This document shows, one piece after another, positions 1 through 64,000 of a stretch of DNA of 64,000 bases. Both the position numbers and the translations under genes were made by a program. The notes under the pieces are model-generated. The model was not told the origin of the DNA. It worked only from the letters and a program-made list of their open reading frames with translations, and made no database searches. The stretch's first letter is position 1, and every line of letters starts with the position of its first letter. The stretch comes from Chitinophagales bacterium (GTDB lineage Bacteria > Bacteroidota > Bacteroidia > Chitinophagales > CAIODY01), in the NCBI GenBank assembly GCA_947449695.1, contig CANFST010000015.1, positions 1 through 64,000 of the forward strand, in the 5' to 3' direction.

Positions 1-53
1 CCTTTACTTTTGAAAAAATCTAAAAACTGCTGACGGATTTCGGAAGAGGTCAT
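1..53 (-). CDS. alaS: Alanyl-tRNA synthetase, N-terminal fragment cut by window edge
   Basis: The first 53 bases, read on the minus strand, start with ATG and give MTSSEIRQQFLDFFKSK followed by a GG that begins a glycine codon. This is the characteristic AlaRS N-terminus (E. coli has ...AEIRQAFLDFFHSKGH), the start of the class II catalytic domain that charges tRNA-Ala. Only 17 codons are present and the rest lies left of the window. The ORF track omits it because no stop is in view. The identification rests on a short but distinctive motif. Confidence 0.85.
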   Translation of the reverse strand, partial: MTSSEIRQQFLDFFKSK

Positions 54-57
54 TTAT

Positions 58-166
58 GAATTATGAGTTATAAATTATGAATTGTCATTGGTCATAAGAC
101 ATTGGTCATTGGGGAATACAAACGCTAATTGTATTTGCTAATGACTACTGACAAATGACTATTGAC
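58..166. repeat. Imperfect inverted repeat built of short heptamer-like units
   Basis: Between alaS and the next minus-strand gene the DNA is low in complexity. An ATTATGA-type run at 58-83 is followed by GTCATTGG-type units at 84-112. At 140-166 the units are TGAC-type (AATGACTACTGAC, AAATGACTATTGAC), which are the approximate reverse complement of the left arm. The block could fold into a long imperfect hairpin after the stop of the 245-1141 gene. It resembles short tandem repetitive DNA seen between genes in other bacteria. No function is shown. Confidence 0.5.
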
Positions 167-244
167 TTTTTCGAACGGCGAAGTTAAAAAAATGAAGGGA
201 TTGAATTAAACAGCAGTAATATTATTTTTCAATGAGTAAGAAAT

Positions 245-1141
245 TTATTTACACACTGAAATTTTCTGAATAGCAATACTTTTATCAGCATTGAAAATTT
301 TCAGAAAATAAATTCCGTTATCGAAATTGCTCACATCAATCGTAGTTTGATGATTGTTCAGCGAAATATTTCTCACTAATTGCCCAACTGAATTACTAAT
401 TTCAATTTTGTTGATTGATGAATTAGATTGAATGTAAATCTTGCTGGAAGAAGGATTGGGGAATAGCTGAACGGAATTATCAGCACTAATTTCATTTACT
501 CCAGTTGTTCTGTTCAATGAAAAATCATCTACTAAAAATGTTGTTCTAAAATGCGCTTGCGTATTTGGAGCAGCAGTTGCCACTTCAATCATGGCCAATT
601 TGGCTTTACTGCCACTTACTGTGTAATTAATATTTGCTGAGGCTTTTGTATAAGTGCTTGCAGCATTAGGAATCAATATTGTAGCATCGCCAATTAACAT
701 CCCTAACGAGTCAAAAATATCAACATGAGCAAATGCAGTATCGTTTCCAACTTGATTAAACTTATAATAGAAACTAAATTCATCGGGTTGTTGCGTTAGT
801 GTAATTGAATTGGCAAAAGAGCTGTAAGCATCTGTATCATCAGCTACGGTCATTTGCCCAACAAATGTGGAGGATGCGGTGTAATCGAAAATGTTATTTA
901 GCTGAATAGCTTTTGTGCCAGTGTGAGCATCATTTGAAATAAAATATGTTGAAGTGCTTGACAATGAATCATGGTGAGCAACACCGTTGGAATCAATAAA
1001 TACAATGATTGCCAACTGCTGTGGATTCCAGTTAGACGTGTGTCCGCCAGATAAAATATTCTCAAAACTGCTGTTTGGAATTTGAGCCAATGCAATAGTT
1101 GAAATAAATAAAGCAAAAAAGATTGTAGTAATTAGTTTCAT
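245..1141 (-). CDS. Secreted protein with T9SS type A sorting domain
   Basis: A 298-residue protein with a clear signal peptide (MKLITTIFFALFISTIALA|Q). The central region, about residues 20-210, is beta-rich and opens with IPNSSFENI...SNW, as in exported proteins carrying a jelly-roll or carbohydrate-binding-like domain. The last 75 residues are a type A T9SS sorting domain: LFPNPSSSKIYI, then IEISNSVGQLV, then NGIYFLKI. It should cross the outer membrane through the type IX secretion system and lose this tail. Its substrate cannot be read from the sequence. Confidence 0.85.
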   Translation of the reverse strand: MKLITTIFFALFISTIALAQIPNSSFENILSGGHTSNWNPQQLAIIVFIDSNGVAHHDSLSSTSTYFISNDAHTGTKAIQLNNIFDYTASSTFVGQMTVADDTDAYSSFANSITLTQQPDEFSFYYKFNQVGNDTAFAHVDIFDSLGMLIGDATILIPNAASTYTKASANINYTVSGSKAKLAMIEVATAAPNTQAHFRTTFLVDDFSLNRTTGVNEISADNSVQLFPNPSSSKIYIQSNSSINKIEISNSVGQLVRNISLNNHQTTIDVSNFDNGIYFLKIFNADKSIAIQKISVCK

Positions 1142-1318
1142 GATAGTTTGGTTTTAAAATTAAAAAAATGTTTTTAAAATAGACGACTAAAAATGTAAAA
1201 TGGTTGCAAGCAAATTTTGTATTTGTTCTTTATATCTAAACATTTGGGATAAAAAGGAAAAGATTGAATTAAATGAAAAAGTTTATTTTTGGAAAATCTA
1301 AAAACAAATTTAATAGTC

Positions 1319-2011
1319 ATGAGGAAATGCAACTTGCTTTTAATTGTATTTGCGCTTTACAGTTTGAATTTATTCGCACAAGGGAATTACATAGGTATCA
1401 ATGCCAATGCAGGGTTGGTGAATGTGAATGGTGTGAATAATTCATCAAGTAAATTTCTGTTTGTTTTAAATCCAAGTTTATCATTTCAAAGTATTTCTCA
1501 AAACAATTTTTTGTTTGCAATTGATTTAATGTATGAAACAAAAGGGAATTCTTACACCCAACTAAAAACTGATCCAAACGGCGCAACACTTAATGGAACT
1601 TACACTGTGAAGTTTAGGTACAATTACATGGCGTTACCTATCAAAGTTGGTTACCATTCTGGTGGAAAACTTTTTGGAATTGTTGCCGGAGGTTTGAATC
1701 CATCGTTTTTTTTGAATGAATATTTTTATACACCAACATTTGATGCAAACAACAATCAAAATGGTTCAAAGACTATTCAAATTACTTCAAATAATAGCAG
1801 AGAAAAGATGAATGTTTTTGATTTAGCTCCTTTCGCAGAATTTGGAGGCGGAATAAAATTCAATCAAAAAATATCATTACAAAGTGTTTTCAAGTTTCAA
1901 TATAGTTTGACTTCTTTCAATCAATTCAATCCTCATCATTATGGAATTTCTTTGTCAGTTGGTTTAAAATATTGTTTATCAAAAAAAGAAGCTTTACCGA
2001 CAAATAAATAA
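1319..2011 (+). CDS. Outer-membrane beta-barrel protein (PorT-like family)
   Basis: The track begins at a TTG (1289). The ATG at 1319 gives a proper signal peptide (MRKCNLLLIVFALYSLNLFAQ) and a 230-residue protein, so I use it. The mature part consists of alternating amphipathic strands (FLFVLNPSLSFQSIS, YNYMALPIKVGYHSG, ISLSVGLKYCL). This fits the small outer-membrane beta-barrel fold of PorT-type proteins common in Bacteroidota. The YMALPIKVGY segment is typical of that family. The ligand or partner is unknown. It reads away from the T9SS gene on its left. Confidence 0.7.
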   Translation: MRKCNLLLIVFALYSLNLFAQGNYIGINANAGLVNVNGVNNSSSKFLFVLNPSLSFQSISQNNFLFAIDLMYETKGNSYTQLKTDPNGATLNGTYTVKFRYNYMALPIKVGYHSGGKLFGIVAGGLNPSFFLNEYFYTPTFDANNNQNGSKTIQITSNNSREKMNVFDLAPFAEFGGGIKFNQKISLQSVFKFQYSLTSFNQFNPHHYGISLSVGLKYCLSKKEALPTNK

Positions 2012-2032
2012 GTTGTTGAATCAAATTTCAAA

Positions 2033-2824
2033 ATGAAAAAAAACTATTTCGCTTTATTTTTTACGATTCTGATTTCTGCCAATTTATTTGCGCAGGATAG
2101 CTACAAAGAAGTTGCTTCACGAATTTTTCGTTCCACTAAATTAACCGTTACAAAAGGCAACCAACAAAAAGATTACCACATCGAAAGTCCGTTTTTTAAT
2201 CTGCAATTGAAGATTTATAACGATTCGCTTTTTGTGGCAAAACTCAAGCCCAGTTGGACAACAGCCATTAAACAATTGAGTGGAAAAACCGACAAAAACT
2301 TTGGTGATGAAACCGCCAATTGTTTCTCTGTAAAAAAAAATGGCGATGAAAATTTCAAAATTAGGTTTAATAATTGCGATGATATTCCGATGAAAATCAA
2401 CATCGTTATTCAACAAGATTCACTGAAATTATTTCAGCATTGGAGCAATATTGATTTCAACAATGTAACCATCAATTTTAAAGACACTTCTTCCTTTCAT
2501 CAAATGAATATGGATGGATTTGATAAAACTTATTTCTTCAATAGCAGGCTGCAAATGCTGTATTCATGGGAGTTTGTAACTGTTCCTTATTTTGATGAAA
2601 CGCAATCAAAGTTGCTGAACCGATACTATGAAATCAAAAAAGATACTGCTGGCAAAATTTTAGAAATGAATCAAAGCAAAGAATTGGAATGGTACGATTA
2701 CATCGGCACAAAAAAGATTTCGATGAGTAAATCAGTGAAAGAAGGTGAGCAATATAAATTGGATGCAGCCGACAAAACCCGATATTATTTAGAGATTTGG
2801 AGGGACGATAAAAAGGTGAAATGA
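2033..2824 (+). CDS. Exported protein of unknown function
   Basis: A 263-residue protein with a signal peptide (MKKNYFALFFTILISANLFAQ). It starts 21 nt after the beta-barrel gene on the same strand, so the two are probably co-transcribed. The mature part mixes beta segments with charged stretches and has no lipobox, membrane anchor or T9SS tail, so a periplasmic location is likeliest. I do not recognise a family. Its pairing with a barrel suggests an envelope role, which is inference only. Confidence 0.6.
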   Translation: MKKNYFALFFTILISANLFAQDSYKEVASRIFRSTKLTVTKGNQQKDYHIESPFFNLQLKIYNDSLFVAKLKPSWTTAIKQLSGKTDKNFGDETANCFSVKKNGDENFKIRFNNCDDIPMKINIVIQQDSLKLFQHWSNIDFNNVTINFKDTSSFHQMNMDGFDKTYFFNSRLQMLYSWEFVTVPYFDETQSKLLNRYYEIKKDTAGKILEMNQSKELEWYDYIGTKKISMSKSVKEGEQYKLDAADKTRYYLEIWRDDKKVK

Positions 2825-2880
2825 TTTTAGAATGGTATTTAGAGTCTTAAGCCAATTAAAATAAATCCTTAAATTTTCGT

Positions 2881-3915
2881 TTAATTTTTTCTTTGTAAAA
2901 AAATTTTACTTCGAAATGCAGCATTGTTTTTAACATTCATATAGAATAAATTGATGTCGCCAATGTGATAATTTTTTATGTTTAAAAAAGGGAATGGCGA
3001 TTTAATCCATAGTAGCCCCTTATTCACTTTTGCTCCGACAAATTTTGGTTTTATTTTTCCGAATGGTTTTATCACTGCACCTTCATTGAATTGTTTCCCA
3101 ACATTATTTTCAACATCATTCCATGATAATGGATTTACACAATAAGCCACAGCATATTCATTGTAATTTGGTGGGTAATAATTTTCTTTAAAAGTGTACC
3201 AACTTAAATAACATTTTGTTTGCGATGAGTCTTTACATGGTAATAAAAAATTTAAAGAATCTTTAGGGATTGGCATTCCGATAATATAAGCTGCAACTAA
3301 TTGTTTCATTAATGGCTGATTTGCAAAATAATCTCTCAATAACCAAAATGCATGTAATCCGCCCTGGCTGTGCGATGCAATAATAATTGGTCTGCCGTGG
3401 TTGTAGTTTTTTAAATAAAATTCAAATGATGTTTTTATGTCTTCATAAGCCAACCTTAATGCTTTTCTTTTCAATGATTTATCTGGTGTGAAAAATGCAT
3501 ACAGATGTGCTTGCCTGTATCGAGGTGCATAAATTTTTCCTGCACTATTAAAAGCACTTGCCTGATAAAGAATTGTACTATTGTCGGTTTTGAGATTTAA
3601 CTCCACATCATTCACATCGGCATTCCAGCAAAAATTTTGTTTTGGAGCTTGCGTAAAAGTGGTTGGGTGAATCCAAAATACATCTACCATTTGCGCTATG
3701 GAGGTATCTGTTTTTCCATCAGGGCTTTGGTCGCAAGCATCGTTTCTGTTTGGCAATGCAGCCCAGTTTTTAGATTGACTATAATCAGGCGCTGGCGGTG
3801 CTTTCACTTGTTCAAATGGTTGGTGCATGAATGTTTGAGTTTGTTTAACTCTAATGCAACAACAACTTGTGAATAAAATTGAAATTAAACAAATCAGAAT
3901 AAAATTTCGAAACAT
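2881..3915 (-). CDS. DUF3089 family lipoprotein, alpha/beta-hydrolase-like
   Basis: A 344-residue protein with a lipoprotein-type signal (FRNFILICLISILFTSCC; the first Cys is the likely lipidated residue). The body matches the DUF3089 pattern: VDVFWIHPTTF near residue 80, an RYRQAHLYAFF segment, and a nucleophile elbow IIIASHSQGG near residue 180 (Ser of HSQG). DUF3089 proteins are predicted alpha/beta hydrolases whose substrates are mostly unknown. It is convergent with the upstream pair and divergent from the SDR on its right. Confidence 0.75.
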   Translation of the reverse strand: MFRNFILICLISILFTSCCCIRVKQTQTFMHQPFEQVKAPPAPDYSQSKNWAALPNRNDACDQSPDGKTDTSIAQMVDVFWIHPTTFTQAPKQNFCWNADVNDVELNLKTDNSTILYQASAFNSAGKIYAPRYRQAHLYAFFTPDKSLKRKALRLAYEDIKTSFEFYLKNYNHGRPIIIASHSQGGLHAFWLLRDYFANQPLMKQLVAAYIIGMPIPKDSLNFLLPCKDSSQTKCYLSWYTFKENYYPPNYNEYAVAYCVNPLSWNDVENNVGKQFNEGAVIKPFGKIKPKFVGAKVNKGLLWIKSPFPFLNIKNYHIGDINLFYMNVKNNAAFRSKIFLQRKN

Positions 3916-3985
3916 TTAAGCTTGTTTTTAAGGGTGCAAATTTAGTCAATGAACAACATTGTACAACTTGGCTATTCAAAATTTG

Positions 3986-3993
3986 TATCTTGC
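3986..3993 (+). promoter_or_regulatory. Putative -7 box of the SDR gene
   Basis: TATCTTGC resembles the Bacteroidota -7 consensus TAnnTTTG. If it is used, transcription starts near position 4000. The TTG start in the ORF track (3990) would then lie outside the mRNA, which favours the GTG at 4011. Confidence 0.4.
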
Positions 3994-4010
3994 AAAAAAA
4001 TGAAATTAAA

Positions 4011-4826
4011 GTGTCTGATTTTTTTCAAAATAAAGTTTTAATTATTACAGGAGCATCGTCCGGAATTGGTTTGGCAACGGCATTTGAAGCGTTTGTAAAA
4101 AATGCAAAAGTTGTTTTTGCTGCTCGTAATTTGGATGCTGTTAAAAGTGAATTACAAAAAAAAAATATTGCATCAGAAAAATATTTGTTGGTTAAAACTG
4201 ATGTTGCTATAGAATCCGATTGTAAAAATTTAATTGAGCAAACAATTCAAAAATTTGGTGGTATTGATATCTTGATCAACAATGCTGGCATTTCAATGAG
4301 AGCAGCATTTGAAGATGTTGAATTGGAAGTGATAAAAAAACTGATGGATGTTAATTTTTGGGGTACTGTGTATTGCTGTAAATATGCACTGCCTTATTTA
4401 ATAAAAAGTAAAGGTTCAATTGCAGGTGTTAGTTCTGTGGCTGGTTTTAAGGGATTACCTGGAAGAACTGGTTATTCTTCATCTAAATTTGCGATGAATG
4501 GTTTTTTAGAAACTTTACGATTGGAATTGTTTGAAAAAAATGTAAGTGTTTCAATTATTTGTCCTGGATATACATCTTCCAACATTCGCAATACTGCTTT
4601 GAATAAGGAAGGAAAATCACAAAATGAATCACCTTTAGAGGAATCAAAACTAATGAGTGCCGAAGCTGTTGCGAAAGAAATTTTATCAGCTATTGAAAAT
4701 AAAAAAAAATTCAAAGTGTTGACGCTGATGGGTAACGCAACATTTTGGTTAAATAAATTTTTCCCAAAATTTATTGATAGACAGGCTTTGAAATTGATAA
4801 AAAAAGAGACCAAATCACCTATTTGA
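4011..4826 (+). CDS. Short-chain dehydrogenase/reductase (SDR)
   Basis: An NAD(P)-dependent oxidoreductase of the classical SDR type. It shows the cofactor glycine motif TGASSGIG right after the start, NNAG in the middle, a catalytic Ser in AGVSSVAG and the YxxxK pair in GYSSSKFAMNG. The track starts at TTG 3990 (278 aa). The in-frame GTG at 4011 gives VSDFFQNKVLIITGASSGIG, the usual SDR distance from start to cofactor loop, and lies after the putative promoter, so I prefer it (271 aa). The substrate cannot be named. It converges on the asparaginase gene with a hairpin between the two stops. Confidence 0.85.
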   Translation: MSDFFQNKVLIITGASSGIGLATAFEAFVKNAKVVFAARNLDAVKSELQKKNIASEKYLLVKTDVAIESDCKNLIEQTIQKFGGIDILINNAGISMRAAFEDVELEVIKKLMDVNFWGTVYCCKYALPYLIKSKGSIAGVSSVAGFKGLPGRTGYSSSKFAMNGFLETLRLELFEKNVSVSIICPGYTSSNIRNTALNKEGKSQNESPLEESKLMSAEAVAKEILSAIENKKKFKVLTLMGNATFWLNKFFPKFIDRQALKLIKKETKSPI

Positions 4827-4835
4827 AAAATAGGT
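4817..4835. terminator. Bidirectional hairpin over two convergent stop codons
   Basis: ACCTATTT-GAA-AAATAGGT forms a perfect 8-bp stem with a 3-nt loop. It contains the TGA of the SDR gene (4824-4826), and its last base is the first base of the complement of the asparaginase stop (4835-4837). A weak T-run follows only on one side. Its position suggests a shared terminator or 3'-end stabiliser. Confidence 0.5.
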
Positions 4836-5854
4836 TATCCCATTAACCAATCTGCTGCAATCAATTCATTATTATGTTTCTCTGAATATAAAGCATAGCT
4901 GAATCCCTTTTGTAATGCATATCCTGCGGCTTCGCCTTGTTTGTTTACTGCAATAAAAGCAATTTGTTTGTCTTTTAATTTATCACCTCTTAATTTAATT
5001 GCACGTTCGATAGCGGCTTTGCAAGCGGCTTTCGGCGATTTTCCAAGACGCATTAATTCTACTACTAAATGACTTCCAGCAATTCTTATCACTTCTTCGC
5101 CATGCCCAGTTGCAGCTGCTGCACCAACTTCATTATCTACATACATACCAGCACCAATAATGGGCGAATCACCTACTCTACCTCGATATTTAAAGCCCAT
5201 TCCGCTTGTAGTGCATGAGCCCGAAAGATTCTGAATGTTATCTAATGCCAGCAAAGCTATCGTGTCATGATTGAATTGTCCGTTTTCTAATTTATTTGGG
5301 GCATTGGTTTTATTGCCTATATTTTCAATATTAATCATTGGTTTATACTGCGATTTTTTTAACCATTCTTTGTAATTCTTTTCAGCATCTGGTGATAATT
5401 TTTTTGGTTTTAATTCAAATCCATTTGCCAATGCAAATTGTTGCGCACCTTGCCCAACAAGCATAACATGCGGCGATTTTTCCATTACTGCCCGTGCAAC
5501 TGAAATGGGATGTTCAATTTGTTCTAATGCAGCCACACTGCCACAATCGCCTAAATGATTCATAATACTGGCATCTAAAGTTACTATACCATCTCTATCT
5601 GGGTTTCCACTTAGTCCAACACAGCAGTTTATTTCGCTTTCAGTTATCATTACGCCTTGTTCAACTGCATCAAGAGCTGATTTGCCATTTTTTAATAATT
5701 CCCATGCTTTAGCATTCGCTCTTAAACCTGCATCCCAAGTGCTTATCACTAATGGAAAATTATTTATTTTTTGATCAGCTGTTACCTTCAGAATAAATGG
5801 GAAACTACCAGCAGCCAAAGCGGTTTGAGTAATAAATTTACGACGAGTAGTCAT
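4835..5854 (-). CDS. N(4)-(beta-N-acetylglucosaminyl)-L-asparaginase (Ntn-hydrolase)
   Basis: A 339-residue glycosylasparaginase-type enzyme that cleaves the Asn-GlcNAc amide bond of glycoprotein fragments. The N-terminus is a twin-arginine signal (TTRRKFITQTALAAG), so export by Tat is likely. The precursor self-cleaves before a Thr. The site is HDTIALLAL with Thr about residue 198, followed by GMGFKYRGRVGDSPIIGAG and ATGHGEE, which form the substrate pocket in this family. The length is normal for the group. Confidence 0.9.
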   Translation of the reverse strand: MTTRRKFITQTALAAGSFPFILKVTADQKINNFPLVISTWDAGLRANAKAWELLKNGKSALDAVEQGVMITESEINCCVGLSGNPDRDGIVTLDASIMNHLGDCGSVAALEQIEHPISVARAVMEKSPHVMLVGQGAQQFALANGFELKPKKLSPDAEKNYKEWLKKSQYKPMINIENIGNKTNAPNKLENGQFNHDTIALLALDNIQNLSGSCTTSGMGFKYRGRVGDSPIIGAGMYVDNEVGAAAATGHGEEVIRIAGSHLVVELMRLGKSPKAACKAAIERAIKLRGDKLKDKQIAFIAVNKQGEAAGYALQKGFSYALYSEKHNNELIAADWLMG

Positions 5855-6058
5855 GTTATTTTTTTTTGAAAAATAAGCATCATTTATTATTCAACAATAA
5901 AAAAAACCTTGTTTGAGTAGTTTAAGAGATGGAAATTGCACAATTAATTTCGATTTGTTTCGCCTACTACAATTTACCATTCGCCTAAAACCTTTTTGGG
6001 GCTTATATTTGCGTTCTATTTTCGCAGTCTTTTCAATTTTTATAATAAATAAACAATT

Positions 6059-7294
6059 ATGCTTTCAAGAGTTTTTACGGTGTTGTTGGTGTGGCTTGTG
6101 TTAGATTTATATTTTTTTCAAGCAATTAAAACTGTTACATCTAATCAACGAATTTATTGGATGTATTGGGGAATAGAATGTGTGGTAATGTTAATAGCTT
6201 TTTATTTTTTTATCAGTGGAAAATTTGCAACCGCTGCTCCTAAAAATCTTAATTTGATTAGTGGATTAATGATGGTAATGGTATTGCCAAAATTATTTGT
6301 TGCGCCAGTATTGATGCTCGAAGATATTTTCAGGCTTGTGTTTTCAGGTTTTAGATGGGTAACACATTTTTTCTCATCAGATAAAAATAATGAAATTGCT
6401 TTGATGGTTTCACGACGAAAATTTATTAGTCAGGCAGCTATTTTATTAGCAGTTATTCCATTTGCAGGTTTATTATATGGAGTTGTAAAAGGAAAATATC
6501 AATATACAATTCGTCGAGTAAAACTAAAATTTAACGATTTGCCTGATGCATTTCATGGTTTTACAATCACACAATTATCAGACATACATTCGGGAAGTTT
6601 TGATGATGAAAAAGCTGTGGCAAAAGGTATTGAAATGATTAATGCACAAAAGAGTGATGTGATTTTTTTTACAGGTGATTTAGTGAATAACAAAGCGGAT
6701 GAAATGCTGCCTTGGAAAAAAATGTTCAGCACATTGAATGCACCAATGGGGAAATTTTCAATTCTTGGAAATCATGATTATGGTGATTATATCGCATGGG
6801 AAAGTGAACATGCCAAAACAAATAATTTGCAACAACTTAAAAATACACATGGTGAAATTGGTTTTAAATTATTGTTGAATGAAAATGTGCGATTAGAAAA
6901 AAATGGCCAAACAATTTCTTTATTAGGAGTAGAAAATTGGGGACTTAGAGGATTTCATCAATATGGCGATTTGAAAAAAGCATTAACCAATGTGAATCAA
7001 AATGAATTTAAGATTTTGCTTTCGCACGATCCTTCTCATTGGGAAGCACAAGTATTGCAACATCCTAAACACATTCATCTTACGTTGAGCGGACATACAC
7101 ACGGTATGCAAATGGGTATTGAAGTACCTGGTTTCAGATGGAGCCCTGTTCAATATATTTACAAGCAATGGGCAGGTGCCTATCAGCAAAATGGGAAATA
7201 TATTTATGTTAATCGTGGCTTCGGATTTTTGGGATACCCAGGCAGGGTAGGCATATTACCTGAGATTACTGTTATCACTTTAGAAAAAGCATAA
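6059..7294 (+). CDS. Membrane-anchored calcineurin-like metallophosphoesterase
   Basis: A 411-residue protein. The first 100 residues hold three or four hydrophobic helices. A twin-arginine-like stretch (SRRKFISQAAILLAVIPFAG) follows at about residues 118-138. The catalytic domain shows all metal-binding blocks: SDIHSG (D175, H177), TGDLVNN (D207), LGNHDY (N238, H239), LSHDPSHW (H323) and LSGHTHGMQ (H346, H348). It resembles YaeI-type phosphodiesterases acting on lipids, with the active site on the far side of the membrane. The ATG at 6059 is well placed. The track ORF at 5913 is a shadow. Confidence 0.88.
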   Translation: MLSRVFTVLLVWLVLDLYFFQAIKTVTSNQRIYWMYWGIECVVMLIAFYFFISGKFATAAPKNLNLISGLMMVMVLPKLFVAPVLMLEDIFRLVFSGFRWVTHFFSSDKNNEIALMVSRRKFISQAAILLAVIPFAGLLYGVVKGKYQYTIRRVKLKFNDLPDAFHGFTITQLSDIHSGSFDDEKAVAKGIEMINAQKSDVIFFTGDLVNNKADEMLPWKKMFSTLNAPMGKFSILGNHDYGDYIAWESEHAKTNNLQQLKNTHGEIGFKLLLNENVRLEKNGQTISLLGVENWGLRGFHQYGDLKKALTNVNQNEFKILLSHDPSHWEAQVLQHPKHIHLTLSGHTHGMQMGIEVPGFRWSPVQYIYKQWAGAYQQNGKYIYVNRGFGFLGYPGRVGILPEITVITLEKA

Positions 7295-7301
7295 AGTAAT
7301 T

Positions 7302-8483
7302 TTATTCTTTCTCTTTTTTAGGCTCCCTTTTCGACCCTTCATATAATTCATATTCTAACAATCTACATTCGATTGTACTATTGTAGAATTCATATTTCTT
7401 ATTAGCTTTTAAACCTATTTTTTTTGCCAAATTCATATTGCCTGTAAAAATATAACCCATATAGCCACCACATTTTTGTTTTAGAAAATCTCCAATGCGG
7501 CTGTAGGTGCCTTCCAAAGCTGTTGCTTCACCTAATCGTTCACCATATTCAGGATTCATGATTACAATTCCTTTTTCAGATTCTGGAATGATCGTATTTG
7601 CAAAATCACATACATCAAAATCAATCAGCATTTCAACACCAGCATTATAAGCGTTGTATTTAGCAGCTTTTACAGCCTCTTCATCTAAATCAGTAGCAAT
7701 AATTTTAAAGGTTGGGGCAGAGGTTATTTTGTTTTTTAACAAAGTCATTTCGTTGAAATAAACGGATTCGTCATAGTCAACAATATGCATAAAAGCATAA
7801 TTGCTACGCTGTAATCCCGGCATTCGATTGGTGGCTAAAAGTGCAGCTTCAATTGCTAATGTTCCAGCGCCACACATTGGATTAATAAAATTTGAATTGC
7901 GATTCCATTGAGTTGCTAATATGGTGGCAGCTGCTAATGATTCCATCATTGGTGCTTTACTTGGCATTTTTCGGTAGCCATGTTTTGATAAAGTTTCTCC
8001 GGAGGTATCAATAAAAATTTCAGCTTCATATTCTTTCCAAAATAGATGAATGACAGCACCGTTAAGCTCTGGTCCTGAGTTTGGACGATTGCCAGTTTTG
8101 TTGCGTAATCTATCAGCAATAGCATCTTTCACTTTTACATTAGCAAATAATGGATTATTTATTGTGTTGTTATCAATTTTTCCTGTGATTGAAAAATAGG
8201 TATTAGGGGTAATAATTTTTTCCCAGCTTATTCTGCTCAGATTGTTATATAAATCATCAGCATCAAAGGCTTTAAACTTTTTTATGCTGAATAAAATCTG
8301 ACTGGCACATCGCAGGTTTAAATTCAGGTGAATGCAGTCATTCATCGTGCCATTTAATTCAATACCTGTTTGAAAAACCCTTTCAGGTTTAAATCCTAAA
8401 GCCTCAACTTCTTGTTTTAAATAAGGGGAAAGATGTTTGCTGCAAGTAATAATTATGTTACTTGGCGTAGTAAATAAATGCAT
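7302..8483 (-). CDS. THUMP-domain class I SAM-dependent RNA methyltransferase (RlmL N-terminal type)
   Basis: 393 residues. The N-terminal half (about 10-165) has a ferredoxin-like plus THUMP RNA-binding fold. The C-terminal half is an RFM methyltransferase: FINPMCGAGTLAIEAALLA (AdoMet loop, near residue 200), IATDLDEEAVKAAKYNA, and the target-base motif VIMNPEYGERLG. The last differs from the usual NPPYGER by Pro to Glu. The family makes m2G in 23S rRNA or tRNA. A TAATATTG box sits only 4 nt before the ATG, so a leaderless message is possible. Confidence 0.85.
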   Translation of the reverse strand: MHLFTTPSNIIITCSKHLSPYLKQEVEALGFKPERVFQTGIELNGTMNDCIHLNLNLRCASQILFSIKKFKAFDADDLYNNLSRISWEKIITPNTYFSITGKIDNNTINNPLFANVKVKDAIADRLRNKTGNRPNSGPELNGAVIHLFWKEYEAEIFIDTSGETLSKHGYRKMPSKAPMMESLAAATILATQWNRNSNFINPMCGAGTLAIEAALLATNRMPGLQRSNYAFMHIVDYDESVYFNEMTLLKNKITSAPTFKIIATDLDEEAVKAAKYNAYNAGVEMLIDFDVCDFANTIIPESEKGIVIMNPEYGERLGEATALEGTYSRIGDFLKQKCGGYMGYIFTGNMNLAKKIGLKANKKYEFYNSTIECRLLEYELYEGSKREPKKEKE

Positions 8484-8536
8484 GGTGCAATATTAACAAG
8501 TAATAATGAAACGGAATGTGATTGGAATAAAATGAT

Positions 8537-9115
8537 TCAATCGTTTATTGCTCTTTCAATATTTTTATCTGGAATAATCCACATGATAGCTACAATAACA
8601 AATAATATTTCAGAAATGACAGGTGTTATAAAAGATGCTCCAATGGCTGATGTATAACCAATTAGCGAATAAATTCCTTTTCGTGTCTGTTTTTTTAGTG
8701 CTGATAAAATATTGGGCGATAATGAATGACAAGCCATAATAGTGTGCTGTAAAATAGTGTATGATACTCCACAAATATTTAATAACACTGCATAGCAAGC
8801 AACTGTTGAGGTTGCAAAATTATTTTCACCCATCCAACCCGTTGCGAATGGAACTAATGATAACCAAAACAACAAGTTTAAATTTGCCCACATAATTCCT
8901 GAGCTAACATGTTTTACAACGTGCAATAAATGATGATGATTGCCCCAGTAAATGCCTACAAAAACAAAACTCAATGCATAGCAAAAAAATGTAGGTAACA
9001 TTGGTTGTAAAGCTGTAATTGAACTTTGGTGAGGCATTTTAATTTCTAACACCATAATGGTAATTATAATAGCTAATACGCCATCGCTAAAGGCTTCTAA
9101 TCGGCTTTTGTTCAT
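8537..9115 (-). CDS. TMEM175 (DUF1211) family potassium channel-like membrane protein
   Basis: 192 residues and about six membrane helices. The first helix carries the signature RLEAFSDGVLAIIITIMVLEIK, the FSDG-containing pore-lining motif of TMEM175 proteins. Bacterial TMEM175 members are tetrameric K+ channels. The length fits the bacterial single-repeat form. A TATTTTTG box lies 14 nt before the ATG. Confidence 0.85.
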   Translation of the reverse strand: MNKSRLEAFSDGVLAIIITIMVLEIKMPHQSSITALQPMLPTFFCYALSFVFVGIYWGNHHHLLHVVKHVSSGIMWANLNLLFWLSLVPFATGWMGENNFATSTVACYAVLLNICGVSYTILQHTIMACHSLSPNILSALKKQTRKGIYSLIGYTSAIGASFITPVISEILFVIVAIMWIIPDKNIERAIND

Positions 9116-9128
9116 GATTTATTTTTTT

Positions 9129-9136
9129 CAAAAATA
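9129..9136 (-). promoter_or_regulatory. Putative -7 box of the TMEM175-like gene
   Basis: On the minus strand TATTTTTG fits TAnnTTTG, 14 nt ahead of the ATG. No clear -33 TTG was found at the usual distance. Confidence 0.45.
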
Positions 9137-9178
9137 CAATTTCATTTAAAAAATTATTGCTTCATTTTTTTTAAAAAG

Positions 9179-9210
9179 AAAAGCCCGAATGAATTTACAC
9201 TCGGGCTTTT
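9179..9210 (-). terminator. Rho-independent terminator after the C10 peptidase gene
   Basis: AAAAGCCCGA, a 12-nt loop, then TCGGGCTTTT: a perfect GC-rich stem that ends in T residues, about 25 nt past the stop of the peptidase gene. The stem is flanked by A and T runs, so it could work both ways. Confidence 0.85.
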
Positions 9211-9233
9211 ACAATTTTCTATTAACAACAAAA

Positions 9234-11063
9234 CTATTTTTGAATCACTAATTTTTTGTTCAATTCGCCACCTTGTTTCGTAATGATTTTTACCAAATAC
9301 ATACCATCATTGATGTTATTTAAGTCAACTGAAAATGAACGGTTGTTTTGTGGTGCTGATTCTGTAATAACTTGTCCTTGCATGTTCAATACCATTACTT
9401 TTTCAACAATAAAATTTGATTTGTTCTCTACTTTTAAAACATTGTTCGCTGGATTAGGCCACATGTTTACATCACCATCTTTAATTACATTATTAATGCC
9501 TGTGATACCAGTAAATGTAATTTGAGCTTGATTTGTTAATGTACCGTTGTTGCTTACTAAAGTCCAAGTAGGAGCCAAACCAGTCATGCTATAGATGGCA
9601 ACATTATAAGTGCCTGCAGCAATTCCATATAAACCCTGCGTACCAAAGGTTGTATCCTGGTTTAATGTCGCTAAATTTGCTATTCTAACTGTGTCCAAAA
9701 AAGTTTTATTTTGATTTATTTTTACCATTCCAACAAAGTTGCCACTATTATCAGTAATAATTGCAGCTAGATTACCTGAAAAATCGTAATGACCTAAATT
9801 TTTAAAATTAGCAGCAAAAGAAAATGCCTGACCATTATTAACAGTTTGTGTTGCTGGTGAAATTGCACTTGCCATTTGCAATGTTGGTGGAGGTGCTACA
9901 CCTAATAAAGCTTCTTCATCTGCGCCATAGTTGCCAGCACCACCACCAATACCAACACCGCTTGGCACTAAATTGTGAATGCCATAATAACCATTACCTA
10001 AGCCACTCCAACCCCAATTAATATGAAACAAATCGTTGACGTCATAACCGTCAAAATCAAAGCAATGTCCTTCTTGAGAAGCAGTGTCTGCCCCAGCGTA
10101 AATAATAGGACGATGATTGTTCAATTCATTTTCTAACATACTAATCCAAAGACTATCATTTGAAGCTTCTTTATATCCTTTCAAATTACCATCATATAAA
10201 AAATATTGACGTAATGCATATTCAGCACCATATCCACCGCAATCACTTGAGTTTACGCATGCGCCGCTACCAGCAGGTCCATAACCCATATTCAAGGCTA
10301 CACCACAAGCGTACATTAGTGTATCAACAGATGTGTTATTGTTAGTAACGTTATTAGGCATGTGACTATTGCCCCATAAGAAAGTGAAGTTACCAAAGTC
10401 GAAAGTTTGAGGCCCATAAGTCCAAGCACTATAGGTATGTTTACCATAACCACTTGAAGGATATTTCCAGTATCTTAATATTTGTGCCACTGCAGTAGCT
10501 ACGCAACCTGTTGGACAACGTTTATTTCCAATAATTGAGTTGTTGTCAACTGGGCATAGATTATTGTAATGATTGCCCTGATCCCAGGTTGTAGTTAATA
10601 AAGGTGAAACACTATGACCAGCTTTTGCATTGCTTTTAAAACCGCCATTGTTCCATAATCCAACAACTTCAGCAGTTGCAGGCACATTATTTTCGATTAC
10701 ATAATTAATTTGACGAGTGTATTTATTGATGTAATAAAAAGCTGGATTTTTCGAATCGGTTACATCAAAATTGCTTTCTGTTGAATAAGCCAACACAGGT
10801 TGCACATTGTCATCAGCAGCAATAATAACAAAGCCTTTTGCGCCTTTTACATTAAAAATGTACAAAGCCTGTGGCTTTTTAGCATTTAAATCTGTTGATC
10901 GATTAGCCCATTCCAATTCAAAATTGGTATTCATTTTTTGTTGCGCAAATTGCTTGGTTAAAAAATTAGCAGCAAAAGTTTGGGCATTGCTAACAGTCAC
11001 TGGCTTTGCAAATGTCAAGCTACCAAAAGCGATAGCAACTACGAGTAAAATAATCTTTTTCAT
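9234..11063 (-). CDS. C10 (streptopain-like) cysteine peptidase with T9SS type A tail
   Basis: The track start (11144) adds 27 unlikely residues. The ATG at 11063 gives the signal peptide MKKIILLVVAIAFGSLTFA and a 609-residue protein. It has a SpeB-type propeptide (about 20-135) and a C10 catalytic domain with Cys187 in CPTGCVATAVAQILRYW, His333 in EGHCFDFDGYD and the INWGWSG Trp motif. A beta-sandwich linker and a sorting domain (MWPNPANNVLKV...GMYLVKI) follow. It should be a surface or secreted protease made as a zymogen, possibly for feeding on protein. Confidence 0.92.
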   Translation of the reverse strand: MKKIILLVVAIAFGSLTFAKPVTVSNAQTFAANFLTKQFAQQKMNTNFELEWANRSTDLNAKKPQALYIFNVKGAKGFVIIAADDNVQPVLAYSTESNFDVTDSKNPAFYYINKYTRQINYVIENNVPATAEVVGLWNNGGFKSNAKAGHSVSPLLTTTWDQGNHYNNLCPVDNNSIIGNKRCPTGCVATAVAQILRYWKYPSSGYGKHTYSAWTYGPQTFDFGNFTFLWGNSHMPNNVTNNNTSVDTLMYACGVALNMGYGPAGSGACVNSSDCGGYGAEYALRQYFLYDGNLKGYKEASNDSLWISMLENELNNHRPIIYAGADTASQEGHCFDFDGYDVNDLFHINWGWSGLGNGYYGIHNLVPSGVGIGGGAGNYGADEEALLGVAPPPTLQMASAISPATQTVNNGQAFSFAANFKNLGHYDFSGNLAAIITDNSGNFVGMVKINQNKTFLDTVRIANLATLNQDTTFGTQGLYGIAAGTYNVAIYSMTGLAPTWTLVSNNGTLTNQAQITFTGITGINNVIKDGDVNMWPNPANNVLKVENKSNFIVEKVMVLNMQGQVITESAPQNNRSFSVDLNNINDGMYLVKIITKQGGELNKKLVIQK

Positions 11064-11120
11064 TTTGTTATGCAATTTTTGTATTGATTTATTATTTTGA
11101 TTTTTAAAAATTTTAGTTGT

Positions 11121-11128
11121 CAAATGTA
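11121..11128 (-). promoter_or_regulatory. Putative -7 box of the C10 peptidase gene
   Basis: Read on the minus strand, TACATTTG fits TAnnTTTG, about 57 nt before the chosen ATG at 11063. It places the leader of the mRNA downstream of most of the extra codons in the ORF track, which supports the shorter start. A TTTTTG lies upstream but only 13 bp away. Confidence 0.5.
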
Positions 11129-11282
11129 TATTATTTTTTTGCAAAAAGAATATTTTTTTTTAGCTGTCAAAGTCAATTATTGTTAGTCTGATTTACTCAA
11201 CATTATAATTTTAACAGCAGATACGCCAAATAGTTTAAATCGGTTTTTACGACTTGGGTATTATTAATGACGAGAAACAAGC

Positions 11283-11290
11283 TATCTTCG
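11283..11290 (+). promoter_or_regulatory. Putative -7 box of rlmB, 4 nt before the ATG
   Basis: TATCTTCG differs from TAnnTTTG at one base and ends at 11290, while the ATG is at 11295. If it is the promoter, the message would begin at or next to the start codon. Confidence 0.4.
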
Positions 11291-11294
11291 TTGC

Positions 11295-12062
11295 ATGCGA
11301 AACAAAATTTTTTTTGAAAAAGAAAAAAAAGAAAACCTGATTTATGGTAAACATCCCATCCTGTCTGCATTTGAGAGCGGTCAGACGTTGGATGTAATTT
11401 ATACACAAAAAGAACTCAAAAGTGAAATTTTGGATGAAATCAGAGATTTAGCCAAAAAAAATGGGGTGCCTTTAAAGGCAGTACCAAAGGATAAATTAGA
11501 TTATCTTACTTTTCGTGCAAATCATCAAGGTGTTGCGGCATTTATTGCAATTGTAAATTACTACGAAAAGGATGAGTTGCTGAAGGAGGTATTAGAAAAA
11601 AACAAAGTTCCGTTTATTTTGATTTTAGATTCTATTACTGATGTAAGAAATTTTGGCGCTATATCCCGAACTGCTTTAGGTACTGGTGTTCAATTTGTAA
11701 TCACTGCTAAAAGAAACAGTGCACAAATTAACGCAGAAGCCATGAAGACCAGTGCTGGCGCATTAAATAATTTACCTGTTTGTCGTGAAGATGATTTGGT
11801 TCAAACCGTAAAATGGTGTAAACAAAATAATATAAAAGTTTTAGTAAGTGATTTGCAGGCAACAAAAAATCTGGCTGAAATAAATTTCAATGAGCCTGTT
11901 GCCATAGTTGTGGGTGAAGAAGCTGAAGGTGTGAACAGATTAATTATAAACCGAGCTGATGAAACATTCAAAATTCCGATTACAGCGCAAGTTGATTCTT
12001 ATAATGTTAGCGTAGCAACAGGTATGATTTTATATGAAGCCATGAAAGGCAGAAAAAATTAA
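11295..12062 (+). CDS. rlmB: 23S rRNA (guanosine-2'-O-)-methyltransferase, TrmH/RlmB type
   Basis: 255 residues of the SPOUT superfamily. The N-terminal substrate-binding part begins LIYGKHPILSAFESGQTLDVIYTQ, as in RlmB. The C-terminal knot has LDSITDVRNFGAISRTALGTGVQ (motif 1), AIVVGEEAEGVNRLI (motif 2) and IPITAQVDSYNVSVATGMILYEA (motif 3). RlmB methylates the ribose of G2251 in the ribosomal P loop. Other TrmH-family targets cannot be excluded. Its stop overlaps by 4 nt the stop of the convergent PAP2-like gene. Confidence 0.9.
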   Translation: MRNKIFFEKEKKENLIYGKHPILSAFESGQTLDVIYTQKELKSEILDEIRDLAKKNGVPLKAVPKDKLDYLTFRANHQGVAAFIAIVNYYEKDELLKEVLEKNKVPFILILDSITDVRNFGAISRTALGTGVQFVITAKRNSAQINAEAMKTSAGALNNLPVCREDDLVQTVKWCKQNNIKVLVSDLQATKNLAEINFNEPVAIVVGEEAEGVNRLIINRADETFKIPITAQVDSYNVSVATGMILYEAMKGRKN

Positions 12063-12664
12063 TAGAACCAACCTGCAATCATCATTCCTAATATACCTAA
12101 AATATAACCACTATAAATTTCTTGCGGTTTATGTTCTTTTAAATATAATCGGGCTGTACCAACCAATCCTACCAACAAAATACAGAGTAATAATATTGAG
12201 ATCATATTAGTATAGCCAATTATTGATGCTTGAACAGCAACACAAAGCAAGCATCCCATGCCTAATGCATGTAAACTTATTTTCATGATAATATTTGTGA
12301 TGAAACCGAAAACCACTGCCACACAACTTCCTAGCATCATCCATAAAATGGTGTCGGGCAATTGTTGCGAACGTAAGACCATAAATGTCCAGAAGTAATA
12401 AACCATAATAGCAACAAATGGAATAAAGCGTTGCTTCTGATCTCTTAAATGCAGGTCATCAATAAAATTTAATGCTTTCATTAGCAATAACGTAATTACT
12501 GGAAAACCGAATGTTAATGGGGTAATGATAAATAAGATAGAATAATTTCCGTTTTTCAAACCACCAAACCAATATGGATTTGCCTTTATAATTAGGGCTG
12601 TACCTAAAGTGGGTAGTAATAATGGATGAAAAATAAACGATAATATTTTAGCAAAAATTTTCAT
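12059..12664 (-). CDS. PAP2-like integral membrane protein
   Basis: 201 residues, nearly all membrane helices. Weak PAP2-type blocks are visible: RDQKQRFIPF (K...R-P-like), ISLHALGMG (histidine block) and ARLYLKEHKPQEIYSGYILG (arginine and histidine block). The PAP2 superfamily hydrolyses lipid phosphates such as undecaprenyl pyrophosphate or phosphatidate, but the motifs here are divergent and activity is uncertain. It lies 41 nt from the rpoN stop on the same strand, so it may be transcribed with rpoN. Confidence 0.65.
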   Translation of the reverse strand: MKIFAKILSFIFHPLLLPTLGTALIIKANPYWFGGLKNGNYSILFIITPLTFGFPVITLLLMKALNFIDDLHLRDQKQRFIPFVAIMVYYFWTFMVLRSQQLPDTILWMMLGSCVAVVFGFITNIIMKISLHALGMGCLLCVAVQASIIGYTNMISILLLCILLVGLVGTARLYLKEHKPQEIYSGYILGILGMMIAGWFY

Positions 12665-12705
12665 TGTGAATTGTTGAAGATTATAGGTGTGAATCAGTCG
12701 TTAAC

Positions 12706-14181
12706 TCACAATTCTTTTCTTAATCGAGCCACTGGAATATCTAATTGCTCACGATATTTTGCAACTGTTCTTCTGGCAATATTATAGCCTCGGTTGTTGA
12801 GTTCTTCCATTAAATATTCATCGCTCCATGGTTTCTTTTTATCTTCAATAGCAATTACTTCGGCTAATATTTTCTTTACTTCTTTGTTCGATACTTCTTC
12901 GCCATCATCGGTTGTCATCGCTTCGCTAAACAATGATTTTAATGCAAAAGTACCAAATTCTGTTTGTACATATTTACTGTTGGCAACCCTCGAAACTGTT
13001 GATATATCCATGTTTGTTGGCTCGGCAATATCTTTCAAAATCATGGGTTTCAAATCTGCCGCATCGCCTGTTTTAAAATATTCGTATTGTAAATTTACCA
13101 TCGTTCGCATCACTTGCATTAACGTATGTTGGCGTTGTTTAATGGCATCAATAAACCATTTTGCCGAATCTAATTTTTGCTTGATGAATTGAACTGCATC
13201 TTTTTGTTGTTTATCTTTTTTATCACCTTTTTCATAATCTCTCATCATTTCTTTAAAATGGCTGCTGATGCGCAATTCAGGAGCATTTCTCGAATTTAAA
13301 GTAACCACTAATTCACCTTCATTATTCTGTACAATAAAATCAGGAATGACATAATAATCCATTTTATTGTCTTCGTTATAACCACTTCCTGGCTTTGGAT
13401 TTAAATGTATAATTTGTTCTAACACTAGCTTTAATAATTCATCATCCAAATCGTATTCAGCGCAAAGTTTGTCGTAATGTTTTTTTGTAAATGCATCAAA
13501 ATTTTTCTCTACAATTTTGGTTGCCAATTTTACGTAAGGATTTTTGTGTTCTTTTTTTCGCAATTGAATTAATAAACACTCTTGCAAATTCCTAGCAGCA
13601 ATGCCAGGTGGGTCAAATTGCTGAATTTGTTCCAACAAATTTTCCAACTCTTCAATGGTGGTAGAAATATTTTGTGTGAATGCTAAATCGTCAATCATGG
13701 CATCTAACGGGCGACGCAGATAACCATCATCATCAATGCTTCCAATGATATAATCAGCTACAACAAACTGGTGGTCGCTTAATTCTAGCATTCCCAATTG
13801 TTGTTCTAAATAATCATGAAAACTTTTTACAATTGGAGAAGGAGTTGTTTTTTTATCGTCATCATCATCACTATAATCATCACCTTGAGTTTTATAATCA
13901 GGCACATCTAAATCATCGTCACTTAAGTATTCCTCAAGTTGAATATCCTCTTCAGTTTTTTCTTCTTTCGTTTCTTGTTCATCATTTTTCAATTGGTCTT
14001 CCACACTTTTATTGTCGAAATCATCAGTGTTGTTGCCATCTTCCAATGCTGGATTAATTTCCAATTCTTCTTTTATGCGTTCTTCCAATTGTGCGGTGGG
14101 CACTTGCAACAGCTTCATCAACTGAATTTGTTGCGGTGAAAGTTTTTGTAATTGTTTTTGTGATAAATGTTGCGAAAGCAT
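12706..14181 (-). CDS. rpoN: RNA polymerase sigma-54 factor
   Basis: The ATG at 14181 (491 aa) is chosen over the TTG at 14205 because a good promoter sits just ahead of it. Region I (LSQHLSQKQLQKLSPQQIQLMKLLQVP...LEINPALE) binds activators. An acidic region II (about 50-120) follows, then the core-binding domain (QQFDPPGIAARNLQECLLIQL), the helix-turn-helix (DISTVSRVANSKYVQT) and the RpoN box ARRTVAKYRE that reads the -24 element. It directs activator-dependent transcription. No activator gene is in this window. Confidence 0.96.
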   Translation of the reverse strand: MLSQHLSQKQLQKLSPQQIQLMKLLQVPTAQLEERIKEELEINPALEDGNNTDDFDNKSVEDQLKNDEQETKEEKTEEDIQLEEYLSDDDLDVPDYKTQGDDYSDDDDDKKTTPSPIVKSFHDYLEQQLGMLELSDHQFVVADYIIGSIDDDGYLRRPLDAMIDDLAFTQNISTTIEELENLLEQIQQFDPPGIAARNLQECLLIQLRKKEHKNPYVKLATKIVEKNFDAFTKKHYDKLCAEYDLDDELLKLVLEQIIHLNPKPGSGYNEDNKMDYYVIPDFIVQNNEGELVVTLNSRNAPELRISSHFKEMMRDYEKGDKKDKQQKDAVQFIKQKLDSAKWFIDAIKQRQHTLMQVMRTMVNLQYEYFKTGDAADLKPMILKDIAEPTNMDISTVSRVANSKYVQTEFGTFALKSLFSEAMTTDDGEEVSNKEVKKILAEVIAIEDKKKPWSDEYLMEELNNRGYNIARRTVAKYREQLDIPVARLRKEL

Positions 14182-14202
14182 ATTTATGTTTTCTTGTTGA
14201 AA

Positions 14203-14234
14203 CAAAAGTAGTTACACTGATACGCTTCGCAAAA
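14203..14234 (-). promoter_or_regulatory. rpoN promoter, complete -33/-7 pair
   Basis: On the minus strand TTTTG, a 19-nt spacer, then TACTTTTG (plus-strand 14203-14210) match the Bacteroidota housekeeping promoter (TTG at -33, TAnnTTTG at -7). The box ends 21 nt before the ATG at 14181. This is the best promoter match I found in the window. Confidence 0.7.
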
Positions 14235-14280
14235 TGAAAATCAAAATTTATAATTCTGTTCTATAAAGTTTAACTGTAAA

Positions 14281-15069
14281 TTATTTTTCGTAGATACCTG
14301 TAGTTATTTTATTAATTAAAGTAGCTGGCATAAAGCTTACTGCTTTTGCACTCCACCAATTTATTGCACCAGGTATGATTTCATATTTTTTATTGAACAT
14401 GGCTTTCAGCCCAATTTTAGCAACATCTTGAGGTGTCATATTTACCTTGTCTGCCATTTTTCTGATTTTATCATTAAAACCGCCACGATCAATAAAACCC
14501 GTATCAGTGCCACCTGGTAGCAAACAAGTAACTGATACAGTTGGGGCATGCTTTTTTAATTCAATTTGCAATGCTTTGGTAAAACTATCTACAAATGCTT
14601 TCGAAGCGCCATAACTATTTAAATAAGGCATCGGCTGAAAAGCTGTAGTGCTGCTCACGTTCAGAATGTAAGCTTGTTTTTGCGTTTTTAAAATGGGCAA
14701 TAATTGATGCGTTAATGAAAGTACCGCATGAATATTTACTTGCAACATTTTATTTTGTTCCTCCATCGATAATTCTTCAAACGTTCCCCACAAGCCATAC
14801 CCAGCGTTATTAATTAAAACCGAAAGTGGAATTTTGTTTTGCAAGCAATAATCGACCACTTGCTGTGTTTGTACTGCGTCAGCTAAATCTTTTTTCAAAA
14901 TAATTACCTCGATGCCAAACTCGGTTTGTAATTTTTGTTGCAAATCATTCAGGTTTTTTTCATTGCGACCAACTATAATCAAGTTGTATTTTTTTTGAGC
15001 TAATTCAAAACAGATTGCTTTGCCAATTCCGCTGCTGCCGCCTGTTACAAGTGCATAATTATTTTCCAT
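14281..15069 (-). CDS. Short-chain dehydrogenase/reductase (SDR)
   Basis: 262 residues. Cofactor loop ALVTGGSSGIGKAI at the start, VGRNE after the second strand (suggesting NADP(H) binding), LINNAGYGLWG, catalytic Ser in LNVSSTTAF and YGASK for the Tyr-Lys pair. It belongs to the DltE/YqjQ-like SDR branch. The residues near the C-terminus are hydrophobic (INWWSAKAVSFMPATLINKIT), hinting at membrane association. The substrate is unknown. It is not obviously related in role to the SDR at 4011. Confidence 0.85.
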   Translation of the reverse strand: MENNYALVTGGSSGIGKAICFELAQKKYNLIIVGRNEKNLNDLQQKLQTEFGIEVIILKKDLADAVQTQQVVDYCLQNKIPLSVLINNAGYGLWGTFEELSMEEQNKMLQVNIHAVLSLTHQLLPILKTQKQAYILNVSSTTAFQPMPYLNSYGASKAFVDSFTKALQIELKKHAPTVSVTCLLPGGTDTGFIDRGGFNDKIRKMADKVNMTPQDVAKIGLKAMFNKKYEIIPGAINWWSAKAVSFMPATLINKITTGIYEK

Positions 15070-15208
15070 GGTAAGTTTGAATATTGTATTTGATTGGCTG
15101 CAAAGCTAAATTGAAAATAATTTTAAATAAGTATAGTTTTTGAAATAAAACCAAAACTTATTTTAGCATTCAAAAAAAAACATTGAATCTTTACCCCACA
15201 AAAATTTT

Positions 15209-15697
15209 ATGCTACCCGAATATAAAAAAATAATTGAACAGGCCGCAATAAAAAAAAATGAGAATCAAAAATTCTTAGAACGATTAAAAAAAATAACTCC
15301 ACGTGATTTGGATAAAGTTACCAATCAATTGCACGATGAGGCTTTTGAACATATTGATTGTTTACAATGCGCAAATTGTTGTGCTACTACTGGACCACTT
15401 TTAAAAGATAAGGATATAGACCGACTAGCGGCTGCAACAAAAATGAAACCATCAATATTTACTGAAAAATATTTACGAATTGATGAAGACCACGACTATG
15501 TCTTCAAATCTCACCCTTGCCCGTTTTTAGGTAATGATAAGTATTGTTCTGTTTATGAAAATCGTCCGAAAGCTTGCGCTGATTATCCGCATACACAACA
15601 AAACAAAATTCATAACAAACTAAAAATAACATTTTTGAATTCTATGATTTGTCCTGCTGTAGCTGAAGTGGTGGAAGGTTTGAAAAAAGTTTACTGA
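15209..15697 (+). CDS. YkgJ-family cysteine cluster protein
   Basis: 162 residues with the cysteine pattern of the YkgJ (CxxCxxCC) family: CLQCANCCATTGPLL near residue 55, then HPCPFLGNDKYCSVYENRPKACADYPH. Eight conserved Cys, probably binding a metal or an iron-sulfur cluster (family prediction). It lies 50 nt before the POT transporter on the same strand. Function is not established. Confidence 0.8.
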   Translation: MLPEYKKIIEQAAIKKNENQKFLERLKKITPRDLDKVTNQLHDEAFEHIDCLQCANCCATTGPLLKDKDIDRLAAATKMKPSIFTEKYLRIDEDHDYVFKSHPCPFLGNDKYCSVYENRPKACADYPHTQQNKIHNKLKITFLNSMICPAVAEVVEGLKKVY

Positions 15698-15747
15698 TTT
15701 TACTTTTATTAATTTCTTTTATCTTCACCCAATCCAAAAAAAATCGC

Positions 15748-17268
15748 ATGGCTAATTCAACAGCAACACTCGAAGAAATTCAAAGTTTCAAAGGAGCTTA
15801 CCCAAAGCAATTATGGTCATTGTTTTTTAGTGAAATGTGGGAGCGGTTTTGTTTTTATGGCATGAGGGGAATGCTTACGTATTTCATGGTTTATCATTTG
15901 ATGATGGACGAGAAATTAGCTCAACTTCAGTATGGGGCAACTCAAGCATTTGTATACGCTTTTACTTTTATTGGGGGCTTGTTTGCTGATAAAATTTTAG
16001 GATTTCGACGTTCTCTTTTTTGGGGAGGTGCTTTGATGATTGTTGGAAGCATTTTATTAGCAATAAATCCAAAAGAACTATTCTTTCTTGGTTTAAGTTT
16101 CAATATCGTTGGTACAGGCTTTTTTAAACCAAACATTTCATCTATGGTTGGTCAGCTTTACAAAGATGGAGACCACAGAACTGATGCAGGTTTTCTTCTT
16201 TTTTATTCTGGAATTAATCTAGGGGCTTTCTTTGGTGGATTTGTAATTCAGATAGGGAAAGGAACTATGCTAAGTGATTTAATTCCTGAAGCATTGCGTT
16301 GGAATGTTGCTTTCAGCTTAGCTGCAGTAGTAATGGTAATTAGTTTAGTTACTTTTATTTTTACAAAAAACAAATTGGGCCCTATTGGTTTATCACCTCT
16401 GAATAAAAATCAGCAGATTAGTAATTCACGAAAAAAAATCTATGAGTATGCTGTTTATCTTGGCGCATTATTGGCTGTTCCATTAATCATGAAAATGGTT
16501 TCAAATACGACATACACCAACGTTTTCATGTACTGTGTCGGCCCGTTTAGTTTACTTTATTTATTTTATGAAATGACCAAATGTACTCGTGCAGAGAACT
16601 TGAAACTTATTGCCGCATTGCTCTTTATTTTATTTTCAGTAATATTTTGGGCAATCTTCGAGCAAGCAGGAGGTTCACTTTCAATATTTGCAGCAGAGCA
16701 TGTAAGTGATAAGCTGTTTGGTTTTATTTCTGTTGACCCTAATGCAATTAATAACTCAGCTAATTCTTTTTTTGTAATTGCTTTTGCCCCATTAGTTGGT
16801 TTATTGTTTATTAAGCTAGCTAAAATTAAATTAGAACCAAATGGAATAATTAAATTCGGACTCGGGTTTTTGTTTTTGGGAATTGCTTTTTACACCTACT
16901 ATTTTATGCGATTTGGTGCTAACGCAAATGGTATTGGCTCGGTGAATATCTTTGTGCTGGCAATTTTTATTTCGACATTGGCTGAATTATTTCTTTCTCC
17001 AATTGGTTTATCTTTAATGACAAAATTATCACCACAAAATTTGCAGGGATTTATGATGGGAATGTGGTTTTTGGCAAGTGCTTATGGTCAGTATGCTGCC
17101 GGTCTTTTTGGTGCAAGTATTTCGCCAGATAAAACTTTATCGAAAATTGAAAAAATGAACATTTATACTCAAGGGTATAAAGATTTTGCCCTGTATGCTT
17201 TGATTGCAGGTATTATATTAATTATCATTTCTCCATTAATGAAAAAATTAATGTTAGAAGTAAAGTAA
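15748..17268 (+). CDS. Proton-dependent oligopeptide transporter (POT/PTR2 family)
   Basis: 506 residues and about 12-14 membrane helices, of major facilitator type. The N-terminal signature SEMWERFCFYGMRGMLTYFM contains the ExxERFxYYG proton-coupling motif (here ERFCFYG). FKPNISSMVGQLY in the fourth to fifth helix and FWAIFEQAGGSLSIFA in the seventh are also typical. It imports di- and tripeptides with protons, which fits a cell that exports proteases such as those at 9234 and 46097. Confidence 0.92.
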   Translation: MANSTATLEEIQSFKGAYPKQLWSLFFSEMWERFCFYGMRGMLTYFMVYHLMMDEKLAQLQYGATQAFVYAFTFIGGLFADKILGFRRSLFWGGALMIVGSILLAINPKELFFLGLSFNIVGTGFFKPNISSMVGQLYKDGDHRTDAGFLLFYSGINLGAFFGGFVIQIGKGTMLSDLIPEALRWNVAFSLAAVVMVISLVTFIFTKNKLGPIGLSPLNKNQQISNSRKKIYEYAVYLGALLAVPLIMKMVSNTTYTNVFMYCVGPFSLLYLFYEMTKCTRAENLKLIAALLFILFSVIFWAIFEQAGGSLSIFAAEHVSDKLFGFISVDPNAINNSANSFFVIAFAPLVGLLFIKLAKIKLEPNGIIKFGLGFLFLGIAFYTYYFMRFGANANGIGSVNIFVLAIFISTLAELFLSPIGLSLMTKLSPQNLQGFMMGMWFLASAYGQYAAGLFGASISPDKTLSKIEKMNIYTQGYKDFALYALIAGIILIIISPLMKKLMLEVK

Positions 17269-17285
17269 GTTTTTAAAAAAGAATT

Positions 17286-18425
17286 ATGAGTAGAATAAAA
17301 AAGTTTTTTTTAGTGATAATAATTTGCAGTTTGCAATTTGCAGTTTGCAATTTTTCTTTCGCTCAAGATGTGAAAACTGCTGGTGAAATTGATGCAGCCA
17401 ATGCGGCTAAAAATTATCAGCATGGCATTGAGTTGATGAAAAAAGAAAATTACAAAGGTGCTATTGAAGCATTTAATGATGCAGTTGATTTAGATAGCAG
17501 CAAAGCCAATTATCAATTTCAGTTAGCCTTGGCAAACTACTATTCCAAGAATTTTGAAACCACTATCAAAATAACAAAAGGCTTAATGAAAAATTTTCAG
17601 CCTGATGTTCGTTATTACGATTTAATGGGCGAATGTTATACAGAAATGCGGAGCGATAAAAAAGCCCAATCGGTTTTATTAGAAGGGTTAAAATTATTTC
17701 CAACCAGCGGTAGCATTCATAGTCAGCTTGGAAAAATTGAATACGACCACAAAAATTTAAACACGGCAATTCAATATTGGGAACTTGGAATAGCTGCTGA
17801 GCCTACTTTTCCATCGAATTATTATTATGCTGCTCAAGTTTATGGCACAACATCTGAAAGAATGTGGGCAATTATTTATGGTGAAATCTTTGTGAATTTA
17901 GAAACCAATACTGGCAGAACTTATGAGATTTTGTTCAGAATGTATGATTGGTATAAACAATCAGTTATATTAAAGTCGCCAAAAGAAAAATATGCTTTAT
18001 TTACTGATGAACGAATGCATATCAGCGAAGCAGAATTTAGAGATACTATGTTGTTTCATAAAAATTTTGCAATGGCTTATAATAATATTGCACAGCGATG
18101 TACAAATGTTTTTAAGGATAAATTTAATGCTGAAGATTTAATGAAATTCAGGAATAAATTTATAACTCTTTGGTACAGCAGAAATTTCCCAATTGATTTC
18201 CCAAATCCGATTTTCGACTATCAACGTACAGTAATAAGTGCTGACTTTTTTGAGTGTTATAATTACTGGCTGATCAGCAAAGGAGATGTGAAAACATTTA
18301 ATGACTGGATGGAAAAAAATAAAAAAAAATATGACCAGTTTATTAAATGGTTTATGGCACATCCTCTTGAAATCACTTCTAGCAATGTAATAACTCGAAC
18401 TATAACATCTCAAAAATTGCGTTAA
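17286..18425 (+). CDS. Exported tetratricopeptide-repeat protein
   Basis: 379 residues starting 17 nt after the transporter stop, so probably in its operon. The signal peptide (SRIKKFFLVIIICSLQFAVCNFSFAQ) is partly encoded by a tandem heptamer (see repeat at 17323). Residues about 40-210 form TPR helices (NYKGAIEAFNDAVDLDSSKANYQFQLALANYY, and two or three more), a protein-binding scaffold. The C-terminal half is alpha-rich with no known domain. The partner is unknown. Confidence 0.75.
   Translation: MSRIKKFFLVIIICSLQFAVCNFSFAQDVKTAGEIDAANAAKNYQHGIELMKKENYKGAIEAFNDAVDLDSSKANYQFQLALANYYSKNFETTIKITKGLMKNFQPDVRYYDLMGECYTEMRSDKKAQSVLLEGLKLFPTSGSIHSQLGKIEYDHKNLNTAIQYWELGIAAEPTFPSNYYYAAQVYGTTSERMWAIIYGEIFVNLETNTGRTYEILFRMYDWYKQSVILKSPKEKYALFTDERMHISEAEFRDTMLFHKNFAMAYNNIAQRCTNVFKDKFNAEDLMKFRNKFITLWYSRNFPIDFPNPIFDYQRTVISADFFECYNYWLISKGDVKTFNDWMEKNKKKYDQFIKWFMAHPLEITSSNVITRTITSQKLR
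17323..17350 (+). repeat. Four tandem TTTGCAR heptamers inside a signal-peptide coding region
   Basis: TTTGCAG, TTTGCAA, TTTGCAG, TTTGCAA stand head to tail within codons 13-22 of the TPR gene. The unit is 7 nt, so gain or loss of one copy shifts the reading frame. Confidence 0.85.
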
Positions 18426-18497
18426 TTATCCATGTGACCAAAAGCAGTTTTTTTTGATTTGAAAATCTACATCTTTGTTGCTAAAAAAAAGTATTTT

Positions 18498-19346
18498 ATG
18501 AAACTGAAAATATTTTCATTTCTGATAGCCATTTTATTTTTTCAAAATTTGTTTGCATCAAATAATGATTCAATTCAATATAAGCATCGTTGGTTTGCTT
18601 ATTGGGGATATAATCGCGAATATTATTCTTTAAGCAATATTCATCTTAAAGGAAATTTTTACGATTTGACTTTTTATCAAGTAAAAGCAAAAGATAAGCC
18701 TTACCCTTTTAATTTAAAAAATTATGTTGACCCCACTTCTATGTGGGTGCCACAATACAACTATCGCTTAGGCTTTCAATGGAGTGAAAAAATTTCTTTT
18801 TCATTGGGATTAGACCACATGAAATACATTGCTGAACAAGGACAAATTACTAACGTGACAGGTAGCATTTCATCTCAAGCAAATTTGCCTAATCAAACAA
18901 AGTATCCGACTAATTTTAGCAGCACCCCCATGCAGTTTACGGGTGATTTTTTATTTTTAAAACATACCAATGGTTTAAATTTAATTTCATGTGATATTGA
19001 ATATAAAACAAAATTGAGCAGCAAACATTTTATTAAAATTAATTTGAACAGCGGTTTTGGTTTGGCGGCAATTGTCACCAAAACACAAGTTACTTTAGAA
19101 GGCTATGGACAGGATAATAACTTTCATTTATGTGGTTATGGCGCAAGCACTTATCAAGGATTGGAATTTGTATTTGGTAAATATTTTTTCTTACGCCCAC
19201 AATTTCGTTTGGGCTGGTTAAACCTAACAGGTTTTTTGATTAATGGCAAATCCGATACTGGCCGAGGGTATCAAAATTTTTCATTCACCGAAGGTATGCT
19301 GGCAGCCGGAAGTTATTTTCAATTGCACTGCCACAAGAAAAAATAA
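18498..19346 (+). CDS. Exported protein, probably an outer-membrane barrel, unknown function
   Basis: The track starts at 18459. The ATG at 18498 gives a clean signal peptide (MKLKIFSFLIAILFFQNLFA) and 282 residues. The mature part has many alternating strands with aromatic girdle residues (HRWFAYWGYNREYYSL, QYNYRLGFQWSEKISFSLGLDHMKY, FFLRPQFRLGWLNLTGFLING). This suggests an outer-membrane beta-barrel. No named family is recognised. Confidence 0.65.
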   Translation: MKLKIFSFLIAILFFQNLFASNNDSIQYKHRWFAYWGYNREYYSLSNIHLKGNFYDLTFYQVKAKDKPYPFNLKNYVDPTSMWVPQYNYRLGFQWSEKISFSLGLDHMKYIAEQGQITNVTGSISSQANLPNQTKYPTNFSSTPMQFTGDFLFLKHTNGLNLISCDIEYKTKLSSKHFIKINLNSGFGLAAIVTKTQVTLEGYGQDNNFHLCGYGASTYQGLEFVFGKYFFLRPQFRLGWLNLTGFLINGKSDTGRGYQNFSFTEGMLAAGSYFQLHCHKKK

Positions 19347-19356
19347 ACATTCACTT

Positions 19357-20034
19357 TTAAAAAAATATAAACCTCTTTTTAGGTTTCATAATCGTGCATC
19401 TTATGATTCGAACATCTTGCAATGGTCTGTCGCCGGGTGCAGTTTGTACGGCAGCAATTTTATCCAATACATCCATGCCTTGTTCTACTTCACCAAACAC
19501 CGTGTAGTTATTGTCTAAATGCGGTGTGCCGCCAATTGTTTTATACAAATCTTTTTGTTGTTGCGTATATTTCACACCGCTACGTTGCCCCATTTTATTC
19601 AATTCATCGTCGGTAAAAGTTTTGCCGTGTACAATATAAAACTGACAATTGCTGCTGGCTTTTTCAGGATTGCCATCTCTTGCAGCAGCTAACGCACCCT
19701 TTTTGTGAATGTATAGATCAGTTTTAAATTCAGCTGTTATGCGTCCTCCAGGTGCTTCGCCATTGCCTAGCATTTGCCCCGATTTTGCATGTTTCGATTC
19801 GGGATCGCCACCTTGAATCATAAAACTTTTGATAACGCGATGAAATAAAAGACTATCAAAAAAGTGTGCTTTTGTTTTAGCTAAAAAATTATCGCGATGC
19901 AATGGAGTTTCGTTGTAAAGTCTGATTATCATGGTTCCCATGTTGGTTTCCATTTTTATGCGATAAACTTTCTCCTTTTTTGCAAAAGCATTCAAGCTAA
20001 AAAATGTGAGTGCAATGAATAAAATTTTCTTCAT
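19357..20034 (-). CDS. Cyclophilin-type peptidyl-prolyl cis-trans isomerase, exported
   Basis: 225 residues with a signal peptide (MKKILFIALTFFSLNAFA). The cyclophilin core shows METNMGTMIIRLYNETPLHRDNFL, FHRVIKSFMIQGGDP (active-site Arg and Phe), SSNCQFYIVHG and NYTVFGEVEQGMDVLDKIA. It speeds proline isomerisation in proteins folding in the periplasm. An insertion between the last two blocks (TDDELNKMGQRSGVKYTQQQKDLYKTIGG) is common in Bacteroidota members. The gap to the next minus gene upstream is 10 nt. Confidence 0.92.
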   Translation of the reverse strand: MKKILFIALTFFSLNAFAKKEKVYRIKMETNMGTMIIRLYNETPLHRDNFLAKTKAHFFDSLLFHRVIKSFMIQGGDPESKHAKSGQMLGNGEAPGGRITAEFKTDLYIHKKGALAAARDGNPEKASSNCQFYIVHGKTFTDDELNKMGQRSGVKYTQQQKDLYKTIGGTPHLDNNYTVFGEVEQGMDVLDKIAAVQTAPGDRPLQDVRIIRCTIMKPKKRFIFF

Positions 20035-20044
20035 AATGTTTGGT

Positions 20045-20395
20045 TTAATTGAGTTCGTTAAAATAATCTATTTCGATAAAATAGTTGATGATATTTTCTT
20101 TCAGTAAATTTTCTTGTTGCTGCAAATTCAATTCTGGCAATGGTTTTACAGCTTTCCAATGTGGCCAGCCATCTTGGTCGGCAAATTCTAATTCATAATA
20201 ACCTTGTCGGCTCAATAATTTGCAGGTGGCAATATGCATCAGATTTTGTTTGTCTTCTTTCGAAAAATCTTCAGGCATCTTTCCCAATTCTCTTACGCCA
20301 ATCAAAAATAATAAGGCATCAATATCAGGCTTCTTGCCAAATTGATTTTGCAATTGTGCCAGCAATTTTCCCCATTGAAATTCCAATTGATTCAT
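20045..20395 (-). CDS. Small conserved cytoplasmic protein, unknown function
   Basis: 116 residues without signal or membrane segment. Features: DALLFLIGVRELGK, MHIATCKLLSRQGYYELEFADQDGWPHWK, then a helical tail. I recall proteins of this kind in other Bacteroidota genomes but know no assigned function. It probably shares a message with the cyclophilin 10 nt downstream. Its ATG lies 5 nt after a TACATTTG box, so the mRNA may have no leader. Confidence 0.6.
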   Translation of the reverse strand: MNQLEFQWGKLLAQLQNQFGKKPDIDALLFLIGVRELGKMPEDFSKEDKQNLMHIATCKLLSRQGYYELEFADQDGWPHWKAVKPLPELNLQQQENLLKENIINYFIEIDYFNELN

Positions 20396-20400
20396 GATTG

Positions 20401-20408
20401 CAAATGTA
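20401..20408 (-). promoter_or_regulatory. Putative -7 box for the 20045-20395 gene
   Basis: Minus-strand TACATTTG, ending 5 nt before the ATG at 20395. The same octamer occurs on the plus strand at 20432, so the two divergent genes carry identical -7 boxes. Confidence 0.5.
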
Positions 20409-20431
20409 TTAAAATAGAAAATTGAAAGAAC

Positions 20432-20439
20432 TACATTTG
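20432..20439 (+). promoter_or_regulatory. Putative -7 box for the HD-domain gene
   Basis: TACATTTG fits TAnnTTTG and ends 15 nt before the ATG at 20455. No TTG is seen at the usual -33 distance. Confidence 0.5.
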
Positions 20440-20454
20440 TAAAAATTCTGCAAA

Positions 20455-21657
20455 ATGCCTTTTCAGAAAAAAATTATTAATGACCCGGTTTATGGTTTCA
20501 TCAACATTCCAAATGCTTTGGCGTTTGAAATTATTGAGCATCCATTTTTTCAGCGATTAAGAAATATCAAGCAATTGGGCTTGTCGAATTATGTTTACCC
20601 AGGCGCTAATCATACCAGGTTTCATCATGCTTTGGGGGCTATGCATTTAATGATGGAAGCCATAAAAGAATTGCGAAGCAAAGAAATTTCAATTTCAAAA
20701 GAAGAAGAGGAAGCCGCTATAGCAGCCATTTTGCTACATGATATAGGGCATGGTCCATTTTCTCATTGCTTAGAAGGTGTATTATTGCAAAACATTCATC
20801 ACGAAGAGGTGAGTTTGCAAATGATGCAATCGTTGAATGAAAAATTTAATAATCAACTCCATTTAGCAATTGAAATTTTTACAGGAAAATATCCTCGAAA
20901 ATTTTTGCACCAATTGGTGAGCAGCCAACTAGATGTGGATAGATTGGACTATTTAACTCGTGATAGTTTTTTTTCGGGTGTGGCTGAAGGTGTGATTAGT
21001 TATGACAGAATTATTAAAATGCTGAACGTAAAAAATGAAGAATTGGTAGTAGAAGAAAAAGGAATTTACTCTATTGAAAAATTTTTGACTAGTCGAAGAT
21101 TGATGTATTGGCAAGTGTATTTACACAAAACAGTAATTGCTGCAGAGCAACTTTTAGTAAAAATATTTCAACGAGCAAGAGAGCTGCATACTGCTTCGCA
21201 ATTGAGCTTTAAAACTCCATTGTTAGAATTTTTCTTAAGCGAAAAAAACAAAACTGAACCCTGGATTGATGTATTTGCACAATTGAATGATGCCGAAGTT
21301 TTAACCAACGTAAATTATTGGCAACACGAAAAAGATGCTTGCATAGCTAATTTAAGTAGAATGTTGGTGAACAGAAATTTGTATAAAATTCATTTAAGCA
21401 ATGAAAAAATCTCAACAGTTGAAATCGAAAATAAACGAAAAGAATTTTCAAATAAAAACATTGTAGCTCCTGAATTGAGCCACTACTTTGTGTTTGAAGA
21501 TGTGATTTCTAATTATGCGTATCGGTTGGATGTTGGGCAAATAAATATTTTAATGAAGAATGGCGAAGTGGTGGATGTATTAAAACATTTGAATCACCTT
21601 AACATTCCAATTTTTACTGAGGCAATTATAAAACATTACATTTGTTACACAATTTGA
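20455..21657 (+). CDS. HD-domain phosphohydrolase (dGTPase/SAMHD1-like)
   Basis: 400 residues. It opens with NDPVYGFINIPNALAFEIIEHPFFQRLRNIKQLGLSNYVYPGANHTRFHHALGAMHL, then AAILLHDIGHGPFSHCLE. These supply the H...HD...D metal site. SQLDVDRLDYLTRDSFFSGV completes the signature of SAMHD1-like HD proteins. Substrates are likely nucleotides, but this bacterial subgroup is not well defined. In many Bacteroidota it precedes lpxD, as here. Confidence 0.85.
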   Translation: MPFQKKIINDPVYGFINIPNALAFEIIEHPFFQRLRNIKQLGLSNYVYPGANHTRFHHALGAMHLMMEAIKELRSKEISISKEEEEAAIAAILLHDIGHGPFSHCLEGVLLQNIHHEEVSLQMMQSLNEKFNNQLHLAIEIFTGKYPRKFLHQLVSSQLDVDRLDYLTRDSFFSGVAEGVISYDRIIKMLNVKNEELVVEEKGIYSIEKFLTSRRLMYWQVYLHKTVIAAEQLLVKIFQRARELHTASQLSFKTPLLEFFLSEKNKTEPWIDVFAQLNDAEVLTNVNYWQHEKDACIANLSRMLVNRNLYKIHLSNEKISTVEIENKRKEFSNKNIVAPELSHYFVFEDVISNYAYRLDVGQINILMKNGEVVDVLKHLNHLNIPIFTEAIIKHYICYTI

Positions 21658-21666
21658 AAAAACATG

Positions 21667-21748
21667 GAACACGGATGACACAGATTTAAAAGATTATCAC
21701 AGATTTAAAAATCGGCGAAAATCAGTTTAATCCGTTTCATCAGTGTTC
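21667..21748. repeat. Long imperfect palindrome between the HD gene and lpxD
   Basis: The left arm (21667-21696, GAACACGGATGACACAG...) and right arm (21721-21748, ...CCGTTTCATCAGTGTTC) are reverse complements with about six mismatches in 28 bases, around an AT-rich centre containing ATCGGCGAAA. It resembles dispersed intergenic palindromes I recall from Bacteroidota genomes. It could fold in the HD-lpxD message. Confidence 0.6.
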
Positions 21749-21767
21749 TATTCAAACTAAAAATTCA

Positions 21768-22802
21768 ATGACCATATCTGCCAATCAATTAGCTGCTTTG
21801 CTTTCAGGAATCGTTGAAGGGAACGGCGATGTACAAGTAGAAACGATCGCTAAAATTGAAGAAGCGCATCCTAAAGCATTGGCATTTTTGGGTAATCCCA
21901 AGTATGAAGAATTTGCTTATTCAACCCAAGCAGGTATTTTGATGGTGAACAAAACTTTTGTGCCTTCACAAAAAATAAATGCTACACTTTTAAAAGTAGA
22001 AGACCCTTATCAAGCGTTGGCATTTTTGTTAGAAAAATTTGGTAACGCTTCTCAAAATCCATTGACTGGTATTGATGCGAAAGCTTCAGTAAGTGATAAT
22101 GCAGTACTTGGTCAGCATGTATATATTGGTGCTTGTGCAGTAGTTGAAAACAATGTAAAAATTGGTGCCAATACACAAATTCATCCGCAAGTTTATTTAG
22201 GCGAAGGCGTTGAAATTGGCGAAAACACCATAATTTTTTCTGGCGTAAAAATTTACAAAGGCTGCAAAGTGGGCTCTAATTGTATTATTCACAGCGGTGT
22301 GGTAATTGGCAGCGATGGTTTTGGATTTGCTCCGCAAGCCGATGGCACTTATCAAAAAGTAAATCATATTGGTAATGTAGAAATTGAAAATTATGTTGAA
22401 ATAGGCGCAAACACTACCATTGACAGAGGCAGCATTGGTTCAACCATTATTAAAACAGGCGTTAAGCTGGATAACTTAATTCATATTGCCCATAATGTTG
22501 AGATTGGCGAAAACACCGTGATTGCTGCACAAACTGGTGTTGCAGGCAGCACCAAGATTGGAAAAAATTGTATGATTGGCGGACAAGTGGGTATTGTTGG
22601 CCATTTGAAAATCGCAGATGGCACAAAGATTAATGCTAAAAGCGGTGTGTCAAAATCTATTGAGGAACCGAATACGGCTATCAACGGAAGTCCTGCCTTC
22701 AAATACGCATCTTCATTGCGTTCGCAAGCAGTTTATCGCAAATTACCCGATTTAGAACAGCGCATAAAAGAATTGGAAGATTTGCTGAAAGCAAAATCTT
22801 AA
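21768..22802 (+). CDS. lpxD: UDP-3-O-acylglucosamine N-acyltransferase
   Basis: 344 residues. Residues 1-100 form the LpxD-type uridine-binding domain (IEEAHPKALAFLGNPKYEEF). From about 105 on there is a left-handed beta-helix of hexapeptide repeats (IGANTQIHPQVYLGEGVEIGENT). It contains HSGVVIGSDGFGFAP and the catalytic His in DNLIHIAHNVEIGENT. A helical C-terminus trimerises. It adds the second acyl chain in lipid A synthesis. lpxC-fabZ and lpxA, which often follow in this phylum, are absent here. Confidence 0.95.
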   Translation: MTISANQLAALLSGIVEGNGDVQVETIAKIEEAHPKALAFLGNPKYEEFAYSTQAGILMVNKTFVPSQKINATLLKVEDPYQALAFLLEKFGNASQNPLTGIDAKASVSDNAVLGQHVYIGACAVVENNVKIGANTQIHPQVYLGEGVEIGENTIIFSGVKIYKGCKVGSNCIIHSGVVIGSDGFGFAPQADGTYQKVNHIGNVEIENYVEIGANTTIDRGSIGSTIIKTGVKLDNLIHIAHNVEIGENTVIAAQTGVAGSTKIGKNCMIGGQVGIVGHLKIADGTKINAKSGVSKSIEEPNTAINGSPAFKYASSLRSQAVYRKLPDLEQRIKELEDLLKAKS

Positions 22803-23156
22803 TTTGAATTAGATGAGGTTGCTGACAAAAACAACAACAATGACTGAAATTAAAAAAAAGGTATCATTTTTTTTGTTTGAACTACCTATTATCCATACTC
22901 CGTATTTTGGAAATGGATTCTGATTTTGGAATTTTTAATGAAATTTCTATAAATGCTTAACCATTTTATAAAAGCTACTGCTGATAATAATTACAGCCTG
23001 TTTTTGATAAGTTTATAGCTTTTTTTTGCGGCTGCAAAAGTAAAATGTTTTTTGAAAACATAAAAATTGATAAAAACTTGTGGATAAGTTTTTTTAACCA
23101 TTGTTTTGCTGCACGATTTTATTTATATCTAACTAAAAAATAACCTCATGCGTAAT
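22803..23156. other. Non-coding AT-rich stretch after lpxD
   Basis: No convincing gene. I see a 27-codon ATG ORF near 22840 that I do not trust. There is a TACTTTTG box on the minus strand (23034-23041) followed by GCAGCCGC, and a perfect TGTGGATAA (23079-23087), the reverse complement of the DnaA-box consensus TTATCCACA. Two near-copies of TTGATAAGTTT / GTGGATAAGTTT occur. Nothing shows an origin or an RNA gene, but the stretch is the longest unexplained one apart from the repeats. Confidence 0.4.
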
Positions 23157-23212
23157 CGTCCATCGTCCATCGTCCATCGTCCATCGTCCATCGTCCATCG
23201 TCCATCGTCCAT
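23157..23212 (+). repeat. Heptamer microsatellite (CGTCCAT) x 8
   Basis: Eight perfect, uninterrupted copies of a 7-nt unit, 56 bp. They follow an ATG (23148) and 9 nt of unique sequence, and precede the exported-protein gene at 23245. All frames through the unit are open and encode a cycle of RPSSIVH. The frame from the ATG at 23148 ends at a TAG 10 nt after the repeat with eight copies. Confidence 0.95.
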
Positions 23213-23244
23213 TAATTTTTAGGGCTTGCAAGATAAGCCTTGTT

Positions 23245-24276
23245 ATGATGACTATGTTTTTAACCCATGCTTTTATGAATAGTGCCAAAGCCCAAACGGC
23301 TGATAGCGCATTGGTAGTAACCGATAGTTCGGTAACTACCAGTAGCAATGTGGTAGTAACTGATAGCAGTGGCACCACCACTTTATTTGCAGGTGGGCAG
23401 CAAAGCAATTATAGCGGCATGGTGGGTGTAGGTACCAGTACCCCTGCTGTGAAGCTGCATGTGTATGATGATTATAAAGCCAACTTTCGCTTAAGCCAAC
23501 GGGTGAGCCACGATAGCACCCAAGCCACTGCCCGAAGCAGCAACCACCAACATACGGCACAAAGCATGATAAGCCATACGGGCTTAATACAAGGCAATGG
23601 GCAACATTTATTTGGGCAACAAATAATGGGTAATAACGGGCAACCGATTGATAATTTTGATATTTCGATATTGAGCGAACCTTTGGGAGGAACTTATGGA
23701 CGGCAAGGGGATGCAGTGCTTTCAACATTTGGTAACAATTATACAGGCATTTCTACTGTAAATGTTGCAGCATACACCATACCCAACCTTTCTACATTTT
23801 GCCCTCAATCAGCGGATGGAAGTATGCAATTTATGTCCGCCTCATTTGGCTGGCTCACTTATGAATTAGATGGCAGTGGTTGCCCTACACCTACGGCTGA
23901 TGTACAAATGGTGATGGATAATGCTGGCGATTTGCAATTGGTGAATGGTTCATTTACCGTGGGCAATGATATTTTTAAAGTGAACAAACACGATAGAATT
24001 ACTTATGCCCGTGAAATAAAAGTACAAGCTGCGCCTTTCCCTGCTGATTTTGTTTTTGAAAAGGAGTATAAAATGATGGGCTTACACGATTTAGAAAACT
24101 ATGTAAATGCCAACCACCACTTGCCCGAAATACCTTCGGCTGATGAACAAAAGAAAGACGGTGTGAATGTAGCCGATATGCAAAACAAACTACTGCAAAA
24201 AATTGAAGAACTAACTTTGATTGTGATTGAGCAAAACAAACGCATTGACGAGTTGGAAAAACAAGCCAAGCATTAA
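23245..24276 (+). CDS. Exported protein with tail-fibre-like C-terminal chaperone domain
   Basis: 343 residues from ATG 23245. The start MMTMFLTHAFMNSAKA|Q has a hydrophobic core and cleavage site but no positive charge. The same frame upstream reads RACKISLV, so the true signal peptide may begin further left, across the heptamer repeat. The middle is Ser/Thr-rich, with GMVGVGTSTPAVKLHVYDD, as in S74-type tail-spike-like proteins. The end is KVQAAPFPADFVFEKEYKMMGLHDLENYVNANHHLPEIPSA...LLQKIEELTLIVIEQNKRI, a coiled-coil tail common in Bacteroidota surface proteins. There is no evidence of a prophage nearby. Confidence 0.7.
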   Translation: MMTMFLTHAFMNSAKAQTADSALVVTDSSVTTSSNVVVTDSSGTTTLFAGGQQSNYSGMVGVGTSTPAVKLHVYDDYKANFRLSQRVSHDSTQATARSSNHQHTAQSMISHTGLIQGNGQHLFGQQIMGNNGQPIDNFDISILSEPLGGTYGRQGDAVLSTFGNNYTGISTVNVAAYTIPNLSTFCPQSADGSMQFMSASFGWLTYELDGSGCPTPTADVQMVMDNAGDLQLVNGSFTVGNDIFKVNKHDRITYAREIKVQAAPFPADFVFEKEYKMMGLHDLENYVNANHHLPEIPSADEQKKDGVNVADMQNKLLQKIEELTLIVIEQNKRIDELEKQAKH

Positions 24277-24324
24277 ACCAATTGCTGCCTTTTTATTCTT
24301 TAATTTTACTACAAATAGTTTGTT

Positions 24325-25014
24325 ATGAAAAACAATATTCTTTTACTGCTTGCCTTGCTGCTTTTAGCCAGTTGCCAAAAGCAACCCACTGCTAATTTTA
24401 ATACAGATAAAACCTTGTATTATGCTGGCGAAACGGTACATCTAACCGATGCCAGCACCAATGCACACCATTGGTATTGGACTATGCCCGATGGCAGCGA
24501 AAAAACTGGGCAAAATGTAGATTATGTTATTGATACCAACGATTTAGGAGGTAATGAAACTTTTGCTTTAACAGTTACTTCAAAAAATGAAAAGAAATTA
24601 AACACTATTGCAAAACCAATTTTAATTTCTCAAAAAATATTTAATACCGATTATTATGCTTTTGATCAGACACAAAATCACATCATACCTTTAATAAAAT
24701 ATAGCTATTTTGAAAATGGAAATTGGGTTATAGTCGTTGATAGATTGATTATTACATTTTTGGGATTAACAAATAAACCAAGTGCAGGTACTTATCAAGC
24801 TCAGTCACAAGTGACAGTTGCTCCAATATATTACAGTACCAATGCTGATACTTTTGATAATATTGTATTCAGCACGGGGAGTATAACTGTAGCAAATTTT
24901 GCCAATGGCTTGATTCAATTTTCAATACAGAATGTGAATGGCTCACATTACTCGTTCAATTTTGGAGGTACACCTCAATCTGTAAGTTTAAATGGATTAA
25001 TTAATTGTTATTAA
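24325..25014 (+). CDS. PKD-like lipoprotein
   Basis: 229 residues. Lipoprotein signal MKNNILLLLALLLLASC with lipobox LLAS|C. Residues 23-100 form a PKD-type Ig fold (ANFNTDKTLYYAGETVHLTDASTNAHHWYWTMPDGSEKTG). The rest is beta-rich with no recognised family. It follows the tail-fibre-like gene by 48 nt. A surface-lipoprotein role in adhesion or carbohydrate contact is only inferred. Confidence 0.65.
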   Translation: MKNNILLLLALLLLASCQKQPTANFNTDKTLYYAGETVHLTDASTNAHHWYWTMPDGSEKTGQNVDYVIDTNDLGGNETFALTVTSKNEKKLNTIAKPILISQKIFNTDYYAFDQTQNHIIPLIKYSYFENGNWVIVVDRLIITFLGLTNKPSAGTYQAQSQVTVAPIYYSTNADTFDNIVFSTGSITVANFANGLIQFSIQNVNGSHYSFNFGGTPQSVSLNGLINCY

Positions 25015-25025
25015 TACTTAAGTTT

Positions 25026-25325
25026 ATGAAAAAAATCATAATAACATTTTTTCTCATCATAATAACGTTAGCTATTCAAGCACAAGTTTATAATTCGAGC
25101 GCCTATATTTATAATGGGTATACCGATAAGCTATCTTATGAAACTGGTGATATTGTAACCTTTTATTTGTCAGGAAATTTACCACACCCATGGTATATTC
25201 CTTCATCATGGTGTTCTGCGCCTCGGTTCGTGTCCCCACGAACATCAATCATTTCGGTTAGTGGGGACACTAACCGAGGCAGGGGAACTAACCTTATACT
25301 TATTGCAGCAACAGAAAGATATTGA
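25026..25325 (+). pseudogene. Chimeric ORF: 5' end of an exported-protein gene run into a REP palindrome
   Basis: The ATG at 25026 gives MKKIIITFFLIIITLAIQAQ, a signal peptide, then about 42 residues of normal protein (YNGYTDKLSYETGDIVTFYLSG). At codon 63 the frame enters the 71-bp REP-like palindrome (25214-25284) and reads a meaningless sequence to 25325. The 3' part of the original gene is missing. The track start at 25005 overlaps the previous gene and is less likely. I call it a truncated gene. Whether it is translated is unknown. Confidence 0.7.
25214..25284. repeat. REP-like double palindrome, copy 1 (71 bp)
   Basis: Two small hairpins face each other: GTTCGTG-TCCC-CACGAAC and GGTTAGTG-GGGA-CACTAACC. 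Together they form a larger inverted repeat (GCCTCGGTT...AACCGAGGC). The 71 bases are identical to copy 2 at 25856. The layout is that of paired REP elements moved by REP-associated tyrosine transposases (RAYT). No such transposase gene is in this window. Confidence 0.85.
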
Positions 25326-25362
25326 TGAATTGAAAGCACAGGTAGCTAATACTAAACACTAA
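25285..25362 (+). pseudogene. 3' remnant of a tail-fibre-like protein gene
   Basis: Directly after the REP palindrome a different frame reads ELTLYLLQQQKDIDELKAQVANTKH then TAA (25360-25362). This is the same coiled-coil end as the gene at 23245 (EELTLIVIEQNKRIDELEKQAKH). So the 3' end of a second member of that family survives here, fused by the palindrome to an unrelated 5' gene end. It has no start of its own. Confidence 0.75.
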
Positions 25363-25373
25363 TCCACTTCTTT

Positions 25374-25823
25374 ATGAAAAACTTTATTCTATTGCTTATT
25401 GTAATAATAGGTTTAGGTACTATTTTTTCTTGTAAAAATTCAGGATATAAAAAAGTAAGCGGTATAAGTGATTTTGATATTAAAACGCTTTGTATTGCAA
25501 ACAATATTGGCCAGTTAGTGATTAATGATATGGCTTCGTATAGGGCACTATATGGAAATCCTTATAATCTTCAACATTGTGATTCATTAGCCTATATTGA
25601 TTTTTCACAGCACACACTGCTTCTTAAATATACCGAATATACAGGATGTGATGTTAAATTTAGTCATAGTCTTTTGGTAAATGATAAAGACAAAGAATAT
25701 AGATTTATTATTGATATTTCCTCAAGTTCTTGTAGCTGGGGCTTGTTATCCTCAAGTTATAATTTTGTGCTAACACCCAAGTTAAATTCAAATTACCAAA
25801 TTAACTTTATTGTAAACAAATAA
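25374..25823 (+). CDS. Small lipoprotein, unknown function
   Basis: 149 residues with lipoprotein signal MKNFILLLIVIIGLGTIFSC (lipobox TIFS|C). The mature part is beta-rich with four further Cys (LCIANN, LQHCDSL, TGCDVKF, SSSCSWG). I recognise no family. It stands intact between two broken gene pieces in the repeat-rich island. Confidence 0.6.
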   Translation: MKNFILLLIVIIGLGTIFSCKNSGYKKVSGISDFDIKTLCIANNIGQLVINDMASYRALYGNPYNLQHCDSLAYIDFSQHTLLLKYTEYTGCDVKFSHSLLVNDKDKEYRFIIDISSSSCSWGLLSSSYNFVLTPKLNSNYQINFIVNK

Positions 25824-25827
25824 TAAA

Positions 25828-25932
25828 ATGAATAAATATTTATTAATTCTTTTTTTTCTGCGCCTCGGTTCGTGTCCCCACGAACATCAATCATTTCGGT
25901 TAGTGGGGACACTAACCGAGGCAGGGTGGTGA
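25828..25932 (+). pseudogene. Signal-peptide stub interrupted by REP copy 2
   Basis: ATG at 25828, 5 nt after the previous stop, reads MNKYLLILFF and then runs straight into the second 71-bp palindrome, ending at TGA 25930-25932. It looks like the first codons of another exported-protein gene cut by the palindrome. It is only 34 codons and is not in the ORF track. Confidence 0.55.
25856..25926. repeat. REP-like double palindrome, copy 2 (71 bp)
   Basis: Identical over 71 bases to the element at 25214. The flanks differ (G before and G after copy 1; T before and T after copy 2), so the boundaries are sharp. It also sits a short way into an exported-protein coding region. Confidence 0.85.
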
Positions 25933-25942
25933 GATTGTCTTT

Positions 25943-25978
25943 AGCTCCCTCTCCTTCGGAAAGGGCAGGGGTGAGGTC
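25943..25978. repeat. Short GC-rich dyad next to REP copy 2
   Basis: AGCTCCCTCTCCTTCGGAAAGGG followed by CAGGGGTGAGGTC. The core CTCCTT-CGG-AAAGGG can fold. It is GC-rich in an AT-rich region and looks like a second type of dispersed palindromic element. Only one copy occurs in this window. Confidence 0.4.
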
Positions 25979-26011
25979 AAAATAAGGGGTTTAAAGCGGA
26001 TAAGTATTGAA

Positions 26012-26242
26012 AATCAAACGGTTGTAAATTATAAACAAAAGTTTACAGCCTGTAACCAACTGGATATGGCTTGTAACCAGTTGGTTACAAATGATAACCA
26101 GACGGATAAGGTTTAAAACCATTTGGTTACAAAACAAAACCATTTGGATACGAACCATATCCAGTTGGTTATAAAGCAAAACCAAATGTTTACTAATTAT
26201 AACCAGTTGGTTATAATTGATAACCAGACGGATAAAATGACA
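26012..26242. repeat. Degenerate 21-bp tandem array, 11 units
   Basis: Eleven consecutive units of exactly 21 bp, with consensus near AACCAGTTGGTTA followed by a variable 8-mer. Units start at 26012, 26033, 26054, 26075, 26096, 26117, 26138, 26159, 26180, 26201 and 26222. A further decayed unit with a 1-base deletion may precede (25991). Because 21 is 3 x 7, each frame carries a 7-residue period (NQLVTND, NHLVTKQ, NQTDKMT on the plus strand). The plus frame has one internal TAA (26114). The minus ORF at 25991-26290 is a by-product of the array. Confidence 0.85.
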
Positions 26243-26292
26243 ATAGATTTTTTTTAAATAATAATTTTTAACAATTAAAACAGCTAACAATT

Positions 26293-26895
26293 ATGAGCAC
26301 AAAAAAAGGATTTATTCCAAACCGCGATGGCGATGAAAAAACATGGGTAGTTAACCTCCGTACAGTAGCACCCAGTCAGGCAGCTACTTTGAGTATTTCG
26401 GTAGCCGATTTAGCTACCATCAACACCTCATGTAATGACATCGAAAACCAAATCAACCTGGCTATGCAGGCGCAGCAAGTAGCTAAGCAAGCCACTGCTA
26501 CTAAAAAAGCAAAGGTGAAAGTGGCTGAAACCAATTTAAGAGGCGTGATAAAACGCTTAAAAAGTAGTCCTAATTATACCGATGCTATTGGCAAATTATT
26601 AGGCATTGTAGGCGAAGACCATGTGGTGGATGAAGCTAACAGTGCACCCGAATTGAAATTGCACAAAGTGCCATCGGGCTGGCAAATAGATTTTAATTTG
26701 CAAGACCATTTTGATGGGGTGAATATTTATAAAAAACTCAGCACTGCGGCTGCGGCTACTTTTTTAGCCCGTGATACGGCATCGCCTTATATTGATACCA
26801 CTGCGGTTGATAATGGCACACAGTATTATGCTTATTATGTTATGCACGATGAAGAAGTAGGCTTGGTGAGCAATACAGCAGTAGTGAGTGTATAA
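26293..26895 (+). CDS. Cytoplasmic-type protein with helical N-terminus and FnIII-like C-terminus
   Basis: 200 residues, no signal peptide. Residues 1-100 (MSTKKGFIPNRDGDEKTWVVNL, then AMQAQQVAKQATATKKAKVKVAETNLRGVIKRL) are mostly helical. Residues about 118-200 (ELKLHKVPSGWQIDFNLQDHFDGVNIYKKL...YIDTTAVDNGTQYYAYYVMHDEEVGLVS) look like one fibronectin type III domain. I have the impression that similar proteins occur in other Bacteroidota but know of no function. It lies 50 nt after the 21-bp repeat array, which may include its promoter. Confidence 0.65.
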   Translation: MSTKKGFIPNRDGDEKTWVVNLRTVAPSQAATLSISVADLATINTSCNDIENQINLAMQAQQVAKQATATKKAKVKVAETNLRGVIKRLKSSPNYTDAIGKLLGIVGEDHVVDEANSAPELKLHKVPSGWQIDFNLQDHFDGVNIYKKLSTAAAATFLARDTASPYIDTTAVDNGTQYYAYYVMHDEEVGLVSNTAVVSV

Positions 26896-26940
26896 AACAT
26901 TTAGCCATTATCGGGGTTTGTTCTCTGGCAAGTGCAATGA

Positions 26941-26966
26941 ATCGTTAGTGAACAAATGCTAACGAT
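26941..26966. other. Small perfect hairpin downstream of the FnIII-like gene
   Basis: ATCGTTAG, a 10-nt loop, CTAACGAT: a perfect 8-bp stem 45 nt past the stop, without a T-run. It precedes the stronger terminator at 26976. Confidence 0.5.
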
Positions 26967-26975
26967 GGCTGAAAA

Positions 26976-27012
26976 GAAAAAGGCTTATCAATTATTTTGA
27001 TAAGCCTTTTTT
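26976..27012. terminator. Bidirectional Rho-independent terminator
   Basis: AAAAAGGCTTATCAA, a 5-nt loop, TTGATAAGCCTTTTT: a perfect stem of at least 15 bp flanked by A and T runs, between the convergent FnIII-like and FKBP genes. It should end transcription from both sides. Confidence 0.9.
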
Positions 27013-27034
27013 AGTTGGAATAAATCAGATTTAA

Positions 27035-27943
27035 TTATTCAATGCCTTTCAATTCAACTTCGAATAATAATACTGAATTAGCCGGAATATCATCGCCCAT
27101 AGCTTGAGGTCCGTAAGCCATGGTAGATGGAATAATTATTTTAGCTTTAGCGCCTTTATTGAGCAAAGTAAAGGCTTCATCCCAGCCTCTGATTACCTGA
27201 CCTTCGCCCAATTTGAATTTGAATGGCTCAACATGATGTTTAGATGGGTCAACATTAGAGTCGAACATTTTACCATCTAACAAATAGCCAGTATAATTTA
27301 CATTCACTTTTTTACCCTTTTCGGCATTTGGTCCGCTACCTTTTTGGGTGATGATGTAATACAAACCACTTTCAGTTTTCTGAACATTTTTCAATCCTTT
27401 TTCTTTGATGTAGTTTTGAATAGTTACTTCATCTTTAGCCGCTTGAATTTTAGCCAATTCCATTTGTTGTTGTTGCGCTTCCTGTTGTTTTTTTTGTGCA
27501 TCGGCAGCATTAATCAAATCAGTCACTACCAAAATTGATTTCACTTTTGAATGTGCACGAATAAATGGCGGACGAGTAGCTGCATCAGGGAAAATAGAAT
27601 CGGTAGGTAATGCAAACACAGCGCTATCGCCTTTTTTGAGTAACATCAACCAGGCCATAATATCGTATTTGCCTTTTGATTCACGAATAGGAATCTGAAT
27701 AGCTTTTGGTGCTGCGCCATTCATGCCTTTGTGTGTATCCATAATTACAGAGTCTTTATCAGTCATGTTAATGATGTGCACTGACAATATATCGCCTACT
27801 TTGGCTGTTACTTTGCCACTGCCTTCTTTTAAAATTTTATACTCAACACCACCGGCTATTTTTTTAAAACCACCGTTTGAATTACACGATGCAATGGTGA
27901 ATATTGCCACTACCGCCATGCTTAATTTAATAACGCTTTTCAT
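27035..27943 (-). CDS. FKBP-type peptidyl-prolyl isomerase lipoprotein, two FKBP modules
   Basis: 302 residues. Lipoprotein signal MKSVIKLSMAVVAIFTIASC (lipobox TIAS|C). The first FKBP-like module (about 30-145) is degenerate. A KDEVTIQNYIKEKGLKNVQKTESGLYYIITQKGSG linker leads to the full FKBP domain (about 205-302: KVNVNYTGYLLDGKMFDSNVD, GQVIRGWDEAFTLLNKGAKAKIIIPSTMAYG, LLFEVELKGI). It folds proline-containing envelope proteins. Related lipoproteins include GldI of gliding bacteria. Confidence 0.9.
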   Translation of the reverse strand: MKSVIKLSMAVVAIFTIASCNSNGGFKKIAGGVEYKILKEGSGKVTAKVGDILSVHIINMTDKDSVIMDTHKGMNGAAPKAIQIPIRESKGKYDIMAWLMLLKKGDSAVFALPTDSIFPDAATRPPFIRAHSKVKSILVVTDLINAADAQKKQQEAQQQQMELAKIQAAKDEVTIQNYIKEKGLKNVQKTESGLYYIITQKGSGPNAEKGKKVNVNYTGYLLDGKMFDSNVDPSKHHVEPFKFKLGEGQVIRGWDEAFTLLNKGAKAKIIIPSTMAYGPQAMGDDIPANSVLLFEVELKGIE

Positions 27944-27994
27944 TTTTTTTGTTTGATTTGTATTATATGTTTAAAAATAATTTTCGAAAATAAT

Positions 27995-29011
27995 TTATTG
28001 CAATTGTTCTTTGATGCCAGGCAGAGTATCTAAAAATATTTGCAAGGTTTCATCTAAAGTTTTAAAACTATGTCCACCCGAAGCGTTTTTATGTCCGCCC
28101 CCTTCAAAATATTTATTGCAAATTTCATTCACTGCTATATCACCCTTGCTGCGTAAAGATAATTTTACTCTTTCAGTTCTGTCAACAATCAGGCAGGCTA
28201 ATTTGATACCTTTAATGGATAATGGATAATTTACCAAGCCTTCTGTATCGCCCGTGGTAATTTGAAATTGTTTCAGTTCTTCTTTAGTAATAGTGATATA
28301 GGCTGTATTGTATTCAGGCAATACTTTCAACTTATTCAATAAGCAATAGCCAACAAATTGCAACCTGTTTAATCGGTTGGTATCGAAAATGTTTTCAAAA
28401 ATATCGTAAGGCTTTACACCAATTTGCAATAAATCAGCCGTAATGTGATGCACATCAGGCGTAGTGCTATTAAATTTAAACGAACCACTATCAGTTAAAA
28501 TGCCTGTGTATAAACAAGTTGCACTATCTAAATTTATTTTTTCTTTATCGCCCATTTCAACGATAAATTTAAAAATCAACTCAGCAGTAGCCACAGCCCG
28601 TGTATCGGCAAATGCAGCATCTTCAAATCCTTCAGCATTCAAATGATGATCAATCATCACTTTAATAGCTGCTGACTGGCGCACTAATTCGCCCATTTCA
28701 TTAATTCTGCCTAAGTTATTAAAATCCAAACAAAAAATTAAATCAGCTTCGGTAATAGCTTGGTTGCTTGTTTCTTCTGTTTTAGGAAATTCCCAAACAG
28801 AATTATTGCCTGGTAACCACCATAAAAAATCAGGATAATCAGTAGGCGAAATCACTTGCACCTGATGGTTCAATTGAATCAAATAATGATACAAGCCAAG
28901 CGAAGAGCCCATTGCATCACCATCAGGTTTATGATGTGTGGTGATTACAATTTTTTTTGGCGAACCATGTATTAATGATTCTACAGTTGCAATATTTTTA
29001 TTGTTGAGCAA
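27995..29011 (-). CDS. nrnA: Bifunctional oligoribonuclease/PAP phosphatase NrnA-like (DHH family)
   Basis: The track starts at a TTG at 29089, upstream of a TACATTTG promoter box (29035-29042). The in-frame TTG at 29011 gives MLNNKNIATVESLIHGSPKKIVITTHHKPDGDAMGSS and 338 residues, which suits the family better. DHH motifs are present: HHKPDGDAMGSSLGLY, CLDFNNLGRI, MIDHHLNAEGF. The DHHA1 substrate domain has GGGHKNASGGH. The family degrades 2-5-nt RNA and removes the 3'-phosphate from pAp. The start codon remains uncertain. Confidence 0.88.
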   Translation of the reverse strand: MLNNKNIATVESLIHGSPKKIVITTHHKPDGDAMGSSLGLYHYLIQLNHQVQVISPTDYPDFLWWLPGNNSVWEFPKTEETSNQAITEADLIFCLDFNNLGRINEMGELVRQSAAIKVMIDHHLNAEGFEDAAFADTRAVATAELIFKFIVEMGDKEKINLDSATCLYTGILTDSGSFKFNSTTPDVHHITADLLQIGVKPYDIFENIFDTNRLNRLQFVGYCLLNKLKVLPEYNTAYITITKEELKQFQITTGDTEGLVNYPLSIKGIKLACLIVDRTERVKLSLRSKGDIAVNEICNKYFEGGGHKNASGGHSFKTLDETLQIFLDTLPGIKEQLQ

Positions 29012-29034
29012 TGATGGATTATTTTTTCGGGCAG

Positions 29035-29042
29035 CAAATGTA
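29035..29042 (-). promoter_or_regulatory. Putative -7 box of the nrnA-like gene
   Basis: Minus-strand TACATTTG fits TAnnTTTG and lies inside the long ORF-track version. It implies a start downstream, at the TTG at 29011. Confidence 0.45.
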
Positions 29043-29185
29043 GTGTTTCGGTATGATAATGTAGGCAGAAAAAAAACTTGATACAACAATTATTAACTAA
29101 AATGTAATAGTCTGGTTGATTTGTTCAATTGCGAATAATTGAAGAATATTTTTTTCATAACGCAGTCAGAAATATTTTGGTTGTA

Positions 29186-29193
29186 TATCTTTG
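29186..29193 (+). promoter_or_regulatory. Putative -7 box of the DUF1599 gene
   Basis: TATCTTTG, an exact match to TAnnTTTG, 49 nt before the ATG at 29243. No clear -33 TTG. Confidence 0.5.
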
Positions 29194-29242
29194 GCAAAAA
29201 TAAATCAGCTATTTAAGAGTATTTTTGTTTTAAAATAAGTAG

Positions 29243-29791
29243 ATGGACAAAACCCTTCAGCAATACAACACAGCAGTAGCCGAATGTGCCAAAATATTTT
29301 TGTTAAAAACCAAAGATTATGGCACAGCATGGCGCATACTTCGTACACCAAGCATCACTGACCAGATTTATATCAAAGCACAGCGAATCAGAACTATACA
29401 AGATACTGGTGAACAGCAAATCAGCGAAGGCATCGAATCTGAATTTATCGGTATCGTTAATTATGCTGTAATTGGATTGATGCAATTAGAATTGAAAAAT
29501 GATGAGCGAATGGAATTAAATTTTGCTGAAGTAGAAAGTAAATTCAATAAAGTAATAGATGATACTCGTAATTTAATGCAACGCAAAAACCATGACTATG
29601 GAGAAGCCTGGCGTAGCATGAGAGTGAGCAGTATTACCGATTTGATTTTGATGAAAATTTATCGCATTCGCCAAATTGAAGATAATAAAGGCAAAACCTT
29701 GATAAGTGAAGGAATAGACGCATCTTATTACGACATTATTAATTATGCATTATTTGCATTAATACTGTTGAATGAAGAAAAGAAAAAATAA
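29243..29791 (+). CDS. DUF1599 (nucleotide modification associated domain 1) protein, two repeats
   Basis: 182 residues made of two copies of one domain. KDYGTAWRILRTPSITDQIYIKAQRIRTIQDTG (about 24-56) is echoed by HDYGEAWRSMRVSSITDLILMKIYRIRQIEDN (about 114-145), each followed by ISEGI and a hydrophobic helix. This is DUF1599, named Nmad1 from its links to modified-nucleotide systems. Here it sits among housekeeping genes, so a general nucleotide-related role is as likely as DNA modification. No catalytic residues are known to me. Confidence 0.8.
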   Translation: MDKTLQQYNTAVAECAKIFLLKTKDYGTAWRILRTPSITDQIYIKAQRIRTIQDTGEQQISEGIESEFIGIVNYAVIGLMQLELKNDERMELNFAEVESKFNKVIDDTRNLMQRKNHDYGEAWRSMRVSSITDLILMKIYRIRQIEDNKGKTLISEGIDASYYDIINYALFALILLNEEKKK

Positions 29792-29835
29792 TTTTTTCTT
29801 AACCCCATACAACCATTTGCAATTTTTTTTCGACT

Positions 29836-30792
29836 ATGTTATTAGAATCTGCTTCTTTAAATGCTTTAGTGCTGGATGATATTCATCCAGTATTCTTGCA
29901 AGGATTGGAAGAGATGAAAATAAAAGTTCTTAAAAAATTGGATTTAAGTAGCGATGAATTAGAAAAGATAATTGCAGGCTATGAAATAATTGTGGTGAAT
30001 AGCAAAACACAAGTCAATAAGAAATTAATAGATGCCGCAACGCAATTAAAATTTATTTGTCGCCCGGGCAGCGGAATGGAGAATATTGATATGCTGTACG
30101 CCGAACAAAAAAAAATTGTTTGTATCAATTCGCCCGAAGGTAATTGTGTAGCAGTAGCAGAGCATTGTTTGGCGATGCTATTATCATGGAATAGAAATAT
30201 CATTAAAGCCAACAACGAAATAAAAAGAGGAGAGTGGCTGCGCAAAGAAAATACAGGCGAAGAGTTGAATGGTAAAACTATAGGAATTGTTGGATATGGA
30301 CACACAGGAAGCGAATTGGCTATTAGGGCAGCTGCAATTGGGATGAAGGTATTAGCCTACGACAAATACAAAACAGGTTTTGGTAATGAGAAAATTGAAG
30401 AATGTTCTTTAGAAAAGATAAAAACTGATGCAGATATTATCAGTTTTCATTTACCACTTACAACTGAAACAAAATACATGGCGGATGCAAGTTTTTTTGA
30501 GCAGTTGGGTAAAAAAATTTTATTACTCAATACCTCTCGGGGCGAAGTGGTAAATACAAAAGATTTGATAACAGCTTTGCAGCAAAATAGAATAAAAGGT
30601 GCTTGTTTGGATGTATTGGAAAATGAAAATTTAAAATCGTATAATGAAAAAGAAAAGATGCAGTTTGATTTTTTGTTTGAACTTCCTAACGTAATAGTAA
30701 CACCACATATCGCAGGTTGGACAAATGAATCGAGATACGCTATGGCGGCGGTTTTATTGCAAAAACTAAAAAAAAATTTAAAAATTAATTAA
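29836..30792 (+). CDS. D-isomer-specific 2-hydroxyacid dehydrogenase
   Basis: 318 residues. Substrate half first, then the NAD-binding fold GKTIGIVGYGHTGSELAIRAAAIGMKVLAYD. Catalytic blocks: LNTSRGEVVNTKDL (Arg), LDVLENE (Glu) and VIVTPHIAGWTNES (His). It resembles phosphoglycerate dehydrogenase without the ACT domain. Serine synthesis is one candidate, but other 2-hydroxyacids are possible. No serC is beside it. It starts 44 nt after the DUF1599 gene, so the two may form an operon. Confidence 0.85.
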   Translation: MLLESASLNALVLDDIHPVFLQGLEEMKIKVLKKLDLSSDELEKIIAGYEIIVVNSKTQVNKKLIDAATQLKFICRPGSGMENIDMLYAEQKKIVCINSPEGNCVAVAEHCLAMLLSWNRNIIKANNEIKRGEWLRKENTGEELNGKTIGIVGYGHTGSELAIRAAAIGMKVLAYDKYKTGFGNEKIEECSLEKIKTDADIISFHLPLTTETKYMADASFFEQLGKKILLLNTSRGEVVNTKDLITALQQNRIKGACLDVLENENLKSYNEKEKMQFDFLFELPNVIVTPHIAGWTNESRYAMAAVLLQKLKKNLKIN

Positions 30793-30799
30793 CAACATA

Positions 30800-30807
30800 T
30801 ATCTTTG
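30800..30807 (+). promoter_or_regulatory. Putative -7 box of the TonB receptor operon
   Basis: TATCTTTG exactly fits TAnnTTTG and ends 27 nt before the ATG at 30835. It marks the likely start of the four-gene surface unit. Confidence 0.5.
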
Positions 30808-30834
30808 GCAACTTCAAATCAAAAAGTATAACCT

Positions 30835-33800
30835 ATGCACTCTAAAAGTACAATATCATTTAGGTTTTTAATTATTGCGATTTTATTATCGTTATCGTTT
30901 TCAGTATTTGCACAAAAAGGTGAAATACATGGTACAGTAATTAATGCTGAAACCAAAAAACCACTCGATTACATTGCTGTAAAAGCAATTCAGGGCGATT
31001 TAACCAAGGGGCTTACTTATACACAAGAAGATGGTTCGTTTGTAATTAAACCTTTAGACGCAGGCGAATATGAAATCTTGATTGTTGATTTAAAATATGA
31101 TACAGTTAGGATGACAAATCTACAAGTAACATCTGATGGTGCTCGTGTGATTACAGAACCAATTGAATTATTAAAGAAATCTAAAGTTATAAAAACACTT
31201 ATTATTAAGTCTGAGCGCCCACCTATTAATGTAGGTGATCCATCACAAAAAACTACTTTTAGCGATAAGGATATTAAAGCAGCACCTGTTCGTAGTATTA
31301 CTGACATAGCTTCTGCAGGAACAGCTAATGTTTATAAAGACAGAGATGGAAATTTGAAAATTGGTGGCGATAGAGGTTCAGGAACAAGAATATATGTAGA
31401 TGGTATTGAATTAAGAGGTGATGCAGCAGTGCCAGTTGGAGCTATTTCCGAAGCCGAAATCACAACAGGTGGTTTACCTGCAAAATATGGTGATGCAATT
31501 GGGGGTGTAATTAGTGTAACCACAAAAGGAGCATCTAAAAAATTTGCTGGTGGCGGTGAAGTAGCTACTTCAAAATTATTGGATCCATATGGCTACTATT
31601 TAGGAGCAATCAACTTAACAGGTCCTTTATTATTTAAGAAAGAGGTTGGTGCTAAAAACAGAAAACCATTATTGGGTTATAATGTATCAATCGAATTTCA
31701 ACACGATAAAGATCCTTCACCATCTGCAGTTGGTGCTACAAAAATAAAAGATGCTACATTAGCACAATTAGAGGCAAATCCCTTGGTATTAAATCCGAAA
31801 ACTGGCTATGGATTTATTCGTAGCACAGATTTTACAACTGCAAATGATTTTGAAACTATTAAGTATCAACAAAATGTTGCTTCCAATCAATTAAGAATTG
31901 CCAGCAAATTAGATTTTAATTTAAACTCTCAAATTTCTTTATCTGTAGGTGGAAATGGATTTTATTCAAAGTATCATGAATATATTAGAGAGTACGCATT
32001 GTTTAATACGGAAAACAATCCTGAAGACAGAAAATATTCTTGGAGAGTATTTGCACGTTTCACACAACATTTAGGTAAAACAGATACAGCATCATTAAGA
32101 AGAATGCAGCAATCGGCTGTTCAAAATGCTTTCTATACAGTTCAGGTAGATTATAGTCAGGATAATTTCCGCCGCTGGTCAGATGTGAGTCATTTTGATG
32201 CATTTAATTATGGCTATGTTGGTAAGTTTCAAACTTTAAGAGAAAAGCAATTTAGACCAGGCAGAGATTCTTTAACTAATATTTCGGGAGTTATTCAAAC
32301 TTTAGATAAAGACACATTGGTAGTTTATACGCCAGGTACAATTAATCCTAAAATGACCAATTATGCTACTCAGTTTTTTAATACAGTAGGTGATGGTACA
32401 AGCAACATTTATAATACGAGTATGTCTAATATTTTAGCTGGTGGCGGCTTATTAAATGGTCAACGCCCAGGCAACGTAAATGGTTTGTGGTATAATACAG
32501 GAAGAAGATATGGCGGCTACGATTTTAACCAACAAAATCAATTAAGAGTATCTGTAGATGGTTCATTCGATTTGAAATTATCTAACCGAAAAGGTGCAAA
32601 ACCTCATAGTATCGAGTTTGGTTTGTTGTATGAACAACGTACTGATAGGTCTTACAATATAAGTGCTTTAAGCCTTTGGGGGTTGATGCGTTTATTAGAA
32701 AACAATCAATTAACTCAATTGGATAAACAACACCCTATCATTAAAGGGGGCTTTGGCGGTGGTTTCCAAGATACTGTGTTTTATAATTATCAATATAATA
32801 AAGCTGATCAATATAACTTTGATAAAAACGTAAGAGAAAAATTGGGTATGGCTGTAAATAGCACTCAAAAAATTGATATTGATGCTTTGGATCCATCTTT
32901 CTTCAAGTTAAGCATGTTTTCACCAGATGAATTATTGAATTCTGGCAATAGTTATGTAGGTTATTATGGTTACGATTACACAGGAAATATTTATCGTGGT
33001 ACAAACCGTTTCAATGATTATTTTACAAAAAAGGATGATAATGGAAATTATTTACGTCAAGTAGGTGCTAATCGTCCAATCTACAATGCGGCTTATATTC
33101 AAGATAGATTTTATTTTAATGATTTGGTGTTCAATGTGGGCTTGCGTATAGACCGCTTTGATGCCAACACTAAAGTTTTAAAAGATCCTTATTCTTTATA
33201 TGCAATTAAACCAGTAAGCGAAGTGCCTGGTGCACAGAACATTGCTAACGGCGGTAAACATCCGGGCAATATTGGAAGTGATTATGCGGTTTACATTGAC
33301 CAATTATCAAATCCCCAATCGGCAAAAATTTTGGGTTATAGAAATGGAGATACTTGGTATGATGCAAACGGTGTTCAATTAACTGACCCAACTGTATTAG
33401 CTAAAGCAACTGCAACTAATAATATTTTACCTTATTTGGAAAATACAACAACAAAAATAACAGATGCTTCATTTGACCCAGCTACATCATTTAAAGATTT
33501 TAATCCGCAATTAAATTTTTCTCCACGTATTGCTTTTTCGTTCCCAATCAACAACGACCAAGCTATGTTTTATGCTCATTATGATGTAATGGTTCAACGT
33601 CCTCAGGATAGAAACTATCTTACACCCGACTACTATTTGTTCATGGACAAAATAGCTACTGATGCTACATTTCCAAATCCAAATTTACAACCTGAAAGAA
33701 AAATTGATTACCAGATTGGTTATAAACAAGCACTTACAAAACGTTCTTCTTTGAACTTAGCAGCACATTATACTGAATATAGAGATTTAATTCAGGTGAC

Positions 33801-34587
33801 TCGATTGTTCTATTCTTATCCAGTATCTTACAGAACTTATGGCAATCGCGATTTTGCTACCAATAAAGGCTTTGATATTACTTACGAACAACAAACAACT
33901 AAAAATGTAAGATTAAGAGCAAGTTATACTTTAGCATTTGCAGATGGTAGTGGTTCGGATGATCGTTCACAAGCGGCTTTGATTGATGCAGGTGTTCCTA
34001 ACTTAAGAACTATTTTACCATTAAATTACGATGTACGCCATACCGTAAGTGGTAATTTTGATTTCCATTTTTCTCAAGGTCAAGGTTATAATGGACCTGA
34101 AAAGTTAAGAAAGATATTGGAAAATTCTGGTATTAATGTTATTTTCATTGCTCGTTCTGGGGAACCATATAGCAGAATCAGTCAGGCAAGAGGCATGGGA
34201 TATATTACTGCGACAGGTTTCCAGGTTTTACAAGGAACAATTAATGGGTCACGTTTACCATGGAATTATAATTTTGATATTAAATTCGATAAAAATTTCT
34301 TAATCAGCGCTAAAACAAAAGCAAATGGCAAAGCTTCTCATGCAACGTCGCTTACAGCTTATATCACTATTACAAATGCTTTAAATACCAAGAATATTGC
34401 AGCTGTTTATAATTATACTGGCAATGCAAATGATGATGGATATTTGGGAAGTCCTACTGCACAAAATGCCATTGCTAGTCAGAATAGCTCACAAGCATTT
34501 ATAGACCAGTATAAAGTTAAAATAGATAATCCAAGCAATTATTTTTTACCTCGTAGAATTCGTTTTGGTTTAAGTTTCAATTTCTAA
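30835..34587 (+). CDS. TonB-dependent outer-membrane receptor, Oar-like
   Basis: 1250 residues. Signal peptide to about residue 26 (VFAQ). A carboxypeptidase-regulatory-like Ig domain follows (about 28-115, GEIHGTVINAETKKPLDYIAVKA). The TonB plug (about 150-240) has RIYVDGIELRG...LPAKYGDAIGGVISVTTKGA. The rest is a large 22-strand-type barrel ending in RIRFGLSFNF with the terminal aromatic. Its partner here is not a SusD but a T9SS cargo and a PorV protein, so it probably serves surface-protein assembly or large-ligand uptake in the Oar style. Confidence 0.88.
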   Translation: MHSKSTISFRFLIIAILLSLSFSVFAQKGEIHGTVINAETKKPLDYIAVKAIQGDLTKGLTYTQEDGSFVIKPLDAGEYEILIVDLKYDTVRMTNLQVTSDGARVITEPIELLKKSKVIKTLIIKSERPPINVGDPSQKTTFSDKDIKAAPVRSITDIASAGTANVYKDRDGNLKIGGDRGSGTRIYVDGIELRGDAAVPVGAISEAEITTGGLPAKYGDAIGGVISVTTKGASKKFAGGGEVATSKLLDPYGYYLGAINLTGPLLFKKEVGAKNRKPLLGYNVSIEFQHDKDPSPSAVGATKIKDATLAQLEANPLVLNPKTGYGFIRSTDFTTANDFETIKYQQNVASNQLRIASKLDFNLNSQISLSVGGNGFYSKYHEYIREYALFNTENNPEDRKYSWRVFARFTQHLGKTDTASLRRMQQSAVQNAFYTVQVDYSQDNFRRWSDVSHFDAFNYGYVGKFQTLREKQFRPGRDSLTNISGVIQTLDKDTLVVYTPGTINPKMTNYATQFFNTVGDGTSNIYNTSMSNILAGGGLLNGQRPGNVNGLWYNTGRRYGGYDFNQQNQLRVSVDGSFDLKLSNRKGAKPHSIEFGLLYEQRTDRSYNISALSLWGLMRLLENNQLTQLDKQHPIIKGGFGGGFQDTVFYNYQYNKADQYNFDKNVREKLGMAVNSTQKIDIDALDPSFFKLSMFSPDELLNSGNSYVGYYGYDYTGNIYRGTNRFNDYFTKKDDNGNYLRQVGANRPIYNAAYIQDRFYFNDLVFNVGLRIDRFDANTKVLKDPYSLYAIKPVSEVPGAQNIANGGKHPGNIGSDYAVYIDQLSNPQSAKILGYRNGDTWYDANGVQLTDPTVLAKATATNNILPYLENTTTKITDASFDPATSFKDFNPQLNFSPRIAFSFPINNDQAMFYAHYDVMVQRPQDRNYLTPDYYLFMDKIATDATFPNPNLQPERKIDYQIGYKQALTKRSSLNLAAHYTEYRDLIQVTRLFYSYPVSYRTYGNRDFATNKGFDITYEQQTTKNVRLRASYTLAFADGSGSDDRSQAALIDAGVPNLRTILPLNYDVRHTVSGNFDFHFSQGQGYNGPEKLRKILENSGINVIFIARSGEPYSRISQARGMGYITATGFQVLQGTINGSRLPWNYNFDIKFDKNFLISAKTKANGKASHATSLTAYITITNALNTKNIAAVYNYTGNANDDGYLGSPTAQNAIASQNSSQAFIDQYKVKIDNPSNYFLPRRIRFGLSFNF

Positions 34588-34611
34588 AATTTTATTCAAA
34601 AGTTATTTTAT

Positions 34612-37600
34612 ATGAAAAAAATGAAAAATATATTAACGATTTTAATCATTGCGGCGGCTTTTAAGGGATATGCTTTTGAAATTCCTTATTTACCTCATGC
34701 TCCAGTTACGCATTCGCAAGGTGGCGGTAAAAGTGCTTTATCATCTTGTGTTCAACCTACTGCTACAATAGATTTAGATATTAATAACGTACGGGCAAAA
34801 TTGATGAATGGTAGCGATATGTGGTGGGACAGAGGTTTGGGGGTCGCTCGATATGAAGTCCCTAAAAGAAACTTGGCTAACGATCCTGGTATGAGGGTAA
34901 GTTCTTTATTTGCTGGTGCAATTTGGGTTGGTGGATTTGACCCTGCAGGAAATTTAAGAGTGGCGGCGCAAACTTATCGTCAAAATGGGAATGATTTTTT
35001 TGCTGGTCCTTTAGATGGCAATGCATCAGTTGATGCTACAACTTGTAGTAAATATGACAGATTCTGGAAAATAAATTTAAGTGAAATTCAAAATTTTTGG
35101 ACTTATGTTGCAGCTAATGGTGCAACAGTTGGTGACCAATCTGCTCAATTTCCAAATGTTTTTGATTGGCCTTCAAAAGGTAATGTATATGCAAAAGATG
35201 CCAACGGGAGTCTGTTTGGTCCAGGTATTGTGCCTGATTTAGCACCTTATTACGATTATAATGGGAATGGTAGCTACGATCCAGACTATGGTGATTATCC
35301 AGCATTTGACCCAACTTTGCCAACAACTTTTCCTGACCAAATGATTTACTGGGTTTATAACGACAAAGGAAATGTACATACTGAAACTCAAGCTCCTGCT
35401 ATTGGTTTGCAGGTGAATGCAACAGCATTTGCTTTCTCAACTAGTGATGATGTGAATAATATGACTTTTTATAGGTATGAATTGTACAATAAAGGGAATG
35501 CTATTTTGGATAGTACTTACATGACTCAATGGATTGATCCAGATTTAGGTTGTTACACAAACGACTATATAGGTTGTGATACTTCTGCAGGTTTTGGAAT
35601 TTGTTATAATTCAGAAGCAAATGATGCGCCTTGTACTACTGGTTATGGTTCGCCAGGTAATTATACTTTTGGGGATGGCGTAGGTATTCCAATGGTGGGT
35701 GTTGATTTTTTTGAAGGACCAACAAATGCACAAGGAAAGCAATTGGGAATGACTGATTTCTATTATTTTATTAATGATAATTCAGTTTTAGGTAATCCGG
35801 TTGGAGCAAATGATTATTATGGATATATGACTGGTACTTGGAGAGACAGAACTCAATTTACTGCTGGAGGAAACGCTCATTTGGGTTCTAAGCGTACTCA
35901 TTATGTTTTTCCTGATGCACCTAACTTAAGCGGTATTAATCCTGTTTCTGGTGATGCTTATTGGTCAATGTGTAATCCAAAGCAAACTGCTGCTGATATG
36001 AGAATGGTGTTATCTTCTGGCCCTTTTCAATTAATACCTGGCTCAAAACAGCGAATTACTGTAGGTGTTGTTTGGGTTCCAGCAATAACTTACCCATGCC
36101 CATCATTTAATAAAATTTTAGCAGCTGATAGAAAGGCTCAGGCTTTGTTTGATGCGCATTTTAAATTATTAAACGGACCGGATGCACCTGATGTTAGTAT
36201 TAAAGAATATGATAAGGAATTGATTTTACAATTAACTAATAACTCTGTTACTTCAAATAATTTTCACGAGCATTATGTTGAGTTTGATAATGAAATTATG
36301 CCTTATGTCGCTTTAAATCCTAAGTCGCCTACACGTGCAGATTCATTAAAGGCATCTTTTCAATTTGAAGGGTATCAAATTTTCCAACTAAGAGATAATT
36401 CTGTGTCTGTTTCTGATTTGCATGATGTTTCTTTAGCACGTCAGATTGCTCAGGTTGACATTAAAAATGGCATTACTAAAATCGTAAACTTTACCCACGA
36501 TGCAGTAACCAATGCAGATGTGCCTATTTTAGAAGTTGATGGTCAGGATAATGGAATAAAACATACATTTGATGTGAAAACGGATGCATTTGCTACAGGA
36601 AGTAATACCAATTTAGTTAATCATCAAACTTACTACTACATGGTAATAGCTTATTCTTATAACAATTACAAACAGTTTTCTTCTAATGATCCTACATCAC
36701 AAAGTGCTCCTTATAAATCAAGTAGAAGAGGTGTTAAGGTTTATAGTGGTATTCCTCACATTGTTGCTCCAGAACAGGGTGGAACAGTTCTCCATTCTAA
36801 ATTTGGGGATCAGCCTCAAATTACTAGAGTTGAAGGTTTTGGTTCGGGCACTAATTTGTTAAATATTACTCAGACATCAGTTGATCAAATTTTGCAAAAT
36901 GGTCATTTGGACCAGTTGGTATATGATTCAATGGGTGGTCCAATTGCTATATCAGTTTTCGACCCTAAAATGGTAAAACCAAGTGATTATGAAGTATATT
37001 TGATTGATTCAGTTTATTCAGCCGCAAATAATAATAACGATAGTATTAATAAAAATGCTTACTGGAAAATTGTTAATAAAACGACAGGAGAGACGAGGTA
37101 TTCATTAAATGATATATCAGTTTCTTCAGAACAAGTTTTTGAAGATTGGGGTTTTTCGGTAAACATTGCTCAAAATGCTTTTCCAGGTACAAAAACTATT
37201 TCTAATGGACCAACCAATATTGTTGAGTATGCACCTAATAACGGATTTCTAGGTTGGGATTATAAAGTGAATTCTCAAATTAATTTTTGGTACAATTATA
37301 CAACACCTGGAACTGCAGATGGTGAAGGAGATGTTCCAAACAATTGGATTCGTTCAGGTACTTATTTACCATCATTAGCAACCCATGCAATTTATGGCGA
37401 TTATACTTATCATGCTGCGACTCAAACTACCCCAGCTTATTGTGATCCATTAGATAAGAATGAAGACTTTGAAAAAATAGCTGGAAGAACTTGGGCTCCA
37501 TACAGATTATGTCAATATGATATTTTTACTACGCCAACAGATTCGGAAGCATTATACGAACAGGCAATTATACCAGGTTATAGCGCTAATTCTGTTAATA

Positions 37601-38670
37601 CTCATAAATTAGCAGATGTGTTTAGTGTAGACATTGTTTTCACAAGCGATAAATCAAAATGGACGCGTTCTGCTGTTGTAGAAACTAATCCAAGAATGAA
37701 ATATAGTAATACAAGTGCAACTTTAAATAAAAGATTGAGAGGTAGATCACATGCATCTTGGATAGATAAATATGCAGTTAACCCTGATGGTTCGCCTCAG
37801 TACGACCAAAGTGGCAGTACAGGCTTAAGTTGGTTCCCTGGCTATGCAATTAATGTCGAAACTGGCCAAAGATTAAATATTATTTTTGGAGAGGATAGTC
37901 ACTTACCTACGAATAATGGCGATGATATGCTTTGGAACCCTACTGATAGTATATTCAATACTGTATTTTCTAGACTTGTTTATGGAGGAAGGCATTACAT
38001 TTATGTATTAAATTCAGAATATCAAGAAGATTTAGGCTACCAACAATCTTACGTAGCTGATGTTTTGGCTAACAATAGTTCCACGGGTTTGAGTCCTATT
38101 GATATTTTTAACTCAGCAATTTGGGTAGGTGTGCCAATGACTCAAATACCAATGAAATCTGCAAAAGATGGTATTATTCCAGCAGATTTTACTTTGAAAT
38201 TAAGAGTTGCAAAACCCTATTGTAAGGCTAATTATGGTAATAACAGCGATTATCCAACTTATCCAAAATACACTTTTAGTATGAAAGGATTAGCAGCTGA
38301 AACAAATGTTATTGATACAGCAAAGTCAGCATTAGATTTAATCAATGTAGTTCCAAATCCTTATTATGCCTTTTCAAATTACGAAACAGGAATGTTGGAT
38401 ACAAAAGTTAAGATAACCAATCTACCACGTAAATGTACTATTACCATTTATGCTGTGGATGGCACGTTAATTCGTCAGTTCAATCGAGATACAGAATTAC
38501 CTACTTATCAAGAATGGGACTTGAAAAATACAGCAAACGTTCCAATATCCAGTGGATTATATTTGATTCATATTTCTGCTACAGGATTAGGAAAAAATCA
38601 AAACGAATCTGCACAAAAGGTAATTAAATGGTTTGGCGTTATGCGACAAGTGGACTTAAATACTTTTTAA
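34612..38670 (+). CDS. Giant exported protein with T9SS-type C-terminal domain
   Basis: 1352 residues, 24 nt after the TonB receptor. The signal peptide is MKKMKNILTILIIAAAFKGYAFE. Early in the mature part is a recurring pattern DLDINNVRAKLMNGSDMWWD...YEVPK, then long beta-rich repeats with many Asp/Asn turns (DYNGNGSYDPDYGDYPAFDP). The end, VVPNPYYAFSNYE...KITNLPRKCTITIYAVDGTLIRQF...SGLYLIHISATG, is a T9SS type A-like sorting domain. It is a likely cell-surface protein handled with its neighbours. The substrate is unknown. Confidence 0.8.
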   Translation: MKKMKNILTILIIAAAFKGYAFEIPYLPHAPVTHSQGGGKSALSSCVQPTATIDLDINNVRAKLMNGSDMWWDRGLGVARYEVPKRNLANDPGMRVSSLFAGAIWVGGFDPAGNLRVAAQTYRQNGNDFFAGPLDGNASVDATTCSKYDRFWKINLSEIQNFWTYVAANGATVGDQSAQFPNVFDWPSKGNVYAKDANGSLFGPGIVPDLAPYYDYNGNGSYDPDYGDYPAFDPTLPTTFPDQMIYWVYNDKGNVHTETQAPAIGLQVNATAFAFSTSDDVNNMTFYRYELYNKGNAILDSTYMTQWIDPDLGCYTNDYIGCDTSAGFGICYNSEANDAPCTTGYGSPGNYTFGDGVGIPMVGVDFFEGPTNAQGKQLGMTDFYYFINDNSVLGNPVGANDYYGYMTGTWRDRTQFTAGGNAHLGSKRTHYVFPDAPNLSGINPVSGDAYWSMCNPKQTAADMRMVLSSGPFQLIPGSKQRITVGVVWVPAITYPCPSFNKILAADRKAQALFDAHFKLLNGPDAPDVSIKEYDKELILQLTNNSVTSNNFHEHYVEFDNEIMPYVALNPKSPTRADSLKASFQFEGYQIFQLRDNSVSVSDLHDVSLARQIAQVDIKNGITKIVNFTHDAVTNADVPILEVDGQDNGIKHTFDVKTDAFATGSNTNLVNHQTYYYMVIAYSYNNYKQFSSNDPTSQSAPYKSSRRGVKVYSGIPHIVAPEQGGTVLHSKFGDQPQITRVEGFGSGTNLLNITQTSVDQILQNGHLDQLVYDSMGGPIAISVFDPKMVKPSDYEVYLIDSVYSAANNNNDSINKNAYWKIVNKTTGETRYSLNDISVSSEQVFEDWGFSVNIAQNAFPGTKTISNGPTNIVEYAPNNGFLGWDYKVNSQINFWYNYTTPGTADGEGDVPNNWIRSGTYLPSLATHAIYGDYTYHAATQTTPAYCDPLDKNEDFEKIAGRTWAPYRLCQYDIFTTPTDSEALYEQAIIPGYSANSVNTHKLADVFSVDIVFTSDKSKWTRSAVVETNPRMKYSNTSATLNKRLRGRSHASWIDKYAVNPDGSPQYDQSGSTGLSWFPGYAINVETGQRLNIIFGEDSHLPTNNGDDMLWNPTDSIFNTVFSRLVYGGRHYIYVLNSEYQEDLGYQQSYVADVLANNSSTGLSPIDIFNSAIWVGVPMTQIPMKSAKDGIIPADFTLKLRVAKPYCKANYGNNSDYPTYPKYTFSMKGLAAETNVIDTAKSALDLINVVPNPYYAFSNYETGMLDTKVKITNLPRKCTITIYAVDGTLIRQFNRDTELPTYQEWDLKNTANVPISSGLYLIHISATGLGKNQNESAQKVIKWFGVMRQVDLNTF

Positions 38671-38710
38671 TTTTTTATAAAAACTATTAATTAAAATTCA
38701 ATCTTTCAAC

Positions 38711-39808
38711 ATGATAAATATTAAAAGATTTTTATTTACTGCGATATTAGCCAACGTTGTTTTGGTAAGCGGCACTGTATTTGCAGGTAACCCTGATAGA
38801 GCAGGTCAAGCAGGTGCTTACGAGTTGCTTATAAATCCATTTGCTAAAAGTTCTGGTTGGGGTGGTGTTAATTATGCAAATGTTACTGGAATAGAAGCTA
38901 TGCGACTTAATGTAGCTGGATTGTCTGCCACCGAAAATACTGAAATCAGTTTCAATAAAGATGTATGGTTACAATTAAAGGGTTCAAATTTGGGCGTAAG
39001 TAACATTGGATTTGCTCAAAAGATGGGCAAAAATGGTGGTGTGTTGGGGATCAACTTATTAGGAATGTCATTTGGTGATATCCCTATTACAACCACAGGT
39101 GTTCCTGATGTGGTAAATGGTCAGGCAACTTTAGGCACTTATGCGCCACATTATTATAACTTATCTTTATGTTATGCTAAGAAAGTGTCACAATCTATTC
39201 AAGGTGGAGTAGGAGTTACGGCTATTTCAGAGCAAATTCCAAATGCCAAAGCACAAGGTTTCGCATTAGATGCAGGCATTCAATACACTCCTGTTGCCGA
39301 GCCTCAAATTCATATAGGTATTGCGTTGAGAAATGTAGGCGTTGGTAGCCATTTCACAGGTGATGGTTTATCATTTTCAGGCACATCACAAAATAGCAAT
39401 TACTCAATGACGCAAGAAATGCGCTCAGCTCAATTTGAATTACCATCTCAATTAAATATTGGAGCTGCATACGATCTGAAGTTTAATAAAATTGACGAAA
39501 ATTATTATTTACACAAAATAATAATTGCAGGGGCATTTGTATCCAACTCTTACTCAGCAGATCAATTTGGTCTTGGCGTTGAATACTGTTATCGTGAAAT
39601 GTTTATGTTGCATACAGGATATCGTTATCAGGCAGGAATGTTAAGCAATACGCAAGTTCACACCAACGTTTATACTGGTTTAAGTTTTGGATTTTCATTT
39701 TTGTTGCCATTAAAAAAAGATGGCCCAAAAATGGGTATTGATTATTCGTATAGAACGACAAATCCTTTTTATGGTACACACTCAATTGGTGTTAATATAG
39801 CTTTATAA
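38711..39808 (+). CDS. PorV/PorQ family outer-membrane protein
   Basis: 365 residues. Signal peptide ending in GTVFA. The start of the mature part, GNPDRAGQAGAYELLINPFAKSSGWGGVNYANVTGIEAMRLNVAGLS, is the PorV hallmark (repeated GAAG / N.A.G patterns). A 14-strand-type barrel follows and ends IGVNIAL. PorV shuttles T9SS cargo from the translocon to the attachment complex. Its place between two T9SS cargo genes suggests a dedicated copy for this locus. Confidence 0.85.
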   Translation: MINIKRFLFTAILANVVLVSGTVFAGNPDRAGQAGAYELLINPFAKSSGWGGVNYANVTGIEAMRLNVAGLSATENTEISFNKDVWLQLKGSNLGVSNIGFAQKMGKNGGVLGINLLGMSFGDIPITTTGVPDVVNGQATLGTYAPHYYNLSLCYAKKVSQSIQGGVGVTAISEQIPNAKAQGFALDAGIQYTPVAEPQIHIGIALRNVGVGSHFTGDGLSFSGTSQNSNYSMTQEMRSAQFELPSQLNIGAAYDLKFNKIDENYYLHKIIIAGAFVSNSYSADQFGLGVEYCYREMFMLHTGYRYQAGMLSNTQVHTNVYTGLSFGFSFLLPLKKDGPKMGIDYSYRTTNPFYGTHSIGVNIAL

Positions 39809-39834
39809 TTTTTATCTCAAATATTAATTTGATT

Positions 39835-40917
39835 ATGAACAAAAAATACTTTTTAGCAGTAGTTATCTTTATAGTGGCTTCCAAATTATCAATGGCCCAA
39901 TGCGTTGCCTCATTTACAATAAGCAACGGAGCAAAAGACACAACGATCTTTAACTCAACATCTACGGGAACTAATTTGTTATATAATTGGAACTTTGGCG
40001 ACCATAATAGTTCAGACACATTAAGTAGTTTGAAAAAACCAAAACATTATTTTTCTGTAAAATGCAAGAAATATAATGTTTGCCTAACAATTACAGATCC
40101 AGTTAATTCGTGCATAAATACTTATTGTGATTCAGTTTATATCTCAACACCATCATTATCTGCCAATTTTAGTTATGTAATTAATGGTAGAAATGTAATT
40201 GCAACTAACGCATCGGGTGGTAGTTTTTCAAAAAGCTATTGGAATTGGGGTGATGGACATATTGACTCTGTTATTAATGCAAGCCATTTATATAGTTCAA
40301 CCTATGCAAAAGATTCTTTAACGCTTGCAGTAAAAAATATTTATGGTTGTGTTTCCTCTACAAAAAAATACTTTTATACTGGATGTAAAGATAGTTTTGC
40401 TTATGTTATGACTAACAATAGCACTATTGATTCTTTTACATTTACACCATGGAGTAATCAAACCATCTCACATTTTACTTGGACAATTAATGGTGGAAGT
40501 ATTTTAACTAATTCAAATCAAAATCCTTTAGTGGTTGCACTTACAGCGGCTGTGACTTATAATGTTTGTTTGAAAACTACTGACAACCATAATTGCATCA
40601 CTACATGGTGTAAAACGATTGATTTATCAACAGGAATTAGCAATATCGATTTTGTAGATAACTTCAATGTTTTCCCGAATCCTACCGGTGATAAAATTAA
40701 TATTAATTTTAATCTAAATAAATCAGATAAAATAGATTTTACAATTTACGATGTAACGGGAAAAAAATTATTTAATACATCAAGAGCTTATAATAATGAT
40801 GGATTGAAAGAAGAAATCATTGATCTATCTAAATATAATAGTGGCTTATATTTGTTAGAAATGAAAAATCAAACAAAGTCAATCATCTTCAAAAAGATTG
40901 TAGTTTCAAAAAACTAA
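39835..40917 (+). CDS. PKD-domain protein with T9SS type A sorting domain
   Basis: The track starts at TTG 39829. The ATG at 39835 gives signal peptide MNKKYFLAVVIFIVASKLSMA|Q and 360 residues. Two or three PKD-type modules follow (YNWNFGDHNSSDTLSSLKKPKHYF; YWNWGDGHIDSVINASHLY). The sorting domain is NVFPNPTGDKININF...IYDVTGKKLF...SGLYLLEM. It starts 26 nt after the PorV-like gene and is probably the last gene of the unit. Confidence 0.85.
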   Translation: MNKKYFLAVVIFIVASKLSMAQCVASFTISNGAKDTTIFNSTSTGTNLLYNWNFGDHNSSDTLSSLKKPKHYFSVKCKKYNVCLTITDPVNSCINTYCDSVYISTPSLSANFSYVINGRNVIATNASGGSFSKSYWNWGDGHIDSVINASHLYSSTYAKDSLTLAVKNIYGCVSSTKKYFYTGCKDSFAYVMTNNSTIDSFTFTPWSNQTISHFTWTINGGSILTNSNQNPLVVALTAAVTYNVCLKTTDNHNCITTWCKTIDLSTGISNIDFVDNFNVFPNPTGDKININFNLNKSDKIDFTIYDVTGKKLFNTSRAYNNDGLKEEIIDLSKYNSGLYLLEMKNQTKSIIFKKIVVSKN

Positions 40918-40929
40918 TTTAAAATTTAC

Positions 40930-40937
40930 TAATTTTG
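40930..40937 (+). promoter_or_regulatory. Putative -7 box of greA
   Basis: TAATTTTG fits TAnnTTTG. It lies 12 nt after the stop of the PKD gene and 70 nt before greA, and implies a transcript starting just at the hairpin at 40943. Confidence 0.45.
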
Positions 40938-40942
40938 CGACC

Positions 40943-40986
40943 AACAGGGCGTATCGTTAAAAGATATGCCCTGTTTATTTTTTTTA
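40943..40986 (+). terminator. Hairpin with T-run in front of greA (terminator or attenuator)
   Basis: AACAGGGCGTATC, loop GTTAAAA, GATATGCCCTGTT (one G-U pair), followed by TATTTTTTTT. It has the form of a Rho-independent terminator. It can end the T9SS unit upstream, but a promoter-like box at 40930 places it also in the greA leader. Confidence 0.75.
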
Positions 40987-41007
40987 AAACATAACAAATT
41001 AATTTTA

Positions 41008-41478
41008 ATGGCTTATACATATTTAACTGCAGAAGGATTTGAGAATTTGAAAAAAGAAGTAAACGAATTAAAAACAAAAGGCAGAGCTGAAATGGCTCGG
41101 CAAATTGCAGAGGCAAGGGATAAAGGCGATTTGAGTGAAAATGCTGAATATGATGCTGCTAAAGAAGCTCAAGGTCATTTGGAAGCAAAAATTGCAAAAT
41201 TGGAAGCAATGCTTTCTGTTGCTCGTGTAATGGACGCCAGCACAATCGATATTTCGAAAGTGTCAGTAATGTGTAATGTGAAACTAAAAAATTTGAAAGA
41301 TAAAAAAACCATCAAATATCAATTGGTTAGTGAAAAAGAAGCAGATTTGAAAACTGGAAAAATATCTGTTAACTCCCCAATTGGCAAAGGTTTATTAGGT
41401 AAGCAGGTTGGTGAAGTGGCTGAAATCACTGTACCAGCAGGGCAATTAAAATTTGAGGTCTTGGAAATCAGTATTTGA
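41008..41478 (+). CDS. greA: Transcription elongation factor GreA
   Basis: The start is at the ATG at 41008 (MAYTYLTAEGFENLKKEV), not the track's 40966, giving 156 residues, the normal size. The N-terminal coiled coil carries the acidic tip ARDKGDLSENAEYDAAKEAQG, which enters the RNA polymerase channel. The C-terminal FKBP-like domain ends in SPIGKGLLGKQVGEVAEITVPAGQLKFEVLEI. It rescues backtracked polymerase by stimulating RNA cleavage. Confidence 0.96.
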   Translation: MAYTYLTAEGFENLKKEVNELKTKGRAEMARQIAEARDKGDLSENAEYDAAKEAQGHLEAKIAKLEAMLSVARVMDASTIDISKVSVMCNVKLKNLKDKKTIKYQLVSEKEADLKTGKISVNSPIGKGLLGKQVGEVAEITVPAGQLKFEVLEISI

Positions 41479-41480
41479 TT

Positions 41481-42110
41481 TTAAGCAAAATAATTTTCTA
41501 AAATCTTTATCAGCGAAGGATAAGAGGCAGTAGTATGATTTTTTAAATCGGCTTTGCTAACCCATTTGGCAGCTGTAATTTGTTCATCAGCCTGTGGCGT
41601 TAAAGCATCTGCTGAATTGCCTTTCATCTCGAACCAATAATTTACTTTAATAAATTTTTCTTCTTCATGATAAGTGTGGTACGATGTAGCCAATGCTTTT
41701 GTAATCGAAATATTTTGCAAGCCGGTTTCTTCTCTCACTTCTCTTAAAGCAGTTTGTTCGTGGGTTTCACCCTTTTCGGCTTTGCCTTTTGGTAAATCCC
41801 ATTTGCCTTTTCGTTCAATCAACAACACTTCATCTTTTTCGTTCAACACCACACCACCTGCGGCTTCTACTTCGGTAAAATGCGTCCAAACCATTGCTTT
41901 CAACGCATCCATTGACGAATGAAACAACATCGCAATTTCTAACTTTTCATCCTTTTCGCAAATGTTGATAATGCGTAAAGTATCATCTTCGGTTTTTGCT
42001 TTGCAATATACATAACTCTTGTAATGCACTGCTGGTGGGGTATAGTAGGTTTCTTCTTCATCAGTTAAGATGAGCGGTTTTTGATTTACATATACCGTCA
42101 GTTGTGCCAT
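41481..42110 (-). CDS. Nudix hydrolase
   Basis: 209 residues. The Nudix box G(x5)E(x7)REUxEExGU is complete: GKAEKGETHEQTALREVREETGL, at about 117-139. It is preceded by AAGGVVLNEKDEVLLIERKGKWDLPKG. The N-terminal 75 residues are an extension with no known match. The family hydrolyses nucleoside diphosphates linked to another group. The exact substrate is not readable. It is convergent with greA (2 nt between stops) and divergent from pyrE. Confidence 0.88.
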   Translation of the reverse strand: MAQLTVYVNQKPLILTDEEETYYTPPAVHYKSYVYCKAKTEDDTLRIINICEKDEKLEIAMLFHSSMDALKAMVWTHFTEVEAAGGVVLNEKDEVLLIERKGKWDLPKGKAEKGETHEQTALREVREETGLQNISITKALATSYHTYHEEEKFIKVNYWFEMKGNSADALTPQADEQITAAKWVSKADLKNHTTASYPSLIKILENYFA

Positions 42111-42164
42111 AGATTCAGTTTTAATTTTTTAAAAGAAGTTCGAGATTTTCCCATTGAAACAGAT

Positions 42165-42172
42165 TATTTTTG
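42165..42172 (+). promoter_or_regulatory. Putative -7 box of pyrE, 4 nt before the ATG
   Basis: TATTTTTG fits TAnnTTTG and ends at 42172. The pyrE ATG is at 42177, so the message may start at the AUG itself. Confidence 0.45.
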
Positions 42173-42176
42173 GCAA

Positions 42177-42818
42177 ATGATATACAATGAAACTGTTGCC
42201 AAACAACTAGCAGAAAATCTCTTACAAATAAACGCAATCAAACTGAAACCGCAAACGCCATTCACTTGGGCAAGCGGTTGGAAATCCCCAATCTACTGTG
42301 ATAACAGGCTTACTTTGTCCTATCCATTAGTCAGAAATTTGATAAAACAACAATTTGCCGATTGTTTGAAAAAACATTTTCCCGATGCTCAATGCATTTC
42401 GGGTGTTGCCACCGCAGGCATTGCGCATGGTGCGTTATTAGCAGATGCAGTTAATTTGCCATTTTCTTATGTACGCAGCGCTCCCAAGCAACATGGTTTG
42501 AGTAATCAAATTGAAGGAAAAATTTCGGCTGGCGATAAAGTGGTGGTGATTGAAGATTTAATTTCTACCGGCAAAAGCAGTTTGGAAGTGGTACAAGCCT
42601 TACGTAGCACAGGTGCAGAAGTTTTGGGCATGATGGCTATTTTTACTTATGGTTTTGCAAATGCCGACGAAGCCTTTGCTGAAGCCAATTGCAGGTTGAT
42701 TACTTTAAGTGATTACGAACATTTAATTCCGCAAGCCATCGAAAAAAATTATGTGTCGGCAAATGATTTAGAAACTTTAATGCAGTGGCGAAAAGCACCT
42801 GAAAGCTGGGGAAAATAA
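42177..42818 (+). CDS. pyrE: Orotate phosphoribosyltransferase
   Basis: The start is at the ATG at 42177 (MIYNETVAKQLAENLLQINAIKL). The track start at 42081 runs antisense into the Nudix gene. 213 residues. FTWASGWKSPIYCDNRLTLSYP and the PRPP loop VVVIEDLISTGKSSLEVV are diagnostic, as is the flexible loop RSAPKQHGLSNQIEG. It joins orotate and PRPP to give OMP in pyrimidine synthesis. Confidence 0.95.
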   Translation: MIYNETVAKQLAENLLQINAIKLKPQTPFTWASGWKSPIYCDNRLTLSYPLVRNLIKQQFADCLKKHFPDAQCISGVATAGIAHGALLADAVNLPFSYVRSAPKQHGLSNQIEGKISAGDKVVVIEDLISTGKSSLEVVQALRSTGAEVLGMMAIFTYGFANADEAFAEANCRLITLSDYEHLIPQAIEKNYVSANDLETLMQWRKAPESWGK

Positions 42819-42828
42819 AATTCAATTT

Positions 42829-43875
42829 CTATTTTGGTTTTGAATAATCGTGATTTGTTGCTAAACCATTATCAGTAAAGGTTTTCAGCAAGGCAACAAT
42901 ATCAGCTACATCTTGCGCTGAAAGTTGGTTGTATTTTCTTTTCAAAATTAATGGGTCGGCTGAAAGCGGTTTGTGAAAACCTGTGTTGTAAAAATTTACC
43001 ACATCTTCTAAAGTTCTGAATCTGCCATCGTGCATGTAAGGCGCAGTGAGTGCGATGTTTCGAAGCGATGGTGTTTTAAATTTCCCAATATCAGCATTGT
43101 TTAAAGTAATTCTGTATCGCCCCGAATCAGCTGGAATAGAATCTAAGCCATTATTTTTATAAGCAAAATCTGTCATCGTGCTGCCCACAGAATGACAATG
43201 AAAGCAATCACCAGCTTCAGAAGTGTATAGATTTAAACCCCGGAGTTCGCTGGCAGTAAGCGTTGCCTGACCACGTTGATACAAATCAAATTTCGAATTG
43301 CCCGATAAAATTGTTCGCTCAAATTGTGCAATAGCTTTCATAAGCATCGAAGTAGTGATAGGTAATTTGCCAAAAACTTTTTTAAATTCATTGGTGTAAT
43401 ACCCATCAGCATTGAGTTTAAGAATTACATTTTGCAAATCGCTGTGCAATTCAATCGGATTTTTGATGGGGCCAATCACTTGGTCTTCGAGGCTGGCAGC
43501 ACCACCGTCCCAAAAAAATTGTTGCGCATAAGCCACATTAAAAAGTGGCATCGCACTTCGTGTTCCATGAATGCCATCAATCCCAAAACTAAATCTGCCT
43601 GTATCAGCAAATGCATAATTTTGCAAATGACAACTTCCGCAATTCATTGTTCCATTTGCCGACAAAATATTATCGTAAAATAATTTTTTTCCCAATGCCA
43701 CTCCTTCTACACTCATCGGATTATTATCTGGTATATGAATAGGGGGTAAACCTGCAGGAATATTGAAAATGTAAGGCGTTAAGGCTGGAGAAATATTTGT
43801 ATAAACTGCTGCATCTTTTTTGCAAGACGTCAAGCTTAATAAAGACACAACAATAAAAAAAAAGATTTTCTTCAC
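42829..43875 (-). CDS. Di-haem cytochrome-c peroxidase / MauG-MbnH-like lipoprotein
   Basis: 348 residues. Lipoprotein signal MKKIFFFIVVSLLSLTSC. Two c-type haem sites: CGSCH (near residue 80) and CFHCH (near 225). Typical peroxidase segments are ALGKKLFYDNILSANGTMNCGSCH, AFADTGRFSFGIDG, PIKNPIEL, FKTPSLRNIALTAPYMHDGRF and LEDVVNFYNTG. It starts 6 nt after the MbnP-like gene. In MbnH/MbnP pairs the di-haem protein oxidises a Trp of its partner to form a copper site. A plain peroxide-reducing role is the alternative. Confidence 0.85.
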   Translation of the reverse strand: MKKIFFFIVVSLLSLTSCKKDAAVYTNISPALTPYIFNIPAGLPPIHIPDNNPMSVEGVALGKKLFYDNILSANGTMNCGSCHLQNYAFADTGRFSFGIDGIHGTRSAMPLFNVAYAQQFFWDGGAASLEDQVIGPIKNPIELHSDLQNVILKLNADGYYTNEFKKVFGKLPITTSMLMKAIAQFERTILSGNSKFDLYQRGQATLTASELRGLNLYTSEAGDCFHCHSVGSTMTDFAYKNNGLDSIPADSGRYRITLNNADIGKFKTPSLRNIALTAPYMHDGRFRTLEDVVNFYNTGFHKPLSADPLILKRKYNQLSAQDVADIVALLKTFTDNGLATNHDYSKPK

Positions 43876-43881
43876 AGCAAA

Positions 43882-44631
43882 TTATTCGGTTCTGTCAAAA
43901 GAAAAAGTGTTGGCAAAATTGGCTTTTAATTTTACAATCCAAATTGAATCGGCTTGTGTAGTTGATTGCTGATAATTGTATTGATTAAAGTTTATCTGAT
44001 GGGGTGATTTATATAAATTATTTAAATTGAATTTTAAATAAACAGTTTTAGTGTTTCCTTCAACATCAACACTGATAGGTACTTGAACTATGGCTAAAGC
44101 ATTATCTGTTCCATAGTGAAATACCAAAGCTTGTGAAACACCATTTGTGTCTTTATACAGACCTTCGTGCTTGAAAAAGATATAACCAGTATTCCAAGTC
44201 CATATCATGTTGTACATAGGGTCTAAATCTCCATCTTGAACACCGCTGTGGTTGCGACTTAGGGGAACGCCAATAAAAAATTTTGCATTATTATAAATGC
44301 CATTAGGCACATTGTTGATTGTAAAACTTTGTTTGTTTGCATCAGCGGCATCTATCAAAGTATAATTATTTGCCGAAAAAATAGAGCCATTCGATTTTGT
44401 TAAAATAAAACTGTTAAGATAATATTTTAGCAGACTAACTGAATATTGATTGCCAGCGGCATTGGTGTAATTTAGGCCTGTCATTGCAATGTTTTGACCA
44501 TCTACCTGATTTTCTATTTTTACAACAATTGTACCTGTGGTTGCTATAGAATTATTACTGCTTTCTTTTTTCTTACAAGCATAAAAAGTAAAACCAAGAG
44601 TACAAAAAAGCAAAAGCAAAGTTTTATTCAT
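43882..44631 (-). CDS. MbnP-like copper-binding lipoprotein
   Basis: 249 residues. Lipoprotein signal MNKTLLLLFCTLGFTFYAC. The mature part has the MbnP pattern: VKIENQVDGQNI, QYSVSLLKYYLNSFILT, NNVPNGIYNNAKFFIGVPLSRNHSG...GDLDPMYNMIWTWNTGYIFFKHEG (the Trp-rich region) and VPISVDVEGNTKTVYLKFNLNNLY. It is encoded just ahead of the di-haem enzyme. Known MbnP binds copper after Trp-to-kynurenine conversion. That this pair does so is inferred from family and order. Confidence 0.8.
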   Translation of the reverse strand: MNKTLLLLFCTLGFTFYACKKKESSNNSIATTGTIVVKIENQVDGQNIAMTGLNYTNAAGNQYSVSLLKYYLNSFILTKSNGSIFSANNYTLIDAADANKQSFTINNVPNGIYNNAKFFIGVPLSRNHSGVQDGDLDPMYNMIWTWNTGYIFFKHEGLYKDTNGVSQALVFHYGTDNALAIVQVPISVDVEGNTKTVYLKFNLNNLYKSPHQINFNQYNYQQSTTQADSIWIVKLKANFANTFSFDRTE

Positions 44632-44739
44632 TTCTCTTTTTTTATAAAAGTAAAATTACAAAAAAATATTGATAGCAAATTTTCCGTTGTATAATAAACT
44701 TTAAAAAGTGAGAGAAGTTTAATTTTACAGCAATACTTT

Positions 44740-45330
44740 ATGCGATTTTTATTATTTATGTTTTTACCTGTTTTAAATATTGCTGCTTTTGGGCAACAAA
44801 AAAATGATTCATTGAAAATATTAGCCATGATTATACAAGGAGATACTTTCCCTTCTAAATACCTAAGAACTCTTTATATAAAAGATTTTCGGGGTATTGC
44901 AGATTATAGTCAAAGGCGATTATATGATTATCTGAAAAGTGATGTGGCCATTGTGTATCCGTACGCAAAAAAAACTTCAGCATTGCTTTTGGAAATCAAT
45001 CTGCATTTGGCCTCCCTTAAAAATCGGCATGAGCGAAAAGAATATATTAAATCAAAAGAAGATGAATTGAATAAACAATTTAAAAATCAATTAGTCAATA
45101 TGACAACAAGACAAGGCAGAATATTGATATTATTGATTAACAGAGAAACTGGCAGCACATGTTATGAATTGGTGAAAGAATTTAAAGGTGGTTTTAAATC
45201 ATGGGTGTATAACACCATGATGACTACATATGATGATGATTTAAATATGAAAAGAAAATACAACGCTCAAGAACAATTCCTGCTCGAACGTGCTATTTTT
45301 GAAATCGAAAACTCAAAACAAAAAAAATGA
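44740..45330 (+). CDS. DUF4294 family protein, exported
   Basis: 196 residues. Signal peptide MRFLLFMFLPVLNIAAFGQ. The body matches DUF4294: DTFPSKYLRTLYIKDFRGIADYSQRRLYDYLKSDVAIVYPYAKKTSALL, then MTTRQGRILILLINRETGSTCYELVKEFKGGFKSWVYNTM. This family is restricted mostly to Bacteroidota and has no known function. Its stop overlaps the bshB1 start (ATGA, 4 nt), so the two are translationally coupled. Confidence 0.85.
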   Translation: MRFLLFMFLPVLNIAAFGQQKNDSLKILAMIIQGDTFPSKYLRTLYIKDFRGIADYSQRRLYDYLKSDVAIVYPYAKKTSALLLEINLHLASLKNRHERKEYIKSKEDELNKQFKNQLVNMTTRQGRILILLINRETGSTCYELVKEFKGGFKSWVYNTMMTTYDDDLNMKRKYNAQEQFLLERAIFEIENSKQKK

Positions 45331-46061
45331 AATTAGATATTTTAGCTATTGGCGTACATCCAGATGACATTGAATTATCATGTAGCGGAACATTGATTGG
45401 CGCTGCATTGCAGGGTAAAAAAACAGGCATTATAGATTTGACTGCTGGCGAATTGGGCACCAGGGGCACCCCAGAAATAAGATTGCAAGAAGCTGCTAAT
45501 GCTGCAAAAATCATGAACGTTTCAGTTCGTGAAAATTTATTTTTGCAAGATGGGTTTTTCAAAAATAATGAACAAGATGCAATGCAAAAAATCATGTCTG
45601 CTATCAGAAAATTTCAACCTGAAATTATTTTAGCAAATGCTTTAGAAGACAGACATCCTGACCATGGCAGAGCAGGTAAAATGATTGCCGAATGCTGTTT
45701 CTATGCTGGGTTACGAAAAATTGAAACCAAAGATGAAAATGAAAATCTTCAAAATGCCTGGCGACCAAAACATATTTTACATGTAATTCAAGACCGATAT
45801 TATACGCCTACATTGGTAGTGGATATTACACCATATTACGAACAAAAACTTAAAGCAATATTTGCTTACGAATCACAATTTTATAATCCAAATTCCAATG
45901 AGCCACAAACTTATATTGCGACACCTATGTTTATGGAAGGTGTGAAAGCTCGATGTGTTCAATATGGAAAAACAATTGGTGTTGATTATGCCGAAGGCTT
46001 CACTACAGTTAATCCAATTGGCATAAAAGATTTGTCGGCATTGGTTGGTGGTTTATCGTAA
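45327..46061 (+). CDS. bshB1: Bacillithiol biosynthesis deacetylase BshB1
   Basis: 244 residues of the LmbE/PIG-L family. The metal motif HPDD is in AIGVHPDDIELSCSGTLI near the start, then LTAGELGTRGTPEIRLQEA and ALEDRHPDHGRAG. The BshB1 subgroup removes the acetyl group from GlcNAc-malate to form GlcN-malate, the second step to bacillithiol. Neither bshA nor bshC is in the window. It overlaps the DUF4294 gene. Confidence 0.92.
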   Translation: MKLDILAIGVHPDDIELSCSGTLIGAALQGKKTGIIDLTAGELGTRGTPEIRLQEAANAAKIMNVSVRENLFLQDGFFKNNEQDAMQKIMSAIRKFQPEIILANALEDRHPDHGRAGKMIAECCFYAGLRKIETKDENENLQNAWRPKHILHVIQDRYYTPTLVVDITPYYEQKLKAIFAYESQFYNPNSNEPQTYIATPMFMEGVKARCVQYGKTIGVDYAEGFTTVNPIGIKDLSALVGGLS

Positions 46062-46096
46062 TCAGATTTATTGAATTAATTTTAGTAAAATTTTTG

Positions 46097-47692
46097 ATGA
46101 AAAAATATTTATTCTTTTTAGTTTTTACAATTGTGGTACAATTTGTTTTGAAAGCACAATCTGTGAATTTTATTCATCCGCAACCATTATGGAATGAACA
46201 TTCTCCCTTGATTGAAATGAATCTTATTCCACTTACAAAATTGCAATTGGAAGATGAATTAAATAAAAACAATAAAACCATTCCTTGGCGTTTTGCTTTT
46301 GAGTTCAACACCAATTTTACCCCTGAGAATGCTGGTGCATGGCAGTTTTTAGATGATGGCACAAAAATTTGGCAGTTAAAAATTTCATCTCCCAATGCAC
46401 AAACTTTGCATTTTGTTTTGGAAAATTTCAACTTACCCAAAGATGCTTATATAATTATTTACAACAACAAAAACCAGACTTCAATCAAAGCTTATAATTC
46501 TTCAAACATTAACGCAGAGCACATTTTAGGTACTACTTTAATTGTTGGAGATGAGGCGGTGATTGAATATGCTGAGCCTGCAAACGCTGAATTTAGAGGC
46601 ACTTTCAGTGTTTCAAAAGTTTTTCATGGATACAGGACATTTGGTTATAAATCAATTTTGACAGGATTTGGGAGCAGTGGAAATTGCGAAAACAATGTCA
46701 ATTGCCCAATTGGAAATGATTGGCAGAAAGAAAAAAGAGCAGTAGTAGTTTTGGTTGCAGGGGCATCATTTTGTAGTGGTTCATTGCTAAATAATCCATT
46801 GCAGGATACCACACCTTTTTTAATTACAGCGCACCATTGTGGCACAACTGGAACTGCTTCATGGGTATTTGTTTTCAATTATGAGAGCCCAAATTGTACC
46901 AATATCAATGTTGCCCAGAATCAAACTGTATCAGGGGCAACTTTATTGGCTACGAATACTAAAAGTGATTTTAGCTTATTGAAATTAAATTCGAAAGTGC
47001 CGTTAAGTTATCATCCATTTTTTGAAGGTTGGGATAATTCTAACACCATACCCGATACAGTAGTTTGTATTCATCATCCTGAAGGTGATATAAAAAAAAT
47101 ATCTATTGCAAATAATGCATGCTATGATTCATCTTATACTGATGGTTATACTGCCAAATGTTGGAATATAAAACATTGGGACAATGGTGTGACAGAACCA
47201 GGCAGCAGCGGTTCTCCTTTGTTTAATAAGCACCATCAATTTGTTGGTCAATTGTTCGGAGGACCATCATATTGTGGTTGTGACGATACTGATAAAAATG
47301 ATTACTTCGGAAAATTTTCGACTTCATGGGATGCAGATACAGCTTTTCATGCACAAGCAAAATATTGGCTCGACCCACAAAATACAGGTGCAATAAGCAT
47401 TCTAGGATTCGATCCCAATCCACCAAAGAATATAGGAATTGAAGATGTAATTAAAAGTGATTTTCAAGTTTACCCCAACCCAGTCGGGCAATCACTTTTA
47501 ATTCGCCATCAGTCATTTGTAAAATCAATTGAAGTGATTGATATTATTGGGCAAATCATAAATTGTAAACTACAAGACACAAATTCATCAACAACAATAA
47601 TTGATGTTTCAAATTTATCTAGCGGTATTTATTTTTTGAAAATTGTGGATGAGAAAAATAATTTCACAGTGAAAAAATTTGTGAAAGAATAA
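46097..47692 (+). CDS. Trypsin-like serine peptidase with T9SS type A sorting domain
   Basis: The ATG at 46097 (MKKYLFFLVFTIVVQFVLKAQ) replaces the TTG of the track, giving 531 residues. After an N-terminal pro-region (about 20-190) comes an S1-like domain: His in PFLITAHHCGT, Asp in TKSDFSLLKL, Ser in TEPGSSGSPLFN. This is the layout of lysyl-endopeptidase-type secreted proteases. The tail VYPNPVGQSLLI...IDIIGQII...SGIYFLKI is a sorting domain. Several Cys pairs suggest disulfides outside the cell. Confidence 0.88.
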   Translation: MKKYLFFLVFTIVVQFVLKAQSVNFIHPQPLWNEHSPLIEMNLIPLTKLQLEDELNKNNKTIPWRFAFEFNTNFTPENAGAWQFLDDGTKIWQLKISSPNAQTLHFVLENFNLPKDAYIIIYNNKNQTSIKAYNSSNINAEHILGTTLIVGDEAVIEYAEPANAEFRGTFSVSKVFHGYRTFGYKSILTGFGSSGNCENNVNCPIGNDWQKEKRAVVVLVAGASFCSGSLLNNPLQDTTPFLITAHHCGTTGTASWVFVFNYESPNCTNINVAQNQTVSGATLLATNTKSDFSLLKLNSKVPLSYHPFFEGWDNSNTIPDTVVCIHHPEGDIKKISIANNACYDSSYTDGYTAKCWNIKHWDNGVTEPGSSGSPLFNKHHQFVGQLFGGPSYCGCDDTDKNDYFGKFSTSWDADTAFHAQAKYWLDPQNTGAISILGFDPNPPKNIGIEDVIKSDFQVYPNPVGQSLLIRHQSFVKSIEVIDIIGQIINCKLQDTNSSTTIIDVSNLSSGIYFLKIVDEKNNFTVKKFVKE

Positions 47693-47694
47693 TT

Positions 47695-48666
47695 CTATTT
47701 TTCCCTCTCAATAGTGTATGCAATTAAGTCTTGTAAACCATTTCGGTATTGACTTTCGGGCAATTCTTTCAATAATGAAATAGCTTGCTGATGGTATTCA
47801 TCCATGCGTTGTTGAGCATATTTTATGCCGCCATGTTCAATGACAATTTGCACCAATTCTTTCACCGCTTTTTTGTCTTCGTTTTTATTTTTTACGGTGT
47901 TAATCAAATTTCTTTTTACTGATGAATTGCAATTGTTCAACGTGTAAATCAAAGGCAGTGTCATTTTCTTTTCTTTGATGTCGATATAAGTCGGCTTACC
48001 TACATCAGCATCATTATAATCAAACAAATCGTCTTTGATTTGAAACGCAATGCCAGCCAACTCTCCTACCATTTTCATTTTATCAACCACACTTTTTTCA
48101 GCACCTGCCGAAGCAGCACCAACACCACAAGCCGATGCAATTAATGATGCGGTTTTTCCTTTAATGATTTCAAAATAAACAGCTTCATCAATATCCAATC
48201 TTCGGGCTTTTTCTATTTGCAATAATTCTCCTTCGCTCATCACTTTTACAGCATGGCTCACAATTTTCAGCAATTCAAAATCTTCATTTTCTACACTTAA
48301 CAATAAGCCACGACTTAACAAATAGTCACCAACTAAAACCGCAATTTTATTTTTCCAAAGTGCATTGATACTAAAAAAGCCACGACGTTGATAAGCATCA
48401 TCTACTACATCATCATGCACCAAAGTGGCTGTGTGTAGGAGTTCAATCAATGATGCGCCACGATAAGTGGTAGTAGAAATTTTGCCACAAGTGCCTGCTG
48501 CCAACAACACAAACATCGGTCGCATTTGTTTGCCTTTGCGCTTTACAATGTATTTCATAATGATGTCTAGCAAAGCCACACGACTGCGAAGTGAAGTTTC
48601 AAAAGTTTTTTCAAACTCGTTCAACTCGTCATCAATTAAAGATTGTATTTGTTTGAAGGATGTCAT
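47695..48666 (-). CDS. Polyprenyl diphosphate synthase (long-chain, IspB-like)
   Basis: The start is at the ATG at 48666 (MTSFKQIQSLIDDELNEFEK), 323 residues. The two aspartate-rich motifs are present: LVHDDVVDDAYQRRG (first) and FQIKDDLFDYNDADVGKPTYIDIKEKKMTLPLIYTL (second), with GKQMRPMFVLLAAG upstream for IPP binding. It makes the side chain of menaquinone, probably C35-C40 (length is inference). Confidence 0.92.
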   Translation of the reverse strand: MTSFKQIQSLIDDELNEFEKTFETSLRSRVALLDIIMKYIVKRKGKQMRPMFVLLAAGTCGKISTTTYRGASLIELLHTATLVHDDVVDDAYQRRGFFSINALWKNKIAVLVGDYLLSRGLLLSVENEDFELLKIVSHAVKVMSEGELLQIEKARRLDIDEAVYFEIIKGKTASLIASACGVGAASAGAEKSVVDKMKMVGELAGIAFQIKDDLFDYNDADVGKPTYIDIKEKKMTLPLIYTLNNCNSSVKRNLINTVKNKNEDKKAVKELVQIVIEHGGIKYAQQRMDEYHQQAISLLKELPESQYRNGLQDLIAYTIEREK

Positions 48667-48678
48667 TGATTTATTGTT

Positions 48679-48695
48679 ACCACATAGGTACATAG
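48679..48695. repeat. Left inverted repeat flanking the GxxExxY gene
   Basis: ACCACATAG-GTAC-ATAG. Its reverse complement recurs at 49122-49138 with only the central 4 bases differing. Confidence 0.65.
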
Positions 48696-48698
48696 TTT

Positions 48699-49118
48699 TT
48701 AATCAGGTAATTTTCTGAATAGCTCATTAACAAATGTTTGTTGCCCATGTTTAAAAATATTTTTGCAGTTGAAATTTATCAATATTCCTTTCGGAGAATT
48801 CAATAGCTTCATATAGGTTAAAAGCTGTGCTTGAAAAGTTGGAATAATTTCTGATACTGATTTTAATTCAACCACCAAACAATTTTCAACAAATAAATCA
48901 CATCTAAAATCAACATTCAAAGGTTTATTTTTATAAATCACTGGAATTTTCAACTCTGTTTGAAAATTTATTTTCCTATTGATTAATTCTTCTTTCAAAG
49001 CCTCATGATATATGCTTTCTAACAAGCCTTGCCCGAAATATTTATGTACTTCGATAGCGGCTCCAATCACTTCAAAAGTTAAGTTATCTAAATATTTTTT
49101 CGTTAATAATTTTTCCAC
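48699..49118 (-). CDS. GxxExxY protein
   Basis: 139 residues. The name-giving motif is GQGLLESIYHEAL near residue 29, preceded by TFEVIGAAIEVHKYFG, and followed by VDFRCDLFVENCLVVELKSVSEI. The latter is the D...ExK core of a PD-(D/E)xK nuclease-like fold. The function of the family is unknown. Such genes are scattered in many genomes, which fits mobility. Here it stands between 17-bp inverted repeats and separates a prenyl synthase from a flippase gene on the same strand. Confidence 0.88.
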   Translation of the reverse strand: MEKLLTKKYLDNLTFEVIGAAIEVHKYFGQGLLESIYHEALKEELINRKINFQTELKIPVIYKNKPLNVDFRCDLFVENCLVVELKSVSEIIPTFQAQLLTYMKLLNSPKGILINFNCKNIFKHGQQTFVNELFRKLPD

Positions 49119-49121
49119 AAT

Positions 49122-49138
49122 CTATATTTCTATGTGGT
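49122..49138. repeat. Right inverted repeat flanking the GxxExxY gene
   Basis: CTAT-ATTT-CTATGTGGT, the reverse complement of the left repeat apart from the spacer. It stops one base before the flippase stop codon. Confidence 0.65.
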
Positions 49139-50611
49139 TTAATAAAACTTCTTCCAGCCCTTTGAAATCAATTGATTGATTTCTGGTGAAATTTTTAATG
49201 TGGTTAAAGATAAAACAAACAACACACTTGCAACAAAAGTTCTGATTGCAATATCAAGCCACCAAATCTTAATGAGTGGAATAAAAAAACAAATGCTTCC
49301 AATTATAATTGTTAAAGTCAATACCAAAGCTGTTTCTCGAGTAAATGGTTGCATATTAAATTTAAAATAAACGTAGAGATATTTTACCACGTTAAAAAAA
49401 ACATTAGTTAGTGTTGTGGCAATTGCAGCGCCAATCAAACCATAAATCGGAATCAAAAAATAATTGGCAACAATGGTAAAAAACAATAATGCTACAATTA
49501 AATACAAATTGAATTTATAAAATTTAGAAGTTTGAATTATTTCACCATTAATGCTGGTTGCCATATCAATTAATTTGGAAAAACACATTAGCACTACTAC
49601 CCATTTTGCAGCATGATAAGCTGTGGGCAATTGCCCCAAAAATGTATCAATATTTATGAATAGTAACATCACTAAAAATCCAGAAGCAATAACTAATTGC
49701 AATGATGATTTTTTATAGAGTTCACCTATCTTTTGTAAATTATTTTCTTTCCAATGTTCACCTAATAATGGTAAAAGTATTTGAGTAATAGTTCGTTGGG
49801 GCATTTGTACAACACTGCAAATAAAAAAAGCCAAGCGATAAACACCTGCATCGCTCAAACTATAACCAGCCAGCATCAAGCTATCAATGCTATTAGCTAT
49901 AGTCCAAGCTCCACCTGCTAAAACATTAAAGAATCCATACTTGAAGATTTCTCCTTTAGAAATTATATCATCAAAATTGCTTTTGAAATTAATTTGCCAA
50001 AATGATTTGTTTCTGTTGTTAATTACCAATAACAAAAATATAAAACCATAACTTAAAGCAAACAACCAAACAAATAAATTGAAGGGAATAATATGAAATG
50101 CAAATAAAAGTAAAGCTGCAATATTGAATACTCTAAGCATTACTTCACGGGTAAAATTTGTGAACACAATATCCTTTTGTGAACGAGTATAAGCTTCAGT
50201 TAAATTATAGAATACCATACAAATCGTGAATGGAATCACCAACCAATAATAATCTAAGAACAAAGCCGATTTAGCACTGTACCATTGAATAAACAAAGGT
50301 TTGAAGCAGATATAAATTATTGAAACTAAGCCCAAACCAATAAGTGCTAACTTAATTAAGTAGCCAAAAAATTTAGGTTGGCTTTTATGATTATTGAAGT
50401 GTGCAACAAAATAAAAGGAACTATTGCCAGTGCCTAACATAGCTATTTGAGCAAGAATACTTGCTAGCGATAATAATACACCTGTTGTTAATCCTAATTC
50501 AGTTGGCGTTAAAAATTTGGGATACAGCCAAAGTGTGGTGATAGTGCCCAAAGCCACTCCAACATAAGCCCATACTGTGCTTTTTATACTTTGCCGAATA
50601 ACAATTCCCAT
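49139..50611 (-). CDS. Polysaccharide flippase-like membrane protein (MOP superfamily)
   Basis: The start is moved to the ATG at 50611 (MGIVIRQSIKSTVWAYVGVALG), 490 residues, about 14 membrane helices. The opening, an Arg/Gln-Ser-rich amphipathic helix then a long hydrophobic helix, and GLTTGVLLSLASILAQIAMLGTGNSSFYF are typical of Wzx/PST lipid-linked oligosaccharide flippases. With neuB and a GT9 nearby, surface glycan export is likely. The exact substrate is unknown. Confidence 0.85.
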   Translation of the reverse strand: MGIVIRQSIKSTVWAYVGVALGTITTLWLYPKFLTPTELGLTTGVLLSLASILAQIAMLGTGNSSFYFVAHFNNHKSQPKFFGYLIKLALIGLGLVSIIYICFKPLFIQWYSAKSALFLDYYWLVIPFTICMVFYNLTEAYTRSQKDIVFTNFTREVMLRVFNIAALLLFAFHIIPFNLFVWLFALSYGFIFLLLVINNRNKSFWQINFKSNFDDIISKGEIFKYGFFNVLAGGAWTIANSIDSLMLAGYSLSDAGVYRLAFFICSVVQMPQRTITQILLPLLGEHWKENNLQKIGELYKKSSLQLVIASGFLVMLLFINIDTFLGQLPTAYHAAKWVVVLMCFSKLIDMATSINGEIIQTSKFYKFNLYLIVALLFFTIVANYFLIPIYGLIGAAIATTLTNVFFNVVKYLYVYFKFNMQPFTRETALVLTLTIIIGSICFFIPLIKIWWLDIAIRTFVASVLFVLSLTTLKISPEINQLISKGWKKFY

Positions 50612-50654
50612 AGTCGGTTTCAAAAATAGCGGAAAAAAATCAATGCAATAGTAA

Positions 50655-50725
50655 TCGGTTGTCAGTTTTCAGTCATCAGTGGAAAATATTGTTGCATTTA
50701 CTGAATACCGATAACTGTAAACTAA
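50655..50725. repeat. Imperfect inverted repeat before neuB
   Basis: GGTTGTCAGTTTTCAGTCATCAGT on the left is roughly the reverse complement of ACTGAATACCGATAACTGTAAACT on the right, with several mismatches. It resembles the GTCA/TGAC block at 58-166 in style. It lies between divergent flippase and neuB genes. Confidence 0.4.
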
Positions 50726-50742
50726 ATTCTTACTTTTACAAA

Positions 50743-51768
50743 ATGATTTTAAATAACAAAACCCTTATCATTGCCGAAGCTGGTGTAAACCACAATGGCG
50801 ATATTTTGTTGGCAAAAAAATTAATTGAAGAAGCAGCCAAAGCTGGTGCCGATTATGTAAAATTTCAAACTTTTATTACCGAAGAAGTGATTAGCAAAGA
50901 TGCGCCAAAGGCTGAGTATCAAAAGGCTTCAACTGGAAATGACGAATCGCAATTCGATATGGTGAAGAAATTAGAATTGAGCGAAGCAGCACATTATGAA
51001 TTACAAGCGCATTGCGAAAAACATAACATCGGTTTTCTCTCAACACCATTCGATTTACCCAGCATTGATTTATTGCAACGTATGAAATTGAAATTGGTAA
51101 AAATTCCATCAGGCGAAATAAACAATGTGCCTTACTTACGCCATATTGCTGGAAAGTTTGAACATTACTTACTTTCAACTGGCATGAGCGATTTGAATGA
51201 AATTGAATTTGCTGTAAATGAATTGATGAAAAAAGGAGTAAGTAAAAATCAAATTACTATTCTTCATTGCAATACTGAATATCCTACGAAGATGGAAGAT
51301 GTGAATTTGAAAGCCATGCAAACCATTGCATCTCACTTCAAAACTCCAATTGGTTATAGTGATCATACGATTGGCTGGGAAGTAGCCGTAGCAGCTGTGG
51401 CATTAGGTGCTTCTGTTGTTGAAAAACATTTTACTTTAGATAAAAACATGCCAGGTCCTGACCACAAAGCATCATTAGAACCTTACGAATTAAAAACTTT
51501 GGTGGAGAAAATTCGTTCCATAGAAATTGCTTTGGGTAGTAGTGAAAAATTAATTTCCGATTCAGCAAAAAGAAATGCTTTAGTAGCTAAAAAAAGTATT
51601 GTAGCAAAAATTGAAATCAAAAAAGGGGAAACATTTTCTGAAAACAATTTAACTGTGATGCGCCCTGGAACAGGCATCAGTGCTATACGTTGGGATGAAA
51701 TAATTGGAAAAGTTGCAATAAGAGATTTTGCAAAGGGGGAAATGATACCTGTAAATTTTTCGGATTAA
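50743..51768 (+). CDS. neuB: N-acetylneuraminate (sialic-acid-type) synthase
   Basis: The start is moved to the ATG at 50743 (MILNNKTLIIAEAGVNHNGDILLAKKLI), 341 residues. NeuB TIM-barrel motifs: GADYVKFQTF, LSTPFDLPSIDLL, KIPSGEINNVPYLRHIA, SDHTIGWEVAVAAVALGASVVEKHFTLDKNMPGPDHKASLEP. The C-terminal SAF domain (about 285-341) has ATKKSIVAKIEIKKGE-like residues. It condenses PEP with ManNAc or a related sugar to a nonulosonic acid. Legionaminic or pseudaminic products are possible. A TACTTTTA box precedes the ATG. Confidence 0.92.
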   Translation: MILNNKTLIIAEAGVNHNGDILLAKKLIEEAAKAGADYVKFQTFITEEVISKDAPKAEYQKASTGNDESQFDMVKKLELSEAAHYELQAHCEKHNIGFLSTPFDLPSIDLLQRMKLKLVKIPSGEINNVPYLRHIAGKFEHYLLSTGMSDLNEIEFAVNELMKKGVSKNQITILHCNTEYPTKMEDVNLKAMQTIASHFKTPIGYSDHTIGWEVAVAAVALGASVVEKHFTLDKNMPGPDHKASLEPYELKTLVEKIRSIEIALGSSEKLISDSAKRNALVAKKSIVAKIEIKKGETFSENNLTVMRPGTGISAIRWDEIIGKVAIRDFAKGEMIPVNFSD

Positions 51769-51781
51769 ACTTTACTAAAAT

Positions 51782-51823
51782 AAAAAAACTGCATCGCAGC
51801 TTCAATAGCTCAATGCAGCTTTT
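51782..51823. terminator. Bidirectional terminator-like hairpin
   Basis: A-run, CTGCAT, an inner AGCT-TCAAT-AGCT hairpin, ATGCAG, CTTTT. It lies between the convergent neuB and DUF4476 genes and is flanked by A and T runs. Confidence 0.65.
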
Positions 51824-51869
51824 AACTAAAACAACCTGTTAATTACTGTCCAATTCAGAACGCAGAATA

Positions 51870-52652
51870 TTAGCAACCATAATTCATCATCCTGTATAAT
51901 TCATATTTACTATTATCGAATGTGAATTCGTCAAATACTTCATAAAAATTTTGTTTGTCAATTACATTTCTGAAAGCAGTTTTTGCTATGCATAGTTTGT
52001 TGTTTTCAAAATCAAATTGTTGCAAAATTGAATAAACTTGATCGCTACTTAAATAATTGTTTTGAATGAAGTCCATTGCTATAGCTTCACGATTATTTTC
52101 AAAATCTTCTATGCTTATTTCATAAATGAAATTGTTGAATGTTTCTTCATCTACAGCATACACTTTGCAGTCAAACACGGGAAAAATATGACAATTGTAA
52201 TTTAAATAATATTGTCTGCCATTGAAATAGGAATATCTGCTATGGCAAACATTATTGTTCCAATTGTTATATTCAAATCGGTGTTTGCCTCTTCTATGAT
52301 CATGCCATCCGTTGTTACCATAATTTTCTCCATTATTATATTCATAAAAAGTTCTTCCTCCATGTTTTCCGTAGTGCCTATCATTTTGATAAGACTCATT
52401 TGATGACTGATTGTAACTTCTTAAAGTTTGATGAGTTGGTTGCGGCTGATTACCTTGCGTTTGGTTAGTACCTTGTTGCCATCCACCATTGCTATTCTCA
52501 TAATTAGAATGGATAGTGCTGTTGCCACTGGTTTGCTGATGAGATTGATTTCCTCCACCATTGTTGTGATTGTCACCATGATTGCGTTCGGCATACATCT
52601 TACCAATTGTAATTGATGCGAACGCAACTGTTAAAAGAATTTGCTTTTTCAT
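51870..52652 (-). CDS. DUF4476 domain exported protein with low-complexity linker
   Basis: 260 residues. Signal peptide MKKQILLTVAFASITIGKMYA. Residues 22-135 are rich in Asn, Gln, Gly and His (NHGDNHNNGGGNQSHQQ). The C-terminal DUF4476 domain (about 170-260) reads FNNFIYEISIEDFENNREAIAMDFIQNNYLSSDQVYSILQQFDFENNKLCIAKTAF. The function of DUF4476 is unknown. The His/Asn-rich linker may bind metal, which is speculation. Confidence 0.82.
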   Translation of the reverse strand: MKKQILLTVAFASITIGKMYAERNHGDNHNNGGGNQSHQQTSGNSTIHSNYENSNGGWQQGTNQTQGNQPQPTHQTLRSYNQSSNESYQNDRHYGKHGGRTFYEYNNGENYGNNGWHDHRRGKHRFEYNNWNNNVCHSRYSYFNGRQYYLNYNCHIFPVFDCKVYAVDEETFNNFIYEISIEDFENNREAIAMDFIQNNYLSSDQVYSILQQFDFENNKLCIAKTAFRNVIDKQNFYEVFDEFTFDNSKYELYRMMNYGC

Positions 52653-52775
52653 TTTAGTAAGATTTAATTGTTTGTTTTTTTATAATATTATTATATTTTC
52701 AATTGCCGTGCCAATCATAAAAAATAAATTATTTGATCCTTTAAAACGAACTTTAAAAAAGTAATTTCTTCGGCG

Positions 52776-52783
52776 TAAATTTG
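52776..52783 (+). promoter_or_regulatory. Putative -7 box of the GT9 gene, 6 nt before the ATG
   Basis: TAAATTTG fits TAnnTTTG and ends at 52783. The ATG is at 52790, so a leaderless or nearly leaderless message is likely. The TTG start in the track (52781) overlaps the box and is rejected. Confidence 0.45.
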
Positions 52784-52789
52784 CATAGA

Positions 52790-53788
52790 ATGAAAATATT
52801 AATTCTTCGTTTCAGTTCAATTGGTGATATTGTTTTAACAACTCCTGTAGTGCGTTGTGTTAAACACCAAGTTAAAAATTGTGAATTACATTATGCTACT
52901 AAAAGCAGATTTGCAAGTCTATTACAAACTAATCCATATATTGATAAATTACATTTACTCGATAATTCAATTTTTGATTTAATTACCCAATTGAGAAAGG
53001 AAAAATTCGACTACATTATTGATCTACATCATAATTTAAGAACAGCTATAATTAAAAATTTATTAGGTGTAAAATCTTTCTCTTTTGATAAATTGAATTT
53101 CGAAAAATGGCTGTTGGTTAATTTGAAAATTAATCGAATGCCTGATACTCATATAGTGGAACGATATTTAAAAACTATTGAAAAATTGGGTGTGATAAAT
53201 GACAAAGGTGGACTTGATTTTTTTCTCACTAATGAAGAAGACGAATTTGGAAAATCTATTGCAACTAAAAAAAAATATGTTGCTTTTGCTATCGGTGGAC
53301 AAAAAGCAACCAAAAAAATGCCACCCGAAAAAATAGTAGAATTGATAAATACGATTTCTTTAGCATCAATTACGGATGGCAGGAGTGAGGCAAAACCAAT
53401 TCTTTTATTAGGAGGCAAAGAAGATGAAACGGCTGCTAATTTTATTTTATCAAAAACAAAAGGGGTTGAAAATTTTTGTGGTAAAATTTCTATTCAACAA
53501 TCAGCAGCCATTATTAAATATGCTGATATTGTTCTTACACATGATACAGGCATGATGCATATTGCATCAGCCTTTCAAAAGAAAATAATTTCGATTTGGG
53601 GAAATACAATTCCGCAATTCGGTATGCAACCTTATTTGCCAAAGGAATTATTTTTTAATGCTGAGGTTGAAAATCTAAATTGTCGCCCGTGTTCAAAAAT
53701 TGGTTACAATTCATGCCCAAAGGGACATTTTAAATGTATGAGCCAGCAAAATATATTAAAAATTACAAAGGCTATGGATATTTTGTGA
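52790..53788 (+). CDS. Glycosyltransferase family 9 (heptosyltransferase-like)
   Basis: 332 residues. It begins MKILILRFSSIGDIVLTTPVVRCVKHQ, the GT9 N-terminal signature. The C-terminal half has FAIGGQKATKKMPPEKIVELI, ILLLGGKEDE and ADIVLTHDTGMMHIASAFQKKIISIWGNTIPQFGMQPY, the sugar-nucleotide site. It ends in a Cys-rich NCRPCSKIGYNSCPKGHFKCM segment common in this family. It adds heptose or another sugar to the LPS core. It is close to neuB and the flippase but separately promoted. Confidence 0.9.
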   Translation: MKILILRFSSIGDIVLTTPVVRCVKHQVKNCELHYATKSRFASLLQTNPYIDKLHLLDNSIFDLITQLRKEKFDYIIDLHHNLRTAIIKNLLGVKSFSFDKLNFEKWLLVNLKINRMPDTHIVERYLKTIEKLGVINDKGGLDFFLTNEEDEFGKSIATKKKYVAFAIGGQKATKKMPPEKIVELINTISLASITDGRSEAKPILLLGGKEDETAANFILSKTKGVENFCGKISIQQSAAIIKYADIVLTHDTGMMHIASAFQKKIISIWGNTIPQFGMQPYLPKELFFNAEVENLNCRPCSKIGYNSCPKGHFKCMSQQNILKITKAMDIL

Positions 53789-53858
53789 ATATCTTGAAGC
53801 AGTTTTTTTTGTTGCTATTATTTTTTTTTGTATTATTGCTTCAACTTAATTTAATGAG

Positions 53859-55751
53859 ATGAAAACAATTTCTTCATGTTTGAAAAAGGTCTATTATCGA
53901 ACGCGATTACTTTCAATTTTTTTATTTTTATTTAGTATAAAATCCTTCGCACAATGTCCTGGTAATATTGGTTTTGAAACAGGGGATTTAAGTGGATGGG
54001 AAACTATTATTAGTGGCGATGTGGCTTGTTCATCTGGCAATATTGGCACTGGTAATGTTTGTACGCTGCCACCTTCACCCACCAATCCAGTTACACCTTT
54101 GTCAACTTGTTTATCATTAGGATTTAATCAGCAAATATTTACAAACACACGAGCACAAGTAGTTAATTTAACTTCTTCGATAACGTCAAATATTTTAGCA
54201 ACAACAACAGTAGGCATTGATCCTTTTTCAAGCTTACCAATTGTGTGTCCTGCCATTGCAGGCAATCAATTTTCTTTAAAATTAGGCGATGATAATATTA
54301 ATGACAGTGCCGAAACTGAGCGTATGCAGTTCACTGTAACGCAAGCCTATGCACTTACCTATCGTTTTATGGCAATTATGGATATGCCACCCTCACATAA
54401 TTATTGCACACAACCTCGAATAGAATTTAATGTATATGATTTAGGCCCTACTAATAATCATTATGCTACAAAGGTAATTAGCCCGTGTGCATCAGTTATT
54501 ATTCCTACTCCACCACCATCAGCCTTGCCACCAGGTTGGTTTAATGTAATAAATCCGTCCTATTCTGACACAGTAGTTTGTTCTAACTGGATTCCTGTTT
54601 CAGTAAATTTATTATCACTTGTTGGACATGATGTTGAAGTTGAATTCACAACTGGAGATTGTGCTTTAGGGGGACATTTTGGATATGCCTATATTGATGT
54701 AGAATGCAGCAAGTTTGAAATAGCTACCAAATATTGTATTGGAGACACTACTGCAACATTATATGCTCCAAAAGGTTATGTGAATTATGTTTGGGACTCA
54801 ATAGGAAATACATCAGGCGTACCAATTGCGACAGGTCAAGATTCACTTTTTATTTCTCCAGCGCATGATGGCACTGTGATTAAATTAGATATTTATCCTT
54901 CATCTTCAAGTTGTTCAGTGACTTTGTATGACACTGTACATGTAACACCACCGCCTACTGCCAAATTTTTATTTAATCCTATGCCAGGCTGTGTGGGTTA
55001 TAATGTTAATTTTATTGATACCAGCCGAAGCAATTATAAATTTGCTTATATTGATTATTGGGGTTGGAATTTTGGCGATGTAGCATCAGGCGCTGCTAAT
55101 ACCAGTCAGCAAAGATTTCCAACACATACATTTAACAGAGCAGGCACTTACTTTGTTAAATTGGTAGTAAAAACAAATTTTCAATGCATATCAGTTGATG
55201 ATATAAAAACAGTTTATATCGAGCAACCATCAGTACATTTGTTAGATTCGGCAAACGCTTGTTATCGTAGTGCTTATCACCTAAGTTTTTTCTCGGATAG
55301 TAATATAATTGGCGCTCATTGGTTTACTAAAAATGCCATTGGTAATTTGTCCTGTGTAGATTGTTTAGACCCATTGTATTCAGGAAATCAAAACAACAGA
55401 GTGTTTGTTTTTTATACGGATACTCATGGATGTACAAGCACTGATTCTATTCAGATTAATTGGGAAGAATGTCCTGAATTGATTATTCCTAGTGCCTTTA
55501 CACCAAATGATGACGGCGCTAATGACTATTTCTTTTTATTGAATCGAAAATTTGCTTTTTTAAATACCTTTGAAGTGTTTAATCGTTGGGGAGAATTGGT
55601 TTATACCACCAACGATTTGAATGCAAAAGGATGGGATGGTACCTACAAAGGAAAGCCACAACCATCAGAGGTATATGTGTTTCATGTGGTTGCAACCGAT
55701 GTGTTTGGTAATGTGAAAACCAAAAAAGGTAATGTGACTTTGTTGCGATAA
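53859..55751 (+). CDS. Large adhesin-like protein with T9SS type B sorting domain (paralog 1)
   Basis: 630 residues. After the signal peptide comes QCPGNIGFETGDLSGWETIISG and, near residue 265, TTGDCALGGHFGYAYIDVEC, an N-terminal domain shared with the genes at 56696 and 61509. A PKD module (about 365-455, YWGWNFGDVASGAANTSQQRFPTHTF) follows. The end, LIIPSAFTPNDDGANDYFFLLNRKFAFLNTFEVFNRWGELVY...WDGTYKGKPQPSEVYVFHV...KGNVTLLR, is the gliding-associated CHU_C type B sorting domain. Confidence 0.88.
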   Translation: MKTISSCLKKVYYRTRLLSIFLFLFSIKSFAQCPGNIGFETGDLSGWETIISGDVACSSGNIGTGNVCTLPPSPTNPVTPLSTCLSLGFNQQIFTNTRAQVVNLTSSITSNILATTTVGIDPFSSLPIVCPAIAGNQFSLKLGDDNINDSAETERMQFTVTQAYALTYRFMAIMDMPPSHNYCTQPRIEFNVYDLGPTNNHYATKVISPCASVIIPTPPPSALPPGWFNVINPSYSDTVVCSNWIPVSVNLLSLVGHDVEVEFTTGDCALGGHFGYAYIDVECSKFEIATKYCIGDTTATLYAPKGYVNYVWDSIGNTSGVPIATGQDSLFISPAHDGTVIKLDIYPSSSSCSVTLYDTVHVTPPPTAKFLFNPMPGCVGYNVNFIDTSRSNYKFAYIDYWGWNFGDVASGAANTSQQRFPTHTFNRAGTYFVKLVVKTNFQCISVDDIKTVYIEQPSVHLLDSANACYRSAYHLSFFSDSNIIGAHWFTKNAIGNLSCVDCLDPLYSGNQNNRVFVFYTDTHGCTSTDSIQINWEECPELIIPSAFTPNDDGANDYFFLLNRKFAFLNTFEVFNRWGELVYTTNDLNAKGWDGTYKGKPQPSEVYVFHVVATDVFGNVKTKKGNVTLLR

Positions 55752-55858
55752 AAGTGAGTGAGTAGAATTCGGTAAAATTGTAATTGCATAGTTGAAAAAT
55801 AATAACGACTTTTGAACTATAATTAAAATAGAATAAAAAATCAAATAACAAATAAATC

Positions 55859-55971
55859 AAATCAACATGAAAAAGATTATCATTTTTTTAGCCTTAATTC
55901 TTCCATTGTCATTTGCATTAAATGCCCAACAAGCTAATAAAAGTTTGAAGCGTATTAAAATTATCGACCAA
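55859..55971 (+). repeat. 113-bp perfect direct repeat, copy 1
   Basis: Identical to 56273-56385. It starts 8 nt before the ATG and ends in codon 35. The homology of the two genes continues beyond it, but only at moderate protein similarity. Confidence 0.95.
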
Positions 55972-56229
55972 GCTGAAAACCCAGTTCGTCACTGGCGTTT
56001 GTATTCATTTGAAATGGAAAATCAACAACCAGCAAATATGGAATTGTTGATGAAAAATTTGAAAGCTGTAAAAGGTGTAACTGATGTAGTGCCAAGAAAT
56101 GAAACTATATCAAAACGTATTTTGATTACTATTAATTTCGATATGCGTTTAAGCAAAAGCGTTGAATTGAAAAATGCTTTTACAAATAGTGGATTTGAAA
56201 TCACCAATATGCCTGATAGCGAAAAATAA
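55867..56229 (+). CDS. Small exported protein, paralog A
   Basis: 120 residues. Signal peptide MKKIIIFLALILPLSFALNA|Q. The mature 100 residues (SLKRIKIIDQAE...LLMKNLKAVKGVTDVVPRNETISKRILITINFDMRLSKSVELKNAFTNSGFEI) have a beta-alpha-beta-beta-alpha-beta rhythm like heavy-metal-associated domains. The CxxC metal motif is missing, so metal binding is doubtful. It lies between two giant type B T9SS cargo genes. An accessory role for them is a guess. Confidence 0.7.
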   Translation: MKKIIIFLALILPLSFALNAQQANKSLKRIKIIDQAENPVRHWRLYSFEMENQQPANMELLMKNLKAVKGVTDVVPRNETISKRILITINFDMRLSKSVELKNAFTNSGFEITNMPDSEK

Positions 56230-56272
56230 ACTAATTGGGGTTCGTATAATTTTTTATTAAATTTTCAAATAT

Positions 56273-56385
56273 AAATCAACATGAAAAAGATTATCATTTT
56301 TTTAGCCTTAATTCTTCCATTGTCATTTGCATTAAATGCCCAACAAGCTAATAAAAGTTTGAAGCGTATTAAAATTATCGACCAA
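56273..56385 (+). repeat. 113-bp perfect direct repeat, copy 2
   Basis: Identical to 55859-55971, offset 414 bp. The identity breaks off after GACCAA. Confidence 0.95.
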
Positions 56386-56646
56386 AATGAAAATAGCCAT
56401 CGCCAATGGCAATTGTATGTATTTGAAATGGAAGACCAACAGCCTGTTGATTTTTCGTTATTGAAGAAAAATTTAGCTGCCATTAAAGGAATCATAGTTG
56501 AAGAACCTAAACAACAAAACGTTGCTTCTAGGATTAGTATTGATTATGAATTTGGTATGTCTTTTAGAAAAAATCCTGAATTGAAAAAAGCATTTAACGA
56601 TAGTGGTTTTGATGTGATTAATATCAGTGAATTCGAAAAAAAATAA
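56281..56646 (+). CDS. Small exported protein, paralog B
   Basis: 121 residues. The first 35 codons are base-for-base the same as paralog A. After that the proteins keep the same layout (NSHRQWQLYVFEMEDQQPVDFSLLKKNLAAIKGIIVEEPKQQNVASRISIDYEFGMSFRKNPELKKAFNDSGFDVINI) but differ at over half of positions by eye. The same HMA-like fold is suspected, again without CxxC. It is followed after 49 nt by the 1597-residue adhesin-like gene. Confidence 0.7.
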   Translation: MKKIIIFLALILPLSFALNAQQANKSLKRIKIIDQNENSHRQWQLYVFEMEDQQPVDFSLLKKNLAAIKGIIVEEPKQQNVASRISIDYEFGMSFRKNPELKKAFNDSGFDVINISEFEKK

Positions 56647-56695
56647 TTCTATTTCCTTATTTTAAAACTATTAAATCTTACAACCATTCAACTCA

Positions 56696-59600
56696 ATGAT
56701 TATGAAAAATTTGAAAAGAATATTTACTATTATTTGCATTTGGGTTGCAAGCAATCAATTATTGTTTGCGCAATGCCCAGCCAATATTGGTTTTGAAAAT
56801 GGAGATTTAAGCGGTTGGCAATCTTTTATTAGTGGTCCTTCTGGGTGCCCATCGGGTAATCCAGGAACACCAATTGTCGCCCCATGTAATAAACTGACGG
56901 CTTGCAGCCTTGTTGGAAGCGGTGCACAGGTTACAACAAATAGTAGAATAGTTGTAGCAAGTAATACAACTGTTTTGCAATCTGCTTTTTCTTTATATCC
57001 TTGCGCTGGTTCAACCTATTCGGGAACAGATCCTTGGTCAGGCTTACCTGTTGTTTGCCCTGCAGCATGTGGTAATAACTATTCATTGAAATTAGGAAAT
57101 GATTGGCGAAATGATAGTTCGGAAGCTGTAAGAATTCAATTTCCAGTTTCTTCTTCTAACTCAACATTAATTTATTATTATGCTGCTGTAATGGAAAATA
57201 TAGGTCATCCCGTATGCACTCAACCAAGGCTTGAGTTTGAAGTATCAGATATGGGGCCAATAGGAAACTTATATGCTACACCTGTTATTAGTACTTGTGC
57301 ATCACTTTATCAAGCTACCCCTTTGCCTAATTCGCTGCCTCCAAATTGGTTCATTAGCTCATTAACTTGTGCCCAGGTAATGTGTTCACAATGGACGCCA
57401 GTCTCTGTTAATCTAAATGCTTATGTAGGTCATATAATTCAATTGAAGTTTTCAACTGGTGATTGTGCTGCTGGCGGCCACTTTGGTTATGCTTATATTG
57501 ATATTCCATGTGGTTGCAACCCCTTCCATATTTTTACAGGTTATTGCCCTGGCGAAGACACGGCAATTTTGTTAGCTCCTCAAGGATTTTCAGGTTATCA
57601 ATGGTTTAATGGTGATTCAATACTTCAGGCTACTTTGGGGCATGATACTTTAATCGGTATTGGACAAATTGTTAGTTTTCCTACCAATTCCAATGTTCAA
57701 CATCCTTCTCCAATTCCTGTAATGTTAGTTGTTACACCTGTAGGTGGAACAGCTTGTAATGATACTTTGTATGATACTTTACGAGTAATACCGCCACCTC
57801 ATGCAGCATTTACTCATCAGCAATATATTTGCGCAAAAAGCCCTATTCAGTATTTTGATTCATCTTATACAGGTGGATGGGGAAATATTATAAGGTGGCA
57901 GTGGGATTTTGGAGATGGGACTCCATTTGATACTTCTCAAAATCCTTCACATGCTTATGCTACTACTGGTAACTATACAGTAAGATTAGTTGTGTGGTCA
58001 TCATTATCTTGCGTATCTGATACAGCATTACATAGTGTTGTGAATGTGAATATTTCGGCAGTCAATATCAATGCAGGTCCGGATATTACTATTTGCCAAG
58101 GAAATTCTGCTAATTTGAATGGGTCCTATTTTGCTGGATCGCCTTACAAATACCTATGGTATCCACTAAATAATTCAATAAATCCATTTAATAATGGCCA
58201 AAGCCATGATACTACTATTTATAATCCAATTGCAAATGTTTTAACTACAACTGCATTTGTATTTAAAATAACAGACACTTTACATAGTTGTGTATTTTAT
58301 GATACTATGAATGTGAACGTTAGTGGTGTATCTCCTAATGTTTTGATTACCTCTAATTTTGATACTATTTGCCCAGGAGGTAGTGCTCATTTCCATGTTC
58401 CTCAAGCACCTGTATATTGTGGTAGCACCCAAGTATTTTGTAATGGAATACCTACTAATCGTCAATGCGGAAGTGGTACTACTAATTTATCTGCCGAGTC
58501 GCCATTTAATGGGCAGTACCCTGAAGGTAGAATGCAAATGATATTTACTGCACCAGAGTTAACAAATTTCGGATTGGTAGCAGGCGAAATTAATAGCGCA
58601 ACCTTTAATGTGACTAATAAAGCCAGCACTTCAGCATATTATGATGTGTCTGTTAAGATAGGTTGCACATCACTTAATCAATTTTCAGCTACTTCATCAT
58701 TCCAAACACCATTGAGTTTAGTATTCTCTCAAACTAACTATAATGTAGCCGCAGGCTTCAATACATTCAATTTTCAAACACCTTATATGTGGGATGGTGT
58801 AAGTAATTTAATACTTGAAGTATGTTTTGGAGGTGGTACAACTAATTCAGATATGGTTGCTCAATCAACCACTACTTTCAATTCTGTATTATATGATTAT
58901 GATTATGCTGGATATAGTGGATGCTCAATGACAAATGGTTATGGGCCTTTTATTGCAACTAATCGTCCAACAGTTATATTAAATGTTTGTTCGCCTACTA
59001 GTGTTGGCTATACCTATCAATGGACATCATCACCAATAGGTTTTACATCAGCATCTTCTAATCCTATTGTTTCACCATCAAATAACACTATATACACTTG
59101 TAAGGTAACTGATCCTTTAGGTTGCTCAACTATAGTGTCTAAGCCAATAATTGTTGATACCACTACTCATTTGAATTTAGGTTTGGATACTACAATTTGT
59201 AATGGTGGGATCTATCAAACACATCCATCGGTTTCGGGATTATTGCCTTATACTTATTCTTGGACATCAACTCCTTCTGGATTTACATCTTCTGCGCCTA
59301 ATCCTTTGGTATCACCAACTGTAACTACTACTTATTCACTTACTTTTTCAGGTTTACATGGTTGTACAAAAACGGACAATGTAGTAGTACATGTTAATCC
59401 TATACCTACTTCCACATTTACAGTATCACCTAATCCAGTGTGTACTGGTGGAATTGTAACAGTAACTTATACAGGTTATGCGCCTACAGGTTCTACGGCT
59501 AACTGGAATTGGGGTGGTGGAACTTTATTAACAGGTGGTGGTTTAGGAACTTCCACTCTGCAGTGGTCAACTGGTGGAGTAGTAACCATTTCTTTAACAG

Positions 59601-61489
59601 TAACAGCTAATGGTTGTTCATCAACAACTACAACTTATCAATTAACTGTTAATCAAACACCAACTTCTACATTCTCAGTTAGTCCAAACCCTATTTGTTC
59701 GGGTTCAAATAATGTAGCTGCTATAAATTATACTGGTTTGGCCTCCCCATCAGCTAACTTCACTTGGAGTTTTGTGGGTGGAACAATTGTGAGTGGATTA
59801 GGTCAAGGACCATATCAAGTCTACTGGAATACTTCGGGTACTAAAAATGTTACTTTGTTAGTTACAGATGCTAATTGCACATCGCAATCAACAGTGCCAG
59901 TAACTGTTAATCAAACACCATTAGCAGTGTTTACAGCCAGCCCGATGAATGTATGTACAGGTCAGAATATTAATATTGGTGTAAACTATCCTGCAGGCAC
60001 TTTGCTTTATTGGAGTTGGGATGGAGGGTCTGTAACACCTGGAGGCGTTAACCCATTACCACCTGTTAATCAAACATTAGTATATAGTAATAGCAGTTTG
60101 GTAAATGGAAATACGGCTGGACCAAAAGTGGTTAAATTGCAAGTAACTGAAAATGGTTGTACATCTGCACCTGATTCGATTGTGTTATTTGTTTCACCGT
60201 CGCCAACTTCTACCTTTACTATTAATCCAACTGCAGCTTGTTCAAATAGCAATGTAGCAATATTCTATACGGGCAATGGTAGTGCAAGTTCAGGCTATAC
60301 TTGGACAGTAACTGGTAATTCCAATCCGGTTAATCTTGCTGGACCAGGGCCTTTCAATATTTCATGGTTAGAACAAGGCAATGTGGTACAAAATGAAACT
60401 TTGACATTAACTGTATCTGAAAATGGATGTTCAACCACAACTTCTCAATCTATACCAATAACACCAGTTCCTACTGCTGATTTTACAATTACTTCGCCTG
60501 TGTGTGCTGGTAGCGATGCATTGGTTAATTATATTGGAAATAACGCAATTAACGGGGTAACTGTTTCACCAAATTGGTCTAGTGGTATAGTTAGTAGCGG
60601 TAGTGGCACAGGACCTTACCATGTGAAATGGATGTCGGCAGGTAGCTACAATGTTACTTGGACTTTAACACAAAATGGTTGTGCGTCTAATCCATTTACA
60701 GCTAATGTGAATGTATTGCCTAATCCTATTGTTGATGCACATCCTGATACTACTATTTGCCCGGGCAGTGGTGTTGGATTGTGGGCAAGTGGTGCTAACA
60801 GCTATGTATGGCAAGTAAATAACTCAACTATGCCAGCTATATATGTTTATCCTACATATAACTCAACTACTTATACGGTAACTGGTACAGATAATAATGG
60901 ATGTCAGGGTACTGGCAATGTTGTGGTTAATCTATTCAATCCACCATTTGTAGATGCTGGTAGAGATACATGTGTATTAAGAAATAATATGGCTCTTATT
61001 GGCTCTTCGGCTTATGTAGCGCCTAATTTCCACTATTTCTGGACACCAAGTTTGAGTGTTACAAAAGTAGATACACCTTTAACAACTGCTAATCCATCTA
61101 ATACTACACAATATACTTTGCATGTAACAGACAGCAGAGGATGCAACAATTCCGACTCAATTATTGTCTGTGTTACTGCATGTACTGAAATTGTACTGCC
61201 AAATGCATTTGCTCCAGATGCTCCTGATCAATCAGGTAATAATCCTGACAAAGACAATAGAAGATTTAAAATATCTAATCATACTGAATTAATTCAATTG
61301 AAAAGGTTTGATATTTATAATCGTTGGGGTGTAAAAGTATTTAGTACTACTGATTTGAATGATAAAGGATGGGATGGCACATTTAAAGGATCTCCACAAG
61401 AGTTTGGTGTATATACTTACTTTATTGAAGCGGTTTGTGAACAAGGTTCAACTGTTAGAAAACAAGGAAATGTTACATTATTGAAATAA
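56696..61489 (+). CDS. Giant adhesin-like protein with T9SS type B sorting domain (paralog 2)
   Basis: 1597 residues. Signal peptide to LLFAQ. N-terminal domain QCPANIGFENGDLSGWQSFISG ... FSTGDCAAGGHFGYAYIDIPC (to about 275). A PKD module (about 365-455, IRWQWDFGDGTPFDTSQNPSHAY) follows. A domain at about 600-760 (FTAPELTNFGLVAGEINSATFNV ... NFQTPYMWDGVSNLILEVCF) recurs in the gene at 61509. Five Ig-like modules of about 85 residues begin PTSTFTVSPNPVCTGG or similar (about 900-1340). The end is the CHU_C sorting domain (IVLPNAFAPDAPDQ ... KQGNVTLLK). A cell-surface or gliding adhesin is likely. Confidence 0.88.
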   Translation: MIMKNLKRIFTIICIWVASNQLLFAQCPANIGFENGDLSGWQSFISGPSGCPSGNPGTPIVAPCNKLTACSLVGSGAQVTTNSRIVVASNTTVLQSAFSLYPCAGSTYSGTDPWSGLPVVCPAACGNNYSLKLGNDWRNDSSEAVRIQFPVSSSNSTLIYYYAAVMENIGHPVCTQPRLEFEVSDMGPIGNLYATPVISTCASLYQATPLPNSLPPNWFISSLTCAQVMCSQWTPVSVNLNAYVGHIIQLKFSTGDCAAGGHFGYAYIDIPCGCNPFHIFTGYCPGEDTAILLAPQGFSGYQWFNGDSILQATLGHDTLIGIGQIVSFPTNSNVQHPSPIPVMLVVTPVGGTACNDTLYDTLRVIPPPHAAFTHQQYICAKSPIQYFDSSYTGGWGNIIRWQWDFGDGTPFDTSQNPSHAYATTGNYTVRLVVWSSLSCVSDTALHSVVNVNISAVNINAGPDITICQGNSANLNGSYFAGSPYKYLWYPLNNSINPFNNGQSHDTTIYNPIANVLTTTAFVFKITDTLHSCVFYDTMNVNVSGVSPNVLITSNFDTICPGGSAHFHVPQAPVYCGSTQVFCNGIPTNRQCGSGTTNLSAESPFNGQYPEGRMQMIFTAPELTNFGLVAGEINSATFNVTNKASTSAYYDVSVKIGCTSLNQFSATSSFQTPLSLVFSQTNYNVAAGFNTFNFQTPYMWDGVSNLILEVCFGGGTTNSDMVAQSTTTFNSVLYDYDYAGYSGCSMTNGYGPFIATNRPTVILNVCSPTSVGYTYQWTSSPIGFTSASSNPIVSPSNNTIYTCKVTDPLGCSTIVSKPIIVDTTTHLNLGLDTTICNGGIYQTHPSVSGLLPYTYSWTSTPSGFTSSAPNPLVSPTVTTTYSLTFSGLHGCTKTDNVVVHVNPIPTSTFTVSPNPVCTGGIVTVTYTGYAPTGSTANWNWGGGTLLTGGGLGTSTLQWSTGGVVTISLTVTANGCSSTTTTYQLTVNQTPTSTFSVSPNPICSGSNNVAAINYTGLASPSANFTWSFVGGTIVSGLGQGPYQVYWNTSGTKNVTLLVTDANCTSQSTVPVTVNQTPLAVFTASPMNVCTGQNINIGVNYPAGTLLYWSWDGGSVTPGGVNPLPPVNQTLVYSNSSLVNGNTAGPKVVKLQVTENGCTSAPDSIVLFVSPSPTSTFTINPTAACSNSNVAIFYTGNGSASSGYTWTVTGNSNPVNLAGPGPFNISWLEQGNVVQNETLTLTVSENGCSTTTSQSIPITPVPTADFTITSPVCAGSDALVNYIGNNAINGVTVSPNWSSGIVSSGSGTGPYHVKWMSAGSYNVTWTLTQNGCASNPFTANVNVLPNPIVDAHPDTTICPGSGVGLWASGANSYVWQVNNSTMPAIYVYPTYNSTTYTVTGTDNNGCQGTGNVVVNLFNPPFVDAGRDTCVLRNNMALIGSSAYVAPNFHYFWTPSLSVTKVDTPLTTANPSNTTQYTLHVTDSRGCNNSDSIIVCVTACTEIVLPNAFAPDAPDQSGNNPDKDNRRFKISNHTELIQLKRFDIYNRWGVKVFSTTDLNDKGWDGTFKGSPQEFGVYTYFIEAVCEQGSTVRKQGNVTLLK

Positions 61490-61508
61490 AACAATTAATT
61501 ATTTAAAA

Positions 61509-64000
61509 ATGAAAAAGATATTATTTGTCATCGGGTTCACTTTTATTATAATGAGAGTATCTGCTCAATGCCCTCCCAATCTAGACGCTGAAGATGCAAC
61601 ATTATTTGCAAATTGGAGTATCTACACTGGTTCTTGTTCAGCAGGAGCGATTGGAACTCAAACCGCAACTACATATAGTCCAACTACCCCAGTCGCACCT
61701 TCAGTAGTATTAGGAATACCTAGGGATACTATTACTTCCGGTGGAACTGATTTGTATGGTGGTTTTCCACGTGTATGTAATTTACCTGGGGCATCGCAGC
61801 ATAGTATTCAGGTAGGTAATGATCAAACTGGTTCTGAAGCGGATATGTTGAGATATTACTATAGAGTCCCACAAGCGTTTAAGTATTATTTCGCACAGTT
61901 TTATTATGCTTTTGTTCTTGATAATGGTGGAGGGCATCCAGTTGAACAGCAGCCCAGATTTACTATTTCAGTTTATGATTCAGCAACTAATAACTTAATA
62001 GGCTGTAATTATTTTCAGTTAGCCATGAATCCGAATTGCCCAACTTGTGGTGGATTAACCCAGTCGTCTTATTTAAGTACAGTTTATTATAAAGCTTGGA
62101 CCCCAGGGACGATTGAATTGAAAAATCAAAATGGCAGAACGGTTTATTTTCAATTTGAGACAACTGATTGTTCGAATGGCGGACATTTTGGGTATGGTTA
62201 CTTTGATTTCGTAACATGCAGCCAAAGTGTTGTTTTACAAACTGGTTGCTATAATCCTGGAGGTAATATCGCAACAGGAGATACCTTAATAGGACCAAAA
62301 GGATTGGCTCAACTTAAATGGTATAATAAGTCTCTTACTACTGTAATAGATTCTACACATGATACATTAACTATAGCCCCAGCTTTATTGGTAAATGATA
62401 CTTTTAATGTGGTACTTGTGCCGTATTCAGGATTTGGTTGTAAGGATACAATCCCAATTTATTTTAAACCTCCTCAACCCCCTGTATCTGCATTTATTTA
62501 TCCAACCACTTATTGCTCAACAAGTTATCTGCAATTTGCAGATTCATCTTATATAACAACTTTGGGTGATTATGTTGATTGGTGGGCATGGAATTTTGGT
62601 GATATTCCAAGTTCTATTGGGCCTAACAATTTGAATACAGATAGTACCCAAAACCCTATACACACTTATAATAGTATGGGTACATACACTATTTCATTAA
62701 TTGTAAAGACAAGGAATGGTTGTAAGTCAGACACTACTTACCATAATGTAGTTATCAATAAGACTCCACCTCCAATTCATTTTGGTTTTTCACGGAATAA
62801 TATTTGTGCACCGCGAGACTCAATAGCTATTTCTTTTGTTGGATTAACATTTCCTGGATTTAAATATCATTGGACTGTACCAACTGGCTGTTTTATTACT
62901 AGTGGTTCTGATTCGTCGTCAGCTCCAATAACAATAAAGGCAAAAACTTCTGGAATGTACACAGTCGGTTTTGAAATAATTCCACCTTCCGGCGATACTT
63001 CGTGTTGGGAACATAAAGATACTACATTTAACGTAAAAGGAGTTTATCCATCTGTTTTTGAAAGTGGTAATGACTCAATTTGTTTGCACCAAAATACTGT
63101 TATCACAACTTCGGGTAAACCTGTTATTTGTGGGCCTGCTTCTTCTGTTTGTGCAAACCCTTCTACATTTACAGCAGGTATTAATAATGCTGGAACAACT
63201 TATTCTACACCATTTTATGCCTATGAACCTAAAGAAAAATCTCAAATCTTGATTTTGGCAAATGAACTTACTAGTCAGGGCTTTCAGGGCGGACCTATTT
63301 CTGAAATAGCTTTAAATGTCACTCAGAAAAATAGCTCTTCAAATTCATGTACAAACTCTCAATTTGAAGGCCTAACAATTAGCATGGCTTGTGTACCATA
63401 TTACTCTTTCAAATATTCTACTTCTTACGATTCATTAGATTTGAATACACCATTGACTACAGTTTATTCAGCTACTTCATTTAATACTGTGGCAGGTCTA
63501 AATAGTTTTCACTTCCAAACGCCTTATAATTGGGATGGAGTAAGTAATCTATTGATTCAAATTTGCTACGATGCAGGTTCTTGTTCATCTTCTCCAGACT
63601 ATGTTGCTGCCACAACGTTTAATTCTATTGCTACAACATATGGTGCACCGGCTGGTTCAACATTTTTTGCTTATGCCTATGCTTATTCTAATGCTACCCC
63701 TTGCGACCCATTTTTCCCTTATTCGCCTTCTAATACGGGGTATTTAGGCTACATATATGGCTCATATTACGCAAATCGTCCTGATGTATTAATTAAAGGT
63801 TGTTCTGGTAATATTCCTAATCCTACAACTTTTAATTGGACTTCAACTCCTGCAGGCTATACTTCATCACAACAAAACATTACAGTTTCTCCATCTGTAA
63901 CTACCACTTATCATGTAACCGCAGACAATAATGGATGCCAAACCAAGGATTCTTTTAAAGTAAATGTATTAACAGTAAATACTGTTTCGGCTGGTAATGA
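61509..64000 (+). CDS. Giant adhesin-like protein, paralog 3, cut by the window edge
   Basis: Not in the ORF track because no stop is reached: ATG at 61509 stays open for 830 codons to the right edge. Signal peptide MKKILFVIGFTFIIMRVSAQ. Then QCPPNLDAEDATLFANWSIYTGSC ... TTDCSNGGHFGYGYFDFVTC, the same N-terminal domain as paralogs 1 and 2. A PKD module (WWAWNFGDIPSSIG ... PIHTY) follows, then the domain with NSFHFQTPYNWDGVSNLLIQICYDAG found in paralog 2. The sorting domain, if present, lies beyond the window. It starts 19 nt after paralog 2. Confidence 0.88.
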   Translation, partial: MKKILFVIGFTFIIMRVSAQCPPNLDAEDATLFANWSIYTGSCSAGAIGTQTATTYSPTTPVAPSVVLGIPRDTITSGGTDLYGGFPRVCNLPGASQHSIQVGNDQTGSEADMLRYYYRVPQAFKYYFAQFYYAFVLDNGGGHPVEQQPRFTISVYDSATNNLIGCNYFQLAMNPNCPTCGGLTQSSYLSTVYYKAWTPGTIELKNQNGRTVYFQFETTDCSNGGHFGYGYFDFVTCSQSVVLQTGCYNPGGNIATGDTLIGPKGLAQLKWYNKSLTTVIDSTHDTLTIAPALLVNDTFNVVLVPYSGFGCKDTIPIYFKPPQPPVSAFIYPTTYCSTSYLQFADSSYITTLGDYVDWWAWNFGDIPSSIGPNNLNTDSTQNPIHTYNSMGTYTISLIVKTRNGCKSDTTYHNVVINKTPPPIHFGFSRNNICAPRDSIAISFVGLTFPGFKYHWTVPTGCFITSGSDSSSAPITIKAKTSGMYTVGFEIIPPSGDTSCWEHKDTTFNVKGVYPSVFESGNDSICLHQNTVITTSGKPVICGPASSVCANPSTFTAGINNAGTTYSTPFYAYEPKEKSQILILANELTSQGFQGGPISEIALNVTQKNSSSNSCTNSQFEGLTISMACVPYYSFKYSTSYDSLDLNTPLTTVYSATSFNTVAGLNSFHFQTPYNWDGVSNLLIQICYDAGSCSSSPDYVAATTFNSIATTYGAPAGSTFFAYAYAYSNATPCDPFFPYSPSNTGYLGYIYGSYYANRPDVLIKGCSGNIPNPTTFNWTSTPAGYTSSQQNITVSPSVTTTYHVTADNNGCQTKDSFKVNVLTVNTVSAGN

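Follow-up and report, generated by a model that had tools for sequence, protein, structure and literature searches.

Using the relatives of a gene of unknown function and a second, unrelated gene family, we found that arrays of tandem DNA repeats with very different sequences but whole-helical-turn spacing are placed upstream of these genes, suggesting that the spacing rather than the text of the repeats is what evolution keeps; tentatively, this is because a protein stacks along the DNA there. The starting point was the window, i.e., a stretch of 64,000 nucleotides from a Chitinophagales bacterium (contig CANFST010000015.1 of assembly GCA_947449695.1, referred to as C15; other contigs of the same genome, G000, are numbered likewise). 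A sequence-only reading of the window described eleven units of exactly 21 bp ahead of an FnIII-like gene, and this observation was confirmed. Tandem Repeats Finder (TRF) detects the array at 26074-26234 with period 21 (65% matches, 0% indels) and period 42 (71% matches, 0% indels), and in register there are 11 units of exactly 21 bp, of which the first two are weak. The array ends 50 bp before the ATG of the gene (Table 1). The consensus is AACCAGATGGTTACAAATTAT, in which columns A1, C4, A5, G9 and T12 are invariant, although the units otherwise differ strongly. The windowed match is 0.72 at lag 42 and 0.66 at lag 21, with the best lag match exceeding that of shuffled sequences by z = 17.4. 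The span of 25991-26292 given in the sequence-only reading corresponds to a minus-strand open reading frame plus flanks rather than to the array itself, whereas its statement that the plus frame (NQLVxxx) contains one stop and the minus frame none over 99 codons is correct. That each unit centres on a TAACCAnnTGGTTA dyad, and that the segment carrying the array is duplicated, had not been noticed.

Table 1. Coordinates of the features (window positions unless a contig or locus is named; L numbers denote individual loci that were examined)
Feature	Position	Strand	Description
Phased array	26012..26242	.	11 units of 21 bp starting at 26012, 26033, 26054, 26075, 26096, 26117, 26138, 26159, 26180, 26201 and 26222; core dyad TAACCAnnTGGTTA
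Promoter-like -7 element (inferred)	26244..26252	+	TAGATTTT, cf. Bacteroidota TAnnTTTG, just after the last array unit
Family-1 gene	26293..26895	+	200 aa; predicted N-terminal alpha-hairpin (helices 12-29, 37-90, 97-103) and C-terminal FnIII domain (strands 122-189)
Duplicated segment	25858..26307	+	palindromic element, array, leader and first codons; 97% identical copy at G000:C26:33310-33758; 5' part shared with C47 at 94% while the C47 array differs
Imperfect palindrome	25859..25928	.	70 bp, GCCTCGGTT..AACCGAGGC, at the 5' border of the duplicated segment, also at C26 and C47
Second copy of the palindrome	25214-25286		interrupts the reading frame that starts at 25005
Minus-strand ORF	25991..26290	-	99 codons over the array; judged not a gene
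Chimeric gene	L035 5757-6040 (G000:C26:33755-34039)		window-type array, leader and first codons joined to the last 95 codons of a family-2 gene, out of frame at an A run
Array beside neither family	L141 16648-16957		21/42 bp
Array beside neither family	L142 10558-10877		21/42 bp
Array beside neither family	L148 6197-6433		21/42 bp
Array beside neither family	L149 13197-13436		21/42 bp
Array beside neither family	L225 5976-6458		21/42 bp
41-bp array	L151 1987-2294		in the window's own genome; no family-2 gene seen next to it
Microsatellite	23155-23212		ATCGTCC heptamer, 8.3 perfect copies
Tandem duplication	55859-56648		414-bp unit in about two copies, 75% alike, containing the start of a small gene (ATGAAAAAGATTATC...)

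An important distinction is that the consensus of the array is local, whereas its period is shared. The consensus put forward in the sequence-only reading, AACCAnnTGGnTA, was searched with 21-bp spacing and occurs at only two loci of the 3.14-Mb genome (C15 and C26), and in none of the five other genomes of the family. The C26 locus is the 97% copy of the window segment, placed in front of a different, truncated gene. A third copy, at C47, where the segment stands alone, keeps the 5' flank (113 of 120 positions identical) but has another array: all nine dyads differ from AACCA..TGG, typically as AAACA..TGT, with the CC of the left arm changed in all nine units and the GG of the right arm changed in most of them. 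The arrays of the window, C47 and C63 share CAnnTG, while those of C40 (GTGGnnnnCCAC) and C1 do not.

To determine whether the geometry is linked to the gene, we collected its relatives with a profile search, which found them in 30 of 399 genomes of the order and in some distant Bacteroidota (family 1). Arrays of other sequence but the same geometry lie upstream, for example AAACAnnTGTTT, GTACAnnTGTAC, GTGGnnnnCCAC, GGCATATGCC and AGGGnnnnCCCT. With a single threshold, 63 of 82 family-1 genes have an array of 21, 22, 42, 43 or 44 bp within 600 bp upstream, compared to 5 of 83 downstream flanks and to 9 of 431 control genes from genomes that carry the family, two of these nine being a family-1 array itself (Fisher p = 2e-53). 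The period is 21/42 bp in most family-1 arrays and 22/44 bp in one family of genomes. Absence of arrays upstream of all homologs had been named beforehand as the outcome that would overturn the interpretation, and the result was the opposite. It should be noted that the genomes are largely drafts, start codons were inferred, array calls are ungapped, and paralogs are not independent, so that the p-values overstate the evidence. No array was detected for 19 of the 82 genes, several of them in one genome (G317), some arrays lie 200-450 bp from the gene, and at three loci (L195, L189 and L091) the array lies downstream of the family-1 gene instead of upstream. In sampled 20-kb stretches, genomes without the family gave 1 weak array in 640 kb, compared to 8 in 864 kb in genomes with it (about 9 per Mb). 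Arrays away from both families exist at a lower rate, mostly in intergenic regions above ordinary genes (Table 1).

The truncated gene at C26 belongs to a second, unrelated family of about 317 aa (family 2), with a helical part plus a beta-sandwich. Of its members, 23 of 30 have upstream arrays with a period of 41 or 42 bp (p = 1e-25), usually without a 21-bp signal, and none of 31 has one downstream. The two families occur in the same genomes (21 shared of 30 and 31, out of 399; p = 1e-20), but a profile comparison showed no homology between them. The period therefore goes with the family: two turns for family 1 and four for family 2.

The unit sequences turn over, and protein similarity hardly predicts array similarity: protein pairs with 70-75% identity have array scores of 0.18-0.30, the background (most pairs) being 0.30, although a few close pairs reach 0.65. 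In paralogs of one genome (L129/L130, L109/L110, L190/L196), the upstream flank and the gene align well, while the array between them is largely replaced; in L109 and L110, a (GT)n run roughly 400 bp upstream of the gene is conserved although the arrays differ. Indels, conversely, are nearly absent. In 55 arrays with 618 units, we counted 3,553 substitutions against the consensus and 459 in-register motif hits, compared to about 35 out of register, many of which come from one locus with a 7-bp sub-repeat.

To examine symmetry, we compared the fold energy of the arrays to a column-permuted null model that keeps the tandem structure. The mean z was -2.41 on the sense and -2.49 on the antisense strand (-6.9 for the window), and -2.93 and -2.91 for family 2, i.e., there is self-complementarity without strand preference. 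A dyad at p < 0.05 was found in 22 of 57 arrays, including that of the window, and was thus common but not universal, with no dyad symmetry in L097, L115, L094, L087, L122 and L123. Compensatory change within units appeared positive when the dyad centre was chosen on the same data (combined Z 3.1), but with an unbiased centre the signal disappeared (cis 2606 versus permuted 2604). The symmetry therefore belongs to the locus consensus, as expected for a dimeric reader. Motifs of the Bacteroidota promoter type are enriched between array and start codon (TTTGn17-23TAnnTTTG, 4 versus 0.13 expected; 14 versus 4.1), with a -7-like peak 5-15 bp after the array end.

The protein encoded at 26293 is predicted by AlphaFold (AF2) with high confidence (pLDDT 95.6) to consist of an alpha-hairpin and an FnIII domain with the seven-strand sandwich. 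Foldseek matches only FN3 domains, the C-terminal 90 residues matching FN3 structures with probability 1.0 and a best E of about 1e-3, and no DNA-binding fold was recognised. No Pfam, NCBIfam or PHROG family fits. Family 2 is modelled less well (pLDDT 84, five sequences), and its clearest matches are small beta-sandwich or cupin folds. By inspection, neither start shows an obvious signal peptide. A phage or plasmid origin was not supported, as no homolog was found in either collection, nor in viral contigs.

The reading that we favour, although tentatively, is a DNA-level platform of about ten dyad-symmetric protein-binding sites spaced exactly two helical turns apart, so that bound dimers would sit on one face of the DNA and touch each other, placed just above the promoter of the FnIII-protein gene, with fast-changing sequence specificity. 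What the analysis demonstrates is that helical spacing is kept while sequence drifts, that the arrays are linked to this family and to a second family with a four-turn spacing, that dyad symmetry exists at the level of the locus consensus in many arrays, that indels are nearly absent, and that the repeat sequence turns over between paralogs. That a protein binds, that it binds cooperatively, that it controls the gene below, and that its specificity changes in concert with the array (as the arm changes between C15 and C47 may indicate) are inferences. Candidate binders are the encoded helical protein itself or a dedicated regulator elsewhere in the genome, but neither was identified; the finding that proteins 70-92% identical can have unrelated or poorly related arrays is hard to reconcile with the encoded protein being a sequence-specific reader. 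The interpretation in the sequence-only reading is thus partly supported. Of its two options, a repeated protein-binding site on one DNA face as an operator array for the 26293 gene, or the remains of a heptad-repeat gene, the former is better supported (the arrays keep helical phase, have dyad symmetry without strand preference, and lie just above a promoter-like motif), but not as a shared operator, because the consensus is confined to two loci of this genome while other homologs carry arrays of other sequence and the same period; the latter is not supported. A CRISPR and a simple microsatellite were rightly excluded: CRISPR arrays have identical repeats of 23-50 bp with unique spacers and cas genes, whereas here the 21-bp units are degenerate and without spacers, and no cas-like gene was seen among the open reading frames at 20-34 kb.

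Several other explanations are considered less likely. Satellite-like DNA made by replication slippage and kept without function, with period 21 as a mutational preference of these genomes, is consistent with the range from near-perfect arrays (L123, L115) to degenerate ones, like young and old satellites, and with the arrays found elsewhere; however, slippage alone does not explain the placement upstream of two particular families, their different periods, the near absence of indels, or the conserved dyad columns within degenerate arrays, and this reading is unlikely. Somewhat less likely still is a transcribed array, i.e., a leader or small RNA of tandem hairpins that controls the downstream mRNA or sequesters a protein. 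The self-complementarity and the transcription of 52-nt arrays in B. coagulans (PMC8625621) point to it, but the lack of strand preference and of within-unit compensation, the promoter-like motif between array and gene at many loci, and the absence of any Rfam match above gathering do not. A recombination or capture site, at which genes are exchanged at a cassette border, is about as doubtful: the array segment is duplicated in front of a truncated family-2 gene and alone at C47, and paralogs keep flanks and gene while the array is swapped, but no integrase-like gene was noticed beside the examined arrays, the loci are mostly solitary genes at unrelated positions, and two or three duplications can be ordinary homologous recombination or spread of the palindromic element.

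Phased curvature, in which any sequence repeated every two turns bends DNA in a plane and helps the promoter, would fit the periods of 21, 22, 41-44 and 64-65 bp, all close to whole numbers of turns, and the free sequence. Nevertheless, a wedge model, with parameters that should be regarded as approximate, gave no clear excess of curvature over column-permuted arrays (0.063 versus 0.058, mean p 0.48), and the window array is not above full shuffles; this explanation is improbable. Least likely is a heptad-repeat protein gene or its remains. Although 21 bp is seven codons, the minus frame is open, and open frames are in slight excess over the null (82 versus 66 +/- 6), variation is not concentrated at third codon positions (3.90 versus null 4.66 +/- 0.36), many arrays have no open frame in any of six frames, and periods of 22 and 41 bp are not multiples of three.

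Tandem repeats of constant size (20-21 and 52 nt) and variable sequence were described in Bacillus and other bacteria by Subirana and Messeguer in 2021 (PMC8161180), who noted that the length is two helical turns and suggested a polymerising nucleoid protein or small RNAs. The present arrays fit that class in unit size, in sequence that differs between loci, with several sequence families per genome, and in being non-coding. In the text searched, however, that paper reports no link to particular gene families and does not mention Bacteroidota or upstream placement, and our literature searches found no report of a 21-bp array linked to these genes, of the family-specific period, of the dyad test or of array replacement between paralogs; as far as we could find, the gene linkage and the family-specific period are new. 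Iteron and operator arrays (plasmid iterons, partition centromeres, multi-site operators) likewise have direct repeats at whole helical turns near a promoter and are often dyad-symmetric, as many but not all of the present arrays are, but known arrays share one sequence read by one cognate protein, whereas here nearly every locus has its own sequence and no cognate DNA-binding protein was found beside it. REP/BIME elements are also short intergenic palindromes, but REP sequences are shared across a genome and are not in strict 21-bp tandem register. Bacterial repeats of fixed length and free sequence have been called enigmatic since their description in Bacillus, with no gene or protein attached to them; two uncharacterised protein families, each with its own whole-turn period and found in the same genomes, give this class a first genetic address, and the question of what reads the repeat length becomes testable. 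A more far-reaching possibility, which we consider unlikely but compatible with the data, is a new kind of bacterial system in which a helical-plus-beta-sandwich protein is encoded beside a helically phased array of free sequence, the protein family sets the period (two turns for the FnIII family of roughly 200-235 aa, four turns for the 317-aa family with a longer helical part), and the array sequence is actively renewed. Such a system would be comparable to a satellite centromere, with fixed repeat length and free sequence.

Two further repeats in the window, a heptamer microsatellite and a tandem duplication of a 414-bp unit, are listed in Table 1.
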